Below are positions 1-61,586 of a stretch of 61,586 bases of DNA, one piece after another. The translations under genes were made by a program, and so were the position numbers. A model generated the notes under the pieces. That model ran no database searches and was not told the DNA's origin. It saw only the letters and a program-made list of their open reading frames with translations. Within the stretch, counting starts at the first letter, position 1, and each line of letters starts with the position of its first letter. Origin of the DNA: Chitinophagaceae bacterium (lineage in GTDB: Bacteria > Bacteroidota > Bacteroidia > Chitinophagales > Chitinophagaceae); assembly GCA_947456825.1 (NCBI GenBank), contig CANGTM010000003.1, forward strand, positions 1 through 61,586, given 5' to 3'.

Positions 1-404
1 GGAGCGATGCGGCCCAACAAGTAACGCCCGGTGTGCTCTCTTCGATGTTGGACCGACTGGTCTGGCGCAACGATGACAGTGCCTCTGTTGAGTATCATAG
101 TGCCCTCGATCAACTCAGGCAGCAGATCAATCAACTAGATGAAGAGGTGTTGCAGTTGCTGGGAAGACGCATGCAGGTAGCCGAGCAGATCGCACTATAT
201 AAAAAAGAGAACAATATCACGATCCTTCAGGCCGGCCGTTGGCATGAGATCATGGAGCGCACACTGGCGCGTGCCGATCAACTCAAGTTGGGAAGGGAAT
301 TCATAACCCAGTATCTCGATGCGTTGCACATGGAGAGCATTCATCATCAACAAAAGATATTGGATCAAGGGCAGCCGGGTAACGACTCCCCGGTCGCCGG
401 GTAA
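1..404 (+). CDS. Bifunctional DAHP synthase/chorismate mutase, C-terminal part (5' end outside window)
   Basis: The frame is open to the left edge, so only the last ~133 residues are visible. The first codons read SDAAQQVTP, like the end of a type I DAHP synthase barrel. The rest is an AroQ-type chorismate mutase helix bundle: LDQLRQQINQLDEEVLQLLGRR, then MQVAEQIALYKKENN, with the Arg/Lys and Glu pattern that binds chorismate. The family condenses PEP with erythrose-4-phosphate and converts chorismate to prephenate. A GTG at 33 could be mistaken for the start, but it lies inside the fusion. aroB follows after 21 bp in the same direction, so this is an aromatic amino acid operon. Calling it a fusion rather than a lone mutase is an inference from the upstream residues. 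Confidence 0.85.
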   Translation, partial: SDAAQQVTPGVLSSMLDRLVWRNDDSASVEYHSALDQLRQQINQLDEEVLQLLGRRMQVAEQIALYKKENNITILQAGRWHEIMERTLARADQLKLGREFITQYLDALHMESIHHQQKILDQGQPGNDSPVAG

Positions 405-425
405 GCCGAACGCCAATCATTCGCT

Positions 426-1448
426 ATGAAAAAAACTCGTTTTTCATTTTCGTCCGGGGTCACCGATTGTTATTTTGACGGAGCCTTCGGTCAACTCAAG
501 CGACTTGCCGATCCGGCCAATACACTGGTAGTTACCGATCAGCACATTTACAAACATCATCGTTCATTATTTACAGGATGGAATACGATCGTATTACGGG
601 CTGGAGAGGAGTATAAGGTTCAAGGCACGGTGGATGCGCTCATAGAGCAACTCATTTCGCTAAAAGCCGACCGTACGACTACGTTGGTTGGGGTGGGCGG
701 AGGTGTTGTAACCGACCTGGTAGGGTATACCGCTGCCATTTATATGCGGGGGCTTCGTTTTGGTTTTGTGCCAACCACGTTGCTGGCGATGGTCGATGCC
801 GCCATTGGTGGAAAGAACGGTGTGGATGTGGGCATCTATAAGAACATGGCGGGTACTGTTCGTCAGCCTGCATTTTTGCTGTACGATATTTCGTTGTTGT
901 CGACCCTGCCCATGGCTGAGTGGCAAAACGGGTTTGCAGAGATCATAAAGCATGCGGCCATAATGGATGCAGCGTTATTTGGTACGCTCGAAAAGCGTAC
1001 GCTACCGTTCTATCAACAAGATCGGGCTGCGCTGGTCGCATTGATCGCCCGAAATGCGAGGTTGAAGTATAAAGTAGTGCGATCGGATGAGCACGAAAAG
1101 GGCAATAGAAAATGGCTCAATTTCGGGCACACCATGGGGCATGCGCTGGAAAACCAGTATCAGCTTTCTCATGGCCAAGCCATTTCGCTGGGGATGATGA
1201 CGGCCGCCACTTTATCGGAGCATTACTTGGGTTTTGCGGCGCTCGATCGTCTCGAAGGGTTGTTAGCTCGCTATGGGTTGCCCACCCGCGCCAGCTATAA
1301 TCTAAAAAAAGCACTATCGGTACTGCGCATGGATAAGAAGAGGCGGTCGGACAGCATTCAATATGTTTTGTTGCAAAAGATCGGTAAGGCCGCTATTCAT
1401 TCAATTCGGTTCGATCGACTCGAAAAGCAGTTAGCCAAACAACAGTGA
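426..1448 (+). CDS. aroB: 3-dehydroquinate synthase
   Basis: AroB turns DAHP into 3-dehydroquinate using NAD+ and a divalent metal, the second step of the shikimate pathway, in the cytoplasm. At 340 residues it has the family length. The NAD-binding segment GGGVVTDLVGY lies near residue 92, the substrate segment DAAIGGKNGVD near 123, the metal Glu in GFAEIIKHA near 171, and the metal histidines in NFGHTMGHALE near 232. The ATG at 426 gives a natural N-terminus (MKKTRFSF). The stop codon overlaps the GTG start of aroA by 4 bp (GTGA), which suggests translational coupling. Confidence 0.95.
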   Translation: MKKTRFSFSSGVTDCYFDGAFGQLKRLADPANTLVVTDQHIYKHHRSLFTGWNTIVLRAGEEYKVQGTVDALIEQLISLKADRTTTLVGVGGGVVTDLVGYTAAIYMRGLRFGFVPTTLLAMVDAAIGGKNGVDVGIYKNMAGTVRQPAFLLYDISLLSTLPMAEWQNGFAEIIKHAAIMDAALFGTLEKRTLPFYQQDRAALVALIARNARLKYKVVRSDEHEKGNRKWLNFGHTMGHALENQYQLSHGQAISLGMMTAATLSEHYLGFAALDRLEGLLARYGLPTRASYNLKKALSVLRMDKKRRSDSIQYVLLQKIGKAAIHSIRFDRLEKQLAKQQ

Positions 1449-2800
1449 AAGTAGTAGTACATCCCTCTCGCTTAGGGGGCACGCTGCGGGTGCCTGCATC
1501 GAAAAGTGTAATGCAGCGTGCCTGTGCCGCTGCCCTGATACGAAAGGGAGAAACCATTCTTTTTCACCCGGGGCATTCAGCCGATGATGAGGCTGCAATT
1601 TCTGTGATCGTTGCTCTGGGGGCCACCGTGCAAAGGCAGAACGATAAGTTGCATATCGTAAGTAAGGGACTGGTGGCTGAAAGACCGCTGCAGATTGATT
1701 GCGGTGAGTCCGGGCTGGGCATCCGGATGTTTACGCCCATCGCAGCCTGCCTCTCACAACCGGTCACGTTGACCGGAAGAGGTAGTTTACAGCGGCGTCC
1801 TATGGACTTCTTCAATGAGGTATTGCCACAGCTGGGAGTCGTTGTCCGCACCACAAATGGAAGATTGCCGATAGATGTAGAGGGACCATTAGTACCCGCT
1901 TCTATTGAAATAGATGGCACACTTAGTTCGCAATTTTTGACCGGATTATTATTTGCCTTTGCGGTGTCGGGAGCCAAGAACGTCTCGATTACGGTAAAAG
2001 GACTGGTCAGTAAGCCCTATATAGATCTGACCCTTGCGGTGCTGCGTTCCTTTGGATTGCCATGCCCGGAGAATAGAGGGTATGAGGTTTTTCATTTTTC
2101 GACCATGGACCCTATGTCCGGCAACAACAATGGTACAGGTGAGGATGGTGCTGATGCACCAGTGCGATCCGCAATACATCGCCCTGCTTTGGGTAGCCCA
2201 CTTTTGTATACAGTGGAGTCGGATTGGAGCAGTGCCTCTTTTCTTTTGGTGGCGGGAGCGTTGGCAGGGCCTATCCATGTTCAGGGATTAGACTTGCAGT
2301 CGTATCAATCCGATCGTGCCCTGTTGCAAGTGCTCGATGAGGCCGGAGTATCGTATGCCGTCGATGCAAAAGGAATAGTCGTACATCCGTCCGAGATAAA
2401 GCCATTTGTCTTCGATGCCACGGATTGTCCCGATCTTTTTCCGCCACTCGTTGCGTTGGCAGCCTATGCGCAAGGAACTTCGATCATAAAAGGAGCTCAC
2501 CGGTTGCAGCATAAGGAAAGTAATCGCGCACAAACCTTACAGCAAGAATTTGCGAAGATGGGAGTGGGGATACAATCAATTGATGACTCGTTGGTCATTG
2601 AAGGAGGCGGGGTGGTGCAGGGAGCCAACGTCTCTTCTTGCGATGATCATCGTATTGCAATGGCACTAGCCGTAGCTGCCCTTCGTGCAAACGGGTCAAC
2701 CACCATCTCAGGAGCCGAGGCCATCAGCAAGTCGTATCCCTCTTTCTTTGCGGACCTCTCGTTGCTGGGAGCCTCCGTATCTTTACCGGACCTTAATTGA
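1445..2800 (+). CDS. aroA: 3-phosphoshikimate 1-carboxyvinyltransferase (EPSP synthase)
   Basis: AroA joins PEP to shikimate-3-phosphate. Visible family motifs are PASKSVMQRA near residue 17 (substrate Lys/Ser), CGESGLGIRMF near 86, RRPMDFF near 118, HRLQHKESNR near 352 and CDDHRIAMA near 399. The start is GTG at 1445, overlapping the aroB stop. At 451 residues it is some 20-40 longer than usual. The extra length sits at about residues 220-252, a Gly/Asn/Asp-rich stretch (MSGNNNGTGEDG and following) just before the conserved DWSSASFLL segment. The catalytic motifs are intact, so the enzyme should work. Whether the insert is common in close relatives cannot be told from here. Confidence 0.95.
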   Translation: MKVVVHPSRLGGTLRVPASKSVMQRACAAALIRKGETILFHPGHSADDEAAISVIVALGATVQRQNDKLHIVSKGLVAERPLQIDCGESGLGIRMFTPIAACLSQPVTLTGRGSLQRRPMDFFNEVLPQLGVVVRTTNGRLPIDVEGPLVPASIEIDGTLSSQFLTGLLFAFAVSGAKNVSITVKGLVSKPYIDLTLAVLRSFGLPCPENRGYEVFHFSTMDPMSGNNNGTGEDGADAPVRSAIHRPALGSPLLYTVESDWSSASFLLVAGALAGPIHVQGLDLQSYQSDRALLQVLDEAGVSYAVDAKGIVVHPSEIKPFVFDATDCPDLFPPLVALAAYAQGTSIIKGAHRLQHKESNRAQTLQQEFAKMGVGIQSIDDSLVIEGGGVVQGANVSSCDDHRIAMALAVAALRANGSTTISGAEAISKSYPSFFADLSLLGASVSLPDLN

Positions 2801-2807
2801 GAAAGCA

Positions 2808-3803
2808 GTGAATTCGTTCGGACAACTATTCAGCATAAAGATCTTTGGTGAGTCGCATGGCGAATCGGTTGGTATTTTGATCGATGGTTGCCCGGCCGGT
2901 CTTTCATTGTCGCCAGAAGATCTGTTGGCCGACATAGAACGCAGAAAAGGCGGGCAGCAACCCGGTACTACGCCTCGCACCGAAGAGGATCGGCCTTATT
3001 TTAAAAGCGGATTGTTTCAGGGAAAAACGACCGGTGCTCCTTTGCTGATTTTATTTGAGAATAACAACACCCGCAGCAGCGACTACGATAAACAACGCAG
3101 CATTCCTCGGCCGGGCCATGCCGATTTTGTCGCCGGTAAAAAGTTCGGTGGTTTCGAGGACTATCGGGGTAGCGGTCATTTTAGCGGGCGATTGACATTG
3201 CCGTTGGTGGCTGCCGGCGTCATTGCTAAAAAATTATTGGGTGCTGTTCACGTCAAGGCTACCCTTATTGAAGTAGGCGGGCATTCAGATATAGAGCAGG
3301 GCATTGCCGTTGCCATCGAGCAAAACGACAGTGTAGGAGGTATTGTAGAATGTCGTGTCAGTGGGCTTCCGATCGGTCTGGGAGAACCTTTTTTCGATGC
3401 CACCGAGTCGTTACTGGCGCATGCGGTATTTGCTGTTCCTGCAATACGTGGTATTGAATTTGGCACCGGCTTTGCGGCGGCCAAGCTATTTGGCAGTCAA
3501 CACAACGATGCGATAGAAGATAGCATGGGTACTACCCGAAGCAATCATGCCGGGGGTATTGTGGGTGGTTTGACCAACGGTAATGAGCTGGTTTTCCGCG
3601 TTGCGGTAAAACCTACTTCCTCTACGCCCAAGGAGCAGCGAAGTCTCAATACCCAGAGTGGGCAACAAGAGGATTTCGTCATCAAGGGGCGTCATGATCT
3701 ATGCATTGCGCTTCGGGTACCGGTTGTAATAGAAGCGGTCACTGCCATTGTGCTGGCTGACCTGCTATTGCGAGAGCAGCGACTCTCACGCGTGTTGTCT
3801 TAG
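2808..3803 (+). CDS. aroC: Chorismate synthase
   Basis: AroC removes phosphate from EPSP to give chorismate and needs reduced FMN. The protein (331 residues) begins VNSFGQLFSIKIFGESHGES, the standard N-terminus, with GTG at 2808 as start. The purine-rich GAGAAAG at 2800-2806 lies just in front. The same frame is open to 2685 inside aroA, but that extension has no family similarity. Further signatures are RPGHADF near residue 102, GSGHFSGRLT near 122 and the C-terminal RVPVVIEAVTA. It follows aroA after 7 bp and is the last gene of the operon. It runs convergently into the dipeptidase gene with 17 bp between stops. Confidence 0.95.
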   Translation: MNSFGQLFSIKIFGESHGESVGILIDGCPAGLSLSPEDLLADIERRKGGQQPGTTPRTEEDRPYFKSGLFQGKTTGAPLLILFENNNTRSSDYDKQRSIPRPGHADFVAGKKFGGFEDYRGSGHFSGRLTLPLVAAGVIAKKLLGAVHVKATLIEVGGHSDIEQGIAVAIEQNDSVGGIVECRVSGLPIGLGEPFFDATESLLAHAVFAVPAIRGIEFGTGFAAAKLFGSQHNDAIEDSMGTTRSNHAGGIVGGLTNGNELVFRVAVKPTSSTPKEQRSLNTQSGQQEDFVIKGRHDLCIALRVPVVIEAVTAIVLADLLLREQRLSRVLS

Positions 3804-3820
3804 TCTTAGCGGGCCGACCA

Positions 3821-4534
3821 TCATCTTATTTTTTTAAAGGGAATATTGAGCAATCCAAATTTTGCTCCATTGGGTAGGGAGTAGTGCCACCACTCGGTTT
3901 CGAGTGCAACGAATCCTTGCGCGATCATCTCTTCGCGCAAAAGTTTTCTGTTTTGCAGCACAGTTGCCGGCAGGTCGGTAAAACTATGATGTGCGGTATC
4001 AGAGAAATTATCGAATCCGGTACCCATATCCAGTTCTTGTTGTGTGTGCAGGTCGATCAGGGTAAGGTCAACGGCAATGCCTCGGTTGTGTCCGCTTCCT
4101 TTGGCCGGATTAGCCACATACCGTTCATCACCAATCAGTTTCCAGAACAGCTCCGTAACTCCAAAAGGACGATAGGCATCAAAGATCTTAAGGCCCCATC
4201 CTTTTTTTCTGAGGGAGGCCGCCACCCTGGATAAAGCCTCTGCAGCTGGTTTTCGCAGATAACAGAATCTTGTTCCCAGGGGGTAGAGAGCTTGGCCCGT
4301 AAAATTTTGGCTCGTGGCGTAGCGTAGGTCGTAGACCGGATTTTCGATAACGGTGCGGAGCTCAATCAACGCTTGGTCCGGATCTTTTCGAACCAATGAT
4401 TTGTATTCGCTTTTTTTCTCTATGACCACTGGACGCTGGTAGGTGGGTTGGGCCTGCAACGAGCAAGGGGATAGGGTGGTAACAAATAGCCCCCCAAGGC
4501 TCAGCAGGGCCGCTAAAAATCGGTAAGAAAGCAT
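3821..4534 (-). CDS. ddpX: D-alanyl-D-alanine dipeptidase, VanX/DdpX-like, exported
   Basis: Peptidase family M15D enzymes cleave D-Ala-D-Ala with one zinc. The zinc site reads SGHNRGIAVDLTL near residue 146 (His and Asp ligands) and ETEWWHYSL near 215 (catalytic Glu, third ligand His). The FDAYRP segment near 119 holds the conserved Arg. A hydrophobic signal peptide (LAALLSLGGLFVTTL) ends near residue 28 at LQAQ, so it is probably periplasmic or a surface protein. No other vancomycin-resistance genes (vanH, vanA, vanR/S) are nearby, so peptidoglycan recycling or D-Ala scavenging is likelier than resistance. It is a single gene, transcribed toward aroC. Confidence 0.88.
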   Translation of the reverse strand: MLSYRFLAALLSLGGLFVTTLSPCSLQAQPTYQRPVVIEKKSEYKSLVRKDPDQALIELRTVIENPVYDLRYATSQNFTGQALYPLGTRFCYLRKPAAEALSRVAASLRKKGWGLKIFDAYRPFGVTELFWKLIGDERYVANPAKGSGHNRGIAVDLTLIDLHTQQELDMGTGFDNFSDTAHHSFTDLPATVLQNRKLLREEMIAQGFVALETEWWHYSLPNGAKFGLLNIPFKKIR

Positions 4535-4632
4535 GGCTTGTAAGGTAAGTTGTTCTTTTCTTTTTAAAAAACAGGGCTGCCCGGTCGGTTTTACGCCAAA
4601 TATTTTTATTTTAACATATAGAACTTACCCGT

Positions 4633-4640
4633 TATTTTTG
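4633..4640 (+). promoter_or_regulatory. Bacteroidota -7 promoter box for the outer-membrane protein gene
   Basis: TATTTTTG fits TAnnTTTG exactly and lies 27 bp before the ATG at 4668. The upstream DNA is very AT-rich, but I see no clear -33 TTTG at the usual distance. Confidence 0.6.
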
Positions 4641-4667
4641 TAGTGTATAAACCCAAACTATCTCTGT

Positions 4668-5243
4668 ATGAAGAAGTTCTTCAACCTGATCATAGCAGGA
4701 TTTCTGCTGGCAACCGCAGCACAGGCTCAGGATGGCAAATCCATTGGATTTAGCTTTTTTATGAATGATTTTGCCACTGCGCAGCGCATCCGCTCCACCT
4801 CTTTGAACACCGTTATCAACGATAAGACCTTTGCGCGTATGGGCGAGATGAATTCCGGATTTGCCGTTAACTACTACAAGCAAATGCGTGAACGCATGTC
4901 GTTCAATGCCATGCTGGGCGTTTCCGGAGTTCGTTATCCCATGCCCGGTCGCAACATTACCAGAAACGGAACCCTGCTTGAGTTCAGCGCTACCCTCAAT
5001 GCCATGATGACCACCGACGAGTACTATGTACAGCCTTATCTGGTGTTGGGTGTGGGTATGCATAAGTTCGACGTTCATTATGGGGCCTTCATGCCGGCCG
5101 GCCTGGGGTTGAAACTGAACATACTGGGAGATGCCAGTGTAATGGTGACCTCTACTTACCGCGTTCCTGTTACCAACGAGACGGCCAATTATCATTTTCA
5201 GCATGCCATCGGCATTGCCGCCCCGCTGGGAAAGAAAAAATAA
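4668..5243 (+). CDS. Small outer-membrane beta-barrel-like protein
   Basis: The 191-residue protein starts with a clear signal peptide (MKKFFNLIIAGFLLATAAQA, cleavage near AQA-QD). The rest alternates polar and hydrophobic residues as in an 8-strand barrel: AVNYYKQMRERMSFNAMLGVSG, later YVQPYLVLGVGMHKF and VMVTSTYRVPV. It ends with an aromatic-containing strand and a short lysine tail. It has its own promoter and a strong terminator, so it is a single-gene unit. I do not recognise a specific family and cannot name a ligand or partner. A small porin-like or structural OM protein is the plainest reading. Confidence 0.7.
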   Translation: MKKFFNLIIAGFLLATAAQAQDGKSIGFSFFMNDFATAQRIRSTSLNTVINDKTFARMGEMNSGFAVNYYKQMRERMSFNAMLGVSGVRYPMPGRNITRNGTLLEFSATLNAMMTTDEYYVQPYLVLGVGMHKFDVHYGAFMPAGLGLKLNILGDASVMVTSTYRVPVTNETANYHFQHAIGIAAPLGKKK

Positions 5244-5277
5244 TTCCTCCGAACGGTTTCTTGACACATAATTCAGC

Positions 5278-5302
5278 AACCCCGCCCAGGCGGGGTTTTT
5301 TT
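5278..5302 (+). terminator. Rho-independent terminator after the outer-membrane protein gene
   Basis: AACCCCGCC (5278-5286) pairs perfectly with GGCGGGGTT (5289-5297) and runs into seven Ts. It separates this gene from fusA; its T-tract lies where the -33 region of the fusA promoter would fall. Confidence 0.9.
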
Positions 5303-5315
5303 ATGGTTTTTCCCC

Positions 5316-5323
5316 TACCTTTG
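5316..5323 (+). promoter_or_regulatory. -7 promoter box for fusA
   Basis: TACCTTTG matches TAnnTTTG, 27 bp before the fusA ATG. It sits 13 bp after the preceding terminator. The -33 region is a T-run rather than a clean TTTG. Confidence 0.65.
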
Positions 5324-5350
5324 CGGCCTTAAAATTCATATTCAACCACC

Positions 5351-7495
5351 ATGGCAGACTTAAAGTATCAACGCAATTTTGGTATCGCCGCCCACATCGA
5401 TGCCGGCAAGACCACTACCACTGAGCGAATTCTTCGCTACACCGGTATGATCCACCGTATTGGAGAGGTGCACGAAGGTGCCGCTACCACCGACTGGATG
5501 GAGCAAGAAAAAGAGAGAGGTATCACCATCACCTCTGCCGCGGTGAGCTGTAAGTGGAACTTTCCAACCGATAAAGGAAAGAATACTGCCGACACTAAGC
5601 CTTACTATTTTAATATCATCGATACCCCCGGTCACGTGGACTTTACCGTAGAGGTAGAACGTTCCATGCGTGTACTGGACGGACTGATCGCCCTGTTCTC
5701 TGCGGTTGATGGAGTAGAGCCTCAGTCGGAGACTGTTTGGCGTCAGGCCAACCGTTATGGCGTTCCTCGTATTGGTTTTGTCAACAAGATGGATCGTGCC
5801 GGTGCCGACTTTTTGAACGTGGTCAAGCAAGTAAAAGAGATGCTGGGCTCAAAGGCCGTGCCGCTGCAATTGCCCATTGGTGCCGAAGATAACTTTAAAG
5901 GAGTGGTCGATCTGATCAAGATGAAAGGGATCATCTGGCATGCCGAGACCGAAGGAATGACCTTCGATGAGATCGACGTACCTGCCGATATGGTGGACGA
6001 AGCCATGGAGTGGAGAGCTTCATTGGTAGAGGCCGTAGCCGAGTACGATGATACGCTTATGGAGAAGTTCTTTGAAGATCCTAACAGCATTTCTGAAGGG
6101 GAGATTCACGAGGCCATCCGTAAGGCGACCATCGATCTGTCGATCGTTCCTATGATGTGCGGCTCCTCTTTCAAGAACAAAGGTGTCCAGACCGCATTGG
6201 ATGCCGTTTGCCGCTACCTGCCTTCTCCCATCGATATTCCCGATACCAAAGGAACCAATCCTGATACGGGCGAAGAACTGACTCGTAAGGCCGATCCAAA
6301 GGAGCCTTTTGCGGCTCTCGCCTTTAAGATCATGACCGATCCTTTTGTGGGTCGTCTGGCCTTCTTCCGCGCATATTCCGGTCGTCTCGACGCCGGTTCT
6401 TACGTACTCAATGTGCGTAGTGGTAAAAAAGAGCGTATCAGCCGTATCATGAAGATGTTCGCCAATAAGCAAAATCCCATTGACTTTATCGAGGCAGGAG
6501 ATATCGGAGCTGCGGTTGGTTTCAAAGAGATCAAGACAGGAGACACGCTTTGCGACGAGAATCACCCCATCACACTCGAGAATATGTTTATTCCCGAGCC
6601 GGTGATCGCGGTAGCGGTTGAGCCCAAGACACAGGCCGACGTTGATAAAATGGGTATGGCCATTGCTAAATTGGTCGAGGAAGATCCTACACTGCGTGTG
6701 AATACCGACGAAGAAACCGGTCAAACCATTTTGCGTGGAATGGGAGAGCTTCACCTTGAGATCATCGTTGACCGTATGCGTCGCGAGTTCAAAGTAGAAG
6801 TGAACCAGGGAGCTCCTCAGGTGGCTTACAAAGAAGCATTCGTAAACACGGTAGAACATCGTGAGACGCTGAAAAAGCAGACAGGTGGTCGCGGTAAGTT
6901 CGCTGATATCGTCTTTAGCCTGGGTCCTGTGGATGCCGAGTGGCAAACCGAGAATCCGGACAAACATTACCAATTCGTCAATGACCTTTTCGGAGGATCC
7001 ATTCCTCGTGAATTCGTTCCTGCCATTCAAAAAGGATTCGAGCAATCGATGACTACGGGTGTACTGGCCAACTATCCAGTGGCGAATATGAAGATCCGTG
7101 TATTTGATGGCAGCTTCCACGCGGTGGACTCCGACTCTATGTCGTTCGAACTTTGCGCTAAGCAAGGCTTCCGCGAGGCAGCCCGCAAAGCCAAGCCCGT
7201 GTTGCTGGAGCCCATCATGAAAGTAGAAGTGGTAACTCCCGATCAATACATGGGAGATGTTACAGGAGACTTGAATCGTCGCCGAGGTATGATGGAAGGT
7301 ATGGATAGTCGTGCAGGTGCCCAGGTCATCAAGGCCAAGGTTCCTCTGAGCGAGATGTTCGGTTACGTAACACAGCTCCGCTCACTGAGTTCAGGACGTG
7401 CTTCCTCAACCATGGAGTTCTCTCACTATTCTCCCGCACCGACCAATATCGCCGAAGAGGTGATCGCAAAGGTGAAGGGAAAAGTGAATGCTTAA
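5351..7495 (+). CDS. fusA: Elongation factor G
   Basis: EF-G is the GTPase that drives translocation on the ribosome. The 714-residue protein has all G motifs: AHIDAGKTT (residues 14-22, P-loop), RGITITSAA (switch), DTPGHVDF (G3) and NKMD (G4). Domains II-V follow, with the domain IV segment GGRGKFADI near residue 515 and a C-terminal EF-G domain V ending near [12 protein letters not shown]. In most Bacteroidota fusA sits between rpsG and rpsJ. Here the upstream neighbour is an unrelated membrane protein gene, and a terminator plus 460 bp separate it from rpsJ, so fusA is a stand-alone unit. The sequence gives no reason to think it is a specialised EF-G2. Confidence 0.97.
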
Positions 7496-7517
7496 TCGTT
7501 CTTTCTTCAATAGATTG

Positions 7518-7545
7518 AGACCGTCCTTTGGGCGGTCTTTTTTTT
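7518..7545 (+). terminator. Rho-independent terminator of fusA
   Basis: AGACCGTCC (7518-7526), loop TTT, then GGGCGGTCT (7530-7538) with one G-U pair, followed by eight Ts. It starts 23 bp after the fusA stop. Confidence 0.9.
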
Positions 7546-7569
7546 GCGCTCACCTCAATGAAAAACGGA

Positions 7570-7673
7570 TGGGATCATGGGTGCGCTCGCCTTGTGAACA
7601 ACGGCTAAAAATCGACCCGCTCTCCGTTTTTTCGGGCGCCGTTGTTCAAGGGCTTCGCTTACCCATGATCCCA
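7570..7673. repeat. Long imperfect inverted repeat in the fusA-rpsJ gap
   Basis: The outer arms are a perfect 13-bp match (7570-7582, TGGGATCATGGGT, with 7661-7673). The inner arms are a perfect 11-bp match (7595-7605, TGAACAACGGC, with 7638-7648). The two 12-nt stretches between them pair poorly, and the loop is 32 nt. It lies downstream of the fusA terminator and about 220 bp before the rpsJ promoter. No gene is credible in it. It could be a mobile REP/MITE-like palindrome or a structured RNA; the sequence alone does not decide. Confidence 0.7.
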
Positions 7674-7895
7674 CCCTTGAAATCATCAGGGGCCTACCCG
7701 TGCCATCGACCTAGCTTCAGTGGGGCAGCTGAAGAAAGGTTGAGTGTACGAGTTCGTGGATGGGCTGGGGGGCAGGCCGATGGGCGAAGATTCGCTTTTA
7801 AAATATTGAATTTCATTGTTTTAATAACTGGTACTGGTTTTTGGAACGCAAGTGTAAAGTCCTTTGGTTGAATCCCGAAAAATAGCTACTAACTA
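7674..7895. other. Rest of the fusA-rpsJ gap, no gene seen
   Basis: I find no conserved reading frame here. The only structure is a 6-bp inverted repeat, CTTCAG (7715-7720) with CTGAAG (7729-7734). The stretch turns AT-rich toward the rpsJ promoter. Confidence 0.5.
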
Positions 7896-7927
7896 TTTGG
7901 CAGATACGGACTTCTCCCTTACCTTTG
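7896..7927 (+). promoter_or_regulatory. S10 operon promoter (-33 and -7 boxes)
   Basis: TTTG at 7896-7899 and TACCTTTG at 7920-7927 are 20 bp apart, the textbook Bacteroidota arrangement. The rpsJ ATG follows 29 bp after the -7 box. This is the best promoter match in the window. Confidence 0.85.
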
Positions 7928-7956
7928 CATCCCCTAAAGAAAATGGGAAAAAATTC

Positions 7957-8262
7957 ATGTCGCAGCGAATCAGAATAAAATTGCAGTCTTACGATCACAA
8001 TCTGGTAGATAAATCTGCCGATAAGATCGTAAAAACGGTGCGTGGCACCGGTGCCGTGGTAACAGGTCCTATTCCTTTGCCCACCCGTCGCAAGATCTTT
8101 ACCGTACTGCGCTCGCCGCACGTGAATAAAAAAAGCCGTGAGCAATTTCAACTGGCCACACACAAGCGCCTGCTGGACATTTATACGTCTACCAGCCGTA
8201 CCGTGGATGCCCTGAGCAAACTTGATTTGCCCAGTGGTGTGGAAGTAGAGATCAAAGCGTAG
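7957..8262 (+). CDS. rpsJ: Ribosomal protein S10
   Basis: S10 is a small-subunit head protein and, in many bacteria, a NusB partner in antitermination. The 101-residue sequence [20 protein letters not shown] and later [14 protein letters not shown] are diagnostic. The ATG at 7957 is chosen because it gives the canonical N-terminus. The frame is open further up, but upstream codons run through the promoter. It is the first gene of the S10 cluster and is separated from rplC by an unusually long 299 bp. Confidence 0.97.
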
Positions 8263-8561
8263 TCCACGGTTTAACGGTGTGCGTGTTGTGAAGACACTTG
8301 CACCGGTCGCGTAACGGGAGGTCGCATCTCCTCAGCTCTTATAAAAAACAGATTTTGAAAATTGGCCATCTCTCAATTGGTGCTGCCTGGCATCACCAAA
8401 AAAAGAGCGCTGGCTTTTTAACATAAAACAAGCCATTCAGGGTTTGTTTACTATCGGTACTTCCCCACAAAGGAAAAGGTCGGTAGCAAACGGGGATTGA
8501 AGTTCGAGTCATAATCGATTCGAATTGTCCCAATAACCTTGCAGGCACTAAACCTACGATC
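8263..8561 (+). promoter_or_regulatory. Long rpsJ-rplC intergenic leader with possible RNA structure
   Basis: This is the longest gap inside the ribosomal cluster and holds no credible gene. Several hairpins can be drawn: CGGTG (8275-8279) with CACCG (8301-8305), continued by GTGT (8283-8286) with ACAC (8294-8297); GGAG/CTCC near 8318-8331; a near-palindromic segment at 8380-8398; and AAAAAG/CTTTTT near 8401-8418. Just before rplC, TAACCTTG (8534-8541) is one base off a -7 box. An autoregulatory leader or an internal promoter is plausible, by analogy with other r-protein operons. No known leader family is recognised. Confidence 0.4.
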
Positions 8562-9179
8562 ATGAAAGGTATTATTGGGAAAAAGGTCGGAATGACCAGC
8601 ATCTTCGATCCCACCGGAAAACAAACCGCCTGCACTATCATTGAAGCAGGTCCCTGTGTCGTTACCCAGGTCAAAACAAAAGAGACCGACGGCTACAGCG
8701 CATTACAACTTTCTTTCGGCGACAAAAAAGAAAAGAACTCTTCCGCCGCCGCCATCAATCATTTTGCCAAAGCACAAACTGCTCCCAAGCGTTTCTCGAA
8801 AGAGTTTCGTGATTTTTCTCTTGCCAAGAATATCGGCGAGACCGTTACCGTAGACATTTTTGCCGAAGGTGAGACCATCGAAGTGGTGGGTACTACCAAG
8901 GGTAAAGGTTTTCAGGGGGTGGTCAAGCGTCACGGCTTTTCCGGTGTGGGTCAGCAGTCACACGGTCAACACGATCGTCAGCGTGCCCCCGGATCGTTGG
9001 GTAACTCTTCTGATGCCAGCCGCGTTATGAAGGGGATGCGCATGGCAGGTCGCATGGGAAATGATCGCGTTAAGATGAAAGGTCTCAAAGTGGTCAAGAT
9101 CTTCGCCGACAAAAATTATATTCTGGTCAGCGGATCGGTTCCCGGCCACAACGGTTCAATCGTACTCATTCAAAAATAA
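8562..9179 (+). CDS. rplC: Ribosomal protein L3
   Basis: L3 binds 23S rRNA and helps form the peptidyl transferase region. The 205-residue protein begins MKGIIGKKVGMTSIFDPTGK. It has the central GKGFQGVVKRHGF near residue 111 and GQHDRQRAPGSLG near 135, the loop reaching the catalytic centre. The Gln that is methylated in other bacteria lies in the GQQSHGQHDRQ stretch. It follows the structured 299-bp leader and precedes rplD by 34 bp. Confidence 0.97.
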   Translation: MKGIIGKKVGMTSIFDPTGKQTACTIIEAGPCVVTQVKTKETDGYSALQLSFGDKKEKNSSAAAINHFAKAQTAPKRFSKEFRDFSLAKNIGETVTVDIFAEGETIEVVGTTKGKGFQGVVKRHGFSGVGQQSHGQHDRQRAPGSLGNSSDASRVMKGMRMAGRMGNDRVKMKGLKVVKIFADKNYILVSGSVPGHNGSIVLIQK

Positions 9180-9213
9180 GTTCGCTCCCGCGCGCTAACA
9201 AACTCATACGAAA

Positions 9214-9849
9214 ATGAAAATCGAAGTTTTAAATACGAAGGGAAGCACTACCGGTCGCTCGGTAGAATTGCCAGAGGAGATCTTTGGTGCGGCTCCCAAC
9301 AATCACGTGATCTACCTGGCTGTTAAGCAGTATCTCGCTGCGCAGCGTCAGGGTACCCACAAGGTAAAGACCCGTGCCGAAGTAAAAGGGGCCAGCCGTA
9401 AACTTCACAAGCAAAAAGGAACCGGCGGTAGCCGTAAGGGTAATATCCGTAACCCCTTATACAAAGGAGGTGGTACCATTTTCGGTCCCAAGCCCCACAG
9501 CTACGACATCAAGTTGAATCGTAAGGTAAAAGATCTGGCCAAGATCTCTGCCCTCAGCTACAAAGCACAAGAAAAAGCCATCCTGGTAGTAGAAGACATT
9601 GCCATGGAGTCTCCCAAGACCAAGCAGTTCATGGAGATATTGGGCAATTTGAAAGTAGCCGATAAAAAGACACTGTTTGTATCTCCCGAATACAATGATA
9701 ACGTAGAGCGTTCACTGCGTAATGTACCCTCTGTATTGGGTGTGTTGCTAAGTGACATCAATACCTACGATATCGTTAACTCGGAGGTGCTGGTCATGAC
9801 CGAGAGCGCTGCCAAGATCTTTGCCGAGGACGAAACTGCCGAGGCTTAA
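9214..9849 (+). CDS. rplD: Ribosomal protein L4
   Basis: L4 lines the exit tunnel and represses the S10 operon in E. coli; whether it does so here is unknown. The 211-residue sequence has the tunnel-loop signature KQKGTGGSRKGNIRNPLYKG near residue 68, where macrolide-resistance changes occur in other species, and the C-terminal SEVLVMTESA. The loop looks normal. A short acidic tail (FAEDETAEA) ends the protein. Confidence 0.97.
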   Translation: MKIEVLNTKGSTTGRSVELPEEIFGAAPNNHVIYLAVKQYLAAQRQGTHKVKTRAEVKGASRKLHKQKGTGGSRKGNIRNPLYKGGGTIFGPKPHSYDIKLNRKVKDLAKISALSYKAQEKAILVVEDIAMESPKTKQFMEILGNLKVADKKTLFVSPEYNDNVERSLRNVPSVLGVLLSDINTYDIVNSEVLVMTESAAKIFAEDETAEA

Positions 9850-9871
9850 TTAACTGTATAAACAAGTAGAC

Positions 9872-10171
9872 ATGAAACTTTCTGAAATACTGATCAAGCC
9901 CATCCTGACCGAGAAGGCCAATGGCCAACAGGAAAAGCTGCGTCGTTATGCTTTTAAAGTAGCCCGCAAGGCCAACAAACTCGAGATCAAAAAAGCGGTC
10001 GAGAGTTTCTACGGCGTAACCGTCACCAACGTCAATACGTCTGTGGTGCCCGGTAAGCACAAAAGCCGTTTTACCAAGAGCGGTGTCGTGTCAGGTCGTA
10101 AGCCTGCCTATAAAAAAGCATTTGTAACGGTTGCCGAAGGGGAGAATATCGATCTGTACGCAACGATCTAA
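9872..10171 (+). CDS. rplW: Ribosomal protein L23
   Basis: L23 sits at the tunnel exit and docks trigger factor and SRP. At 99 residues it starts MKLSEILIKPILTEKANGQ and has the core KYAFKV-like RRYAFKVARKANKLEIKKAV near residue 25. Its position between rplD and rplB is standard. Confidence 0.96.
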   Translation: MKLSEILIKPILTEKANGQQEKLRRYAFKVARKANKLEIKKAVESFYGVTVTNVNTSVVPGKHKSRFTKSGVVSGRKPAYKKAFVTVAEGENIDLYATI

Positions 10172-10223
10172 TAAAAAAATGAATGGCCTCAACAGCCGCT
10201 AATGTTGAATAAAAAAAAGAAGT

Positions 10224-11060
10224 ATGGCACTACGTAAATTCAAACCTATCACCGCAGGAACCCGCTGGAGAATCGGCAATGCGTACGCGGAGGTAACCAC
10301 TAATGAGCCTGAGAAGAGCCTGATCGAGGCGAAGCCTCGTACCGGTGGACGTAACTCGTCGGGGCATCTCTCGATGCGCTACCGCGGCGGTGGACACAAA
10401 AAGAAATATCGCATCATTGATTTCAAGCGTAACAAAGCAGGTGTTGCCACGGTTGAATCTATTCAGTACGATCCCAATCGTACGGCCTTTATCGCTCTGC
10501 TGGTCTATGCCGATGGCGAAAAGCGTTATATCCTCGCTCCCCAGGGTCTGCAAGTGGGGGCCAAGGTAGAAAGTGGAGCCACTGTTGCTCCCGAGGTTGG
10601 CAATGCACTACCCATGCGCAACATGCCGCTCGGTACCAACGTACACAATATTGAGATGCAACCCGGTCAGGGCGGTAAGCTCGCTCGCAGTGCCGGTTCT
10701 TCTGCACAGCTTTCGAATAAGGAAGATCGTTACGCCGTACTTAAAATGCCTAGCGGAGAACTTCGCAAGGTGCTGATCGATTGCTATGCTACCGTAGGGG
10801 TAGTGAGCAACAGTGATCACAGTTTGCAGAGTATGGGTAAGGCAGGTCGTAACCGCTGGAAGGGTATTCGCCCACGCAACCGTGGTGTGGCCATGAACCC
10901 TGTAGATCACCCGATGGGGGGTGGTGAGGGTAAGGCCTCCGGAGGTCAGCCTCGCAGCAGAAATGGTCAATACTCACGTGGTCTGAAGACACGTACCGTG
11001 GGTAAGTCTAGCGACAAGCTGATCATCCAACGTAAGAACGGAAAAAAACTGTCTAAATAA
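10224..11060 (+). CDS. rplB: Ribosomal protein L2
   Basis: L2 is a core 50S protein needed for subunit joining and peptidyl transfer. The 278 residues include [20 protein letters not shown] near residue 53, [13 protein letters not shown] near 126 and the C-terminal [14 protein letters not shown] near 224, which holds the conserved His of the active-site region. Length and motifs are normal. Confidence 0.97.
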
Positions 11061-11084
11061 TTTTCTAACACAACGACAATCTAT

Positions 11085-11354
11085 ATGGCTCGTTCGATTA
11101 AAAAAGGACCTTATATCGCTACCCACCTCGAAAAGAAAGTGGTAGCCATGAATGACGGCAAGACGAAGAAAGGGGTTATCAAGACCTGGAGTCGTCGCTC
11201 TACCATCAGTCCTGATTTCGTGGGGCACACTTTTGCCGTGCACAATGGCAACAAGTTCATCCCTGTGTATGTAACCGAATTTATGGTGGGTCACAAGTTG
11301 GGTGAGTTCGCCCCGACCCGCCAGTTCAAAGGTCACTCTAAAAAAGAAGCGTAA
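11085..11354 (+). CDS. rpsS: Ribosomal protein S19
   Basis: S19 lies in the 30S head next to S13. At 89 residues it starts [19 protein letters not shown] and carries [20 protein letters not shown] near residue 35, then [15 protein letters not shown] near the end. Spacing to rplB is 24 bp. Confidence 0.96.
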
Positions 11355-11372
11355 TCCAAGAAACTAATTATC

Positions 11373-11729
11373 ATGGAAGCAGTAGCTAAACTGAGAAATT
11401 ATCCCACTTCGCCCCGCAAGATGCGCTTGTTGGCCGACATGATCCGTGGCCAAAAAGTAGAGAAAGTGCTCGCGCAATTGGAGTTCAATCCAAAGCATCC
11501 CGCCGTTCCCTTGCGTAAACTGGTACTGAGTGCTATCAGCAACTGGAAGCAAAAGAACGAAGGTGGCGATGAGAGTGCACTGATCATCAAAACCATTTTT
11601 GTGGACGGCGCCCGCAGTCTCAAGAGAATGCGCCCGGCCCCACAAGGACGTGGCTATCGTGTTCGTAAGCGTAGCAATCACGTGACCGTCATCGTCGATA
11701 CAAAGGAATCTAAATCATCAAACGAATAA
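11373..11729 (+). CDS. rplV: Ribosomal protein L22
   Basis: L22 extends a beta-hairpin into the exit tunnel. The 118-residue protein has [20 protein letters not shown] at the N-terminus and the hairpin [20 protein letters not shown] near residue 76, then the final strand HVTVIV. It precedes rpsC by 12 bp. Confidence 0.96.
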
Positions 11730-11741
11730 CTTACACCAAAC

Positions 11742-12524
11742 ATGGGTCAGAAAGCAAATCCGATCGGTAATCGTTTAGGCATCATCCGCGGATGGGAGTC
11801 TAACTGGTACGGCAACAGAAAAGACTTTGCCGGAAAACTGATCGAAGATCACAAGATCAGAGCTTACCTCAACGCCCGTATCAACAAAGGCGGTATCTCT
11901 AAGATCGTCATTGAGCGTACGCTGGGTAAATTGATCGTTACCATTCACACTTCCAAACCCGGTATCATCATCGGTAAAGGCGGTGGCGAAGTAGATCGCA
12001 TCAAAGAGGAGCTGAAGAAGCTTACCGGTAAGGAGGATGTACAGATCAACATTCTGGAGATCCGTCGTCCTGAGCTGGATGCCATGATCGTGGGAGACAA
12101 TATTGCCCGCCAGATCGAAAATCGTATCAATTTTAAAAGAGCTACCAAACTAGCCATTGCTTCTGCCCTCCGTATGGGTGCCGAAGGAATCAAGATCAAG
12201 TTGAGCGGTCGTTTGGCCGGTGCCGAGATCGCCCGTAGCGAAGAGTTCAAGCAAGGTCGCGTACCCCTGCATACTTTCCGTATGGACATCGATTATGCCA
12301 ACGTATTTGCACAGACGGTTTATGGTAAGATCGGTATCAAAGTATGGATCTGTAAGGGTGAGGTATTGGCCAAGCGTGACCTTAACCCCAACTTCGTCGG
12401 TGGTAAATCGGAAATGACCGAACGCAGAGGTGGTCGCGAAGAAGTCCGCGGAGATCGTCGTGATGACAGAAGGGGAGGAGGTGCCGGTGATCGCGGTCGT
12501 GGTGGAAGAGACCGTCGTGGGTAA
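11742..12524 (+). CDS. rpsC: Ribosomal protein S3 with Arg/Gly-rich tail
   Basis: S3 forms part of the mRNA entry site and has helicase activity with S4 and S5. It begins [18 protein letters not shown] and has the KH motif [20 protein letters not shown] near residue 75. The S3 C-terminal domain ends near residue 218. The last ~40 residues are a low-complexity tail of Arg, Gly, Asp and Glu ([22 protein letters not shown]), bringing the protein to 260 residues against about 233 in E. coli. The tail is encoded in frame with no sign of error. Confidence 0.96.
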
Positions 12525-12560
12525 TAAATAATTGATTAAAGAAACTTGAAATAGACTAGC

Positions 12561-12983
12561 ATGTTACAGCCAAAAAGAACCAAGCACAGAAAAATGCAAA
12601 AGGGACGCATGAAGGGTGATGCCAAGCGTGGCGCTACCATCTCCTTCGGATCGTATGCCCTCAAAGCACTGGACCAGCATTGGATCACCGATCGTCAGAT
12701 CGAAGCCGCCCGTCAGGCCTTGACCCGCGAGATGAAGCGTGAGGGTAACGTATGGATACGGATCTTCCCAGACAAGCCAATTACGCGTAAGCCTGCCGAG
12801 GTGAGAATGGGTAAGGGTAAAGGTAACCTGGAGTTCTGGGCTGCCGTTGTTAAGCCCGGTCGTATCTTATTTGAAGTAGATGGAGTGAGCGAGCAAGTGG
12901 CCCGCGCCTCTTTATCGTTGGCCGCCGGCAAACTGCCCATCAAAACTAAATTCATTGTACGCCGTGACCTGGTCACTGCCTAA
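12561..12983 (+). CDS. rplP: Ribosomal protein L16
   Basis: L16 organises the A-site region of the 50S subunit. The 140-residue sequence starts [19 protein letters not shown]. It has [20 protein letters not shown] near residue 50, [19 protein letters not shown] near 78 and the conserved LPIKTKFI C-terminus. Confidence 0.96.
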
Positions 12984-13002
12984 CCAATAAACGCTTATTA
13001 CG

Positions 13003-13212
13003 ATGTCTAAGAAAGCAGAATTTGTAAAGAGTATTCACGGCATGAACGAGCAAGATCTTCGCGCCCGTTTGTCCGAAGACCAGCTACGACTCAAGAAGCT
13101 CGAGTTCGCACATGCGATCTCTCCGCTCGAGAATCCTATGACGATCCGCGGACTGCGTCGTGATATCGCTCGTCTCAAGACCGAAATCAAGTTAAAGCAA
13201 CAGCAAGCCTGA
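13003..13212 (+). CDS. rpmC: Ribosomal protein L29
   Basis: L29 is a small two-helix protein beside the tunnel exit. The 69 residues contain the diagnostic [18 protein letters not shown] near residue 29 and [15 protein letters not shown] near 48. It lies in its standard place between rplP and rpsQ. Confidence 0.94.
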
Positions 13213-13225
13213 TAAAAACCCCAAC

Positions 13226-13483
13226 ATGGAAGCCAGAAATTTAAGAAAGACCAGGATCGGTGTCGTAACCAGCAATAAGATGGCAAAGACCATCACTGTT
13301 GCGGTCGAAAGAAAAGTAAAGCACCCTATCTATGGTAAGTTCGTAAAGAAAACCACCAAGTTCCATGCGCATGACGATAAGAACGAATGCAGCATCGGAG
13401 ATGTGGTCAAGATCATGGAGACGCGTCCGCTCAGTAAGACAAAGCGGTGGCGCCTGATCGAAGTGGTTGAAAAAGTGAAGTAA
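13226..13483 (+). CDS. rpsQ: Ribosomal protein S17
   Basis: S17 is a primary 16S rRNA binder of the OB-fold type. The 85-residue protein has [20 protein letters not shown] at the start and [20 protein letters not shown] near residue 60. Spacing to rpmC is 13 bp. Confidence 0.96.
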
Positions 13484-13520
13484 TATTGGATCCCAACGTA
13501 AATTATTAAAATTAGTCAGT

Positions 13521-13889
13521 ATGATACAACAAGAAAGCCGGTTGAACGTAGCCGATAACAGCGGTGCCAAAGAGGTGCTCTGTATTCGTGTTCTCGGTAA
13601 CAGCGGACAGCGTTATGCCCGAATCGGAGATAAGATCGTCGTTACCGTTAAGGACGCATTACCTGCCGGTGGTATCAAAAAGGGGACTGTGGCCAAGGCT
13701 GTAATTGTTCGCACCACCAATAAGCTGCGCCGTAAGGACGGATCGTACATCCGTTTTGACGACAACGCCGTGGTCATCTTGAACCAATCCGACGACCCTC
13801 GCGGTACGCGCATCTTCGGGCCCGTCGCTCGTGAACTACGTGATAAAGGATACATGAAAATCATTTCACTGGCCCCTGAGGTACTCTAA
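13521..13889 (+). CDS. rplN: Ribosomal protein L14
   Basis: L14 forms an inter-subunit bridge and binds the silencing factor RsfS. The 122-residue sequence begins [19 protein letters not shown]. It holds the signature [18 protein letters not shown] near residue 73 and ends [16 protein letters not shown]. Confidence 0.97.
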
Positions 13890-13925
13890 AATTGTCAACG
13901 GGTTACAACCCACAACGAATACATT

Positions 13926-14261
13926 ATGAAAGCAAGATTCAAAGCCAAGTTCAACATTCGCAAGGGTGACACCGTTGTGGTGATCGCCGGCGACGACAAA
14001 GACCTGGCTAAACCCCGCACGGTACGCGAAGTGCTCGTCGAAAAAGGTAAGGTGATCGTAGAGGGCGTCAACATCATCACCAAGCATTCCAAACCTACTG
14101 CCCAAAATACCAAGGGCGGTATTGTCAAGAAAGAAGCTCCTATCAGCATCAGTAATGTGATGTTATGGGATGCCAAGGCCAAGGCTCCTACGCGTGTAAA
14201 GCGCGAAAGGGAGAATGGCAAGACGCTCAGAATTTCTAAAAAATCAGGAGAAAAGATATGA
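13926..14261 (+). CDS. rplX: Ribosomal protein L24
   Basis: L24 starts 50S assembly. The 111-residue protein has the KOW motif [16 protein letters not shown] near residue 10, followed by [20 protein letters not shown]. Its stop overlaps the rplE start by 4 bp (ATGA), so the two are probably translationally coupled. Confidence 0.96.
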
Positions 14262-14833
14262 GTACTACAACCTATACCCCCAGATTGGCTTCCAAGTACA
14301 AGCAGGAAGTGGTACCTGCCTTGGTCAAGAAGTTCAACTATGAGACCGTTATGCAGGCCCCCCGTCTTGAGAAGATCTGTATCAACCGCGGTGTAAATGG
14401 TGCGGTATCCGACAAGAAGATGATCGATATCGCCATCGACGAGCTTACAACTATCGCCGGCCAAAAAGCCGTGCCTACGATGTCGAAGAAGGATATCTCG
14501 AATTTCAAGCTGCGTAAGAACATGCCCATCGGTGCCAAAGTAACACTGCGTGGAAACAGAATGTACGAGTTCCTTGACCGTTTGATCGCCGTGGCATTAC
14601 CCCGTGTGCGTGACTTCAAGGGTGTCAATGACAAGTCGTTTGACGGACGTGGCAATTACACCCTGGGCGTAACGGAGCAGATCATCTTTCCCGAGATCGA
14701 TATCGATAAGGTAAGCAAGATCACCGGAATGGATATCACTTTTGTGACCACGGCCAACACCGATCAGGAAGCCTACGAGTTGCTTAAAGAGATGGGAATG
14801 CCTTTTAAAAATGCAAAAACAACAACTAATTAA
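14258..14833 (+). CDS. rplE: Ribosomal protein L5
   Basis: L5 binds 5S rRNA and contacts the P-site tRNA. The 191 residues include [19 protein letters not shown] near residue 34, [20 protein letters not shown] near 114 and [20 protein letters not shown] near 164. The start overlaps rplX. Confidence 0.97.
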
Positions 14834-14846
14834 ATAGTACAAAAAC

Positions 14847-15116
14847 ATGGCAAAAACATCCGTAAAAGCCAGACAGCGCAAACGCGAGCAGATGGTAGAC
14901 CATTACGCTGCCAAGCGCGAGGCGCTGAAAAAGGCCGGCGACTGGAAAGCACTCGACGAAATGCCCCGCAATGGCTCTAAGGTGCGTCTGAAAAACCGTT
15001 GCCAACTCAGCGGTCGTCCCAAGGGATATGTTCGCTTCTTCGGCATTTCTCGTGTGGCGCTGCGCGACATGGCACTGAATGGAAAGATCCCCGGGCTCAA
15101 AAAAGCAAGCTGGTAA
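14847..15116 (+). CDS. rpsN: Ribosomal protein S14, zinc-free type
   Basis: S14 completes the 30S head. The 89-residue protein has the signature [19 protein letters not shown] near residue 52. Only one cysteine is present, so this is the C-minus form that does not bind zinc, the long type also found in E. coli. Expression should not depend on zinc supply. Confidence 0.96.
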
Positions 15117-15134
15117 TCCTTTAAAAAACGAATT

Positions 15135-15533
15135 ATGGTAACAGATCCTATAGCAGACTTTCTAACAAGAATCCGTAACGCCCAGATGGCAGGTCACCGT
15201 GTGGTGGATATTCCTGCATCCAATCTCAAAAAGCGTATGACGGAGATCCTCTACAATCAAGGGTACATCCTTAAGTACAAATTTGAGGATGATGCGAAGC
15301 AAGGTGTCATCAAGATCGCTTTAAAGTACGATCCCAACACCAAGCAACCTGCCATTCAGCGCATGGAACGCATCAGTCGTCCCGGTCTTCGTCAGTATGC
15401 GAAGCCCGCTGATTTTCGTAGAGTAAAATCCGGTTTGGGTGTCGCGATCCTTTCTACCTCGAAAGGTGTGATGACCGACAAGGATGCCAAGGCACAAAAT
15501 GTAGGAGGAGAGGTACTCTGTCACATCTATTAA
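15135..15533 (+). CDS. rpsH: Ribosomal protein S8
   Basis: S8 binds the central domain of 16S rRNA and is the spc operon repressor in E. coli. The 132 residues start MVTDPIADFLTRIRNAQMAG. They end with the family signature STSKGVMTDKDAKAQNVGGE followed by LCHIY. Confidence 0.97.
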   Translation: MVTDPIADFLTRIRNAQMAGHRVVDIPASNLKKRMTEILYNQGYILKYKFEDDAKQGVIKIALKYDPNTKQPAIQRMERISRPGLRQYAKPADFRRVKSGLGVAILSTSKGVMTDKDAKAQNVGGEVLCHIY

Positions 15534-15547
15534 AAAAATAATTTACT

Positions 15548-16102
15548 ATGTCTCGTATAGGTAAAAAAGCGGTAGCAGTTCCCTCGGGTGTAACCATCAC
15601 GGTGGGTAAAGACAATGTGATCGCGGTTAAGGGTCCCAAGGGTGAGCTCAAGCAGTCCATCGATCGCGATATCACGGTCGAGGTAAAGGACGGAGAGGTA
15701 AACTTCGTGCGTCCCACCGACCAGATCCGCCATCGTGCCTTGCACGGACTTTATCGTGCAATTGTAGCCAACTTGGTGAAAGGCGTTACACAGGGATACG
15801 AAAGAAAGCTCGAATTGATCGGGGTGGGTTTCAAGGCCTCCAATGCCGGAAACGTACTGGATCTTACGCTTGGCTATTCGCACAATATCATTTTCGAAGT
15901 TCCCAAAGAGATAAAGGTGGCCACCGCCCAAGAGAAAGGGCAGAACCCCATCATCACCCTCGAGGGTATCGACAAGCAATTGATCGGTCAGGTAGCCGCT
16001 AAACTGCGCAGCTTGCGTAAGCCCGAGCCATACAAGGGTAAAGGGGTACGCTATGTAGGTGAAGTGGTTCGTAAGAAGGCCGGAAAAGCAGCAGGTAAAT
16101 AA
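15548..16102 (+). CDS. rplF: Ribosomal protein L6
   Basis: L6 sits near the factor-binding site of the 50S subunit. The 184-residue sequence starts MSRIGKKAVAVPSGVTITV. It has two L6 repeats and the C-terminal signature LRKPEPYKGKGVRYVGEVV near residue 157. Confidence 0.97.
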   Translation: MSRIGKKAVAVPSGVTITVGKDNVIAVKGPKGELKQSIDRDITVEVKDGEVNFVRPTDQIRHRALHGLYRAIVANLVKGVTQGYERKLELIGVGFKASNAGNVLDLTLGYSHNIIFEVPKEIKVATAQEKGQNPIITLEGIDKQLIGQVAAKLRSLRKPEPYKGKGVRYVGEVVRKKAGKAAGK

Positions 16103-16135
16103 TTGAGTAAACAGCAGTATTAAATTTTTATATCG

Positions 16136-16495
16136 ATGACACCACAATTCAAAACTCAGCGCAGACAGAACATACGTTATCGTATTCGTCGCAAGATCTC
16201 TGGCACGGCGGCCAAGCCCCGTCTCTCTATCTTTCGCAGCAACGCTGACATCTACGCGCAGCTGATCGACGATGTAAGTGGTCAGACACTCGCCTCGGCT
16301 TCCTCTCGCGACAAGGACATTGCCGCTCAAAAGGGATCCAAGATCGAAAAGAGTAAATTGGTAGGTGCTGCCATTGCCCGTAAGGCCGGTGAACTCAATA
16401 TCACTGATGTTACGTTCGATCGCGGAGGGTATCTCTATCACGGACGTGTAAAGTCTGTGGCCGACGGAGCTCGTGAGGGAGGATTACAGTTCTAA
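16136..16495 (+). CDS. rplR: Ribosomal protein L18
   Basis: L18 binds 5S rRNA with L5. The 119-residue protein has the basic start [20 protein letters not shown], then [18 protein letters not shown], and ends [20 protein letters not shown]. Gap to rplF is 33 bp. Confidence 0.96.
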
Positions 16496-16530
16496 TTGAA
16501 CCCAATCAAACAACGACAAAAAAAACATAC

Positions 16531-17049
16531 ATGTCAAAACTCAATGTAAACAGAGTGAAGGCCGGTGATCTGGAGCTGAAAGACAAGGTGGTGGCCATTA
16601 ACCGCGTGGTGAAGACCACTAAGGGTGGACGCGCATTCAGTTTCTCTGCCCTAGTGGTAGTAGGTAACGGAAATGGCGTGGTTGGCCATGGTCTGGGTAA
16701 AGCCAAGGAGGTGCAAGAAGCCATCACCAAGGGTATCGAAGATGCTAAAAAGAACCTGATAAAGGTGCCTGTCATGAAAGGAACTGTTCCTCATGATCAG
16801 TGGGCCAAAGAGGGTGCTGCCAAAGTTCTAATCAAGCCTGCGGCTCATGGTACCGGTGTAATTGCCGGAGGTTCTATGCGCGCCGTGCTCGAGAGCGCTG
16901 GTGTAACCGACGTACTGGCCAAGTCGCTGGGTTCTGCCAATCCTCACAATGTGGTAAAAGCCACATTTAAGGCACTGGCGCTACTTCGCGAGCCGATCCA
17001 CGTTGCCAAGACACGTACCATTGGCCTGAAGAAAGTATTTAACGGATAA
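16531..17049 (+). CDS. rpsE: Ribosomal protein S5
   Basis: S5 is part of the mRNA entry site and affects decoding accuracy. The 172 residues carry [20 protein letters not shown] near residue 20, then the S5 C-terminal domain with [20 protein letters not shown] near 109 and [16 protein letters not shown] near 131. Confidence 0.97.
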
Positions 17050-17059
17050 AATCAGCAAC

Positions 17060-17242
17060 ATGAAGAAGATTAAGATAACATTGGTCAAAAGTCCCATCGA
17101 TCGTCCGGAGCGCCAAAAGTTGACGCTGCAGGCACTGGGTCTGAATAAAACCAATTCTTCTCGCGAATTGGAGGCCACGCCTCAAGTACTGGGTATGGTA
17201 CGTAAAGTAACACATCTGGTTAAAGTAGAAGAAACCAAGTAA
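17060..17242 (+). CDS. rpmD: Ribosomal protein L30
   Basis: The 60-residue protein MKKIKITLVKSPIDRPERQK, then LTLQALGLNKTN and VLGMVRKVTHLVKVEE, is a complete bacterial L30. An 87-bp gap follows before rplO. The gap contains GCCCCG (17284-17289) and CGGGGC (17303-17308), a hairpin without a T-tract. Confidence 0.94.
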   Translation: MKKIKITLVKSPIDRPERQKLTLQALGLNKTNSSRELEATPQVLGMVRKVTHLVKVEETK

Positions 17243-17329
17243 ACGGATTGGTTCCGCAAGGAGCCATTCTATTTTTTAAGCGAGCCCCGTGTAAAATGCT
17301 TTCGGGGCGATAAGTAAACAATAAAAGCC

Positions 17330-17779
17330 ATGAAACTTCATCAGTTAAAGCCCGCCAAAGGAGCTACTCACAAGACAAAACGTATCGGCCGCGGAGATGG
17401 CTCCGGACACGGGGGTACTTCTACAAAAGGAACCAAGGGAGCGCAAAGCCGCACCGGTTTCAAAAGCAAGATGGCCCACGAAGGAGGCCAGATGCCAATT
17501 CAGCGCCGGGTTCCCAAGCGCGGATTCAAGAATCCTCATCGCGTTTCGTACAAAGTATTAAATCTTGGACAGATCGAGCAATTGGCTGCCAAGTACAACA
17601 TCACCGAGTTTTCGCTCGAGAATCTTTACATCAACGGACTTATTGCCCAGACCGATCTGGTCAAGCTCCTTGGTAACGGAGAGCTTAAAGGAAAATACAG
17701 TTTCCGTATCAATGCTGTCAGCGAAAAGGCCAAGGCCGCAGTAGAAGCTGCCGGTGGAACGGTCGAAATCGTAAAATAA
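17330..17779 (+). CDS. rplO: Ribosomal protein L15
   Basis: L15 is a late-assembly 50S protein. The 149 residues start MKLHQLKPAKGATHKTKRIG and hold the Gly/Lys/Arg-rich N-terminal arm (GRGDGSGHGGTSTKGTKGAQ). The arm is followed by EGGQMPIQRRVPKRGFKNPH near residue 51 and the globular C-terminus ending AAGGTVEIVK. Confidence 0.96.
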   Translation: MKLHQLKPAKGATHKTKRIGRGDGSGHGGTSTKGTKGAQSRTGFKSKMAHEGGQMPIQRRVPKRGFKNPHRVSYKVLNLGQIEQLAAKYNITEFSLENLYINGLIAQTDLVKLLGNGELKGKYSFRINAVSEKAKAAVEAAGGTVEIVK

Positions 17780-17807
17780 ATTAGCGGACTAAAACACCCA
17801 TAGCCCC

Positions 17808-19145
17808 GTGAAGAATTTTTTTCAAACACTTAAGAATATCTGGAGCATCGAGGAGTTGCGCAGTAAGATCCTGTTTACGTTGCTGATGATCACGATCTAT
17901 CGGATCGGGGCCCACATTGCTCTGCCCGGTATCGATCCTATCAAGTTGTCGGCCACTGCCGAGAACAGTACCGGTATTTTGGGTCTTATCGATGCCTTCT
18001 CTGGAGGTGCCTTTAACCAGGCCTCTATTTTTGCGCTGGGTATCATGCCCTATATCTCTGCCTCTATCTTCGTACAGCTGTTGACCGTTTTGGTACCCCG
18101 CTTTCAGAAGATGCAAAAAGAAGGGGAGAGCGGAAGAAAGAAGATCAATCAATACACGCGCTATCTCACCGTTGTTGTTACCTTATTGCAGGCTTCTGCT
18201 TATGTTACTTATTTGCAAGGACTGACCCAGCAGGGCGGTGGCATCATAGCCGGCTTTGCTCCCTATTTCTGGTTGACGACCGTGGTTGTACTGACCGCCG
18301 GCACGTTGTTCGTAATGTGGATGGGAGAGAAGATCACAGATAAAGGGCTTGGTAATGGAACATCGCTCATCATCATGATCGGTATCTTGGCTCGTTTGCC
18401 TCAGTCCTTCTTACAAGAGTTGAGTGCCAAGTCGGTGCGTAATGGTCAGATACTGGTCTTTATCGTAGAGATGGCCATTCTGATCGCTATCATCATGGGT
18501 TGTATCTTGCTGGTGCAGGGTGTTCGTAAAGTGCCAGTCAATTATGCGAAGCAGATCGTGGGTAGTCGCCAATTTGGAGGTGCCCGCCAGTTTCTTCCTC
18601 TCAAGGTCAACAGTGCCGGTGTAATGCCCATCATCTTTGCGCAGGCCATCATCTTTATTCCAACTATTTTCGCCAATTACAATACGCAAAACAATGCGTT
18701 TTTGCAAGCCATCACCGACCAGAGCAATATCTGGTACATGGTCATTTACTCGGTGGTCGTAATCGGGTTTACCTTTTTGTATACGGCTCTTATCTTCAAT
18801 CCCAAGCAGATCGCCGATAATCTCAAGCAGAACAACGGCTTCGTTCCCGGCGTAAAACCCGGACAACCCACTGCCGATTATATTGGGGCCATTATGGATC
18901 GGATCACTTTTCCGGGAGCCATCTTATTGGCGCTGGTAGGTATTCTGCCCGGTATCGCCGAGCGTTTGGGAGTAACACAGCAGTTCTCTACTTTTTTTGG
19001 AGGTACTTCGCTGTTGATCATGGTAGGCGTAATACTCGATACCTTGCAACAGATCGAAACGCAATTATTGATGCGTCAGTACGACGGACTCATGAAGAGT
19101 GGTCGTATACAAGGGCGTCAAACGGCAGCACCAGTAGACATGTAA
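17808..19145 (+). CDS. secY: Preprotein translocase subunit SecY
   Basis: SecY is the channel of the Sec translocon in the inner membrane. The 445-residue protein has ten predicted membrane helices, with RIGAHIALPGIDP in the first periplasmic region and GIMPYISASIFVQLLTVLVP in TM2. It carries the conserved cytosolic loops EGESGRKKINQYTRYLT and KQIADNLKQNNGFVPGVKPG. The start is GTG at 17808, giving VKNFFQTLKNIWSIEELR. A terminator follows the stop. Confidence 0.96.
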   Translation: MKNFFQTLKNIWSIEELRSKILFTLLMITIYRIGAHIALPGIDPIKLSATAENSTGILGLIDAFSGGAFNQASIFALGIMPYISASIFVQLLTVLVPRFQKMQKEGESGRKKINQYTRYLTVVVTLLQASAYVTYLQGLTQQGGGIIAGFAPYFWLTTVVVLTAGTLFVMWMGEKITDKGLGNGTSLIIMIGILARLPQSFLQELSAKSVRNGQILVFIVEMAILIAIIMGCILLVQGVRKVPVNYAKQIVGSRQFGGARQFLPLKVNSAGVMPIIFAQAIIFIPTIFANYNTQNNAFLQAITDQSNIWYMVIYSVVVIGFTFLYTALIFNPKQIADNLKQNNGFVPGVKPGQPTADYIGAIMDRITFPGAILLALVGILPGIAERLGVTQQFSTFFGGTSLLIMVGVILDTLQQIETQLLMRQYDGLMKSGRIQGRQTAAPVDM

Positions 19146-19169
19146 AATATTGTTTTGTGAATAGCTAAG

Positions 19170-19205
19170 CCCGGTCGGTCAAACGGCCGGGTTTTATTTT
19201 TTTAA
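19170..19205 (+). terminator. Rho-independent terminator between secY and map
   Basis: CCCGGTCG (19170-19177) pairs with CGGCCGGG (19184-19191) with one G-U pair, followed by TTTTATTTTTTTT. It would end or attenuate transcription of the ribosomal cluster before map, whose ATG lies only 16 bp further on. No -7 box is visible in that short space. Confidence 0.85.
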
Positions 19206-19220
19206 AGGATATTTGCTCCC

Positions 19221-20015
19221 ATGATCATTAAGTCGTCTTCAGAGATCGAGTGTATGCGTCAGTCGGCGCTGCTGGTAAGTCGTACCCTAACGGAGGTGGC
19301 CGGCGTGCTTCGTCCCGGTATCACCACTTTATGGCTCGATCAGATGATCGGCACTTTTATTCGGGATAATGGGGCCATCCCTTCTTTTTTGAATTATCAT
19401 GGCTATCCTTATAATTCTTGCCTATCGGTAAATGATGTGGTCGTGCATGGTTTTCCGACCAAGCAGGAGCTAAAGGAGGGGGATATTATTTCGGTCGATG
19501 TCGGGGTGTATTATCAGGGGTGGCATGGCGATCATGCCTATTGTTTCGCCATCGGCGACCCAGGCGCTGAGGTGATGCAGTTGATCAAGGTTACGAAAGA
19601 GTCATTATATCTGGGAATAGAAAAGGCCGTGGCCGGAAACCGGGTAGGCGATATCTCGTTCGCCATTCAGTCACATACCGAAAAAAAGTATGGCTATGGC
19701 GTGGTCAGAGAATTGGTGGGTCATGGATTGGGAAGAGACTTGCACGAGGATCCTCAAGTTCCTAATTATGGAAAAAGAGGAACAGGTCCAAAGTTAAAAG
19801 AGGGCTTGGTGCTAGCCATTGAGCCCATGATCAATTTGGGCAAAAAAGAAGTGTATACTGCTTCGGATGGTTGGACAGTCCGTACCAAGGATGGAAAGCC
19901 CTCCGTGCATTTCGAGCACGATGTGTGCGTCCAAAAAGATAGGGCAGATGTCTTATCGGATTATAGGGCGATCGAGGCGGCTGAAAAGGCCAATACAAAT
20001 TTATTTACCGCCTAA
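19221..20015 (+). CDS. map: Methionine aminopeptidase type I
   Basis: Map removes the initiator methionine from nascent proteins using two metal ions. All five metal ligands can be seen: the two Asp in VDVGVYYQGWHGDHAY near residues 93-104, His in GHGLGRDLHED near 169, Glu in AIEPM near 200 and Glu in HFEHDVCV near 233. The 264 residues match the family. In Bacteroidota map is normally followed by infA and the rpsM-rpsK-rpsD-rpoA-rplQ genes, but here an unrelated flavoprotein gene comes next after 23 bp. Confidence 0.96.
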   Translation: MIIKSSSEIECMRQSALLVSRTLTEVAGVLRPGITTLWLDQMIGTFIRDNGAIPSFLNYHGYPYNSCLSVNDVVVHGFPTKQELKEGDIISVDVGVYYQGWHGDHAYCFAIGDPGAEVMQLIKVTKESLYLGIEKAVAGNRVGDISFAIQSHTEKKYGYGVVRELVGHGLGRDLHEDPQVPNYGKRGTGPKLKEGLVLAIEPMINLGKKEVYTASDGWTVRTKDGKPSVHFEHDVCVQKDRADVLSDYRAIEAAEKANTNLFTA

Positions 20016-20038
20016 TTTATAACAGCAACAGTGTCGGC

Positions 20039-21328
20039 ATGGATCAACCGGTAGCACAAACATTGGTCGTGATCGGGGGTGGGGCTGCAGGGTTATTTTG
20101 TGCGGTCAATGCGGCGCGGCTGGCTCCCACGTTACAGGTGATCTTAGTAGAGAAGTCCAACAAATTATTGGCTAAGGTCAAGATAAGCGGCGGTGGTCGC
20201 TGCAATGTAACGCACGCCTGCTTTGATAGGCAGTCACTACCGGGGTACTATCCACGAGGCGCTCAATTTGTAAAACGGTATCAGCATTCTTTTTTTACGA
20301 CAGATACTATCGATTGGTTCGCTGCTCGAAAGGTCAATGTTAAGACAGAGGCCGATGGTAGAATGTTTCCCGTAACGGATAGCTCTCAGACCATCATCGA
20401 TGTCTTGTTGCAAGAAGCGGCCGTCTACGGAGTGCAGATCAGATTGAAGACCGGCGTGCAGCGCATCGAAACCAATGCGCTTTCTCCATCAACTCCGTTT
20501 ATTGTGCACACCCAGCAAGGAGAATCGATAAGTGCCGATTTCTGCTGTATTGCCTGCGGTGGCTACTCACAGTCTGCTCAATTCGATTGGATCAGACAGC
20601 TGGGGCATACCATCGAAGAGCCGGTACCTTCTCTATTTACGTTCAATGCGCCTACGCATCCCATAGTCTCGTTGCAGGGTGTTTCGGTGCCCGAGGTAAG
20701 TGTAAAGATCAGTGGCACCAAATTGATACAGACCGGTCCAGTACTAATTACCCACTGGGGTTTGAGTGGTCCGGCCGTGTTGAAGCTGAGCGCCTATGGT
20801 GCTCGAGAGTTGGCCCAGCGAAACTATAGCTTTACTATACAGATCAACTGGCTGGGCAGGTCCGATCTTACGGCCACATCGCTCTCGGATTTTTTTGCCG
20901 ATCAACGTCGGCAGCATCCCACTCAAAAGATCAGCAATGGAAAATTGCAGCCAATCCCTCAGCGGCTGTGGGATTTCTTTTTATCGCAAGCCGGCATCGC
21001 AGCCGATCGAAAATGGGCCGATCTCTCTCGCAGAGAGGAAAATCTGCTGATACGCCTGTTGACCGATATGTCTATGCATATAGAGGGAAAGACCACGTTC
21101 AAAGAAGAATTTGTAACAGCAGGCGGGGTAGTGGTTGCTGAGATCGACCCGGCCACCATGATGAGCAAGAAAGTTCCTCAGTTGTACTTCGCAGGTGAGA
21201 TCATGAACGTAGACGGCATTACGGGCGGGTTTAATTTTCAGCATGCCTGGAGTAGTGGTATGCTGGCGGCTCGTGCTATTGCTGCTGCGCAGGCTTCACG
21301 GAAGCCGGACGGTCAAACTGTGGCTTGA
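20039..21328 (+). CDS. NAD(P)/FAD-dependent oxidoreductase, YhiN/HI0933 family
   Basis: This is a flavoprotein of the HI0933-like (YhiN, aminoacetone-oxidase-annotated) family, whose physiological substrate is not established. The FAD-binding motif VVIGGGAAGLFCAVNAAR is at residues 10-27 and the signature SGGGRCNVTH near 50. CIACGGYSQ lies near 170 and the C-terminal flavin contact VDGITGGFNFQHAWSSG near 391. It follows map by 23 bp and may share its transcript. Its last 53 bp overlap the 3' end of the opposing acyltransferase gene. Confidence 0.88.
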   Translation: MDQPVAQTLVVIGGGAAGLFCAVNAARLAPTLQVILVEKSNKLLAKVKISGGGRCNVTHACFDRQSLPGYYPRGAQFVKRYQHSFFTTDTIDWFAARKVNVKTEADGRMFPVTDSSQTIIDVLLQEAAVYGVQIRLKTGVQRIETNALSPSTPFIVHTQQGESISADFCCIACGGYSQSAQFDWIRQLGHTIEEPVPSLFTFNAPTHPIVSLQGVSVPEVSVKISGTKLIQTGPVLITHWGLSGPAVLKLSAYGARELAQRNYSFTIQINWLGRSDLTATSLSDFFADQRRQHPTQKISNGKLQPIPQRLWDFFLSQAGIAADRKWADLSRREENLLIRLLTDMSMHIEGKTTFKEEFVTAGGVVVAEIDPATMMSKKVPQLYFAGEIMNVDGITGGFNFQHAWSSGMLAARAIAAAQASRKPDGQTVA

Positions 21329-22274
21329 TACGTATTCGGCACCAGGCACAGAACGGTGCCAGTATCAAAAGGGCGGCTGCAAGTGGCACAGAATTCGTAT
21401 ACCACCACAATAATCCACTCATCGACAATAAATAGATCGGATACAGCAATAGCAACAAGCTGCTGACCACCGAATCGTAGTGTCCTGTCTTATCAAAATA
21501 GCGCAATGCGACCACTTGGATCGGTTTGTATAGTGGCCAATGCAAAAGCTGTCCTATCAGGGCCGGTAAAAACCAAATGATCTTTTCAAAAATCGATACC
21601 CTGACACCCAGCTTTTGTTGGAGTGTTTCGTTATCGTTCTTTTCAATTTCGTAGACCAAGGGTTGTAGTCGTTGCAACAGTACTTGGTTAAAGCTATTGA
21701 GTCGTTGTCCGTCACTGCTCTCCATGGGAATGTCGTGCGCATAGATCGGCTCACCGATATTGATGTCCACGTTTTTTCCAAGGCTGCGAAATGAGCTATA
21801 GTTAAGGCCTACTGGCAGAACGGTAAGCGGAATCCCCGCTTCCCAGGTTTGTATGGCTAAGCGGGCGGTACCTTTTCTTAGCGGACGCAGATGCCACTCG
21901 TTCACACAACGAGCCTCGCTATAGATGGTCACAATTTGATCTTGGCGAAATAAGTTTACGCATGCATCAAAGGTTTGATAGTTGATGCTAAGATTGGAGA
22001 CTCCTTCGCTGCTGCGATAAACAGGAAGTATGTTCAGTTTATGCAACATGCGGGCATGCGTCTTATTTCGAAACGCATCCCCTCTGGCCAGCGCCCAGAC
22101 CGGGGCTTCAAAGAGAAGGTCCAATAAAATTGAGTCCAAAAAGGAGTTAGGGTGATTGACGGCCAAAAGCATCGGTCCGCCACGCCGGAGCATCTCCGGG
22201 TTACTCACCCGGATCCTTCTACATAAAATATTGATTGCCAGTCTTCCAAGAAGCTTTATCGAGGCGTATAGCAA
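21276..22274 (-). CDS. PlsC-like lysophospholipid acyltransferase with C-terminal membrane segments
   Basis: The N-terminal half has the glycerolipid acyltransferase fold: LLAVNHPNSFLDSILL near residue 34 (His and Asp five residues apart, where the classical motif has four), GDAFRN near 60, TIYSEARCVNEWHL near 107 and LPVGLNY near 142. Two hydrophobic segments near 260-310 (SSLLLLLYPIYLLSMSGLLW and PLAAALLILAPFCAW) anchor it in the membrane. The start is uncertain. I take TTG at 22274 (LLYASIKLLGRLAIN) because an upstream ATG at 22352 would run antisense through the rpsA promoter and start codon. The exact substrate is unknown; phospholipid or lipid A-type acylation is possible. Confidence 0.75.
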   Translation of the reverse strand: MLYASIKLLGRLAINILCRRIRVSNPEMLRRGGPMLLAVNHPNSFLDSILLDLLFEAPVWALARGDAFRNKTHARMLHKLNILPVYRSSEGVSNLSINYQTFDACVNLFRQDQIVTIYSEARCVNEWHLRPLRKGTARLAIQTWEAGIPLTVLPVGLNYSSFRSLGKNVDINIGEPIYAHDIPMESSDGQRLNSFNQVLLQRLQPLVYEIEKNDNETLQQKLGVRVSIFEKIIWFLPALIGQLLHWPLYKPIQVVALRYFDKTGHYDSVVSSLLLLLYPIYLLSMSGLLWWYTNSVPLAAALLILAPFCAWCRIRIKPQFDRPASVKPAQQQ

Positions 22275-22309
22275 GGGTCGATTTTTCGTGAAAATAGCGA
22301 TAATAGCCG

Positions 22310-22317
22310 TATCTTTG
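22310..22317 (+). promoter_or_regulatory. -7 promoter box for rpsA
   Basis: TATCTTTG fits the consensus and lies 33 bp before the rpsA ATG. The -33 region has TTCG near 22285 instead of TTTG. The opposing acyltransferase must start from the same ~75 bp. Confidence 0.65.
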
Positions 22318-22350
22318 CAACCCCGAAATAAAACCCTCGGGATTGATATC

Positions 22351-24252
22351 ATGTTTGAAAACAAAATTCCCAAACAACTAAACGCTGATGCACAGGAGCA
22401 GGCTACCGATATGTCGGACGCCGCTGCAGCGACAACAACAGCACCTGTGTCGAGTGTCTCCAGTGCGCATGATGATTTTGACTGGAGTGTCGATAAGCGC
22501 AACGTGACCACTTACTCCGAAGCGGAGAAGGAAAAGTATCACAAAGTTTACGAGAACACCTTCATTCAGTTGAGCGATGGAGAACTGATCAAAGGAATCG
22601 TCGTTGGTCTTACCAAGACCGATGTGGTCCTGAACATCGGATTCAAAAGTGATGGACTTATTTCCCTCAATGAATTTCGTGATCTCCCTGCATTGGCCGT
22701 TGGCGATGAGGTAGAGGTCATGATCGTTGAAAAAGAAGATAGGGACGGACATCTGAATCTCAGCCGTCGTCAGGCTAGAATCACTCGTGCCTGGGAGCGT
22801 ATCGTAGAGGTACATAAGACCGGAGAGGTCATCACAGGAACGGTCACTTCTAAGACCAAAGGAGGATTGATCGTGGATGTGTTCGGCATGGAAACTTTCT
22901 TGCCCGGATCACAGATCGATGTGAAGCCCGTTACCGATTACGACCAGTTCGTGGGTAAGACCATGGAGTTCAAGGTCGTTAAGATCAATGAAGCCATCAA
23001 GAACGCCGTTGTCTCTCACAAGGCGCTTATTGAAAGTGATATAGAGGCCCAGCGCGCGCAGATAATGAGCAAGCTGGAGAAAGGACAGGTACTCGAAGGA
23101 ACCGTCAAGAATATTACCGATTTCGGGGCCTTTATGGACCTGGGTGGTCTCGACGGATTGCTGTACATCACCGATATTTCATGGGGACGTATCTCTCATC
23201 CCTCCGAAGTGCTCAAGCTTGATCAAAAGATCAATGTGGTGGTGCTCGATTTCGATGATGAGAAGCGCCGCATCAGCCTAGGTCTGAAGCAGCTGACCCC
23301 GCATCCTTGGGATGTGTTGGGTGGAGCCATCGCCGAGGGGAATGTGGTAAAAGGTCGCGTAGTGAACATCGAAGACTATGGTGCCTTCCTCGAAATTCAG
23401 CCCGGTGTGGAAGGATTGGTGCACGTGTCGGAGATTACATGGGCCAATACCCCAATCAATGCCAAAGAATTCTTTAAGCTTGGCGACGAGCACGAAGCCA
23501 AGATCGTAACTCTCGATAAAGACAGTCGCAAGATGAGCTTGTCCATTAAGCAGCTCACGGCCGATCCCTGGAACGATATCGAGACAAAATTCCCAGAAGG
23601 AAGTCGCCATGACGGACTGGTTAAGAACATCACCAATTATGGTGTGTTCGTAGAATTGGCTCCCGGTATAGGTGGTATGATTCACATCAGCGACCTAAGC
23701 TGGCTCAAGCGTTTCAATCATCCTACCGAATACACCAAGGTCGGTCAACACATCGATGTGATGATCTTGGGTATTGACAAGGATAATCGCAAACTGCAAC
23801 TCGGACATAAGCAACTCGAAGAAGATCCATGGAACCAACTGCAGGAAACGTTCGCCATTGGCACCCTGCACGAGGGATTGGTGATTCGCCGCGACGATAA
23901 AGGTGCTACCATACAGCTTCCTTACGGACTGGAAGGGTTTGCCCCCAACCGTCATCTGGCCAAGCAGGATGGCAAGAGCATCGCTGCCGACGAAACGGCA
24001 TCTTTCATGGTCATTGAATTCGATCGCAACGAAAAGCGCATCGTGCTGTCTCATACCCGCATTTGGGAGCAAGGAAAGGAGGACGAGGCAGAACTAGCGA
24101 AGAAAGAGGTGCGTGCCGATGCCGAGAAGACCAAGAAAGCGGTCAAGAACATTCAAGGTAAAGTAGAGAAAGCCACATTAGGAGACCTTGGTGTACTGGC
24201 CGATCTCAAGAAAAAAATGCAAGAGGGCGGAGAAGAAAAAGCTCCCGAGTAA
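22351..24252 (+). CDS. rpsA: Ribosomal protein S1
   Basis: S1 unfolds mRNA and brings it to the 30S subunit. This is important in Bacteroidota, where Shine-Dalgarno pairing is little used. The ATG at 22351 gives MFENKIPKQLNADAQ; an open frame further up runs through the promoter and was rejected. After a ~75-residue flexible N-terminus come six S1 repeats. Good examples are EGTVKNITDFGAFMDLGGLD and KGRVVNIEDYGAFLEI. The protein has 633 residues with a Lys/Glu-rich tail. A strong terminator follows. Confidence 0.95.
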   Translation: MFENKIPKQLNADAQEQATDMSDAAAATTTAPVSSVSSAHDDFDWSVDKRNVTTYSEAEKEKYHKVYENTFIQLSDGELIKGIVVGLTKTDVVLNIGFKSDGLISLNEFRDLPALAVGDEVEVMIVEKEDRDGHLNLSRRQARITRAWERIVEVHKTGEVITGTVTSKTKGGLIVDVFGMETFLPGSQIDVKPVTDYDQFVGKTMEFKVVKINEAIKNAVVSHKALIESDIEAQRAQIMSKLEKGQVLEGTVKNITDFGAFMDLGGLDGLLYITDISWGRISHPSEVLKLDQKINVVVLDFDDEKRRISLGLKQLTPHPWDVLGGAIAEGNVVKGRVVNIEDYGAFLEIQPGVEGLVHVSEITWANTPINAKEFFKLGDEHEAKIVTLDKDSRKMSLSIKQLTADPWNDIETKFPEGSRHDGLVKNITNYGVFVELAPGIGGMIHISDLSWLKRFNHPTEYTKVGQHIDVMILGIDKDNRKLQLGHKQLEEDPWNQLQETFAIGTLHEGLVIRRDDKGATIQLPYGLEGFAPNRHLAKQDGKSIAADETASFMVIEFDRNEKRIVLSHTRIWEQGKEDEAELAKKEVRADAEKTKKAVKNIQGKVEKATLGDLGVLADLKKKMQEGGEEKAPE

Positions 24253-24274
24253 ACTCTCTTGTTCAAGTAGATCA

Positions 24275-24307
24275 AAGGCTGTCTCGCAAGAGGCAGCCTT
24301 TTGTTTT
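24275..24307 (+). terminator. Rho-independent terminator of rpsA
   Basis: AAGGCTGTCTC (24275-24285) and GAGGCAGCCTT (24290-24300) form an 11-bp stem with one G-U pair, closed by the GNRA loop GCAA, followed by a T-rich run to 24307. Confidence 0.92.
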
Positions 24308-24328
24308 AGTCAATAGGGCGGGGCTCGT

Positions 24329-24336
24329 TATATTTG
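24329..24336 (+). promoter_or_regulatory. -7 promoter box for the PlsC-like gene
   Basis: TATATTTG lies 18 bp before the ATG at 24355. It overlaps a possible upstream TTG start at 24334, which argues for the ATG as the true start. Confidence 0.7.
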
Positions 24337-24354
24337 TTGACCAGTAGTTACAGC

Positions 24355-25128
24355 ATGGCATCCATTTTAGACAGGCTCCTCACATTCAATCCCGTCCGAA
24401 AACTAGTTTTTTTGGTGGTGGGGCTGGCCAGTTATCCTGGTCTTGCCTGGGTCAATCGCCTAACGATCAGCGGTACCGAGCACCTCAAAAATCTGCCAAA
24501 GCAAAAAGTACTCTTTGTGAGCAATCACCAAACGTATTTTGCCGATGTCATCACCTTCTTTCATATTTTCTGTGCGGTCAAATGGGGTAAACGAAACCGG
24601 TTGGGCTTGCCGTATTATTTATTGAATCCCTTTACTCGTGTCAATTACGTGGCAGCGGTAGAGACCATGAAAAACAATTTGCTGTCCCGGTTATTTTTAC
24701 TGGCAGGAGGTGTTACGGTAAAGAGAACCTGGAGAGCCGAGGGTAAAGACGTTCGCAGGGGATTGGATCCGTCCGATACGCGCAAGATCACCCGGGCACT
24801 CGATAGAAACTGGGTCATTACCTTTCCGCAAGGAACCACCAAGCCGTTTGCCCCCGGAAGAAAAGGAACGGCCCTTATCATTAAAGAGGTACGGCCCATC
24901 GTTATACCGGTAGTGATCGGTGGATTCTGGCGCGCCTTCAATAAAAAGGGATTGCGCTTTAAGAAAAAGGGAACAAGATTGAGTGTACAGTTCAAGGCAC
25001 CTTTGTCTATCGATTATGACGCTTCGGCCGAGCAGATCATGGATCAGATCATGGATGCCATTGAGCAAAGCAAGCAGTATATGCTGCAAGGCCGGCATCA
25101 TCGGCTGGCAGTGGCGGACGGTAACTAG
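24355..25128 (+). CDS. 1-acylglycerol-3-phosphate acyltransferase-like protein (PlsC family)
   Basis: The 257-residue protein belongs to the glycerolipid acyltransferases, which transfer an acyl group to lysophosphatidic acid at the inner membrane. Motif I reads SNHQTYFAD near residue 52, with five rather than four residues between the catalytic His and Asp. Motif III is FPQGTTKPF near 160 instead of FPEGTR. IVIPVVIGGF near 182 is motif IV. A hydrophobic segment (KLVFLVVGLASYPGLAWV) is near the N-terminus. It is the only plus-strand gene of its unit, and its stop overlaps the end of the convergent thioesterase gene by 4 bp. Confidence 0.85.
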   Translation: MASILDRLLTFNPVRKLVFLVVGLASYPGLAWVNRLTISGTEHLKNLPKQKVLFVSNHQTYFADVITFFHIFCAVKWGKRNRLGLPYYLLNPFTRVNYVAAVETMKNNLLSRLFLLAGGVTVKRTWRAEGKDVRRGLDPSDTRKITRALDRNWVITFPQGTTKPFAPGRKGTALIIKEVRPIVIPVVIGGFWRAFNKKGLRFKKKGTRLSVQFKAPLSIDYDASAEQIMDQIMDAIEQSKQYMLQGRHHRLAVADGN

Positions 25129-25640
25129 TCTTTCAGGAAAAGGGCTTTTAACTCTGCCGCATCATCGGGTTTCATTTTACCTCCGAGTATCAATCGCAAT
25201 TGTCTGCGTCGAAGGGCGCCCTCGAAAAGTTTCTTCTCTTCTTCGGTCTCAGCTATTACGGGTGGAACAGGCCTTGGTTTTCTATTGGGGTCAAGGGCTA
25301 CAAAAGTATAATAGGCCTCGTTGCTCTTGTAGCGGTACTGTTGGATCAAGTCTTCGCCCCACACGCTCAAATGTATTTCCATCGAACTATTGAAAGCGCG
25401 GGTGATCTTAGCTTCAATATGAACCGTGTTGCCGAGTTTTATGGGGTTTTCGAAAGAGATATTATCGACCGAGGCTGTTACGCAGGGAACATTGCAATGT
25501 TTTTGAGCGGCCAGGGCTGCGGCAATATCCATCCAATACATTAGTCTTCCGCCCATCAAATTACCAAAGAGGTTGGTGTCATTGGGCAATACCAACTCGG
25601 TCATTAGGGTCAGACTGTCGATCGCTCTTTTGGGGTCCAT
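25125..25640 (-). CDS. Acyl-CoA thioesterase, hot-dog fold
   Basis: The 171-residue protein is like the YciA/BFIT cytosolic acyl-CoA hydrolases that release CoA from fatty acyl-CoA. The sequence LVLPNDTNLFGNLMGGRLMY near residue 17 holds the catalytic Asn/Asp region and the central helix with its GG. The second hallmark is VDNISFENPIKLGN near 57. A Lys/Arg-rich C-terminus follows. Its own -7 box lies 13 bp upstream of the ATG. Confidence 0.88.
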   Translation of the reverse strand: MDPKRAIDSLTLMTELVLPNDTNLFGNLMGGRLMYWMDIAAALAAQKHCNVPCVTASVDNISFENPIKLGNTVHIEAKITRAFNSSMEIHLSVWGEDLIQQYRYKSNEAYYTFVALDPNRKPRPVPPVIAETEEEKKLFEGALRRRQLRLILGGKMKPDDAAELKALFLKD

Positions 25641-25653
25641 TTGATTGTTTTCG

Positions 25654-25661
25654 CAAAGATA
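25654..25661 (-). promoter_or_regulatory. -7 promoter box for the thioesterase gene
   Basis: Read on the minus strand this is TATCTTTG, an exact match, with 13 bp to the ATG at 25640. Confidence 0.65.
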
Positions 25662-25686
25662 GTAGTAGCCGATCGATCGGAGCTTA

Positions 25687-26814
25687 CTATACTGTTACGG
25701 TCTGCGAAGAGGTGACTGCTAGTTTCTTCAGGTGAGGTGTCGCTTTTTTCCAAAACCCAAAGAACGAGGGGTAAAAGCGGGTGACCTCCGGGAACATCCA
25801 GTCGCGTGCATCTTTGATACCCGGTATATGCTGATAGGCAGGGTGCTCACGGGTGTAGACTCCAGGTACCTGATAAGCAGCGGGAATATCGCTGAACTCC
25901 CCACAAAATACTTGCAGGCCTTCGATATTGCCGGCCAGTGCAATGATAAAGTCGATCACTTTATTACTTACGGGGTGCTCCTTAAAATGAGAAGGTTCCA
26001 ATAGTAGTATTCGGTTGGCCGCTTCCGCAGATCTCCAATTGGGGTCCAGGTGATAGGGATGATAAATAAAGAGTGGTAGGGAAGGATCGATGGAGGGTGC
26101 TGCCGTATCGGGTAATGCTGTGGTCAGTGCAGGCCGTTCGGTGGCTTGTAAGATCTCGGGGCACTCCAGGTGGGGGATCGCGCTATAATCGTGGTCCAGC
26201 AATGTATTGCGCTGGTCGGTGTGACAATATTTGTTGATGTTCTCTTGATTGCAGTAATATTTTTTGGAAGAGAAACTGCCGGCTACCCACTGCCAGCTAC
26301 AGGTGTTACTGGCCAGATCGCCGTCGAGCAGATGATAGTACATCCATTGAGAAGGGAGTTTCCAATATGAACGGGCAATGTTGCAGGCAAGGCTGGCCGT
26401 GTACATGCGAAGGTGATTATGCATGTAGCCCGAGCTGTACAAGTTTTCTATTCCCTTGTCAATGGCCTCTATGCCAGTACAGGCATTGGCAATGGCAGCA
26501 GGGAGGGAGGAAGAGTTCAAGGAAGTTCTATTGACACGAATATCGTCGAACATGTCATCACCGAGGTTTTGCCATACACGCTGAAAGTATTCACGCCAAG
26601 CCAGCTCTTGCAAGAACCGTTGAATTTGCTCGGGTGAGTAGCCCTTGGCAAGTACCGAAGCGGCCACCTGGCGCGTTGAGATGACACCCCGAGAGAGATA
26701 AGGCGATAGATAGGTTACGTCACCATCCACATAATTACGGGTCTGGCCATAGGCCACAGGATGGATGCGGTCGATTCTGTCCAAGATAGAGGCTATGTCG
26801 GTAGGAAATGTCAT
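25687..26814 (-). CDS. Photolyase/cryptochrome-like protein with apparently permuted domains
   Basis: Residues 1-200 match the helical FAD-binding half of photolyases: TYLSPYLSRGVISTRQV (34-50), LAWREYFQRVW (71-81), GIEAIDKGIENLYSSGYMHN (114-133), HLRMYTA, and GDLASNTCSWQWVAGS (165-180), with Asn170 at the usual flavin-facing position. That half normally comes second. Here the alpha/beta antenna-like part appears to follow, at about 246-350 (PLFIYHPYHLDPNW, RILLLEPSHFKEHPVSNKV, LQVFCGEF). That stretch resembles the N-terminal domain of the adjacent photolyase-like protein. The order thus looks circularly permuted, and at 375 residues the protein is shorter than a normal photolyase (~450-500). 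DNA repair by blue light is the expected role but is not shown. It follows its neighbour by 25 bp on the same strand. Confidence 0.75.
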   Translation of the reverse strand: MTFPTDIASILDRIDRIHPVAYGQTRNYVDGDVTYLSPYLSRGVISTRQVAASVLAKGYSPEQIQRFLQELAWREYFQRVWQNLGDDMFDDIRVNRTSLNSSSLPAAIANACTGIEAIDKGIENLYSSGYMHNHLRMYTASLACNIARSYWKLPSQWMYYHLLDGDLASNTCSWQWVAGSFSSKKYYCNQENINKYCHTDQRNTLLDHDYSAIPHLECPEILQATERPALTTALPDTAAPSIDPSLPLFIYHPYHLDPNWRSAEAANRILLLEPSHFKEHPVSNKVIDFIIALAGNIEGLQVFCGEFSDIPAAYQVPGVYTREHPAYQHIPGIKDARDWMFPEVTRFYPSFFGFWKKATPHLKKLAVTSSQTVTV

Positions 26815-26839
26815 ACTGAGATAAATAACAATCGGCTTG

Positions 26840-28357
26840 CTATTTAGTTGCGTCTAGTTGCTGTAAGAATTGACCGGCCAACCGCAGGTGGGTGGCTTTT
26901 TTATCGGGATCCATTTTATCCCAGGTCTTTAGCAGCATACCGAGACGGGGATTTTTCGAAAAGAAATCGCGGTGCGTATGCATAAAACGCCAGAAGAGTC
27001 CGTCCCATACTGCTGTCCAGCTGACCGTCTCTTTATTAGGAAGAGTGAGGGTGCTTTTTTTATCCCAATCACCCATTTTAAGCAAGTAATTGCTGCCGCT
27101 GATATAGGGTTTGGTGGTCATGATACCGCCATCGGCAAATTGGGTCATGCCATACACATTTGGAACCATCACCCAATCGTAGCTGTCAATGAAAAAGACC
27201 ATGAACCACTCATAGACCTGGTCGGGATCAAATTCACAGAGCAGCATAAAATTACCCAGTACCATCAGCCTCTCTATGTGATGCGTGTAGGCGTAGCGTT
27301 GCAGCCTTTCGATCAATAGATCGATGGGTCTGATACCCGTATTGCCCGTCCAAAAAGAGGAGGGGATCTTTCGGGTAAACTTCCAGTAATTGCGGGTACG
27401 TTGCCGAACGCCCTCTCGCTCGTAGACGATGCGAATGAATTCTCTCCATCCCATAATCTGTCTTCCAAAACCTTCGAGAGAGGCCATGGCAACGTCATGT
27501 TGCTGGGCGTAGCGTGTGGCTTTGTCTAGTATCTCTTGGGGTGTCAGCAGTCCAATGTTAAGTGAAGGGGAGAGTACGGAGTGATGCAACCACACTTCTT
27601 TTTCTTGCATGGCGTCTTCGTATGCGCCAAACTCTTCGAAGCGTTGTTTTAAAAAAAGATCGAGTTGTTGGAGCGCTTCTTTTCGGGTAACCGGGTAGCA
27701 GAATTGATCGGTAGTACCCGGGTGAGAGGCGAAATTTTCGCGCGCATACAGCACGGCCTCTTTTATAAATTGGGTAGTTGTTGTTGGATAAGCTTCCGGT
27801 GCTTTTTTACCCTTGGGATAGGGCTTTCTGTTATCGGTGTCGAATGTCCATTTGTCTCCAACGGGCTCCTTATCGTTTTTCAGCAGCCATTTTCGCTGTT
27901 TACGTTGCTGTATGTAAAAATCGGTCTGAAAATAGGTCTTACGCTTATCGAAGTAATCCTTCACATCCTGCATTTTGTTAAGAAACGCAGGAGAGGGGTA
28001 GGTGGTAAGTGTTATTCCGGTTGAAGTGGCTGATTGACGCAGTCGTTTTTCGAGCCAGTGATCGACAGTGTCTGCATAGTGAATGGTCTTGATCTTTTTG
28101 GCAGCCAGCGATCGTATCAGCTCGCTAATTGCAGCTATTTTTTGAAGGGCCTCTACATAGTGTACTGTGTATCCTTGCTGTTCTAGTGCGTGTGCATAGG
28201 CCTTCATAGACGCCCGGTGCAGTACGATCTTTTGTTGGTGAAAGGGATACTGTGTAAAGAACAACGACTCCTCGACCAGCCATACAGCCCGGTCCTTTTG
28301 CAAGGCAGGGCTTGCTTCAAAAAGCTGATGGGGAAAAACGAGGGTGATGTCAGACAT
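26840..28357 (-). CDS. Cryptochrome/photolyase of the FeS-BCP (PhrB-like) family without cluster cysteines
   Basis: The 505-residue protein has the family order: N-terminal alpha/beta domain (DITLVFPHQLFEASPAL, then AVWLVEESLFF), a linker, and a helical FAD domain with EGFGRQIMGWREFIR near residue 305. WFMVFFIDSYDWVMVPNVYG lies near 385 and GGIMTTKPYISGSNY near 413-426. Prokaryotic (6-4) photolyases of this group, such as Agrobacterium PhrB, bind a 4Fe-4S cluster with four Cys, three of them just after the KPY segment. Here that region reads LLKMGDWDKKSTLTLPNKET and has none. Only two Cys exist in the whole protein (near 218 and 372), so a four-Cys cluster is impossible. Light-driven repair of (6-4) lesions is inferred from the family. 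Confidence 0.85.
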   Translation of the reverse strand: MSDITLVFPHQLFEASPALQKDRAVWLVEESLFFTQYPFHQQKIVLHRASMKAYAHALEQQGYTVHYVEALQKIAAISELIRSLAAKKIKTIHYADTVDHWLEKRLRQSATSTGITLTTYPSPAFLNKMQDVKDYFDKRKTYFQTDFYIQQRKQRKWLLKNDKEPVGDKWTFDTDNRKPYPKGKKAPEAYPTTTTQFIKEAVLYARENFASHPGTTDQFCYPVTRKEALQQLDLFLKQRFEEFGAYEDAMQEKEVWLHHSVLSPSLNIGLLTPQEILDKATRYAQQHDVAMASLEGFGRQIMGWREFIRIVYEREGVRQRTRNYWKFTRKIPSSFWTGNTGIRPIDLLIERLQRYAYTHHIERLMVLGNFMLLCEFDPDQVYEWFMVFFIDSYDWVMVPNVYGMTQFADGGIMTTKPYISGSNYLLKMGDWDKKSTLTLPNKETVSWTAVWDGLFWRFMHTHRDFFSKNPRLGMLLKTWDKMDPDKKATHLRLAGQFLQQLDATK

Positions 28358-28411
28358 ACAAAGGATGTCTAAACAATTGATCGTGGTAATTGTTCTTTTG
28401 AAAACGACACT

Positions 28412-29128
28412 ATGGAAACCATCAAGGGCAAACAGATCTTATTGACCGGAGCCACCGGTGGTATCGGCGCACAAACGGCGCGTCTGCTGGTCGCAGGTGG
28501 TGCCCGTCTGTTTGTGACCGGCCGCAATGCCGCCAAGCTCAATGCCCTGGCAGCCGAATTACACCTACCCCCTACACAGTGCTGTTGTGCCGACTTATCC
28601 GACGAATCTCAGGTGCAGGCACTCCACCAGCAATACTTTTCCGTCTTCGAGAGTATCGATATTCTTATCAACGCTTCTGGGGTGGGTATAATCCGTCCGA
28701 TCGATCAATTGACGGAATCGGACCTGCTGCAAAGTCTGCGTTCGAACTTGATCGCTCCCTTCTTGCTCATCAAATCTTTTTTACCGGCTATGAAAGAGGT
28801 TAAAAAAGGTCTTGTTATCAACATTCCAGGCGTACTGGGAAAGGTGCCTATGGCGGGTGCCGCTGCCTATTGTGCCTCTAAATATGGTTTGGTAGGCATG
28901 ATGCAAAGCATCCGTGAAGAGGTCAAGCGCACCGAGATACGATTCACCAATATTTATTTGGGTGGGGTAGACTCTGCCTTTTGGGATACCATCGATCTGC
29001 GCGTTCAACGCGATAAGATGATTCAGGCCGAAGAGGCTGCGCGCGCCATATGGTTTCTTTGTCAACAGCCCGCCAGCGGAGTAGTAAGCGAGATGGTTCT
29101 ACAGCCTTTCAATCACCAGGCGATCTGA
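28412..29128 (+). CDS. Short-chain dehydrogenase/reductase
   Basis: The 238-residue Rossmann protein has TGATGGIGAQ near residue 13, the INASG motif near 86, and the catalytic YCASK near 150 with a Ser/Gly-containing strand before it (NIPGVLGK). This is a classical SDR. The conserved catalytic Ser seems to be replaced, as the strand before YxxxK reads LVINIPGVLGKVPMAGAAAY. The substrate cannot be predicted. TTCTTTTG at 28393-28400 is one base off a -7 box. It starts 54 bp from the divergent photolyase pair and precedes proline dehydrogenase. Confidence 0.85.
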   Translation: METIKGKQILLTGATGGIGAQTARLLVAGGARLFVTGRNAAKLNALAAELHLPPTQCCCADLSDESQVQALHQQYFSVFESIDILINASGVGIIRPIDQLTESDLLQSLRSNLIAPFLLIKSFLPAMKEVKKGLVINIPGVLGKVPMAGAAAYCASKYGLVGMMQSIREEVKRTEIRFTNIYLGGVDSAFWDTIDLRVQRDKMIQAEEAARAIWFLCQQPASGVVSEMVLQPFNHQAI

Positions 29129-29159
29129 TTTTTTGACCACTAATACGGCTTGCATCAAT

Positions 29160-29167
29160 TATTTTTG
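29160..29167 (+). promoter_or_regulatory. -7 promoter box for proline dehydrogenase
   Basis: TATTTTTG lies 48 bp before the ATG at 29216, with TTTTG at 29131-29135 as a loose upstream element. A TTG at 29150 upstream of the box cannot be the start if this promoter is used. Confidence 0.6.
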
Positions 29168-29215
29168 CGCAGTCAAACAGAGGGCTCTTTCCTCAGTGGA
29201 CACAAATTGCTTGCC

Positions 29216-30448
29216 ATGGCGTTAACCGATCCCGTTATTTCTTTCGATAATACCGAGTATGCGTTCGAGTATAAGTCTGATAGCGCTCTTCGTAAGGCTC
29301 GGTTTCTTTTTTCCGTTATGTCCTATCCCTGGCTGGTCTCGCTAGGTACACGATTAACACCTTGGGCCATACGAGTGGGACTTCCCATCAAGGGTCTTTT
29401 ACGAAAAACATTGTTCGCTCAATTTGTTGGGGGAGAAACCCTGGAGAGTACCCAAAGAGTGGCCGCAACGCTAAAGCAATATGGGGTGCAGGTGATCTTG
29501 GACTATGGTGTAGAGGGAAAGGAGGGAGAGGAAAATTTTGATAAGGCGGTTCAGGAATTTGGCAGGGTCATCGATCATGCTGCCCTTTCGTCGATTCCTT
29601 TTATGAGCATCAAGGTGACTGGCTTTGCCCGTTTTGGTTTGTTGGAGCAACTCCATCAATCGATGGTCGGACAGTCGGGCAGCCTGCTGGATCGTTACGA
29701 AGCCATGCTTGCCGGGCTAGACCCAACCCTACGGGGGGAGTGGCAAAAAGTATGCGATCGCGTGGAACACCTTTGCACCCGGGCAGCTCGGCAGCAGGTA
29801 GGGGTCGCCATCGATGCAGAAGAAAGTTGGATCCAAGAGCCGATCGATGCGCTGTCAATGCAAATGATGCAGCAATTCAATCAAAGTTGTCCTGTGGTGT
29901 ACAATACGGTACAACTCTACCGGCACGATCGATACCGGTTCTTGCAAGATTGCGCTACTGTTTCTTCTGCTAAAAATTATATACTGGCCGTAAAACTGGT
30001 GCGAGGGGCTTACATGGAGAAGGAGCGCAAAAGAGCCCTCGAAAAGGGTTATGCGTCTCCAATTCATGCCAATAAACAGGCGGTAGATCAGGATTATGAC
30101 CAAGCGTTACGTTTTTGTATAGATCGGATCGAACGTACGGCTCTGATCGTGGCTTCTCATAATGAGCAAAGTAATCTGTTGGCCACCCAGCTAATGCAAC
30201 GCAAGGGGCAGTCTCTTCATCATCCGCATATTCACTGGAGTCAACTCTATGGAATGAGCGATAACATTACGTTCAATCTATCCAAGGCAGGTGCCAGTGT
30301 CAGCAAGTATCTCCCCTTTGGTCCTATCGAGGATGTAATTCCTTATCTCATGCGAAGGGCACAAGAAAACACCTCGGTAAAAGGACAGACCGGGCGGGAG
30401 CTGGGTCTTATTCAAAAAGAGTTGGACAGAAGAAGGCATTCCGCTTAA
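29216..30448 (+). CDS. Proline dehydrogenase
   Basis: This FAD enzyme oxidises proline to pyrroline-5-carboxylate, the first step of proline catabolism. The 410-residue single-domain protein is the monofunctional type, without the P5C dehydrogenase domain of PutA. It starts [20 protein letters not shown], a common N-terminus in this phylum. Visible barrel motifs are [12 protein letters not shown] near residue 127, [12 protein letters not shown] near 202, TVQLYRHDR near 236, [14 protein letters not shown] near 265 and SHNEQSN near 313. The final helix carries [20 protein letters not shown] with the substrate-binding Arg pair. thyA follows after 8 bp. Confidence 0.92.
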
Positions 30449-30456
30449 TTTGCGGT

Positions 30457-31251
30457 ATGCAACAATATCACCAGCTGCTTCGGCATATTCTTGATAACGG
30501 CGTGCAAAAGACCGATCGAACCGGTACAGGAACGCAGAGTGTATTTGGTTATCAATTTCGCTTTAATCTCGAAGAAGGATTTCCACTGGTGACCACGAAA
30601 AAACTGCATCTCAAAAGTATCATCTATGAGCTGCTGTGGTTCTTGAAAGGAGCGACCAATATTGCCTACCTCAAAGAGAATGGCGTTAGTATTTGGGACG
30701 AATGGGCCAATGAACAAGGGGAGTTGGGGCCTGTTTACGGAAAACAGTGGCGCAGTTGGGAAGGAAAGGATGGAAAGGTAGTGGACCAGATCAAGGATCT
30801 CATTGCTCAAATTAAAAGTAATCCCGACAGCCGTCGATTGATCGTAAGTGCCTGGAACGTTGCCGACCTGCCGCAAATGGCCTTGATGCCATGTCATGCC
30901 TTGTTTCAGTTCTATGTGGCCAATGGTAAGCTTAGTTGCCAGCTGTATCAGCGTAGTGCCGATGTTTTTTTGGGGGTGCCCTTCAATATTGCTTCGTATG
31001 CGTTGCTAACCCATATGGTCGCTCAGGTTTGCGGGCTGGGGGTTGGCGATTTTGTGCACACGTTCGGCGACGTCCATATCTATAACAATCATCGGGAACA
31101 GGTGCTGTTGCAATTAAGCAGAGATCCCTATCCCTTGCCTACCTTGCAGCTTAATGCCGAAGTGACCGATATTTTTTCGTTCCGTTTCGAAGATTTTACG
31201 TTGCTCAATTATCAGCACCACCCGGCCATTAAAGCGCCTGTCGCCGTCTGA
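30457..31251 (+). CDS. thyA: Thymidylate synthase
   Basis: ThyA makes dTMP from dUMP with methylene-THF as carbon donor, yielding dihydrofolate. The 264 residues have [12 protein letters not shown] near residue 20, [20 protein letters not shown] near 80, the catalytic Cys in [11 protein letters not shown] near 146, [18 protein letters not shown] near 165 and GDVHIYNNH near 205. The length equals that of the E. coli enzyme. folA follows directly, which would recycle the dihydrofolate. Confidence 0.97.
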
Positions 31252-31263
31252 TCTAAGAATAGT

Positions 31264-31271
31264 TACTTTTG
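31264..31271 (+). promoter_or_regulatory. -7 promoter box for folA
   Basis: TACTTTTG matches the consensus and lies 17 bp before the folA ATG, so folA may have its own promoter besides reading through from thyA. Confidence 0.6.
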
Positions 31272-31288
31272 CAGCTAATCATACTCCT

Positions 31289-31786
31289 ATGATCATTTCA
31301 CTGGTAGTCGCAGCCGCCTCTAATCATGCCATTGGCAAGCAAGGGGCACTTCCATGGCACCTGCCAGCAGATCTCCGCCATTTTAAGAATATTACGTGGG
31401 GCTTGCCCATCATCATGGGGAGAAAGACCTACGCCTCCCTCTCCGGCCCCTTGCCGGGACGCAGCAATATTGTACTTACTCGCAGCAAGGACTGGTCGCC
31501 GGATAACGATCAGGTGATGGTCGTGGCCACGCCCGAAGAGGCCTTGCATAAGGCTAGTACGGTCCATGCTAAGGAGGCAATGATAATCGGTGGCGGGGAG
31601 ATCTATTCTATATTTATGCCGCTGGCCCGGCGTATATACATGACCCGCGTAGAGGCCGAGCCTGCGGCCGATACATTTTTTTCTCCGCTCGATCCCGAAC
31701 AATGGAAGCTAAGGCAGCAGCTCCGTCAAGAAGCCGATGCCAAGAATGCCTATAATTATTCGTTTGAAGTTTGGGAGCGATTGTAA
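31289..31786 (+). CDS. folA: Dihydrofolate reductase
   Basis: FolA reduces dihydrofolate with NADPH. The 165 residues have IISLVVAAASNHAIGKQGALP with the active-site ALPWHLPADLRHFK near residue 21 (Asp27-type acid). PIIMGRKTYASL near 42, LPGRSNIVLTR near 56 and the NADPH motif MIIGGGEIYSIFMPLARRIY near 97 follow. This is a standard chromosomal type, not a plasmid-borne resistant variant. The pairing with thyA is functional. Confidence 0.96.
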   Translation: MIISLVVAAASNHAIGKQGALPWHLPADLRHFKNITWGLPIIMGRKTYASLSGPLPGRSNIVLTRSKDWSPDNDQVMVVATPEEALHKASTVHAKEAMIIGGGEIYSIFMPLARRIYMTRVEAEPAADTFFSPLDPEQWKLRQQLRQEADAKNAYNYSFEVWERL

Positions 31787-31794
31787 TCCTACTT

Positions 31795-32595
31795 ATGTCT
31801 TCTATTTTAAGGACTTGCATAGATTATTTACAATTTTACAAGAAGGCGAATCCTGTCAGTGGCCATGGTATTCATTCGCCTTTTGTATATCGCTTTACCC
31901 GAGAGGTTCTGGCCGACAATAACAGATACCCTGCCTATCAAACCTGGCATAACTGGCGCAAAGAGCTATTAGCTGACCACTCACTGTTACCCATTGTGGA
32001 GTTGGGAGCCGGCTCGCTAACGGCACCAGGACGATTGGCACGCCCTGTTTCTGATTTAGTAAGGCGAGTGGCCAAGCCAAAGCGTTCTGCACATCTGTTG
32101 TACCGGTTGGCTCGTTACTATGCACCCGAATATGTTGTGGAGTTGGGTACCTCTCTGGGTATGAGTACTGCTTTTTTTTCGCTGGCTTGCCCCGGGGCTA
32201 CTATCTATACGATCGAGGGCAATCCTGCGGTTGCCAATAAGGCGCAAACCAATTTTGATCGTTGGCAGCGTCATAATATTCATGTTACTACCAATCAATT
32301 TGACGAGGCATTACCTCCGTTACTCGACGGGCTTCCGCGTGTAGACCTTGCTTTTTTGGATGGCTATCATCAACTTGAGCCTACACTGCGTTATTTCGAG
32401 CTATTGCTGAAAAAGAAACAGTCCGATTCCATTTTTATAGTGGATGATATCTACTGGAGCCCTGGTATGAAGGCGGCTTGGCAAGCGATCAAGCAGCATC
32501 CTCAGGTACGTTGTACCATCGACCTGTTTCAGTTCGGACTGGTATTCTTTAAAGAGGAATTTAAAGAGGTGCGCCATTTCTCTATCCGTTTTTAA
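31795..32595 (+). CDS. Class I SAM-dependent methyltransferase
   Basis: The 266-residue protein has the SAM-binding motif YVVELGTSLGMSTAFFSLA near residue 112, the acidic residue ending strand 2 (IYTIEGNPAVA) and DLAFLDGYHQ near 182. The N-terminal HGIHSPFVYRF segment is a feature I associate with a Bacteroidota family of this type. The ATG at 31795 is used, 8 bp after folA. The frame extends 24 bp upstream into folA, without similarity. The substrate is unknown, possibly a small molecule as in O-methyltransferase-like enzymes. It probably shares the thyA-folA transcript. Confidence 0.8.
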   Translation: MSSILRTCIDYLQFYKKANPVSGHGIHSPFVYRFTREVLADNNRYPAYQTWHNWRKELLADHSLLPIVELGAGSLTAPGRLARPVSDLVRRVAKPKRSAHLLYRLARYYAPEYVVELGTSLGMSTAFFSLACPGATIYTIEGNPAVANKAQTNFDRWQRHNIHVTTNQFDEALPPLLDGLPRVDLAFLDGYHQLEPTLRYFELLLKKKQSDSIFIVDDIYWSPGMKAAWQAIKQHPQVRCTIDLFQFGLVFFKEEFKEVRHFSIRF

Positions 32596-32633
32596 TCGCT
32601 ACCTTAGTTCCTACTTATTTTCAACTTTACATT

Positions 32634-33743
32634 ATGGTCATTGGCGTTTTGCGAGAATCCATGCCCGAGACAAGGGTCTCTCTAACTCACGAAGGTGTTG
32701 CGGCTCTCCTAAAAAAAGGAGTTGAAGTAATGGTTGAGCAAGGAGCAGGGCTGCAGGCATTTTGCGATGATGAGGGCTATCGTAATGCCGGTGCCACGGT
32801 TTTGTCAGCCGCGGAAGTGATCGCACGATCTTCGGTGTTGTTGTGTATCCATCCGCCCGCGGTGGAGCAGTTAGCTGCACTTCAGCATAAAGTGATCATA
32901 GGCGCCTATCAACCTCTTTTTCAAAAAGAATGGTCCGCTGCGGTAGCCAAGCACAACATTACTTGTTTTTCACTCGACATGTTGCCTCGAACCACGCGTG
33001 CACAGGCTATGGACATTCTTAGTTCTCAGGCCAACATTGCCGGCTATAAAGCAGTGCTACTGGCAGCTACTACCTACAGCCGCTACTTTCCGATGTTCAT
33101 GACAGCAGCGGGCAGTATAGCACCTGCCAAGGTGTTGATCTTAGGAGCCGGGGTAGCCGGTTTACAAGCCATTGCCACTGCCAAGCGGCTGGGGGCCGTA
33201 ATCGAGGTATTCGATACGCGTCCTGCCGTAAAAGAAGAGGTCATGAGCTTGGGAGCCAAATTCATTGAAGTAGAGGGTGCCGCTGACGCCAGCAAGGCCG
33301 GGGGCTATGCGGTCGAACAATCTGCCGATTATCTACAGCGGCAAAGCGAGCGTATTGCAGCTGCCGCAGCTAAAGCAGACATCATCATCACCACGGCTCA
33401 GATACCCGGAAAAAAAGCACCGATACTTATTACTGAGCCTATGGTCGATTCTTTACGAGCCGGAGCCGTAATTGTAGATCTGGCTGCTGCCACTGGGGGT
33501 AATACCCCTTTTACTGAGAATAACAAGACCATTCAAAGAAAAGGCGTTACCATCATTGGTAATTCATCACTTTTTTGCACCATGCCTGCCGATGCTAGCA
33601 AGCTCTATGGAAAGAACGTCATCAATTTTATACAATTACTGCTTAGTAAAGAGGGTCAGCTGGCGCTGAACTGGAACGATGAGTTAGTAAAAGGGTGTTG
33701 CATTACCCACGAGGGACAAGTTGTACACGAACGTTTAAAATAA
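32634..33743 (+). CDS. pntAA: NAD(P) transhydrogenase subunit alpha, part 1
   Basis: This is domain I of the proton-translocating transhydrogenase, the peripheral NAD(H)-binding part. The 369 residues have the start MVIGVLRESMPETRVSL and RQAQDR-loop-like region SRYFPMFMTAAGSI near 158. The dinucleotide fold VLILGAGVAGLQAIATAKRL lies near 167 and the DTRPAVKEEV segment near 191. It is one of three subunits here, as in Rhodospirillum, where E. coli has two. The gene order pntAA-pntAB-pntB is compact (6 and 19 bp gaps). TACCTTAG (32600-32607) is one base off a -7 box. Confidence 0.95.
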   Translation: MVIGVLRESMPETRVSLTHEGVAALLKKGVEVMVEQGAGLQAFCDDEGYRNAGATVLSAAEVIARSSVLLCIHPPAVEQLAALQHKVIIGAYQPLFQKEWSAAVAKHNITCFSLDMLPRTTRAQAMDILSSQANIAGYKAVLLAATTYSRYFPMFMTAAGSIAPAKVLILGAGVAGLQAIATAKRLGAVIEVFDTRPAVKEEVMSLGAKFIEVEGAADASKAGGYAVEQSADYLQRQSERIAAAAAKADIIITTAQIPGKKAPILITEPMVDSLRAGAVIVDLAAATGGNTPFTENNKTIQRKGVTIIGNSSLFCTMPADASKLYGKNVINFIQLLLSKEGQLALNWNDELVKGCCITHEGQVVHERLK

Positions 33744-33749
33744 CAAGAT

Positions 33750-34067
33750 ATGTCTTCTGTATTCAATTGGGTCCACGAACATCAGGCTATCATCTACATT
33801 GTTGTGTTGATGATTTTTGTAGGTATTGAAGTGATCGGCAGTGTGCCCAGTGTGTTGCATACTCCGCTTATGAGTGGGGCCAATGCTATTCACGGGGTGG
33901 TCATTATCGGAGCTATCATTGTTATGGGAAAGGCCGAGGCCGATAATTATCTGGCATTGGCGTTAGGCTTTTTAGCGGTGGTGCTTGGTACGCTGAATGT
34001 GGTGGGAGGATTCGTGGTCACCGACCGGATGTTGGAGATGTTCAGCAAAAAGAAAAAATCCTCCTAA
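33750..34067 (+). CDS. pntAB: NAD(P) transhydrogenase subunit alpha, part 2
   Basis: The 105-residue membrane protein carries the three to four helices that are fused to PntA in E. coli. The core reads IIYIVVLMIFVGIEVIGSVP (residues 14-33), then LMSGANAIHGVVIIGAIIVM near 48 and ALALGFLAVVLGTLNVVGGF near 69. It is coupled to proton translocation in the inner membrane. Confidence 0.94.
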   Translation: MSSVFNWVHEHQAIIYIVVLMIFVGIEVIGSVPSVLHTPLMSGANAIHGVVIIGAIIVMGKAEADNYLALALGFLAVVLGTLNVVGGFVVTDRMLEMFSKKKKSS

Positions 34068-34086
34068 GTTTTAAAATTTCTTACCC

Positions 34087-35526
34087 GTGGAATTTAATAT
34101 TCTTTCTCTCATCTATCTGCTGGCCTCGATCACTTTTATTGTCGGGCTAAAGATGCTCTCTCATCCCACATCGGCCCGAAAAGGAAATGCCGTGGCAGCT
34201 GCGGGCATGACGTTGGCGATCTTCGGAACTATTTTTTTGTATAATGAGGAAGGAGATCCCCTGGGAAATTACGGATGGATTTTTGCCGGCCTTGCGGTGG
34301 GCTCGGTGGTGGGTACATTGGCGGCCCGCCGTGTTAAGATGACCGCTATGCCCGAGATGGTAAGCTTATTTAATGGAATGGGCGGGGCCTGCGCAGCCTT
34401 AATTAGTATAGTGGAGTTCGATCATTTGATGCATTTGCTGGATGGATCCGGCGTAGTGATTCTTATGTTGGCAGATGGGCCAGGTGCATTGCTCGGGTTG
34501 GTGATTATTATATTACTGGGGCTTATCATTGGCTCTGTTTCGTTCGCGGGAAGTATGGTGGCTTGGGGAAAATTAAATGGATCGCTCCGCGATTTTTCTT
34601 TTCGTGGTCAACAGGCATTCAATATCGGGTTGCTTTTTTTGATCGTGGGGTTGGCTGTTTATCTGGTCGTGGCGTTACCCGCCAATGCGTTGCTGTTTTT
34701 CTATGTGATCTTTGCCTTATCGATCTTGTACGGATTATTTTTTGTTTTTCCGATCGGCGGGGCCGACATGCCGGTAGTGATCTCGCTACTCAATTCATTT
34801 ACCGGAGTCGCTGCTGCCTGTGGCGGATTTCTCTACGACAACAAGGTGATGTTGACCGGAGGTATTTTGGTGGGAGCTGCCGGAACGTTGCTTACGATCT
34901 TGATGTGCAAGGCCATGAATCGCTCCCTTACCAATGTGCTGATCGGAGCTTTTGGAGGAAATACGGCTACGGCTGCCGCGGGTCAATCACAAGGCTCGTA
35001 CAAAGAGATCTCTTTGTCGGATGCGGCCGTTGTAATGAGCTATGCCAATAAAGTGATGATCGTGCCCGGTTATGGACTGGCCGTGGCACAGGCGCAACAT
35101 GCCTGTCATGAACTTGAAAAATTACTTACGGCCAAAGGGGTCGAAGTAGGGTATGCTATTCATCCGGTCGCCGGTCGCATGCCCGGTCATATGAATGTGT
35201 TGCTCGCAGAAGCTGATGTATCATACGAAAAGTTGCTAGAAATGGAACAGGCCAACGAGGAGTTCCCTACTACCGATGTGGTGTTGATATTGGGGGCCAA
35301 TGATGTCGTGAATCCGGCAGCCAAATCCGATCCGGCATCTCCTATCTATGGTATGCCTATCTTGGATGTGGAGTTGGCTAAGCATGTTATCGTCAATAAG
35401 CGCAGTATGAAACCCGGCTATGCCGGTATCGAGAACGATCTGTTCTTTCGACCCAAGACCTCGATGTTATTCGGCGATGCCAAAAAAGTATTACAAGACC
35501 TGATTACCGAAGTAAAGAATAGTTAG
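34087..35526 (+). CDS. pntB: NAD(P) transhydrogenase subunit beta
   Basis: PntB has about nine membrane helices and the NADP(H)-binding domain III. The 479 residues include the membrane motif FNGMGGACAALISIVEF near 97, then AFGGNTATAAAGQSQG near 290. Domain III has IVPGYGLAVAQAQH near 324, HPVAGRMPGHMNVLLAEA near 358, and VLILGANDVVNPAA near 398. The start is GTG at 34087. The enzyme uses the proton gradient to reduce NADP+ with NADH. Confidence 0.95.
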   Translation: MEFNILSLIYLLASITFIVGLKMLSHPTSARKGNAVAAAGMTLAIFGTIFLYNEEGDPLGNYGWIFAGLAVGSVVGTLAARRVKMTAMPEMVSLFNGMGGACAALISIVEFDHLMHLLDGSGVVILMLADGPGALLGLVIIILLGLIIGSVSFAGSMVAWGKLNGSLRDFSFRGQQAFNIGLLFLIVGLAVYLVVALPANALLFFYVIFALSILYGLFFVFPIGGADMPVVISLLNSFTGVAAACGGFLYDNKVMLTGGILVGAAGTLLTILMCKAMNRSLTNVLIGAFGGNTATAAAGQSQGSYKEISLSDAAVVMSYANKVMIVPGYGLAVAQAQHACHELEKLLTAKGVEVGYAIHPVAGRMPGHMNVLLAEADVSYEKLLEMEQANEEFPTTDVVLILGANDVVNPAAKSDPASPIYGMPILDVELAKHVIVNKRSMKPGYAGIENDLFFRPKTSMLFGDAKKVLQDLITEVKNS

Positions 35527-36875
35527 TGTTGCTTCCCGCATCATTACTTGATCAGCTGTGTTCGGTTCCCGGATTTGACCGCGCCGGTTTTTTGCAAGCG
35601 CACCAAGAATCGCAGGCGCCTACCTCCATTCGCTTGAATCCTTCCAAGCTACCTCCGTTGAACGATGCCATGCAGCCGATTGGTTGGTCTCGATACGGAT
35701 ATTATCTGCAACAGCGTCCCTCCTTTACCTTCGATCCATTGTTTCATGCGGGTTGTTATTATGTGCAAGAGGCTAGCAGTATGTTGCTGGAGCAGGCCTT
35801 TATGCAGTTGATGCCACAAGATCAGCCGCTACGCGTTCTGGACCTCTGCGCCGCACCCGGCGGTAAAAGCACGCACCTGTATTCGTTGTTGCCACCCAAA
35901 AGTTTTCTGGTCGCCAACGAGGTGATCCGTTCCAGGGCCTTGGTATTGCGCGATAATTTGATCAAATGGGGAGCCAAGAACGCATTGGTCACGAACAACG
36001 ACCCCGAGCAGTTCAGAGCGCTGCCTAATTATTTTGACTGGATCACGGTAGATGCACCCTGCAGTGGAAGTGGTCTTTTTAGAAAAGACCCCGACGCAAT
36101 TGGCCAGTGGAGTGTTGCCGCCGTACAACACTGTGCCGCAAGGCAACAACGAATCTTGTTGGCCGCTTGGGAAGCGCTTCGCCCCGGTGGTATCTTATTT
36201 TATTCTACCTGCTCCTACTCGGTCGAAGAGAACGAGGCTATCGCTGCATGGATGATCCACGAATTAAAGGCTAAGTCACAAACGTTACACCTACAAGCCG
36301 AGTGGAATATAACGCCTGCCGATCCGGGTTATCGCTGCTGGCCCGATAAAGCAAAGGGTGAAGGCTTTTATTGTTGTTGCTTTCAAAAACCGACCGATGG
36401 TAGTCAGCCGGTTTTACCCCGGGCGCAAAGGAAGCTCCGCTCCGTCAGTAAAAACGAGATGAGCATTGTTCGCCCTTGGGTCAATAGCGAGGATGCCTTT
36501 TATTTATTGCTTCACCAAACTGTTTATGCATGGCCCTCTCATCTACGTGGTGAATGGGAAGCTTGTGTAGCCTTGCTACATGTAATATATTCGGGGGTGC
36601 GCATAGGTGAGTTATTGCCCGATAAGCTGGTGCCCGATCATGCCTTGGCGCAAAACAACGATCTGCACCATTCAATTCCATCCGTCTCTTTGTCTCTTTC
36701 GGAGGCTATTCTTTATTTGCAACGAAAACCTTTTATGCCTGAGCAAGCTGCCAAGGGTTGGACGGTAGCAACGTATGAAGGGTTCGCACTCGGCTGGATC
36801 AATGCCCTTGCTTCTCGTATCAATAATTATTATCCCAAGGAGCTTCGAATTATCAAAGACAGCCAGGCTTCTTGA
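35526..36875 (+). CDS. rRNA (cytosine-C5)-methyltransferase, RsmF/NOL1-NOP2-sun family
   Basis: The enzyme puts a methyl group on C5 of a cytosine in rRNA. The 449-residue protein has the SAM site LRVLDLCAAPGGKSTHLYSL near residue 101, the motif IV Cys in VDAPCSGSGLFRKDP near 174, and the catalytic Cys in YSTCSYSVEENEA near 225. A ~150-residue C-terminal RsmF-like PUA-type region follows. The GTG start overlaps the pntB stop by 1 bp (TAGTG). It is annotated rsmF-like; the target cytosine cannot be fixed by sequence alone. Confidence 0.88.
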   Translation: MLLPASLLDQLCSVPGFDRAGFLQAHQESQAPTSIRLNPSKLPPLNDAMQPIGWSRYGYYLQQRPSFTFDPLFHAGCYYVQEASSMLLEQAFMQLMPQDQPLRVLDLCAAPGGKSTHLYSLLPPKSFLVANEVIRSRALVLRDNLIKWGAKNALVTNNDPEQFRALPNYFDWITVDAPCSGSGLFRKDPDAIGQWSVAAVQHCAARQQRILLAAWEALRPGGILFYSTCSYSVEENEAIAAWMIHELKAKSQTLHLQAEWNITPADPGYRCWPDKAKGEGFYCCCFQKPTDGSQPVLPRAQRKLRSVSKNEMSIVRPWVNSEDAFYLLLHQTVYAWPSHLRGEWEACVALLHVIYSGVRIGELLPDKLVPDHALAQNNDLHHSIPSVSLSLSEAILYLQRKPFMPEQAAKGWTVATYEGFALGWINALASRINNYYPKELRIIKDSQAS

Positions 36876-36902
36876 AATTCCGCATCTTTGTGTTCGTCTG
36901 TT

Positions 36903-37376
36903 ATGCGAACCTTTCTGTTAATAGTAGTACTGGTCACTTTGTTTGGCCCTTTACAAGCACAGTCGTTGGGCCGGACCACAGCGGCAAGTCCTGCCACTGC
37001 GACTCGCGACGAGGTGCTGTATCGTTTTCTGTTACGAGGGCAGGGGTATTTCAAGAGCGCGTTCGAAGAATGGCTCGACGTAACTACACCCCTGCAGCAA
37101 CTGGTAAAGTCCTCTGTATTTAAAACCCAAAGTGGTTTCCTCGATCAGAAGTATTACATCATGACCAATCTGGCTCCGGTGGGCTCTTTCGTATACTTGT
37201 ATGCCGATGCACAAAGTCGGGGTGTATATGCCAAAGTGATCGGTCCTTTGCATGAGATCCGGATGAACTTGGAATTGGACCTGCGCATTAGCACGGCGGC
37301 TGCGCAGGCGCTGGGTATTCAGCAAATGGAATCTTTCTCGCTCACACTCTATTACTGGGCCTCTTCGAACCGATAG
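36903..37376 (+). CDS. Secreted double-psi beta-barrel protein (RlpA-like)
   Basis: The 157-residue protein starts with a signal peptide (MRTFLLIVVLVTLFGPLQAQ). The C-terminal half resembles the double-psi barrel of Bacteroidota LysM/RlpA-type proteins: YYIMTNLAPVGSFVYLYAD, then GVYAKVIGPLHEIR and LDLRISTAAAQALGI. The family is linked to cell wall glycan handling, though enzyme activity is not certain. A TTG further up would lie inside the near-promoter CATCTTTG (36883-36890, one mismatch), so the ATG at 36903 is taken as start. The last 25 bp overlap the 3' end of fmt on the other strand. Confidence 0.65.
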   Translation: MRTFLLIVVLVTLFGPLQAQSLGRTTAASPATATRDEVLYRFLLRGQGYFKSAFEEWLDVTTPLQQLVKSSVFKTQSGFLDQKYYIMTNLAPVGSFVYLYADAQSRGVYAKVIGPLHEIRMNLELDLRISTAAAQALGIQQMESFSLTLYYWASSNR

Positions 37377-38302
37377 CCCTTAAGGAACTCACCAATAGGC
37401 ATTCTCTTTTTTCCCTCCAGTTGCAACTGTAAGATATTCAAAGCTCCCTTGCCACAGCCGAAGTATAGATACGTTTTGCCGTCGGTCTTCATGTGCCCGG
37501 GAGGAAGCGTGTGGTACGTTGGTAGGGGTATCGTTTCAACGATCTTGAGCAACTTTCCATTGAGCATCGTATGGGCACAAGGCGTCGGACTTAATCCTCT
37601 TACCAGATTATGAATGGAATCGGCGGATTGATGCCAGTCGATCTTTCCGGTCTCTTTGTTCAATTTAGGGGCATGGCGTAGCTGCATGGCAGCAGCGGTC
37701 AGCTCGGATTGCGGGATAGGGGTGATTGTCTTTTCGATCCAGCCTTGCACGGTCTTGACCAAGAGCGAGGCGCCAATCTCTTTCATTTTATCGTGCAATT
37801 CGCCGGCCGTTTCATTGGGGCCTATTGGTATGGAGGCTTGTAAAAGGATTTGGCCGGTATCGATTTCGTGTTGCAGTAAAAAGGTCGTAACCCCGGTTTG
37901 GGTATTACCATCGATGATGGCCCAGTTGATGGGAGCCGCACCACGGTATTGTGGCAGCAAGGATCCATGCAAGTTAATTGTGCCGAGCTTGGGGCGGTTC
38001 CAGACCACTTCGGGTAACATACGAAAGGCCACTACTACTTGCAGATCGGCATGCCAGTTGTCCAGCGCTGCCAGAAATAAGGGGTCCTTTAGTTTTTCGG
38101 GTTGAAGTAATGGGATCTCTTTCTCCAGTGCATATGTTTTGACCGCGGAGGGTTGAAGGTGAAGTCCTCTGCCTGATGGCTTATCAGGTGCCGTTACCAC
38201 ACCCACCACCTGGCAGCCGGCTTTGCAGAGTGCATCCAGACTGGCCACGGCAAAATCCGGAGTACCCATAAAAACGATACGTACAGCACTATAGTCGATC
38301 AT
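37352..38302 (-). CDS. fmt: Methionyl-tRNA formyltransferase
   Basis: Fmt formylates initiator Met-tRNA with 10-formyl-THF. The 316 residues have IVFMGTPDFAVASLDAL near 9. The active site Asn, His and Asp lie in INLHGSLLPQYRGAAPINWA near 110 and HEIDTGQIL near 146. The C-terminal OB domain for tRNA contact follows. CGAAAGTA at 38308-38315 reads TACTTTCG on the minus strand, one base off a -7 box, only 5 nt before the ATG. Confidence 0.95.
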   Translation of the reverse strand: MIDYSAVRIVFMGTPDFAVASLDALCKAGCQVVGVVTAPDKPSGRGLHLQPSAVKTYALEKEIPLLQPEKLKDPLFLAALDNWHADLQVVVAFRMLPEVVWNRPKLGTINLHGSLLPQYRGAAPINWAIIDGNTQTGVTTFLLQHEIDTGQILLQASIPIGPNETAGELHDKMKEIGASLLVKTVQGWIEKTITPIPQSELTAAAMQLRHAPKLNKETGKIDWHQSADSIHNLVRGLSPTPCAHTMLNGKLLKIVETIPLPTYHTLPPGHMKTDGKTYLYFGCGKGALNILQLQLEGKKRMPIGEFLKGYRFEEAQ

Positions 38303-38337
38303 GGCTGCGAAAGTAACAAAAAGCGGGGGCTCGGCCT

Positions 38338-39753
38338 CTATTCGAAGTCCTCGTAGAGTAGGTACTTTTTTCGAATAGCCTTGTATTCTCGCAAGGCAGG
38401 TTGCCAGGTTTTCTTGATCTCCTCTTCGGAGAGGCCTTGTCGTATCTGTTGCCAGAGCTCATTGTTGCCGGCCAACTTATTGAAGAAAGATCCTTTCATA
38501 TCGCCCGATTTTGGAAGTAGAAAAAAGCTATCCTTTTCCGGAAACAACCGATAGGCTTCCAATAGCCATTTAAGTTGGATCTTTCCCTTGGTTCTTGCCA
38601 GTACTTCCTCGGGAGTTCCGCTTATATCCCATCCGTAGCAAACCTTTCCATAATGTTTTGAGCTTTTTGCTCCTGCGTTGGGTTGTGGCGTAAATTTTAC
38701 AAGTTGCTTAGGGAGCGATGGATGACCAAAGAGCATAAAGGGTTTATCGGTCCCTCTGCCTTCGCTAAGGGCTGTTCCTTCGAAAAAGCAGGTAGAAGGG
38801 TAGAGGTACATGGTTTGAAGGTCCGGGATGTTGGGAGAGGGTTTTACCGGTGGCTCATAGAGGGAGCGGTGGGTATAGTTGCTACAACAGATCACAATTA
38901 GCGAAAAACCGCCTTGGTCTATCATTTTTTTGTTGAAAGATTCATCATCACAACTAGTTGATATCGGCGTGTTGATCTCTTCTTCTGTCAGTCTTGCTGC
39001 ATTTGAGGCGGGCATGGCAACATCATCCAGCGTGCCGGTAGCTAACTGGATTTTTTCTTGTTTGACCCCGTCTTTTTTTAATTCATTGCTTTTTTGGATC
39101 CATTTTTCGCCAAACAACATTTTCGCATATTCCCCAATGGTCAACCCGTATACTATAGGGATGGGCTGCATACCGATAAAAGAGCGGTATTGCAGGTCGA
39201 GTACAGGACCATCCACGTAAAAACCGTTTGGGTTAGGACGGTCGAGAATGATCAGTGGTTTGTTGAACTCCATAGCCGATAGCATATAGGTTTCAAGCGA
39301 AGAGATATAGGTATAGAATCGAACACCCACATCCTGTATGTCAAATATCATCACATCGATCTCGCTAAGGTCCTTTTCATCGGGCCTGCGTTTTTGCCCG
39401 TACAGTGATACGACAGGTATTCCTGTCTTTTCATCGGTGTAGTTGCTCACTTTTTCGCCGGCATCGGCATTGCCCCTGAATCCATGCTCGGGGCCGAATA
39501 TGACCCGAATGTCTACCCCCAGTTGCTGCAAACTGTCTACCAAATGCGTCTTGCCGATCAGGGAGGTTTGATTGGCAAAGATGGCGACTCTTTTTCCTTC
39601 AAGTAGGGGGAGGTATGTCTTTACCTGCGCTGCTCCGGGCATGATGGTGGTCGAATGGGATGCGTCCGATTTTGCGGCTCGCAGCGAGCTTACCTGCTGT
39701 GCGCGTGCCATACCGGCCAAGCAAATGAGGAGGGCGATCGACAAGGTTCTCAT
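38338..39753 (-). CDS. DUF1343 protein, NamZ-like exo-beta-N-acetylmuramidase, exported
   Basis: The 471-residue protein has a signal peptide (RTLSIALLICLAGMARAQ). The conserved DUF1343 core reads KRVAIFANQTSLIG near residue 54, VIFGPEHGFRGNADAGE near 84, DVMIFDIQDVGVRFYTY near 133, and LIILDRPNPNGFYVDGPVL near 165. In Bacillus subtilis the family member NamZ removes terminal MurNAc from cell wall fragments, so a role in peptidoglycan turnover is the best guess. Conserved Glu/Asp are present. It lies on the minus strand 35 bp before fmt and could share a transcript with it. Confidence 0.85.
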   Translation of the reverse strand: MRTLSIALLICLAGMARAQQVSSLRAAKSDASHSTTIMPGAAQVKTYLPLLEGKRVAIFANQTSLIGKTHLVDSLQQLGVDIRVIFGPEHGFRGNADAGEKVSNYTDEKTGIPVVSLYGQKRRPDEKDLSEIDVMIFDIQDVGVRFYTYISSLETYMLSAMEFNKPLIILDRPNPNGFYVDGPVLDLQYRSFIGMQPIPIVYGLTIGEYAKMLFGEKWIQKSNELKKDGVKQEKIQLATGTLDDVAMPASNAARLTEEEINTPISTSCDDESFNKKMIDQGGFSLIVICCSNYTHRSLYEPPVKPSPNIPDLQTMYLYPSTCFFEGTALSEGRGTDKPFMLFGHPSLPKQLVKFTPQPNAGAKSSKHYGKVCYGWDISGTPEEVLARTKGKIQLKWLLEAYRLFPEKDSFFLLPKSGDMKGSFFNKLAGNNELWQQIRQGLSEEEIKKTWQPALREYKAIRKKYLLYEDFE

Positions 39754-39860
39754 AGAATTTTAAATTGACTCAAGCTAAAATACGTAATCGGTTTGCGGTC
39801 AAAAAAAATAAATCCGGGACTTTATCATTATAATTAACTTGCGCATTAATAAAATATACT

Positions 39861-40316
39861 ATGGCAACGGTAAAAAGTGGAGACAAGATAAAAGTGCATT
39901 ACCACGGAAAGCTCGTTTCCGGCGAGACCTTCGATTCTTCGGCCGGTCGGGAGCCTCTGGCATTCGAAGTTGGCAGTGGCGCCGTCATCAAAGGCTTCGA
40001 CGATGGCGTTACGGGAATGGCTGTGGGAGACAAAAAGACCATTCAGATCCCTTTTCTGGAAGCTTACGGACCCCATAATCCCGAGATGGTCATAGAGATG
40101 CCCAAGGACCGTTTTCCGGCCGATATGGAAGTGACCATCGGTATGCCACTTCATATGAGCGATGGCCAGGGACGGCAGTTTCAAGTGACCGTTATCGAGA
40201 TCAAGGAGGAGGCCGTCTTACTGGATGCCAATCATCCGCTGGCCGGAAAAGATCTGATCTTCGACCTGGAGTTGGTTGCTATAGAGGGCGCCAGTCCATT
40301 GATTATTTTGCCCTAA
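39861..40316 (+). CDS. FKBP-type peptidyl-prolyl isomerase, SlyD-like
   Basis: The 151-residue protein folds prolyl bonds and acts as chaperone. It starts MATVKSGDKIKVHYHGKLVS. GETFDSSAGREPLAFEVGSG is near 24 and IKGFDDGVTGMAVGDKKTIQ near 44. The inserted chaperone (IF) domain follows at about 70-130, with NHPLAGKDLIFDLELVAI closing the FKBP fold. The His/Cys-rich metal tail of E. coli SlyD is absent. No signal peptide is seen, so it is cytoplasmic. pepT follows after 10 bp. Confidence 0.9.
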   Translation: MATVKSGDKIKVHYHGKLVSGETFDSSAGREPLAFEVGSGAVIKGFDDGVTGMAVGDKKTIQIPFLEAYGPHNPEMVIEMPKDRFPADMEVTIGMPLHMSDGQGRQFQVTVIEIKEEAVLLDANHPLAGKDLIFDLELVAIEGASPLIILP

Positions 40317-40326
40317 TATTTATTTC

Positions 40327-41580
40327 ATGCTTAAGGAGTATGCTCATACTATTGAGCAGCGTTTCTTACGCTATGTTCAGCTCGACACACAAAGCGATCC
40401 TGCGGCAGATTCTTTTCCAAGTACGCAGGGGCAACGCCAGTTAGCGGCTCTACTGGCCCAGGAGTTACGCGATATGGGAATATCCGACGTGGAACTCGAT
40501 GAGTGGGGATACGTGTATGCCACCATTGAGGCAACGGTAAATAAACCACTTCCTGTTATTTGTTTTTGTGCACATGTCGACACGGCACCCGACTGTAGTG
40601 GAGCGGGAGTGCGGCCGATGGTACACCGAAATTACCAGGGACAAGATATCGTTTTGCCCGACGATCCCTCACAGATCATCAGTGAGAGAGAACATCCCTA
40701 TCTCAAAGAGAAGCATGGGCATGATATTGTGACGGCCTCGGGCACTACTTTGCTGGGAGCCGATGATAAGGCCGGGGTTGCCATTATCATGGACTTGGCA
40801 CATTACCTGGTTACCCATCCGGAGTTTCCTCACGGAAAGGTTCGCATCTTGTTTACCCCCGATGAGGAGATTGGCAAGGGAACGCAACACGTCGATCTTA
40901 AAAAACTGGGGGCCGATTTTGGCTACACGCTCGACGGAGGTGATCTCGGAAGTCTGGAAGACGAGAGTTTTTGCGCCGATGAGATCAATGTGGTCATCAG
41001 TGGGGTTATCGTGCATCCCGGATATGCAAAAAATAAAATGGTCAATGCGCTCAAGATCGCGGCTACTTTGTTGCAATCATTGCCTACTGCAACCTTATCT
41101 CCGGAGACTACTAGCGGACGGGAGGGCTTTATTCATCCTATTAGTGTGAACGGGCTTGCAGAGTCTTGTTCACTGCATTTTCTGCTCAGGGATTTTACAG
41201 TGGATGGGTTGCACGAAAAAGAGGCGTTGCTGCGAAACTTGACCCAGTTAGCGATCGATCGTTATCCCGGAGCCCGGTACGAGTGGATCAAAAAGGAGCA
41301 ATATCGAAATATGAAGGCAGTGCTTGATCGACATCCCCAAGTCGTAGCACTGGCCAAAGAGGCCATGGAGGGGTTAGGGTTGATGGTAAAACAGGAGAGC
41401 ATAAGGGGAGGTACCGACGGTAGCCGACTGTCGGTAATGGGATTGCCTTGTGCTAATATTTTTGCGGGGCAACAGCTGGTTCACTCTCGCCGAGAATTTG
41501 TGTCCGTGCAGGATATGCAAATGGCGGTTGCCGTTTTGGTAAAGCTGCTTGGTATTTGCGAGCAACGAACTAAGTTGTAA
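40327..41580 (+). CDS. pepT: Peptidase T
   Basis: PepT is a two-metal M20 aminopeptidase that cleaves tripeptides. Its 417 residues show the metal His/Asp in FCAHVDTAPD near 79, GADDKAGVAIIMDL near 143 with the bridging Asp, the catalytic Glu pair in FTPDEEIGKGT near 178, LDGGDLG near 202, and the last His in QLVHSRREFVSV near 385. The dimerisation domain lies between. All residues needed for activity are present. Confidence 0.93.
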   Translation: MLKEYAHTIEQRFLRYVQLDTQSDPAADSFPSTQGQRQLAALLAQELRDMGISDVELDEWGYVYATIEATVNKPLPVICFCAHVDTAPDCSGAGVRPMVHRNYQGQDIVLPDDPSQIISEREHPYLKEKHGHDIVTASGTTLLGADDKAGVAIIMDLAHYLVTHPEFPHGKVRILFTPDEEIGKGTQHVDLKKLGADFGYTLDGGDLGSLEDESFCADEINVVISGVIVHPGYAKNKMVNALKIAATLLQSLPTATLSPETTSGREGFIHPISVNGLAESCSLHFLLRDFTVDGLHEKEALLRNLTQLAIDRYPGARYEWIKKEQYRNMKAVLDRHPQVVALAKEAMEGLGLMVKQESIRGGTDGSRLSVMGLPCANIFAGQQLVHSRREFVSVQDMQMAVAVLVKLLGICEQRTKL

Positions 41581-41598
41581 CTTGTAAAAAAAATATAT

Positions 41599-42546
41599 AT
41601 GGAATTCTTTCGCTGGCTGTTTGAGACCTGGTATTTATTTCTCCTGCTTGCCTTTTTGTTATCCGGATTATTTACGATCAACCAAGGTTATATCGGTGTC
41701 ATCACCATGTTTGGTAAATATCGCCGCGTGGTACGACCCGGCCTCAATTTTAAGATTCCTTTTTTAGAGAAGGTCTTTAAAAGAGTATCCGTACAAAATC
41801 GCTCTGTAGAGTTGGAGTTTCAGGCTGTTACGCAAGACCAGGCGAACGTATATTTCAAAAGTATGTTGCTCTACTCGGTACAAAACGCCGACGAGGAGAC
41901 AATAAAGAAGGTAGCTTTTAAGTTTATTACCGATAAGGACCTCATGCAAGCGTTGGTTCGCACCATTGAGGGAAATATCCGCTCATTCGTAGCTACCAAA
42001 AAACAAGCTGAAGTGCTGGGGCTGAGAAGGGAGATCGTTCAGTATGTTAAGGTCGAGGTCGATCATTCACTGGAAGAGTGGGGGTATCACTTGCAGGACC
42101 TTCAGATCAATGATATCACTTTCGATAAGTTGATCCTTGATTCCATGAGTAAAGTGGTGGCCTCTAATAACCTCAAAGCTGCTGCGGAGAATGAAGGCCA
42201 GGCCTTGCTGATTACCAAGACCAAGGCGGCCGAAGCCGACGGAAACGCTATCAAGATTTCTGCTGAGGCTGAAAAAGAAGCGGCTCGTTTGCGAGGGCAG
42301 GGAGTAGCCTTATTTAGAATGGAAGTCGCTGCAGGTATGACCGAAGCCGCGGAGCAAATGAAGCAGGCGAATCTTGACACCAATGTTATTTTGTTCAGTA
42401 TGTGGACAGAAGCTATCAAGAATTTTGCTGAGTACGGAAAAGGGAATGTGATCTTTTTGGATGGAAGCGCCGAAGGGATGGAAAAAACAATGAAGCAGAT
42501 CCAAGCTCTTATGTTCAAGTCAGCTGGCACTACGGCTAAAGAATAG
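41599..42546 (+). CDS. SPFH/Band 7 domain membrane protein
   Basis: The 315-residue protein has one N-terminal membrane helix (WYLFLLLAFLLSGLFTI) and the SPFH domain: FGKYRRVVRPGLNFKIPFLE near residue 39, EGNIRSFVATKKQAEVLGLR near 123. A long Ala/Glu-rich coiled-coil follows (AAAENEGQALLITKTKAAEA, then ISAEAEKEAARLRGQGV). Such proteins form large membrane scaffolds in stomatin/flotillin fashion. It lies in a plus-strand run with FKBP, pepT, ExbB and ExbD, all with short gaps. A link to the motor proteins is an inference from position only. Confidence 0.85.
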   Translation: MEFFRWLFETWYLFLLLAFLLSGLFTINQGYIGVITMFGKYRRVVRPGLNFKIPFLEKVFKRVSVQNRSVELEFQAVTQDQANVYFKSMLLYSVQNADEETIKKVAFKFITDKDLMQALVRTIEGNIRSFVATKKQAEVLGLRREIVQYVKVEVDHSLEEWGYHLQDLQINDITFDKLILDSMSKVVASNNLKAAAENEGQALLITKTKAAEADGNAIKISAEAEKEAARLRGQGVALFRMEVAAGMTEAAEQMKQANLDTNVILFSMWTEAIKNFAEYGKGNVIFLDGSAEGMEKTMKQIQALMFKSAGTTAKE

Positions 42547-42594
42547 ATTTAATACCAACGCATATCATCAACCCTTGCCTAAAGTAGTATTCGC

Positions 42595-43290
42595 ATGATC
42601 AATCTTTTGCAAATCACCGATTCTCTAACCTCGGCTGCCAAGCGGGTGGCCGGTGACACTAATCAAGATGGATATCTAAGTCTTTGGGAGTTACTCTCTA
42701 CGGGTGGCTGGATCATGATCCCATTGGGGGTCATGCTACTGGCCGTCGTATACGTATTTGCCGAGCGCTACCTGGCCATTCGCGAGGCCGGGCGTATCGA
42801 TGTTAATTTCATGAACATCATCCGCGATCATATTGTGAGCGGTAACGTCGTAGCCGCGCGAACCTTTGCCAAAAACAGCAATAATCCCGTGGCTCGTATC
42901 GTGGACAAGGGAATTCAGCGAATAGGAAAACCCATCGATGCCATCGAAAAAAGCATGGATAATGTGGGCGTGCTGGAAATGTACAAGCTGGAGAAGAACC
43001 TGGCCGTTCTATCCGTCATCTCCAAGGCAGCTCCTATCTTCGGTTTTGTGGGCACGCTGGTGGGGCTCATGCAACTATTCTCGAGTATCACCACTTCTAA
43101 TGAGTTTGAGGTGGCTACCATTGCCGGGGGTATCTATACCAAGCTGATCACGTCGATCTCCGGATTGCTCATCGGGCTGATCGCTTACTTATTGTATAGT
43201 TATCTCATGACGCAGATAGATAAGACGGCTCATAAAATGGAGTCTGCAGCTGCTGATTTTCTTGACGTTCTTCAAGAGCCTACTCGATAA
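42595..43290 (+). CDS. exbB: MotA/TolQ/ExbB proton channel family protein with EF-hand-like loop
   Basis: The 231-residue protein has three membrane helices (near 42-60, 147-165 and 183-203) and the TolQ/ExbB cores PIFGFVGTLVGLMQLFSSI near 147 and IAGGIYTKLITSISGLLIGL near 175. With ExbD it uses the proton gradient to energise TonB- or TolA-type work at the outer membrane. Residues 21-32 (DTNQDGYLSLWE) fit an EF-hand calcium loop exactly: acidic or polar ligands at positions 1, 3, 5, 9 and Glu at 12. This part precedes the first helix, where ExbB proteins are periplasmic. ExbD follows after 7 bp. Confidence 0.9.
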   Translation: MINLLQITDSLTSAAKRVAGDTNQDGYLSLWELLSTGGWIMIPLGVMLLAVVYVFAERYLAIREAGRIDVNFMNIIRDHIVSGNVVAARTFAKNSNNPVARIVDKGIQRIGKPIDAIEKSMDNVGVLEMYKLEKNLAVLSVISKAAPIFGFVGTLVGLMQLFSSITTSNEFEVATIAGGIYTKLITSISGLLIGLIAYLLYSYLMTQIDKTAHKMESAAADFLDVLQEPTR

Positions 43291-43297
43291 ACATCCT

Positions 43298-43696
43298 ATG
43301 AAATTCAGAAGAAAACATAGCGAACAATCCGAGGTGTTTACCGACTCGCTCAATGATATTCTGTTTATTCTGCTCATGTTCTTTTTGATCGTGGCGACGC
43401 TGGCCAATCCCAATGTGATCAGAGTGGGTTTGCCGAAGGGCGCCAAGGATACGAAGGCAAAGCAGCATATCATGGTGTCTATCGATCGTAATCAACAGTT
43501 TTATCTGGGTACTACGGCACTGTCTTCCGATCGTTTCGAAGAAGCACTGACCAATGAGATACGACGTTTTCGAAGCCTTGTCGACACGCCCACCGTGGTC
43601 ATCAACGCGGATACAACGGCCTACTATGGAGAAGTATACCAAATTATGTTATTGGCCAAGAAAGAGAGAGCCAAGGTGGTGGCCCGAATAGAGTAG
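43298..43696 (+). CDS. exbD: ExbD/TolR family biopolymer transport protein
   Basis: The 132-residue protein has a short basic cytoplasmic start (MKFRRKHSEQ), one membrane helix with the conserved Asp at its beginning (SLNDILFILLMFFLIVA near residue 17) and a periplasmic ExbD domain (HIMVSIDRNQQFYLG, later PTVVINADTTAYYGEV). The ATG at 43298 is chosen because an upstream ATG (43262) overlaps exbB by 29 bp and adds unconserved residues. No tonB gene is adjacent. Confidence 0.88.
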   Translation: MKFRRKHSEQSEVFTDSLNDILFILLMFFLIVATLANPNVIRVGLPKGAKDTKAKQHIMVSIDRNQQFYLGTTALSSDRFEEALTNEIRRFRSLVDTPTVVINADTTAYYGEVYQIMLLAKKERAKVVARIE

Positions 43697-43701
43697 GAGG
43701 G

Positions 43702-44553
43702 CTAGCGCCACGCTCGTAGCATTCTGTCTTTTCCCTGCATATCTTTTTTGAGGGCTACCTCAAATTTTGCTTTTTGAAAGAGTGTGGCGATCTCGCTTGC
43801 ATAGGTGGCGTTCAGCTCTGCAAAAAGTTGTCCTTCGTGCGTGAGTTTTCGCTCGGCCAGCACAACCAATTTTCTGTAAAAGAAAAGCGGATCGTTATCC
43901 GGAGCAAAAAGGGCCAGGTGCGGCTCATGGTCCAGTACGTTGGCACTCATGTCATTTTTTTCTTCGGCGCTTATATAGGGCGGGTTACTTACGATGATAT
44001 CCATATCAGGAATTTGCTCCCAGGTATCTATAGCTGACAGGTCTGCTTGTACAAATTGAATATCGATGCCTAGTAGTTGGGCATTTCGTCGGGCTACGGC
44101 AAGGGCCTCTGCGTCGATATCTACGGCCGTAACCTCCGCCTTACGAATTCGTCTCTTTAGGGCCAGCGCAATGCAGCCGCTGCCCGTGCCCATATCGAGT
44201 ATCCGTAGTTTCGAGACTGGAAATCGGCAGTTGGAAATGATCCATTCGACCAGTTCTTCCGTTTCGGGTCTTGGTATCAGTACATGGGGGTTGACCTCTA
44301 GTTTTAATCCGCAAAACCATGCTTCGCCCAATACGTACTGTAGCGGCCTTCCGACCATTACTTGCTCGGCAAGTTGCGAGAGTAGTTGCTGCTGCTCTAC
44401 GGTTACTTTGGTGTGTTGTAATTTGTGAAAGAGGGTGCGATCTATTTTCAGCACATGCTCCAGCAACAATGTGGTCATGGCACCGGCCTCTGCATGATCT
44501 GTTACGGTTGACAGTTGTTGTTCGTAAAAGCGTATTGCTTCCGTAATGGTCAT
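43702..44553 (-). CDS. prmC: Peptide chain release factor N5-glutamine methyltransferase
   Basis: PrmC methylates the GGQ glutamine of release factors. Its 283 residues have QYVLGEAWFCGLKLEVNPHV near residue 73, PRPETEELVEW near 94, LRILDMGTGSGCIALALKRR near 115 for SAM binding, and the hallmark NPPYIS near 187. It is the last gene of a minus-strand run after the hydroxyacyl-CoA dehydrogenase (10 bp) and converges on exbD with 5 bp between. Confidence 0.94.
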   Translation of the reverse strand: MTITEAIRFYEQQLSTVTDHAEAGAMTTLLLEHVLKIDRTLFHKLQHTKVTVEQQQLLSQLAEQVMVGRPLQYVLGEAWFCGLKLEVNPHVLIPRPETEELVEWIISNCRFPVSKLRILDMGTGSGCIALALKRRIRKAEVTAVDIDAEALAVARRNAQLLGIDIQFVQADLSAIDTWEQIPDMDIIVSNPPYISAEEKNDMSANVLDHEPHLALFAPDNDPLFFYRKLVVLAERKLTHEGQLFAELNATYASEIATLFQKAKFEVALKKDMQGKDRMLRAWR

Positions 44554-44563
44554 GCCGGTTATA

Positions 44564-45454
44564 TTAGGAGCGGAACCGACTACTCACTACCAGCTCTTTA
44601 CTGCCGGGCGTATATTGGTAAAATCCCTCTCCGGTCTTGATGCCCAGTTTTTTTTCTTGCACCAGTTGTTCCAGTAATTTCGCAGGGGCGTATTTATCTG
44701 TCTTGAACCCATCATGCAACACCTGCATGATAGAAAGGCAAACATCGAGACCAATCAGATCGGCCAATTGTAAAGGACCCATCGGGTGGGCCATTCCTAA
44801 TTTCATGATAGTGTCGATCTCGGTTACACCGGCCACGCCCTCTTGCAAACTGCAAATGGCCTCGTTGATCATGGGCATTAGGATGCGGTTAGCTATAAAG
44901 CCGGGGTAATCATTAACTACACAAGGCACTTTCTGCAATTCTTTGCTGAACGAAACAATTTGATCGGTAACGGACCTGTCCGTTTGCGTAGTGGTGATGA
45001 TCTCGACCAGTTTCATGACCGGCACCGGATTCATAAAATGCATTCCGATCACTTTTTCTGGTCGTTGGGTAACAGCCGCGATCGTTTGAATAGGAATAGA
45101 AGACGTGTTAGTGGCCAAAACGCAGTCAGAAGGGGCGGCGGCATCGAGTGATTTGAACAGCGCCAATTTTACTTCTTTGTTCTCAGTGGCAGCCTCTACG
45201 ACCAGTGACGCCTGTCGAACACCCTCGGTCAGCGAAGTTTGCGTAGTTATGTTTTGCAGCGTATCGCTGACTTGTTGGGCCGTGAGCGAACCCTTGGCCT
45301 GCATACGTTCCAAATTTTTTTTTATGGTAGCAACGGCCTTTTCGAGTTGTGAGGCATTTACGTCTACCAGCGTTACCTTCCAATTATGCTGTGCAAATAC
45401 GTGGGCTATTCCATTGCCCATGGTGCCGGCTCCGATCACTGCCATCTGCTTCAT
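44564..45454 (-). CDS. 3-hydroxyacyl-CoA (3-hydroxybutyryl-CoA) dehydrogenase
   Basis: The 296-residue enzyme oxidises L-3-hydroxyacyl-CoA or runs in reverse with NAD(P)H. The dinucleotide fold is MAVIGAGTMGNGIAHVFAQ (residues 4-22), the SIPIQTIAAVTQRPEKVIG segment lies near 118, and the catalytic His is in GMHFMNPVPVMKLVE near 137. DYPGFIANRILMPMINEA lies near 181 and LGIKTGEGFYQY near the end. It is a stand-alone dehydrogenase, not fused to enoyl-CoA hydratase. It may work with the glutaryl-CoA dehydrogenase at 48251 in acyl-CoA catabolism. Confidence 0.92.
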   Translation of the reverse strand: MKQMAVIGAGTMGNGIAHVFAQHNWKVTLVDVNASQLEKAVATIKKNLERMQAKGSLTAQQVSDTLQNITTQTSLTEGVRQASLVVEAATENKEVKLALFKSLDAAAPSDCVLATNTSSIPIQTIAAVTQRPEKVIGMHFMNPVPVMKLVEIITTTQTDRSVTDQIVSFSKELQKVPCVVNDYPGFIANRILMPMINEAICSLQEGVAGVTEIDTIMKLGMAHPMGPLQLADLIGLDVCLSIMQVLHDGFKTDKYAPAKLLEQLVQEKKLGIKTGEGFYQYTPGSKELVVSSRFRS

Positions 45455-45462
45455 AAAAGCGA

Positions 45463-46104
45463 TTAATTTTTCTTTTTAAAATCTCCTCTTTTCCACGATT
45501 CGATGAAATCGGCCCAAGCGGCCGGATTAAAAATATTCATGGGAGGGGTTTGTCCCTGGTAGACCGCACGATTTGCGATCTTGTTCATTTGCATGCGCGT
45601 TGCCTCTGCGCCATCGCCCGGCACGGTGCGCAGCAAAAGTCTTCGGGTCGTAGCACTGGTGTTCTTTCGTGCGATCTCGTACTGATCATCGGGCACTTGT
45701 ACATTCACGAAATCTCTGGCGAATTGCTCCGGAGTGGGGCGTGGCTTTAGTACGGTGGCGGGCAGATATACGGTATCGGCTACCAGCAGTTGTACGATGC
45801 TGTATTGATTGCCTACCAGATTGCGTGGTATAGTAACGGTCTTACCCTGATAGCTGACGTGAGAGAATTCTACCTGGTCTCCCTTCAGTACCACGATTGA
45901 AAAGACGCCCTGGTTGTTGGTGATGGTGCCTCGATTTTGTCCTTTGACCACTATGCTTACGGCCGGTATGCCAATGAGACTATCGGCCGTCATTACTACA
46001 CCAAATAGTTGAACCACGGAGTCGCGGGTAGTTTCAAACTGTGCTCTTCCCAGTGCGGGAAATAACAGAGAAACGGCAAGCAAAATAAGAAGGGGTCTTA
46101 TCAC
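45463..46104 (-). CDS. Exported protein with carboxypeptidase-regulatory-like domain
   Basis: The 213-residue protein has a signal peptide (IRPLLILLAVSLLFPALGRA) and then the CarboxypepD_reg-like fold that is typical of Bacteroidota cell-envelope proteins: VQLFGVVMTADSLIGIPAVS near residue 31, GTITNNQGVFSIVVLKGDQV near 58 and FSHVSYQGKTVTIP near 79. The C-terminal half (90 residues) is not recognised. The start is GTG at 46104, set only 4 nt after a perfect -7 box. It is the first gene of the hbd-prmC run. Confidence 0.75.
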   Translation of the reverse strand: MIRPLLILLAVSLLFPALGRAQFETTRDSVVQLFGVVMTADSLIGIPAVSIVVKGQNRGTITNNQGVFSIVVLKGDQVEFSHVSYQGKTVTIPRNLVGNQYSIVQLLVADTVYLPATVLKPRPTPEQFARDFVNVQVPDDQYEIARKNTSATTRRLLLRTVPGDGAEATRMQMNKIANRAVYQGQTPPMNIFNPAAWADFIESWKRGDFKKKN

Positions 46105-46108
46105 CGGG

Positions 46109-46116
46109 CAAAATTA
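46109..46116 (-). promoter_or_regulatory. -7 promoter box for the minus-strand run at 46104
   Basis: Read on the minus strand this is TAATTTTG, exact, with a TTG 22 nt upstream. Only 4 nt separate it from the GTG start, so the transcript should have almost no leader. Confidence 0.65.
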
Positions 46117-46162
46117 AACAGTCCAGACTGAATTGCGGCAACAAATTGCCAGTTGCAATGTT

Positions 46163-46170
46163 TACTTTTG
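46163..46170 (+). promoter_or_regulatory. -7 promoter box for mrp
   Basis: TACTTTTG matches exactly and lies 34 bp before the ATG at 46205. It is divergent from the box at 46109-46116, so both units share about 100 bp. Confidence 0.65.
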
Positions 46171-46204
46171 TGACTCTACAAGCGAATTGTTAAAATTTCT
46201 ACCA

Positions 46205-47296
46205 ATGACCGAAGCGCAGATACTGGACGCCTTGCGAAATGTGCAGGAACCCGATCTGGGGAAAGACCTGGTTACTCTTAACATGGTCAGGGATATTTCC
46301 ATCGATGGGCTGCAAGTGTCTTTTACCATTGTTTTGACCACGCCGGCCTGTCCCATGAAAGAGATGATGCAAAATGCTTGCATCAATGCCATTCGCTTAC
46401 TGGTAAATAAAGAAGCGCTGGTACGAGTGAATTTTACCGCACAGACCACTACGAAGCGAGCAGACGGTTTATCGGTTTTGCCGCAGGTTAAGAATATTAT
46501 TGCAGTGGTGAGCGGCAAAGGCGGAGTGGGTAAGTCTACCGTAGCGGCCAATCTGGCCTTGGCTCTTGCCCAGGGGGGTGCCAGCGTGGGTTTGATGGAT
46601 GCGGACATCTATGGGCCCAGTGTTCCCATCATGTTCGGCGTGCGTGGGGAGCGTCCCTTGATGAAAGAAGTAAACGGAAAAGGGATGATAGTGCCCTTGG
46701 AGCGTTTTGGTATTAAATTGATGAGCATCGGCTTGTTGGTCGACGAAAAGAATGCAGTCGTGTGGAGGGGCCCTATGGCCAGCAGCGCGGTCAAGCAGTT
46801 TGCCACCGATGTATGTTGGGAGTCGCTTGATTACCTGGTAATCGATATGCCGCCGGGCACTGGCGATATTCACCTTACCCTACTGCAAACGGTTCCCGTT
46901 ACAGGCGCTGTTATAGTGACCACACCGCAAGAGGTGGCATTGGCCGATGCCAAAAAGGGCATTGCCATGTTCGGCCAGGCGCAATTAAAGATCCCTATAA
47001 TAGGATTGGTCGAGAACATGAGTTATTTTACACCTGCTGAGTTACCCGACAATAAGTATTATCTCTTCGGAAAGCAAGGCGGAAGAAGATTGGCCGACGA
47101 GTACGATCTTCCCTTTTTGGGAGAGATTCCCCTTGTACAATCGATTCGCGAGGGTGGAGATCAGGGAGTTCCGGTAATGATGAGTGACGATGGGGTCTCC
47201 AAGAAGGCCTTTGAACAATTTGCCTCGCTGGTGGTACGTAGCATTGCTATGGGGAATGCCCATATCAAGACCGAGCAGATCGCTTCTTTGGTGTAA
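46205..47296 (+). CDS. mrp: Mrp/NBP35 family P-loop iron-sulfur carrier ATPase
   Basis: The 363-residue protein has an N-terminal MIP18/DUF59 domain (DALRNVQEPDLGKDLVTLNM, with Cys in TTPACPMKEMM) and a deviant Walker A P-loop VVSGKGGVGKSTVAANLAL near residue 103. DADIYGPSVPIMFG is near 134 and IDMPPGTGDIHLTLL near 214. Mrp proteins carry Fe-S clusters to targets, usually through a CxxC after the VENMS motif. Here that segment reads VENMSYFTPAELPDNKYY and has no Cys. The ATG at 46205 is chosen over a TTG at 46133, which would lie before the promoter. Confidence 0.92.
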   Translation: MTEAQILDALRNVQEPDLGKDLVTLNMVRDISIDGLQVSFTIVLTTPACPMKEMMQNACINAIRLLVNKEALVRVNFTAQTTTKRADGLSVLPQVKNIIAVVSGKGGVGKSTVAANLALALAQGGASVGLMDADIYGPSVPIMFGVRGERPLMKEVNGKGMIVPLERFGIKLMSIGLLVDEKNAVVWRGPMASSAVKQFATDVCWESLDYLVIDMPPGTGDIHLTLLQTVPVTGAVIVTTPQEVALADAKKGIAMFGQAQLKIPIIGLVENMSYFTPAELPDNKYYLFGKQGGRRLADEYDLPFLGEIPLVQSIREGGDQGVPVMMSDDGVSKKAFEQFASLVVRSIAMGNAHIKTEQIASLV

Positions 47297-47329
47297 TAAT
47301 TTATCTTTCGACTGCTTTGAATCAATCGT

Positions 47330-48133
47330 ATGAACCGTCAACAACTCATTCACCGGATTTTTGAAAAGCGCTCTTATCTGTGCGTAGGCCTCGACAGTGA
47401 TATAGAAAAACTTCCGGCCGGCATATCGCGCGACGCAGCGGGGGTACTCGCCTTTAATAAAGCGATCATCGATGCTACGCATCCTTTTTGCGTGGCTTAT
47501 AAGATCAATACAGCCTTTTATGAGTGTATGGGCGCAGCCGGCTGGTCTGTGCTGGAGCAGACGGCCGACTATATCGGACAAGAACATTTTCTGATTGCCG
47601 ATGCCAAGCGAGGCGATATCGGCAACACGGCAGATCAATATGCTACTGCTTTTTTCAAAACGCTATCCTTTGACGCCATTACAGTAGCTCCCTACATGGG
47701 AGCCGACAGTGTAGTTCCTTTTTTACAACACCCGGGTAAGTGGGCTATCGTGCTGGGTTTGACCTCCAACGCAGGTGCTGCCGATTTTGAGTTATTGCCC
47801 TGCGGAGATCAATTGCTATACGAAAAAGTAATGCAACGCGTATCCTCTTGGGGTAATCCCGAAAATTTGATGTTCGTTGTGGGAGCCACGCAGGCCTCCG
47901 TTATGGCATCCATCAGAAAAGACTATCCCGATCATTTCTTTTTGGTCCCTGGTGTTGGGGCGCAAGGGGGTAGTCTCGAGGAGGTATCCCGTAATGCGCT
48001 AACTCCGGAGGCAGGCCTGTTGGTCAATGTTAGTCGTGGCATCATATTTGCTTCATCGGGTGCTGATTTTGCCGAAAAGGCCGCTGCGGAGTCGCTTCGA
48101 TATCAACAGCAGATGGCCCTGTTGCTGGGCTAG
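47330..48133 (+). CDS. pyrF: Orotidine-5'-phosphate decarboxylase, type 2
   Basis: PyrF makes UMP from OMP. The 267-residue length marks the longer group 2 form. The motif SYLCVGLDSDIEKLP is near residue 14 and KINTAFYECMGAAGW near 57. The catalytic DAKRGDIGNTADQYA lies near 94, with the Lys and two Asp of the charge network. VGATQASVMASIRKDYPDH is near 184 and PGVGAQGG near 205. TATCTTTC (47302-47309) is one base off a -7 box. Confidence 0.95.
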   Translation: MNRQQLIHRIFEKRSYLCVGLDSDIEKLPAGISRDAAGVLAFNKAIIDATHPFCVAYKINTAFYECMGAAGWSVLEQTADYIGQEHFLIADAKRGDIGNTADQYATAFFKTLSFDAITVAPYMGADSVVPFLQHPGKWAIVLGLTSNAGAADFELLPCGDQLLYEKVMQRVSSWGNPENLMFVVGATQASVMASIRKDYPDHFFLVPGVGAQGGSLEEVSRNALTPEAGLLVNVSRGIIFASSGADFAEKAAAESLRYQQQMALLLG

Positions 48134-48223
48134 TTCGTTGTAACGCCCCTCAAGTCATAAGTTAGGCTGTAAGGTAAGCATCGGATTTGACCGGTGTCGT
48201 ACTGACGAACGCGCCCCTTTTGC

Positions 48224-48231
48224 TACCTTTG
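48224..48231 (+). promoter_or_regulatory. -7 promoter box for the glutaryl-CoA dehydrogenase gene
   Basis: TACCTTTG lies 19 bp before the ATG at 48251. The rest of the 117-bp pyrF-gcdH gap shows no gene or tRNA. Confidence 0.65.
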
Positions 48232-48250
48232 TCTCTCAAATCTATTTGAC

Positions 48251-49435
48251 ATGGCTGTTCGAACCGACCTCTTTCAGCATCCCGATTATTTTGCGCTCGA
48301 CGAGTTGCTCAGCGAGGAACACAAATTGGTGCGTGATTCAGTTCGCAATTACGTAAAGAAAGAGATATCTCCCATCATCGAAGAGTATGCCCAGCGGGCT
48401 GCGTTTCCCGAGCAGATAGTGCGCCAGCTGGGAGAGATGGGTTGTTTTGGGCCGACGGTCCCCACCGAGTATGGTGGAGGAGGGTTGGATTATATCTCCT
48501 ATGGCCTTATGATGCAGGAGTTGGAAAGAGGGGATAGTGGAGTTCGCTCCACCGCCTCCGTGCAGGGATCGTTGGTGATGTTTCCTATTTATGCTTACGG
48601 AAGCGAGGAGCAGAAACGAAAATTCTTACCTAAACTCGCCAGTGGGGAGTGGTTAGGTTGTTTTGGATTAACCGAGCCTAACCACGGCAGTGATCCGGGT
48701 AGCATGCTTACGAATTTTAAAGCTGATGGGGATCATGTGATTTTGAATGGTGCCAAAATGTGGATCAGTAACTCTCCGTTTGCACAAGTAGCCGTTGTAT
48801 GGGCCAAGGACGAAGCCGGTGATGTACATGGCTTGATCGTGGAAAGGGGAATGGAAGGGTTCAGTACACCTACTACCCACGGCAAGTGGAGTTTAAGGGC
48901 TTCAGCTACCGGCGAATTGGTATTTGATAATGTACGCGTACCTCGCAGTAATATCCTTCCGGGCGTCAAAGGATTAAAGGGCCCCTTGAGTTGTTTGACC
49001 AAGGCTCGCTATGGGATTGCCTGGGGTGCCTTGGGAGCTGCCATGGATTGTTATGATACAGCACTTCGATATGCCAAGGAAAGAGAGCAATTCGGAAAAC
49101 CCATTGCCGGCTTTCAATTACAACAAAAGAAATTGGCCGAGATGCTCACGGAGATCACCAAGGCCCAATTGATGGTGTGGCGATTGGGTGTTTTGATGAA
49201 TGAGAAGAAGGTTACTCCGCAACAAGTCAGCATGGCCAAAAGAAATTCTTGTGAGATCGCTACGCAGATCTGTCGTGATGCCCGTCAAATATTAGGCGGT
49301 ATGGGCATTACGGGAGAATATTCCATTATGCGCCACATGATGAATCTGGAAAGTGTCATAACCTACGAGGGTACGCACGATATTCACCTGTTGATCACCG
49401 GTATGGATATTACAGGGCTCAATGCCTTTAAATAG
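48251..49435 (+). CDS. Glutaryl-CoA dehydrogenase-like acyl-CoA dehydrogenase
   Basis: The 394-residue flavoenzyme has the acyl-CoA dehydrogenase fold: PTEYGGGGLDYISYG near residue 76, CFGLTEPNHGSDPGSM near 138, KMWISNSPFAQVAVVWA near 169, KEREQFGKPIAGFQLQQKKL near 276, and the catalytic base in ITYEGTHDIH near 371. GDSGVRSTASVQGSLVM near 95 has the Arg that recognises the distal carboxylate in glutaryl-CoA dehydrogenases. It would turn glutaryl-CoA into crotonyl-CoA in lysine/tryptophan breakdown. Other short-chain substrates cannot be excluded. aroK follows after 5 bp. Confidence 0.88.
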   Translation: MAVRTDLFQHPDYFALDELLSEEHKLVRDSVRNYVKKEISPIIEEYAQRAAFPEQIVRQLGEMGCFGPTVPTEYGGGGLDYISYGLMMQELERGDSGVRSTASVQGSLVMFPIYAYGSEEQKRKFLPKLASGEWLGCFGLTEPNHGSDPGSMLTNFKADGDHVILNGAKMWISNSPFAQVAVVWAKDEAGDVHGLIVERGMEGFSTPTTHGKWSLRASATGELVFDNVRVPRSNILPGVKGLKGPLSCLTKARYGIAWGALGAAMDCYDTALRYAKEREQFGKPIAGFQLQQKKLAEMLTEITKAQLMVWRLGVLMNEKKVTPQQVSMAKRNSCEIATQICRDARQILGGMGITGEYSIMRHMMNLESVITYEGTHDIHLLITGMDITGLNAFK

Positions 49436-49440
49436 GTCTC

Positions 49441-49947
49441 ATGCGGATTTACCTGATCGGTTTTATGGGAGCCGGAAAATCGTTCTGGGGTCCCCGATTG
49501 GCCCAGCAAGCCGGACTTCGTTTTTATGACTTGGATCGGGAGATAGAACAGAGTCAGCAGCTTACCATCGACCAGCTGTTTACGCTGAAAGGCGAAGAAT
49601 CTTTTCGTGTTTTGGAAAAAGAGCTGCTGCATTTGCTCACCGAAAATCATTCCCAATTTGTGATGGCCTGCGGGGGAGGCACTCCTTGTTTTTTGAATAA
49701 TATCGAGTACATGAGGCGCTCGGGTAAAGTGGTGTGGATCAATCCGACCGTTGAGGTATTGGCAAAACGATTGTGGGCTGAACGCACGCAGCGTCCGTTG
49801 CTTCGATCGGTTTCGGAGAGCGATCTCGAGGGTGTCATACAAAAAAAAATGGCCGATCGTCGGCTTTATTACGAGCAGGCACATGTAAGAATCGATGAAG
49901 AAGCCATAGATGTTATCGACTTAATAAAATCTATAGCCCATGTATAA
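49441..49947 (+). CDS. aroK: Shikimate kinase
   Basis: AroK phosphorylates shikimate with ATP, the step before AroA. The 168-residue P-loop kinase has IGFMGAGKSFWG near residue 6, the substrate Asp in YDLDREIE near 30, FRVLEKELL near 57 with Arg and Glu, the CGGGTP motif near 80, and the lid Arg in TQRPLL near 119. It is some 46 kb from aroB, aroA and aroC. Its last 8 bp overlap the DUF423 gene. Confidence 0.95.
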   Translation: MRIYLIGFMGAGKSFWGPRLAQQAGLRFYDLDREIEQSQQLTIDQLFTLKGEESFRVLEKELLHLLTENHSQFVMACGGGTPCFLNNIEYMRRSGKVVWINPTVEVLAKRLWAERTQRPLLRSVSESDLEGVIQKKMADRRLYYEQAHVRIDEEAIDVIDLIKSIAHV

Positions 49948-50335
49948 ATTTTTTGCTGTTGTCGGGGCCTTTATCATGGCTTTGGGGGTATTGGCAGGTG
50001 CTTTTGGGGCTCATGGGTTACAAAAGCTGACCGCAGATCCCTCTGTTATCGAAACCTACAAGACAGCGGTGCAATACATGCTTTGGCATGGATTGGCCTT
50101 GTTGGTGCTCTGGTCTGCCCAAGAGCGGTTTACCCATAAGCAGTATAAGTGGATCGCTACTTGTTTTATGGATGGCGTCGTTCTTTTTTCAGGCTCCCTT
50201 TTTGTGATAACGGCCGGTAAAGTTTTTTCATTCTCTGTTCCCTGGTTGGTTTTCTTGACACCCATTGGAGGATTGCATTTTGTGGTAGGGTGGGTATTGC
50301 TGGGGTGGAGTCTCATCGGCAAACAGAGAAACTGA
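49940..50335 (+). CDS. DUF423 membrane protein (YgdD-like)
   Basis: The 131-residue protein has four predicted membrane helices and the family start FFAVVGAFIMALGVLAGAFG, then AHGLQK near 24 and AVQYMLWHGLALLVL near 43. GSLFVITAGK and LTPIGGLHFVVGWVLLGWS follow. The function of this small inner-membrane family is not known. It overlaps aroK by 8 bp (ATGTATAA). Confidence 0.88.
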   Translation: MYKFFAVVGAFIMALGVLAGAFGAHGLQKLTADPSVIETYKTAVQYMLWHGLALLVLWSAQERFTHKQYKWIATCFMDGVVLFSGSLFVITAGKVFSFSVPWLVFLTPIGGLHFVVGWVLLGWSLIGKQRN

Positions 50336-50336
50336 T

Positions 50337-50344
50337 TATATTTG
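50337..50344 (+). promoter_or_regulatory. -7 promoter box for ftsK
   Basis: TATATTTG is exact, begins 2 bp after the DUF423 stop and ends 5 nt before the ftsK ATG. No clear -33 TTTG is seen, so the call is moderate. Confidence 0.55.
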
Positions 50345-50349
50345 TAAGG

Positions 50350-53016
50350 ATGGCCAATAAGCTTCGTAAAACCGCTGCCAAAACCGAATCTGCCGCCAAG
50401 CCTTCTACCAAAGAGCTTAGAGATTTTACCACTGAGAAAGACGCCCCGATGGACTGGGTCGCGCTCGCTCGCGATGAGCGAACCCTAAAAATAGTTGGAG
50501 TCGTTTTTTTGGTCCTGTCTATTTTTTTGTTCATTTCCTTTGCTTCATACCTGTTTACGTGGAAGCAAGACCAAGCTATTGCCCAACAGGGATTTTCGGC
50601 TCTTCTTTACGAAGAGAAGCCTGCTCTAAATTGGCTCGGACGATTAGGTGCTGTGGTTTCTCATTTTTTCTTCTTTAAGGCTTTTGGTGTCGCCTCCTTT
50701 TTGGTCTGTACCTTCTTTTTTGTAGTAGGTGTTAATTTATTATTTCGGCAAAAAGTGTTTTCAATTTGGCGAAATCTAAAATATGTTACTATCGGTACTA
50801 CCGTTTTATCCGTATCGATGTCCTACCTTTTTTCAACAAGCGCTTTTGCCTTTGGGGGTGGAGTAGGAAATTTGTTGTCGCGCGAGCTAGAGGGCGCATT
50901 GGGCGTTATCGGAGCCGGCGCCGCATTACTTTTGATCGTAACGGCCTATGTTATCTGGCAGTTCAATCCCCGTTTTACCATTCCAAAAAGAAATGCTGTC
51001 GCAGAAGAGCCCGCCTCACCGGAAGGTGATGTTGATGCCGATGCGTCAGCCACCGGCGAAGAAGTAGCCGTGGCGGCCATGATGACGCTGCAACAAGAGG
51101 AAAATACAAAAGAAGAGGTCAAGCCTCTCTCGTCCTCCTTTGTACCGCCAGTTACGGGGCAAACCATCAATGATCTTTATGCAGCGGGGGCCGGTGCTAT
51201 TCAGTATCACGAGGATATTCCCGCAGCGGAACAAGCAACTCAGCCATCTGCCGATGAGGCGGTTTCTTTGCAAGAGGAGTCATTATCCGCAGACCAGATC
51301 GAGCCCGCCTCCATCATCAGCGGTCCTATAGATCTACCCTTGGAGACTACTACTGCTCCTCAGGGCGACGATACAGAGGAGATCGAGCAGGAAGAGGAGG
51401 TGCCTCCTGTGGATACTTCCGTACCCGAGGGAGATCTGGAGCTTGAGATAAAGACCACGCCACTGGATGCCGCGATCGAAGAAGAGGTCGTTGTGGAAAA
51501 CCTGCCCCCCTATGAACCTACGCTCGACCTGAGTAATTATAAATATCCTTCACTTAATTTGCTGGAACAACACGGGTCCGATAAGATCGTACAAGATAAC
51601 AATGACCTGGAAAATCAAAAAAACCAGATCATCAATACGCTGCGTAATTACGCTATCGAGATCCAAAAGATCAGTGCCACTATTGGGCCAACGGTCACGT
51701 TATATGAGATCGTTCCGGCCCCTGGCGTTCGAATTTCTCGCATCAAAAATCTGGAGGACGATATTGCTCTTAGTCTGGCGGCACTCGGAATCAGGATCAT
51801 TGCCCCCATTCCCGGAAAAGGAACCATTGGTATAGAGGTGCCCAATATCAAAAAGACGGTGGTTAGTATGAGAAGCCTGCTGTCTTCGGAAAAGTTTCAG
51901 CACAATAATTATAGTTTGCCGATCGGGATAGGAAAGCGCATCGATAATGAAAATTATATCGTTGACCTTACCTCAATGCCTCACTTGCTGATGGCCGGTG
52001 CTACCGGGCAAGGAAAATCCGTCGGATTGAACGCCATACTGGTATCGCTGCTCTTTAAAAAACATCCCTCGCAGCTCAAATTCGTGCTTATCGATCCCAA
52101 GAAAGTGGAGTTGAGCATTTACCGTCACATTGAAAAACATTTTTTGGCTAAGCTGCCCGGAGAAGAGGATGCCATCATCACCGATACCAAGAAGGTGATC
52201 CATACGCTCAATGCGCTTTGTATTGAAATGGATAACCGATATGACCTGTTAAAAGAGGCTGGTGCTCGAAATATCAAGGAGTACAACGAAAAGTTCATCA
52301 AGCGAAAACTCAATCCGCAAAAAGGACACCAGTTTTTACCCTTTATCGTACTCGTTATCGATGAGTTTGCCGATCTGATCATGACGGCCGGCAAGGAAGT
52401 GGAGACACCGATTACCCGGTTGGCCCAGCTGGCTCGAGCCATAGGCATCCATCTTATCATCGCTACGCAACGTCCCTCTGTGAATATCATCACCGGCACT
52501 ATCAAGGCCAATTTTCCGGCGCGTATCGCCTTTAAGGTGTCTTCTAAGATTGATTCCCGCACCATTCTAGATACCGGAGGAGCCGAGCAACTGATCGGAA
52601 AGGGAGATATGCTGATCTCTCACCATGGCGAACTGACCCGCTTGCAGTGTGCTTTCGTAGATACGCCAGAGGTCGAACAGGTCGTTGATTTTATCAGTGA
52701 GCAGCAGGGCTATCCACAGGCTTTCTTATTGCCGGAGTATGTTGACGAAAAAGAAATGGAGGGGCGTGAGCTTGATATGGGCGATCGCGATTCACTTTTT
52801 GAAGATGCGGCCCGTTTGATCGTGCAGCACCAGAGCGGTTCTACTTCTTTGTTGCAGCGCCGAATGAAACTGGGCTATAACCGGGCCGGTCGTTTGATGG
52901 ATCAATTAGAAATTGCCGGTATTGTAGGCCCTGCCCAGGGCAGTAAGCCTCGTGATGTGCTGGTCAAGACCGAGGCCGACCTGCAGCGGCATCTGGATCC
53001 CTCGGGTCTAGGGTAA
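50350..53016 (+). CDS. ftsK: DNA translocase FtsK/SpoIIIE
   Basis: FtsK pumps DNA at the septum during chromosome separation. The 888-residue protein begins MANKLRKTAAKTE, with the ATG at 50350 chosen since the frame further up lies in DUF423. Four membrane helices lie in the first ~200 residues (for example VVFLVLSIFLFISFASYLF). An acidic, low-complexity linker (residues ~220-400, rich in Glu/Thr/Pro) follows. The motor has LLMAGATGQGKSVGLNAILV near 545, VLVIDEFADLIMTAGKEVE near 671, and ATQRPSVNIITGTIKANFPA near 710. The C-terminal winged-helix gamma domain (LLQRRMKLGYNRAGRLMDQL) reads polar DNA sites such as KOPS. Confidence 0.95.
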   Translation: MANKLRKTAAKTESAAKPSTKELRDFTTEKDAPMDWVALARDERTLKIVGVVFLVLSIFLFISFASYLFTWKQDQAIAQQGFSALLYEEKPALNWLGRLGAVVSHFFFFKAFGVASFLVCTFFFVVGVNLLFRQKVFSIWRNLKYVTIGTTVLSVSMSYLFSTSAFAFGGGVGNLLSRELEGALGVIGAGAALLLIVTAYVIWQFNPRFTIPKRNAVAEEPASPEGDVDADASATGEEVAVAAMMTLQQEENTKEEVKPLSSSFVPPVTGQTINDLYAAGAGAIQYHEDIPAAEQATQPSADEAVSLQEESLSADQIEPASIISGPIDLPLETTTAPQGDDTEEIEQEEEVPPVDTSVPEGDLELEIKTTPLDAAIEEEVVVENLPPYEPTLDLSNYKYPSLNLLEQHGSDKIVQDNNDLENQKNQIINTLRNYAIEIQKISATIGPTVTLYEIVPAPGVRISRIKNLEDDIALSLAALGIRIIAPIPGKGTIGIEVPNIKKTVVSMRSLLSSEKFQHNNYSLPIGIGKRIDNENYIVDLTSMPHLLMAGATGQGKSVGLNAILVSLLFKKHPSQLKFVLIDPKKVELSIYRHIEKHFLAKLPGEEDAIITDTKKVIHTLNALCIEMDNRYDLLKEAGARNIKEYNEKFIKRKLNPQKGHQFLPFIVLVIDEFADLIMTAGKEVETPITRLAQLARAIGIHLIIATQRPSVNIITGTIKANFPARIAFKVSSKIDSRTILDTGGAEQLIGKGDMLISHHGELTRLQCAFVDTPEVEQVVDFISEQQGYPQAFLLPEYVDEKEMEGRELDMGDRDSLFEDAARLIVQHQSGSTSLLQRRMKLGYNRAGRLMDQLEIAGIVGPAQGSKPRDVLVKTEADLQRHLDPSGLG

Positions 53017-53090
53017 CTGTTAGTATATTGTTAACCCAGCGCTGCTTAGCAAGACCTTAGGCCAGGCTGCGTCTAATTAGGGTTTTGGTC

Positions 53091-53098
53091 TATATTTG
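53091..53098 (+). promoter_or_regulatory. -7 promoter box for the LolA-like gene
   Basis: TATATTTG is exact and lies 30 bp before the ATG at 53129. Confidence 0.65.
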
Positions 53099-53128
53099 CG
53101 CCACCTTTTGCTACCGTAAAAAACCCGC

Positions 53129-53794
53129 ATGAAAAAAGCTCTTGTTGCTTCTCTTTTGGTCCTTTTGCAAAGCAGCTTGCTCTTTGCCCAGACCAAGACC
53201 GCCTCTCGCAACGATCCGGAGGCTAAAAAGATCTTGGATGCTGTGAGTACCAAGTTCAAATCCTTTGCTACGGTACAAGCAGCCTTTACCTATAAGGTGG
53301 AGAATGCGGCCGGTAAGGTCTTGTCGTCGAAGACCGGAACCATTACCATGAAGGGTACCAAGTATCGTCTAAATTTTAGCGGGCAAGAGATTATTTGTAA
53401 TGGAACCACGGTTTGGAATGTGGACAAAGCCGCCAACGAGGTTACGATCAATACGCTCGATGCGTCGAGCGGAATGATCACACCGCAAAAGTTGTTCTCT
53501 AATTTTTACGACAAGGATTTTCTCTACGTATTAAACGGCGATAAAAAAGTAGGGGCTAAAGTAGTGCAAGAGATTCAGCTGACCCCGGTAGACAAGTCAA
53601 AGAATTTCCACACGGTCTTTTTACAGGTTGACAAAGTGGCCAAGACGATGTACAGTACCAGAGTGCTTGAAAATGCGGGTAACCGCTATTCGTATACGGT
53701 AAACAGTATGAAGACCAACTTGCCGGCCGCCGATGCACTGTTCGCTTTCGACAAAGCCAAATATCCCGGCATCAACATAGAGGATCTTAGATAA
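53129..53794 (+). CDS. lolA: LolA-like outer-membrane lipoprotein carrier protein
   Basis: The 221-residue periplasmic protein has a signal peptide (MKKALVASLLVLLQSSLLFA). The LolA-like fold follows: DAVSTKFKSFATVQAAFTYK near residue 37, KTGTITMKGTKYRLNFSGQE near 68, CNGTTVWNVDKAANEV near 90, and SGMITPQKLFSNFYDKDFL near 113. LolA carries lipoproteins across the periplasm. It follows ftsK by 112 bp, and this ftsK-lolA neighbourhood is also seen in other phyla. The 3' end overlaps convergent kdsA by 8 bp. Confidence 0.88.
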   Translation: MKKALVASLLVLLQSSLLFAQTKTASRNDPEAKKILDAVSTKFKSFATVQAAFTYKVENAAGKVLSSKTGTITMKGTKYRLNFSGQEIICNGTTVWNVDKAANEVTINTLDASSGMITPQKLFSNFYDKDFLYVLNGDKKVGAKVVQEIQLTPVDKSKNFHTVFLQVDKVAKTMYSTRVLENAGNRYSYTVNSMKTNLPAADALFAFDKAKYPGINIEDLR

Positions 53795-54608
53795 CCGCTT
53801 CGCGGATCCGTACCAACTTTTCCAGAAGGGCTTCCATTTTATCGAGTGCCAGCATATTGGCTCCATCGCTTTTAGCAGTGGCGGGCGAAGGGTGTGTCTC
53901 TATAAATAGGCCGGATGCTCCCGCACCAATGGCGGCACTAGCGAGGGTTTCGATCAATGCAGGAAGCCCGCCTGTAACACCGACCGTCTGGTTCGGTTGT
54001 TGAAGTGAATGGGTGACATCCATCACAACCGGATATCCTAACTCTCTCATCCAATACATATTCCTAAAGTCAACTACCAGATCTTGGTAACCAAAGGTGG
54101 TGCCTCTTTCGGTAAGGAGTATTTTCTCGTTTCCGGTATTTTTTACTTTTTCGGCGGCGAATTTCATGGCCGGGCCGCTCACAAATTGCCCTTTTTTTAT
54201 ATTGATGAACTTTCCGGTCCGGCCGGCAGCCTCCAACAGATCGGTCTGTCTGCACAGGAAGGCAGGAATTTGCAGTACGTCTGTGTATGGGGCCGCCATG
54301 GCAGCCTCTTCGGCAGTATGAATATCGGTAACGACCGGAAGTTGTAGTTGGGTACGCACTTGCTGTAATATCTCGAGAGCGGCTTTATCGCCAATGCCCG
54401 TAAAGGAATTGGCACTAGATCGATTGGCCTTTCTGTAAGAGGCCTTAAACACAAGCGGGATCTGTAATCGGTTGCAGATGTCTTTAAGGGTAGCGGCCGT
54501 TTCAAGGACCAGGCTTGCCGATTCTACCACACACGGACCCGCCAATAGGAAAAAGGAACGCTCATTATAGGATTGTCCGGTAAACAGGGGTTTCAGAAAC
54601 GGTGTCAT
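53787..54608 (-). CDS. kdsA: 3-deoxy-D-manno-octulosonate 8-phosphate synthase
   Basis: KdsA condenses PEP with arabinose-5-phosphate for Kdo, which links lipid A to the LPS core. The 273-residue protein has FFLLAGPCVVES near 19, KASYRKANRSS near 55, TDIHTAEEA near 95, INIKKGQFVSGPAMKFAAEK near 135, MDVTHSLQQP near 196 and LFIETHPSPATAKSDGANM near 233. The Cys in AGPC, plus the later His, Glu and Asp, mark the metal-dependent class II form, since class I has Asn there. A perfect -7 box ends 4 nt before the ATG. Confidence 0.95.
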   Translation of the reverse strand: MTPFLKPLFTGQSYNERSFFLLAGPCVVESASLVLETAATLKDICNRLQIPLVFKASYRKANRSSANSFTGIGDKAALEILQQVRTQLQLPVVTDIHTAEEAAMAAPYTDVLQIPAFLCRQTDLLEAAGRTGKFINIKKGQFVSGPAMKFAAEKVKNTGNEKILLTERGTTFGYQDLVVDFRNMYWMRELGYPVVMDVTHSLQQPNQTVGVTGGLPALIETLASAAIGAGASGLFIETHPSPATAKSDGANMLALDKMEALLEKLVRIREAVI

Positions 54609-54612
54609 GTTA

Positions 54613-54620
54613 CAAAAGTA
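54613..54620 (-). promoter_or_regulatory. -7 promoter box for kdsA
   Basis: Minus-strand TACTTTTG, exact, with only 4 nt to the ATG at 54608, so the kdsA message should be practically leaderless. Confidence 0.65.
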
Positions 54621-54624
54621 GTGC

Positions 54625-54632
54625 TAAGTTTG
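54625..54632 (+). promoter_or_regulatory. -7 promoter box for the threonine dehydrogenase gene
   Basis: TAAGTTTG is exact, 17 bp before the ATG at 54650, and 4 bp from the divergent kdsA box. The two promoters therefore must overlap in their -33 regions. Confidence 0.65.
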
Positions 54633-54649
54633 CCAAATAAAAATCAACC

Positions 54650-55591
54650 ATGCACAAAGAGAAGATTCTGGTGATCGGCGCCTCGGGCCAGATTGGTGTT
54701 GAACTAACGCTGGCGCTCCGAAAAATGCACGGTGCTGCCCAAGTGGTAGCGGCCGATCTGCGTGAGCAAAATCCGCTGCTGGCGGGTACAGGCCCTTATG
54801 TGTCGTTAGATGTCATGAACAAAGAAATGCTGCATGTACAGATCATTCGCCAGAACATCACCCAGGTATATCTGTTGGCCGCTATTCTTTCGGCAACGGG
54901 CGAAAAGAATCCATCGCTGGCCTGGAATCTCAATATGCAGGGTTTGCTCAATGTGCTAGATATTGCTCGCGAAGAAAAGCTCAGTAAAGTATTTTGGCCT
55001 TCTTCGATCGCCGTGTTTGGTCCCAGCTCCCCCCGTGTTAATTGCCCACAGCAAACGATCATCGAGCCCACTACCATTTATGGCATCAGTAAGTATGCCG
55101 GAGAGTTTTGGTGTAATTATTACTGGCAACGCTATGGGGTCGATGTCAGAAGTCTTCGCTATCCCGGACTTATCTCTTACAAATCGGCGCCAGGCGGGGG
55201 TACCACCGACTATGCCGTAGAGATATACCATGAGGCTTTGTCCCAGCGTTCGTATACTTGTTTCTTGAAGCAGGATACGTACTTGCCTATGATGTATATG
55301 CCTGATGCCATTCGGGCAACGATAGAGCTGATGGAAGCGCCCGCAGATCGGATCTCTGTTCGTACCTCTTATAATTTGTCGGCTATGAGTTTTTCTCCGG
55401 CTGAGATCGCTGTATCCATTCAAAAGCAAATTCCTGATTTTCGAATGGCTTATCAGCCTGATTACCGACAGTCCATCGCAGACAGCTGGCCGCAGAGTAT
55501 CGACGATAGTGTGGCAAGACGAGATTGGGGTTGGAAACATGAGTACGATCTGGATGCCATGACCGTTGACATGCTTCAAAACCTTGGATGA
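54650..55591 (+). CDS. L-threonine 3-dehydrogenase, NAD-dependent, epimerase-like type
   Basis: The 313-residue protein is an extended SDR. NAD binding is at ILVIGASGQIGVELTLAL (residues 6-23), the catalytic Tyr and Lys are in YGISKYAGEFW near 144, and the SSIAVFG strand holds the Ser near 116. The segment LRYPGLISYKSAPGGGTTDY near 174, followed by AVEIYHEAL, is the signature by which this group is told from UDP-galactose epimerases. Threonine is oxidised to 2-amino-3-ketobutyrate. The partner Kbl ligase is not in the window. Confidence 0.9.
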   Translation: MHKEKILVIGASGQIGVELTLALRKMHGAAQVVAADLREQNPLLAGTGPYVSLDVMNKEMLHVQIIRQNITQVYLLAAILSATGEKNPSLAWNLNMQGLLNVLDIAREEKLSKVFWPSSIAVFGPSSPRVNCPQQTIIEPTTIYGISKYAGEFWCNYYWQRYGVDVRSLRYPGLISYKSAPGGGTTDYAVEIYHEALSQRSYTCFLKQDTYLPMMYMPDAIRATIELMEAPADRISVRTSYNLSAMSFSPAEIAVSIQKQIPDFRMAYQPDYRQSIADSWPQSIDDSVARRDWGWKHEYDLDAMTVDMLQNLG

Positions 55592-55629
55592 TCGGTAGAT
55601 CGGATTCGCTTTCGAAATGCCTTTGTCCT

Positions 55630-56118
55630 TTAGGGGTTCTTTTCTGTTGATAGCAGCATACGGACGATCTCCTCTAAATAGTGCCGGTCCTCATCATCAA
55701 AATCGGCATGTTTTGTGCTATCGACATCCAAAACGCCCATGACCTGCCCATTTTTACAAAGCGGAACAACGATCTCGGAGTTTGACAAACTGCTGCAGGC
55801 AATATGGCCGGGAAAGCTGTGCACATCCTCTACTACAATGGTTTTTTCTTGTTGCCAGCATGTACCACAAACGCCTCTTCCTTTTTTTATACGGGTGCAG
55901 GCTACCGGACCCTGAAACGGGCCTAACACCAATTCGTCTTGCTTTACTACGTAAAAGCCCACCCAAAGCCAGCCAAATTGTTCTTTGAGCGCCGCACAGG
56001 TGTTGGCCATGTTAGCAACAAAATCGGTCTCGCCCGATAGCAGTCCTTGCAATTGGGGAAGTAGATTTTGATATTGCTCCGCTTTGGTACCTTTACTGAT
56101 AGTTAAATCTTCTGCCAT
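55630..56118 (-). CDS. GAF domain protein, free methionine-(R)-sulfoxide reductase type
   Basis: The 162-residue GAF protein resembles fRMsr enzymes: WLWVGFYVVKQDELVLGPFQ near residue 66, CTRIKKGRGVCGTCWQQEKT near 90 with the catalytic Cys pair, and VVPLCKNGQVMGVLDVDS near 133. Both cysteines of the CGTCW motif and a further one at PVACTRI are present, as needed for the disulfide mechanism. The ATG at 56118 is used. A longer frame would begin inside the divergent gene. Its -7 box ends 5 nt upstream. Confidence 0.88.
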   Translation of the reverse strand: MAEDLTISKGTKAEQYQNLLPQLQGLLSGETDFVANMANTCAALKEQFGWLWVGFYVVKQDELVLGPFQGPVACTRIKKGRGVCGTCWQQEKTIVVEDVHSFPGHIACSSLSNSEIVVPLCKNGQVMGVLDVDSTKHADFDDEDRHYLEEIVRMLLSTEKNP

Positions 56119-56123
56119 AGTTG

Positions 56124-56131
56124 CAAAGATA
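56124..56131 (-). promoter_or_regulatory. -7 promoter box for the GAF gene
   Basis: Minus-strand TATCTTTG, exact, with 5 nt to the ATG at 56118, so very little leader is expected. Confidence 0.65.
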
Positions 56132-56163
56132 GAATCCCCCGGGCTTAGTAACTTTATTTCAAT

Positions 56164-58983
56164 ATGCCTGCTATGCGTTTTCTTTTCGTATTGATCGGAT
56201 TTTTTTTGTTGCAGACCGCTTCTTACGGGCAACCGTATGGAGGTAATCCGTCCCGACAGAAGTGGAGGCAACTTGTAACGGATAGTGCCCGCATTATTTA
56301 TCCTCCGGGTTTAGATAGCCAGGCACAGCGCTCTATGGCGTTAATACGCCGACTGGCTGCATACGATTCGTTTCGTCTGGGCAGGCAACTAAAGCCCATT
56401 GACATCATCTTGCAACATAGCCCCGTTATCTCCAACGCTTATGTTCAACTGGGGCCTTTTCGCAGTGAATGGATGTTGATGCCCAACCTCAATAATTTTA
56501 GTACGGGAACACTGGGGTGGAGCGATTTGCTGGCTCTGCATGAATATCGGCATGTGGAACAAATCAACAACATGAATACGGGGCTAAGTAAAGCCGCCCG
56601 TATTTTACTAGGAGAGCAGGGATATGATCTTGCCATCAATACGGCCGTTCCGAATTGGTTCTTTGAGGGAGATGCCACTTGGCAAGAATCGGCATTAAGT
56701 CTACAGGGCAGGGGACGATTACCTCAATTTCTGAATGCATTTCCGGCGCTTTGGCAAGGAGGTAAAAATTATTCATGGTTAAAGCTTCGCAACGGATCTT
56801 TTAAAGATGTAGTTCCTGATCATTATGAGTTGGGCTATCTCTTGGTCAATTACGGCGTGGCCATGTATGGCGAAAAATTTTGGCCTACGGTCATAAAAAG
56901 GGCTGCTTCGTTCTCATCTGTACTCTATCCTTTTCAACAAGCAGTCTCCAAGACAGCAGGGTTATCGTATGCGCAATTCAGAAAAAATGCCTTTGCCTGG
57001 TATAAAGAAAAGCAACCTGTGGCTGAGCCATCCGTACCTGTCTGGTTGCTCAAAACGGAAACACGCTACGCCACCGACCGCCAATATCCTTTTTGGGTAG
57101 GCGGTGACACCTTGCTTCTTCAGAAGAGTAGTCGCATTCACCGACCGGGCTTTTATCTGGTAACCAAGAACAAGGAACATCTGTTGCGTACACTTGATAT
57201 TTCGCTGGACCAGCCTTTTAGTTATCGAAATGGAAAGCTCGTTTATGCCGCCTACGAAAAAGATCCTCGTTGGCATTGGGTAAGCTACAGCTCGCTACGC
57301 ATCGTTGATGTGCATACCGGAAAGCAGACGAAGCTGACTCATCATACCCGTTATTTTACCCCCGATATTGCGCCTGGGCTCGATAGGGTCATAGCGGTAC
57401 AGGTAAATGAGTCAGGTAAGGCTTCGCTGGAACTTCTCTCTGCCAGCGATGGAAAACAAATCGCCTCTTATGCATCACCCGACGGTCATTTGTATACGGA
57501 CCCAAAATTCTTGTCCGATACAGCCGTAGTGGCGGCTATTCGTGATCAGCGCGGTGCCATGGCCTTAGTGCGACTTTCACTAGGTACCGGGCATCAAGAA
57601 TTATTGACCCCCTTTTTGCCGTATTCGCTGGGCTTTTTACAACCGTATGAGGGATCGGTCTTTTTTACGGCCGGCTTTAGTGGTAACGACCATATTTATT
57701 GTCTTCGTTTGCAGGACAGAACGGTGTGGCAGGTTACCAATGGTGGACTTGGAAAGTACAATGTGCATGCTGGCTTGGATAAGCTGTATTGGTCCGAGCC
57801 CACGGCGGAAGGGCTTCAGGTGAGGGTGGCCGCTGCCGAGCCTGACCGGTGGCAGTGGGTTTCTCTCGATTCGATATACAGCGCAACTATTTATTCAGTA
57901 GCCGGTGCACAGGCAGGAGATCTTTCACTGTTGTCACAATTTGCCACCACTCGTAGTTCGAATGATACGATTTCCTCCTCTCGCTATAAAAAATCTACCG
58001 GTTTATTTAATTTTCATAGCTGGCGTCCTGATTACCAAGATCCACTGTTTCGATTCGCTCTTTATGGAGAAAATGTGCTAAGCACCTTGCAAACTGAGGT
58101 TGCTTATGAGTACAATGAAAATGAGCGGAGTCATTCATTTGGCGCTTCGGGTACATATGCTGGATGGTTTCCACAGCTTACGCTGGGTACTAACTATACC
58201 ATTGAGCGTTCGGCCATGGTAAGAGGAGTGCGAAGAGCTTGGTCGCAACTCGATACCCGACTGGGAGTGAGCATTCCGTTGCAGGATATCAAAGGAAGGG
58301 TGTACCGAAATCTGTCAGTAGGAAGTTACTACGTGCTCCGTAACGACATGTACAAGGGTCCTCACCGTGATAGCTTGGGTTCTGTCACCTTTGGCTACCT
58401 GATGCATAGTGCTCAATTTTCAGTAGGTGTGCAGCAGGCCTTACAGCATATTTTTCCACGTTTTGGAGCTAGCGTGAGCTTGCTTGGGCAGCATAGTGTC
58501 TCGTCTTTCGATGGGCGTCAGTTCAATGCAGCGGCCAACGTTTATCTGCCGGGTCTTTCGCACCGTCACCATCTCGTGTTGCAGGGGGCCTGGCAAGAAC
58601 GAGACACCCTTGGGCAGTTAAGTTTTGGAAATCGGTTAGCGTACAGCCGGGGATATGTGGGTCGCAATTTCAGCAGGATGTTGAAGACAGGGGTTAACTA
58701 TCATTTTCCTATTTGGTTACCCGACTTCGGGATTGCCAGCATTGCCTATATAAACCGGGTCAGGGCCAACTTATTTTACGATCATACCCTGGTTTACTCC
58801 CGCAATAAGCAGCAGACAGCCATGCAACGCAGCACGGGTGCCGAAGTTTTCTTTGATATGAAGTGGTGGAACCAGCACCCCGTCAGTTTTGGATTTCGGG
58901 TCAACTATCTGATCGATCGTGATCAATTTGATGGTTATCGGGGGTGGTTTACCGAGTTCATCATGCCCGTTACGCTTTTTTGA
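56164..58983 (+). CDS. HExxH peptidase-like / beta-propeller / outer-membrane barrel protein
   Basis: The 939-residue protein has a signal peptide (RFLFVLIGFFLLQTASYG). About residues 30-270 look like a zinc peptidase domain: LLALHEYRHVEQINN holds HExxH at 126-130, and VPNWFFEGDATWQES supplies a likely third ligand Glu168. Residues ~290-620 read as short beta strands repeated like a TolB/WD-type propeller (FWVGGDTLLLQKSSR, LDRVIAVQVNESGK, GSVFFTAGFSGNDHI). From ~640 to the end, amphipathic strands with aromatic ends (ARLFYDH-type; final FTEFIMPVTLF) suggest an outer-membrane barrel of the surface-antigen kind. I know no name for this combination. ATGs at 56164 and 56173 are both possible starts; TAACTTTA (56149-56156) is one base off a -7 box. 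Confidence 0.7.
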   Translation: MPAMRFLFVLIGFFLLQTASYGQPYGGNPSRQKWRQLVTDSARIIYPPGLDSQAQRSMALIRRLAAYDSFRLGRQLKPIDIILQHSPVISNAYVQLGPFRSEWMLMPNLNNFSTGTLGWSDLLALHEYRHVEQINNMNTGLSKAARILLGEQGYDLAINTAVPNWFFEGDATWQESALSLQGRGRLPQFLNAFPALWQGGKNYSWLKLRNGSFKDVVPDHYELGYLLVNYGVAMYGEKFWPTVIKRAASFSSVLYPFQQAVSKTAGLSYAQFRKNAFAWYKEKQPVAEPSVPVWLLKTETRYATDRQYPFWVGGDTLLLQKSSRIHRPGFYLVTKNKEHLLRTLDISLDQPFSYRNGKLVYAAYEKDPRWHWVSYSSLRIVDVHTGKQTKLTHHTRYFTPDIAPGLDRVIAVQVNESGKASLELLSASDGKQIASYASPDGHLYTDPKFLSDTAVVAAIRDQRGAMALVRLSLGTGHQELLTPFLPYSLGFLQPYEGSVFFTAGFSGNDHIYCLRLQDRTVWQVTNGGLGKYNVHAGLDKLYWSEPTAEGLQVRVAAAEPDRWQWVSLDSIYSATIYSVAGAQAGDLSLLSQFATTRSSNDTISSSRYKKSTGLFNFHSWRPDYQDPLFRFALYGENVLSTLQTEVAYEYNENERSHSFGASGTYAGWFPQLTLGTNYTIERSAMVRGVRRAWSQLDTRLGVSIPLQDIKGRVYRNLSVGSYYVLRNDMYKGPHRDSLGSVTFGYLMHSAQFSVGVQQALQHIFPRFGASVSLLGQHSVSSFDGRQFNAAANVYLPGLSHRHHLVLQGAWQERDTLGQLSFGNRLAYSRGYVGRNFSRMLKTGVNYHFPIWLPDFGIASIAYINRVRANLFYDHTLVYSRNKQQTAMQRSTGAEVFFDMKWWNQHPVSFGFRVNYLIDRDQFDGYRGWFTEFIMPVTLF

Positions 58984-58992
58984 GCAGTGCGA

Positions 58993-61586
58993 TTAGAGCA
59001 GCGTTTTCAAACTTTCTTCTATCAGTCGGATCTTGGTCAGTGCATCGGCCTGTTTTTTCTTTTCATTCTCAATGATCGAAGGGTTGGCGTTTTGCACAAA
59101 TTTTTCGTTGCTTAATTTCTTGTCTACGCTGGCCAGGAAGCCTTTTAGGTAGTCGAGGTCCTTCAGTAGTTTTTCTTTTTGTGAGCTGGTATCCAGCTGA
59201 GCAGAGGTCTCTATGAAGATCTTTTGTTTACCTACGACCACGGTGATGCTGTTGGCCACCGGTTCGATGGTCGAAGCACAACGAACCGATGTAGCGTTGA
59301 CTTGCTTGCTTAGTAGCGTAGTTATCGATTCGATGAGCAATGGGGTCTCAGATTCAATATGTAGTTTGACGGGATCTTTGGGTTTGATCTGATTTTTATT
59401 ACGGGCGTCCCGTATGGCAGAGATCATTTGTTTGAGCAGTTCGCCAGCCGAAAGTAGTTGGGAATCAAAGGGCCTGGGGGCTGCTAGCGGACGAACGGTA
59501 AGGTCCTCTTCTCTGGCTTGTAGCTGGTGAAATACTTCCTCGGTAATAAAAGGCATAAAGGGATGCAGTAATTGCATCAGCTCCTCGAAGAAAAGGAGGG
59601 TCCTCTTATAAGTAACTGCAGAAAGCGGTTGTTCAAATCCGGGCTTGACCCACTCGAGGTACCAGCTGCAAAAGTCATCCCAAATAAGGGAGTAAATTGT
59701 TTTGAGCGCCTCGCTCAATTTGTATTCTCCATACAACTCCTCGAGAGTGGCTCGTGCTTGCTGCAAACGGCTCTCGAACCAATCAATGGCAAGGGAGGGA
59801 GTCGCTAAGGTGGGTTCGTTGGATTGACGTTGTTCCCAGCTGCGAACAAGTTTGAGCGCGTTCCAGATCTTGTTGTTGAAATGGAGTCCCTGCTCATTGG
59901 TGCTTTCGTCCCAGAGCAGATCATTGCCCGCCGGAGAGGCGATCATGATGCCGAATCGTACGGCATCGGCTCCGTATTGATCAAGCAGTGCCAGCAAATC
60001 GGGAGAGTTGCCAAGGCTCTTGCTCATTTTTCTACCTTGCTTGTCGCGCACGATCCCCGTAAAATAGACTTGCCTGAAGGGTATCTGCTGTTGAAACTCG
60101 CACCCCGCCATTATCATTCTAGCTACCCAAAAAAAGATGATCTCCGGAGCGGTTACCAGTGTATTGGTAGGGTAGTAGTAGGCTACTTCTTTGTTGCCGG
60201 GCTGGCTGTAGCCCTTGAAAACTTCAAAGGGCCAAAGCCACGACGAGAACCATGTATCGAGACAGTCCTCATCTTGCTGTAATGTAGTAGCCGTGGTACC
60301 GTATAATTTTTTGTATTCCTCTTGCGCCTGTTGAAGGTCGGCGGCCACGACCACTTTCCCCTGCTCGTCGTACCAAGCAGGTATGCGATGTCCCCACCAC
60401 AGCTGCCGAGAGATACACCAATCCTTGATATTCTCCATCCAATGACGGTAGAGATTCTTGAATTTGGCAGGGTAAAACTTGATGTCCTCATTGGCGACCG
60501 CATCAAGGGCAGGACCACTGATCTTTTTCATGTCGACCCACCATTGCAGCGACAAGCGGGGTTCCACGACTACATCGGTACGCTCGCTGTAGCCAACCTC
60601 GCTGCTATAGGTTTCCGTCTTCTCCAGATATCCTTTTTCTTCAAGTTCTTTGGCTATGAGTTTACGCACCTCGAATCGGTCCTTGCCGACATAGATACCT
60701 GCCTCGTTGCTCAGCGTTCCGTCATCGTTGAATACGTCAATAACTTCGAGTCCGTGCTTTTGTCCCAATTGATAGTCGTTGCTATCGTGCGCGGGGGTCA
60801 CTTTAAGGGCGCCGGTTCCAAAGTCCATGCTTACGTACTCGTCCGCAATGATGGGAATTCGTCGATTGATAAGCGGTACAAAGGCGTAGCGTCCTTTTAA
60901 TGCTGTGTAGCGCGGGTCATCTGGGTGTACACAAATGGCCGTATCTCCCATGATGGTCTCGGGCCTTACGGTAGCCACCACAATATGCTGTTCCTGCTCT
61001 CCCTCTAGTTTATAGCGAAGGTGATAGAGGGTTTGTTGGGTTTGCTTACGAATGACCTCCTCGTCGCTCAGGGCTGTTTTGGCACGGGGGTCCCAATTGA
61101 TCATCCTTTTGCCTCTGTAGATGTATCCTTTGTTATAGAGTTCAATAAAGACATTGATGACTGCCTTGTAATACACGGGGTCCATGGTAAAATGCGTGCG
61201 TTCCCAATCGAGACTGCACCCCATTTTCTTTAATTGCTCCAAGATGATACCACCGTACTTGTTCTTCCATTCCCACGCATGCGATAGAAAGTCCTCACGA
61301 CTAAGCGAAGATTTAGCGATCCCTTTTTCTCTGAGCAACTGCACTACTTTAGCCTCTGTGGCTATGGAGGCATGGTCCGTACCGGGTACCCAACAGGCAT
61401 TTTTACCTTGCATACGGGCGCGGCGCACCAAAATATCCTGAATGGTGTTATTAAGGCAATGCCCCATGTGCAAAACGCCCGTAACGTTGGGTGGGGGAAT
61501 CACAACGGTAAATGGCTCGCGGTGGTCAGGTTCGGAATGAAAATAGCCTTTCTCGGTCCAGTGTTGGTACCATTTGTTTTCTGCCA
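58993..61586 (-). CDS. valS: Valyl-tRNA synthetase (5' end outside window)
   Basis: ValS charges tRNA-Val. About 863 residues are visible; the frame is open past the right edge, with AENKWYQHWTEKGYFHSEP reading into the window end, so only a few dozen N-terminal residues are missing. The class I signatures are LHMGHCLNN (HIGH type) near the start and GRKMSKSLGNSPD near visible residue 530. The editing domain TIMGDTAICVHPDDPRY lies between. The anticodon-binding domain and a C-terminal coiled-coil arm (LLKDLDYLKGFLASVDKKLS) follow. It converges on the HExxH protein gene with 9 bp between stops. Confidence 0.96.
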   Translation of the reverse strand, partial: AENKWYQHWTEKGYFHSEPDHREPFTVVIPPPNVTGVLHMGHCLNNTIQDILVRRARMQGKNACWVPGTDHASIATEAKVVQLLREKGIAKSSLSREDFLSHAWEWKNKYGGIILEQLKKMGCSLDWERTHFTMDPVYYKAVINVFIELYNKGYIYRGKRMINWDPRAKTALSDEEVIRKQTQQTLYHLRYKLEGEQEQHIVVATVRPETIMGDTAICVHPDDPRYTALKGRYAFVPLINRRIPIIADEYVSMDFGTGALKVTPAHDSNDYQLGQKHGLEVIDVFNDDGTLSNEAGIYVGKDRFEVRKLIAKELEEKGYLEKTETYSSEVGYSERTDVVVEPRLSLQWWVDMKKISGPALDAVANEDIKFYPAKFKNLYRHWMENIKDWCISRQLWWGHRIPAWYDEQGKVVVAADLQQAQEEYKKLYGTTATTLQQDEDCLDTWFSSWLWPFEVFKGYSQPGNKEVAYYYPTNTLVTAPEIIFFWVARMIMAGCEFQQQIPFRQVYFTGIVRDKQGRKMSKSLGNSPDLLALLDQYGADAVRFGIMIASPAGNDLLWDESTNEQGLHFNNKIWNALKLVRSWEQRQSNEPTLATPSLAIDWFESRLQQARATLEELYGEYKLSEALKTIYSLIWDDFCSWYLEWVKPGFEQPLSAVTYKRTLLFFEELMQLLHPFMPFITEEVFHQLQAREEDLTVRPLAAPRPFDSQLLSAGELLKQMISAIRDARNKNQIKPKDPVKLHIESETPLLIESITTLLSKQVNATSVRCASTIEPVANSITVVVGKQKIFIETSAQLDTSSQKEKLLKDLDYLKGFLASVDKKLSNEKFVQNANPSIIENEKKKQADALTKIRLIEESLKTLL

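Follow-up and report, generated by a model that had tools for sequence, protein, structure and literature searches.

The window (the whole analyzed stretch of DNA, 61,586 nucleotides) carries the following genes around the locus of interest:

50290-53016: ftsK-like translocase gene
53129-53794: lolA1
53787-54608, reverse strand: KDO-8-P synthase gene
54650-55591: epimerase-like gene
55630-56271, reverse strand: GAF-domain gene
56164..58983, forward strand: P0001, a single open frame of 939 amino acids
from 58993, reverse strand: valS

The features assigned to P0001, all on the forward strand, are these:

56173..56229: putative signal peptide, residues 4-22, recognized by eye as a hydrophobic N-terminus upstream of the conserved Q23
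56233..57033: gluzincin-like peptidase domain, residues about 24-290, by profile match to subfamilies B and C
56539..56553: HEYRH, residues 126-130, with the presumed zinc ligands H126 and H130 and the presumed general base Glu127
56656..56688: WFFEGDATWQE, residues 165-175, with Glu168 as the presumed third zinc ligand
56824..56826: Tyr221, presumed transition-state (oxyanion) tyrosine, a Tyr in 93/93 ORFs
57046..57963: TolB-type beta-propeller, residues about 295-600, by matches to TolB chains in the PDB and to TIGR02800
58003..58980: predicted outer-membrane barrel, residues about 614-939, by amphipathic alternation and subfamily profile matches
58648..58656: RGY, residues 829-831, which aligns with the Omp85 L6 RGF/Y stretch

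The real start of P0001 is probably 56173 (M4), since in relatives L002 and L004 the first ATG is missing but M4 is present. From M4 onward, the N-terminus reads by eye as a plain signal peptide that ends ahead of Q23, in agreement with the preliminary description of this DNA, and it lacks a lipobox cysteine. Searched alone, P0001 returned zero Pfam or NCBIfam matches at E up to 5. It was the sole match to itself in its own genome (1.82 Mb, 113 contigs, listed as 100% complete).

Relatives of P0001 were found in 33 of the 58 genomes searched, the window's genome included. Within the window's genus, 30 of 34 other genomes had a match, and two of the four genomes without one are listed as 100% complete. 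A 24-sequence profile at E ≤ 1e-5 matched 212 of 395 genomes of the phylum and left 183 without a match; this count refers to profile matches rather than to the full architecture, and the weakest of them may come from ordinary TolB-like proteins. Among the matches listed, 38 (from 38 genomes, the window's own included) spanned 700 or more of the 931 positions in the profile, and the remaining ones were partial, falling mostly in the peptidase or in the propeller. Inspection of 34 partial loci (L069-L102) identified, in all 34, an ORF with both the profile match and an HExxH near the N-terminal end, located at residues 120-200 in most and as far along as residue 369. These ORFs supplied subfamily B (profile A4, 18 aligned members), which has a motif of the HEF[TV]H type and an EG-x-A motif farther on, and subfamily C (profile A5, 14 aligned members), next to subfamily A, to which P0001 belongs (profiles A2 and A6). 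Pairwise comparison of the subfamily profiles gave near full-length alignments, with E values of 9.7e-38 (A2-A4), 2.2e-62 (A2-A5) and 6e-49 (A4-A5). Because these comparisons span nearly the whole chain, the order peptidase-propeller-barrel is kept in the three subfamilies. Judged by these profiles, a family of such proteins occurs in many Bacteroidota. Its patchy presence suggests an accessory rather than an essential role, and the gene looks dispensable. A scan of viral contigs gave 27 pattern matches and zero relatives. Plasmid searches with P0001, one subfamily C protein and one distant subfamily A protein returned nothing, and the search with a subfamily B protein returned two partial matches.

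Several sequences were left out of these counts and profiles. Repeats of the same locus were omitted from the counts (L001, which is P0001 itself, L005, L031, L032, L034, L038 and L039), as were the contig-end fragments in G002, G006, G009 (second piece) and G031 and the 10-base stretches L103 and L104. The close subfamily A relatives L047, L048, L050, L057 and L064 were left out of A6, and L059 out of A9. L097 and L098, which have a long N-terminal extension and both contain HExxH and LAEGTA, were left out of A4 and A5; two of the 34 partial-locus ORFs are unaligned in the subfamily B/C alignment.

The presence of a peptidase domain was investigated through its presumed catalytic residues. 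HExxH plus a downstream Glu binds zinc. A gluzincin-type site of this kind had been proposed earlier, made up of HEYRH at 126-130 and Glu168 within WFFEGDATWQE; both stand at those positions in the translation, with a spacing of 37 residues from HExxH to Glu168. H126, E127, H130 and E168 were identical in 33/33 aligned ORFs, i.e., P0001 and 32 relatives, and within a subset of these the identities go down to 26%. This count includes eleven of at least 24 further relatives that had been thinned out of profile A2. The same four residues and Y221, or their counterparts, were conserved in all 93 aligned ORFs (P0001 among them) of three diverged subfamilies. The figure of 93 is derived from 95 aligned rows minus P0002 and P0003, which are repeats of L035 and L037; it counts different loci, with near-identical pairs (e.g., L013/L015) counted separately. 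The expectation that homologues would retain H126, E127, H130 and E168 was thereby borne out, and a chance match to HExxH was rejected on the same evidence. The peptidase domain alone also aligned between subfamilies in pairwise hhalign comparisons (98.5%, E 1.5e-15 for A2 vs. A4; 99.9%, E 3.2e-35 for A2 vs. A5), while control comparisons of the domain with barrel profiles gave 0.4% and 0.0%.

Links to known peptidase families came mainly through subfamily B. Peptidase_MA_2 (PF13485) matched 18/18 subfamily B members at E up to 0.1, with a best E of 2.3e-10, and the score of member L084 was 24.5, below the cut-off of 32.4. The flagellinolysin model (NF033876) matched 17 of the 18 (best E 1.2e-11). 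Peptidase-model matches of this kind were weak and confined to one of 14 members in subfamily C and one of 29 in subfamily A. Across 19 genomes, PF13485 matched in three, always below the cut-off, and had zero matches in the window's genome. The P0001 family is like PF13485 and NF033876 in its HExxH, its distal Glu in an EG-x-A motif and its gluzincin type; it differs from PF13485 and flagellinolysin proteins in its partner domains and, for P0001, in the 37-residue spacing given above, and P0001 lies below detection by these models. Since P0001 itself has no family match, its assignment as a peptidase is transitive. When searched against solved structures, peptidase profile A8 gave none at E up to 5, and profile A9 gave a best, sub-threshold E of 0.64 to collagenase ColG. 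In that sub-threshold alignment HExxH, the EG motif and Y221 are in register with ColG residues, and the ColG tyrosine stabilizes the transition state. For flagellinolysin, the published account describes the domain as a demonstrated protease that is EDTA-sensitive and loses its activity upon mutation of the HExxH Glu (PMC5595980). P0001 carries an apparently intact zinc-peptidase domain, and on the conservation of its residues it is very probably an enzyme. From the same residues we infer the role of Glu168 as zinc ligand, zinc binding and proteolysis.

A propeller in the middle of the chain had also been claimed, and the profile searches agreed. With profile A2, TolB chains ranked first in the PDB (7mx5, E 2.5e-8), and profile A4 found TolB chains more strongly, with a best E of 1.2e-19. 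TIGR02800 matched 17 of 24 A2 members when E values up to 1 were accepted; with the limit set at 0.1, it matched 18/18 members of A4, 13/14 of A5 and 21/29 of A6. P0001 is not TolB itself: it has no TIGR02800 match, and the members whose scores are given here (L084, 78 bits; L070, 58.2 bits) are far below the TolB cut-off of 343.

The C-terminal region was examined for the properties of an outer-membrane barrel. Residues 611-935 showed an amphipathic alternation with a z of 4.3 against position shuffles, and there was no such excess elsewhere in the chain (propeller, z −1.6; peptidase, z −1.0). At the single cut-off used, the region contained 17 segments, including two of just 1-2 residues, which is compatible with about 16 strands. 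Using hhalign and Omp85 barrels taken from relatives as the reference, the subfamily B barrel matched Omp85 at 97.1% (E 5.8e-11). The subfamily A barrel alone gave 39.4% with A6 and 0.3% with A2, and the subfamily C barrel alone 6.0%, which is no better than the 36.1% of a control with the unrelated barrel family OMP_b-brl_2. A combined A+B+C barrel profile matched Omp85 at 95.9% (E 5.5e-9; the OMP_b-brl_2 control there was 0.9%), although this match is not independent, as the profile contains B. All four real values of the combined-profile comparison were reproduced on repeat. None of 40 column-shuffled Omp85 profiles exceeded 0.6% with any of the four query profiles, and one of the 40 values of the combined-profile null may be counted twice. 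Without B, the A+C barrel reached 55.7% against Omp85 with a score of 40.4, compared with at most 16.9 for 40 column-shuffled nulls, and it matched the subfamily B barrel at 95.0% over 311 columns (E 3.9e-8). The subfamily A and C barrels aligned along their length (98.8%, E 4e-17), and B and C gave 35.6 and 36.1%. Against three BamA barrels alone, the values were 0.2% (A2), 0.5% (A6), 0.4% (A5) and 19.7% (A4).

Individual sequences agreed with the profiles to a limited extent. PF01103 (Omp85) matched one of 18 single subfamily B members and did not match P0001, and BamA or TamL models gave weak matches in 2, 1 and 1 of the 18. In the A2 alignment, R829 is invariant and G830 nearly invariant; RGY aligns with the stretch where Omp85 proteins have the L6 RGF/Y motif. 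The C-terminus of P0001 is very probably an outer-membrane barrel, as the alternation and the subfamily matches indicate, and the barrel is probably of the Omp85 type, mainly via subfamily B. For P0001, the latter assignment follows the chain from A+C to B to Omp85, given that the match drops to the value above once B is removed. The barrel-like end noted in the preliminary description is thus upheld, and peptidase, propeller and barrel-like end do lie within a single ORF, as it had maintained. AlphaFold2 models were of very low confidence both for the peptidase domain (mean pLDDT 40.7, from five sequences) and for the full chain (mean pLDDT 33.5, from four sequences), in both cases with homologues at 72-89% identity.

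The architecture was compared with known systems. Heinz & Lithgow (2014; PMC4104836) defined ten Omp85/TpsB subfamilies. Their WD40-Omp85 subfamily, which they compare to a fusion of BamA with BamB, carries a TolB-like propeller ahead of the barrel, and their 'Metallo' Omp85 subfamily contains PF00149. In the part of that paper available to us, the text on WD40-Omp85 names no HExxH peptidase. The P0001 family is like WD40-Omp85 in having a TolB-like propeller ahead of the barrel and no POTRA found, and unlike it, as described in that part of the text, in adding a peptidase domain in front. We infer its identity with the WD40-Omp85 cluster from architecture, with P0001 lacking an Omp85 Pfam match. 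The earlier assertion that no system with this order had been described therefore needs dividing: the propeller joined to an Omp85 barrel was described in 2014, and the peptidase in front goes unmentioned in the available text (PMC4104836). The three-part order was found in no paper of the literature searched, which covers part of what is in print, and the available parts of work on the Bacteroidota BAM (PMC12611786) and TamL (PMC12045153) and of a review (PMC13067283) mention no such protein. What appears to be new is the peptidase domain in front; the propeller and Omp85 barrel architecture is already known, and the peptidase seems to be an addition to it that has been overlooked.

A related arrangement was identified in Salinibacter ruber on plasmid pSR116. 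Protein WP_118831798.1 ('basic secretory protein-like protein') contains HELVH, WLIEGMAEY and a PD40 propeller in the same order, and shares 21.5% identity with the subfamily B query over 51% of that query. Its peptidase part matches BSP (PF04450) at E 2e-4, just below the cut-off, and has no PF13485 match. Unlike P0001, it is 633 amino acids long, stops shortly past the propeller and has no barrel, which indicates that both parts can occur untethered.

Assignments of P0001 to BepA/M48, to the PlpD type and to the 'Metallo' Omp85 group were rejected. In the Pfam-type searches, M48, the patatin and POTRA families and PF00149, respectively, were absent among the matches listed for P0001 and its relatives, and HtpX appeared in one of 14 subfamily C members at an E of only 0.065. 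BepA stands as a protein of its own and has different domains, and PlpD has POTRA. In its possible way of working, P0001 is like BepA, a zinc peptidase of the periplasm whose targets are outer-membrane proteins undergoing assembly; according to a review, BepA cleaves such proteins when they are stalled at BAM (PMC13067283). PlpD (type Vd) is presented in PMC4104836 as an Omp85 protein through which an enzyme reaches the cell surface. The P0001 family would likewise join an enzyme to an Omp85-type barrel, with the difference that the enzyme of PlpD is a patatin lipase instead of a gluzincin with a propeller.

It is highly probable, on sequence grounds, that P0001 combines a signal peptide, a gluzincin, a TolB-like propeller and an Omp85-type barrel without POTRA in one chain. 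TolB and BamB propellers are protein-binding scaffolds, and the domains N-terminal to an Omp85 barrel normally lie in the periplasm, which makes a periplasmic place the default. In the reading that we prefer, the barrel would sit in the outer membrane with peptidase and propeller on the periplasmic side, the propeller would receive or present polypeptides, as BamB or TolB does, and the peptidase would cut outer-membrane proteins or intermediates that stall during their assembly. P0001 would then work like a BepA that is physically attached to BamB-like and BamA-like parts of its own. Given Omp85 topology, protein binding by TolB and BamB, and the BepA precedent, the likeliest job would be to cleave or sort outer-membrane proteins at the inner face of that membrane. 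The BepA-like job taken by itself is proposed tentatively, by analogy. Anatomy, zinc proteolysis, periplasmic-side topology and BepA-like job are jointly given a probability of roughly 0.45. An extended version, in which P0001 would be a protease-coupled outer-membrane machine uniting the roles of BepA, BamB and BamA in one chain, independent of the BAM complex, and would inspect, assemble or destroy outer-membrane proteins in Bacteroidota, seems unlikely.

A different reading concerns the placement of the peptidase. The barrel could export or hold peptidase and propeller outside, in the manner of PlpD, and the enzyme would then cut external proteins or peptides. Many Bacteroidota enzymes do sit on the surface, PlpD offers the precedent cited above, and the Salinibacter protein exists without a barrel; no POTRA family was matched, however, the propeller directly adjoins the barrel, and the usual periplasmic position of N-terminal domains in Omp85 barrels also argues against surface display, which we regard as doubtful. 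The nature of the barrel bears on the proposal as well. Were it of a non-Omp85 kind, it could be a plain anchor or an uptake channel with the peptidase trimming incoming peptides, as the Omp85 comparisons of A and C alone, which did not rise above the control, would allow. This is improbable given the full-length agreement of the A and C barrels, the match of A+C to B and, without B, to Omp85, the strong match of subfamily B to Omp85, and the RGY stretch in the right place. It is also conceivable that the protein serves as a scaffold in the envelope, with a peptidase domain that still binds zinc but has lost cleavage: the propellers of TolB and BamB are scaffolds, and peptidase activity in the P0001 family is deduced from residues in an alignment. 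Pseudo-enzymes normally lose some catalytic residues, however, and all five presumed ones, including E127 and Y221, are kept throughout the 93 ORFs, which makes a scaffold very improbable. The preferred reading, a periplasmic-side peptidase on an Omp85-type barrel, would have clear consequences. If the peptidase is active, the propeller-Omp85 proteins of 2014, at least in these subfamilies, would be enzymes, and Bacteroidota would possess a membrane-anchored protease that shares its chain with an Omp85 barrel. A single gene, and within it the single residue E127, would provide a handle on outer-membrane quality control in Bacteroidota, a question reopened by recent Bacteroidota BAM structures.

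The genomic surroundings were surveyed in 37 contexts (17 from the window's genus and 20 from others) using ORFs of at least 110 codons. No recurrent neighbor that would indicate a partner was found among the 37 contexts. Outside the genus, the most frequent gene cluster after valS occurred in 4/20 contexts, and two clusters lay near the P0001 homologue in the same 3/20. valS was present in 21 of the 37 contexts, 15/17 within the genus and 6/20 outside it. In 15 of the 17 same-genus contexts the P0001 gene is convergent with valS, ten of them having no intervening ORF of at least 110 codons, and this adjacency fits an inherited place.

Two records bearing close relatives of P0001, the probable peptidase–propeller–barrel protein of the window, are titled "Sphingomonadales" (VHBB01000002.1, locus L031, and VHAT01000010.1, locus L032). 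These titles appear to be wrong, since the relatives share 78% (L031) and 72% (L032) identity with P0001 and the neighbour order in L197 and L182, contigs equal in length to those two records, is that of the window. The genome holding the window is small (1.82 Mb, with completeness listed as 100%); other genomes of the same genus reach up to 4.6 Mb.

A single genome, G022, contained two family members (L037 and L193), one with 48% and the other with 29% identity to P0001, so paralogues of this family can coexist in one genome. The ORFs at L097 and L098 span 1345 and 1393 codons, and their HExxH motif first occurs at residues 366–369, indicating a long additional stretch N-terminal to the peptidase domain. 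The Salinibacter ruber plasmid pSR116 encodes an HExxH and PD40 protein without a barrel (L198:2878-4779), annotated as a "basic secretory protein-like protein".
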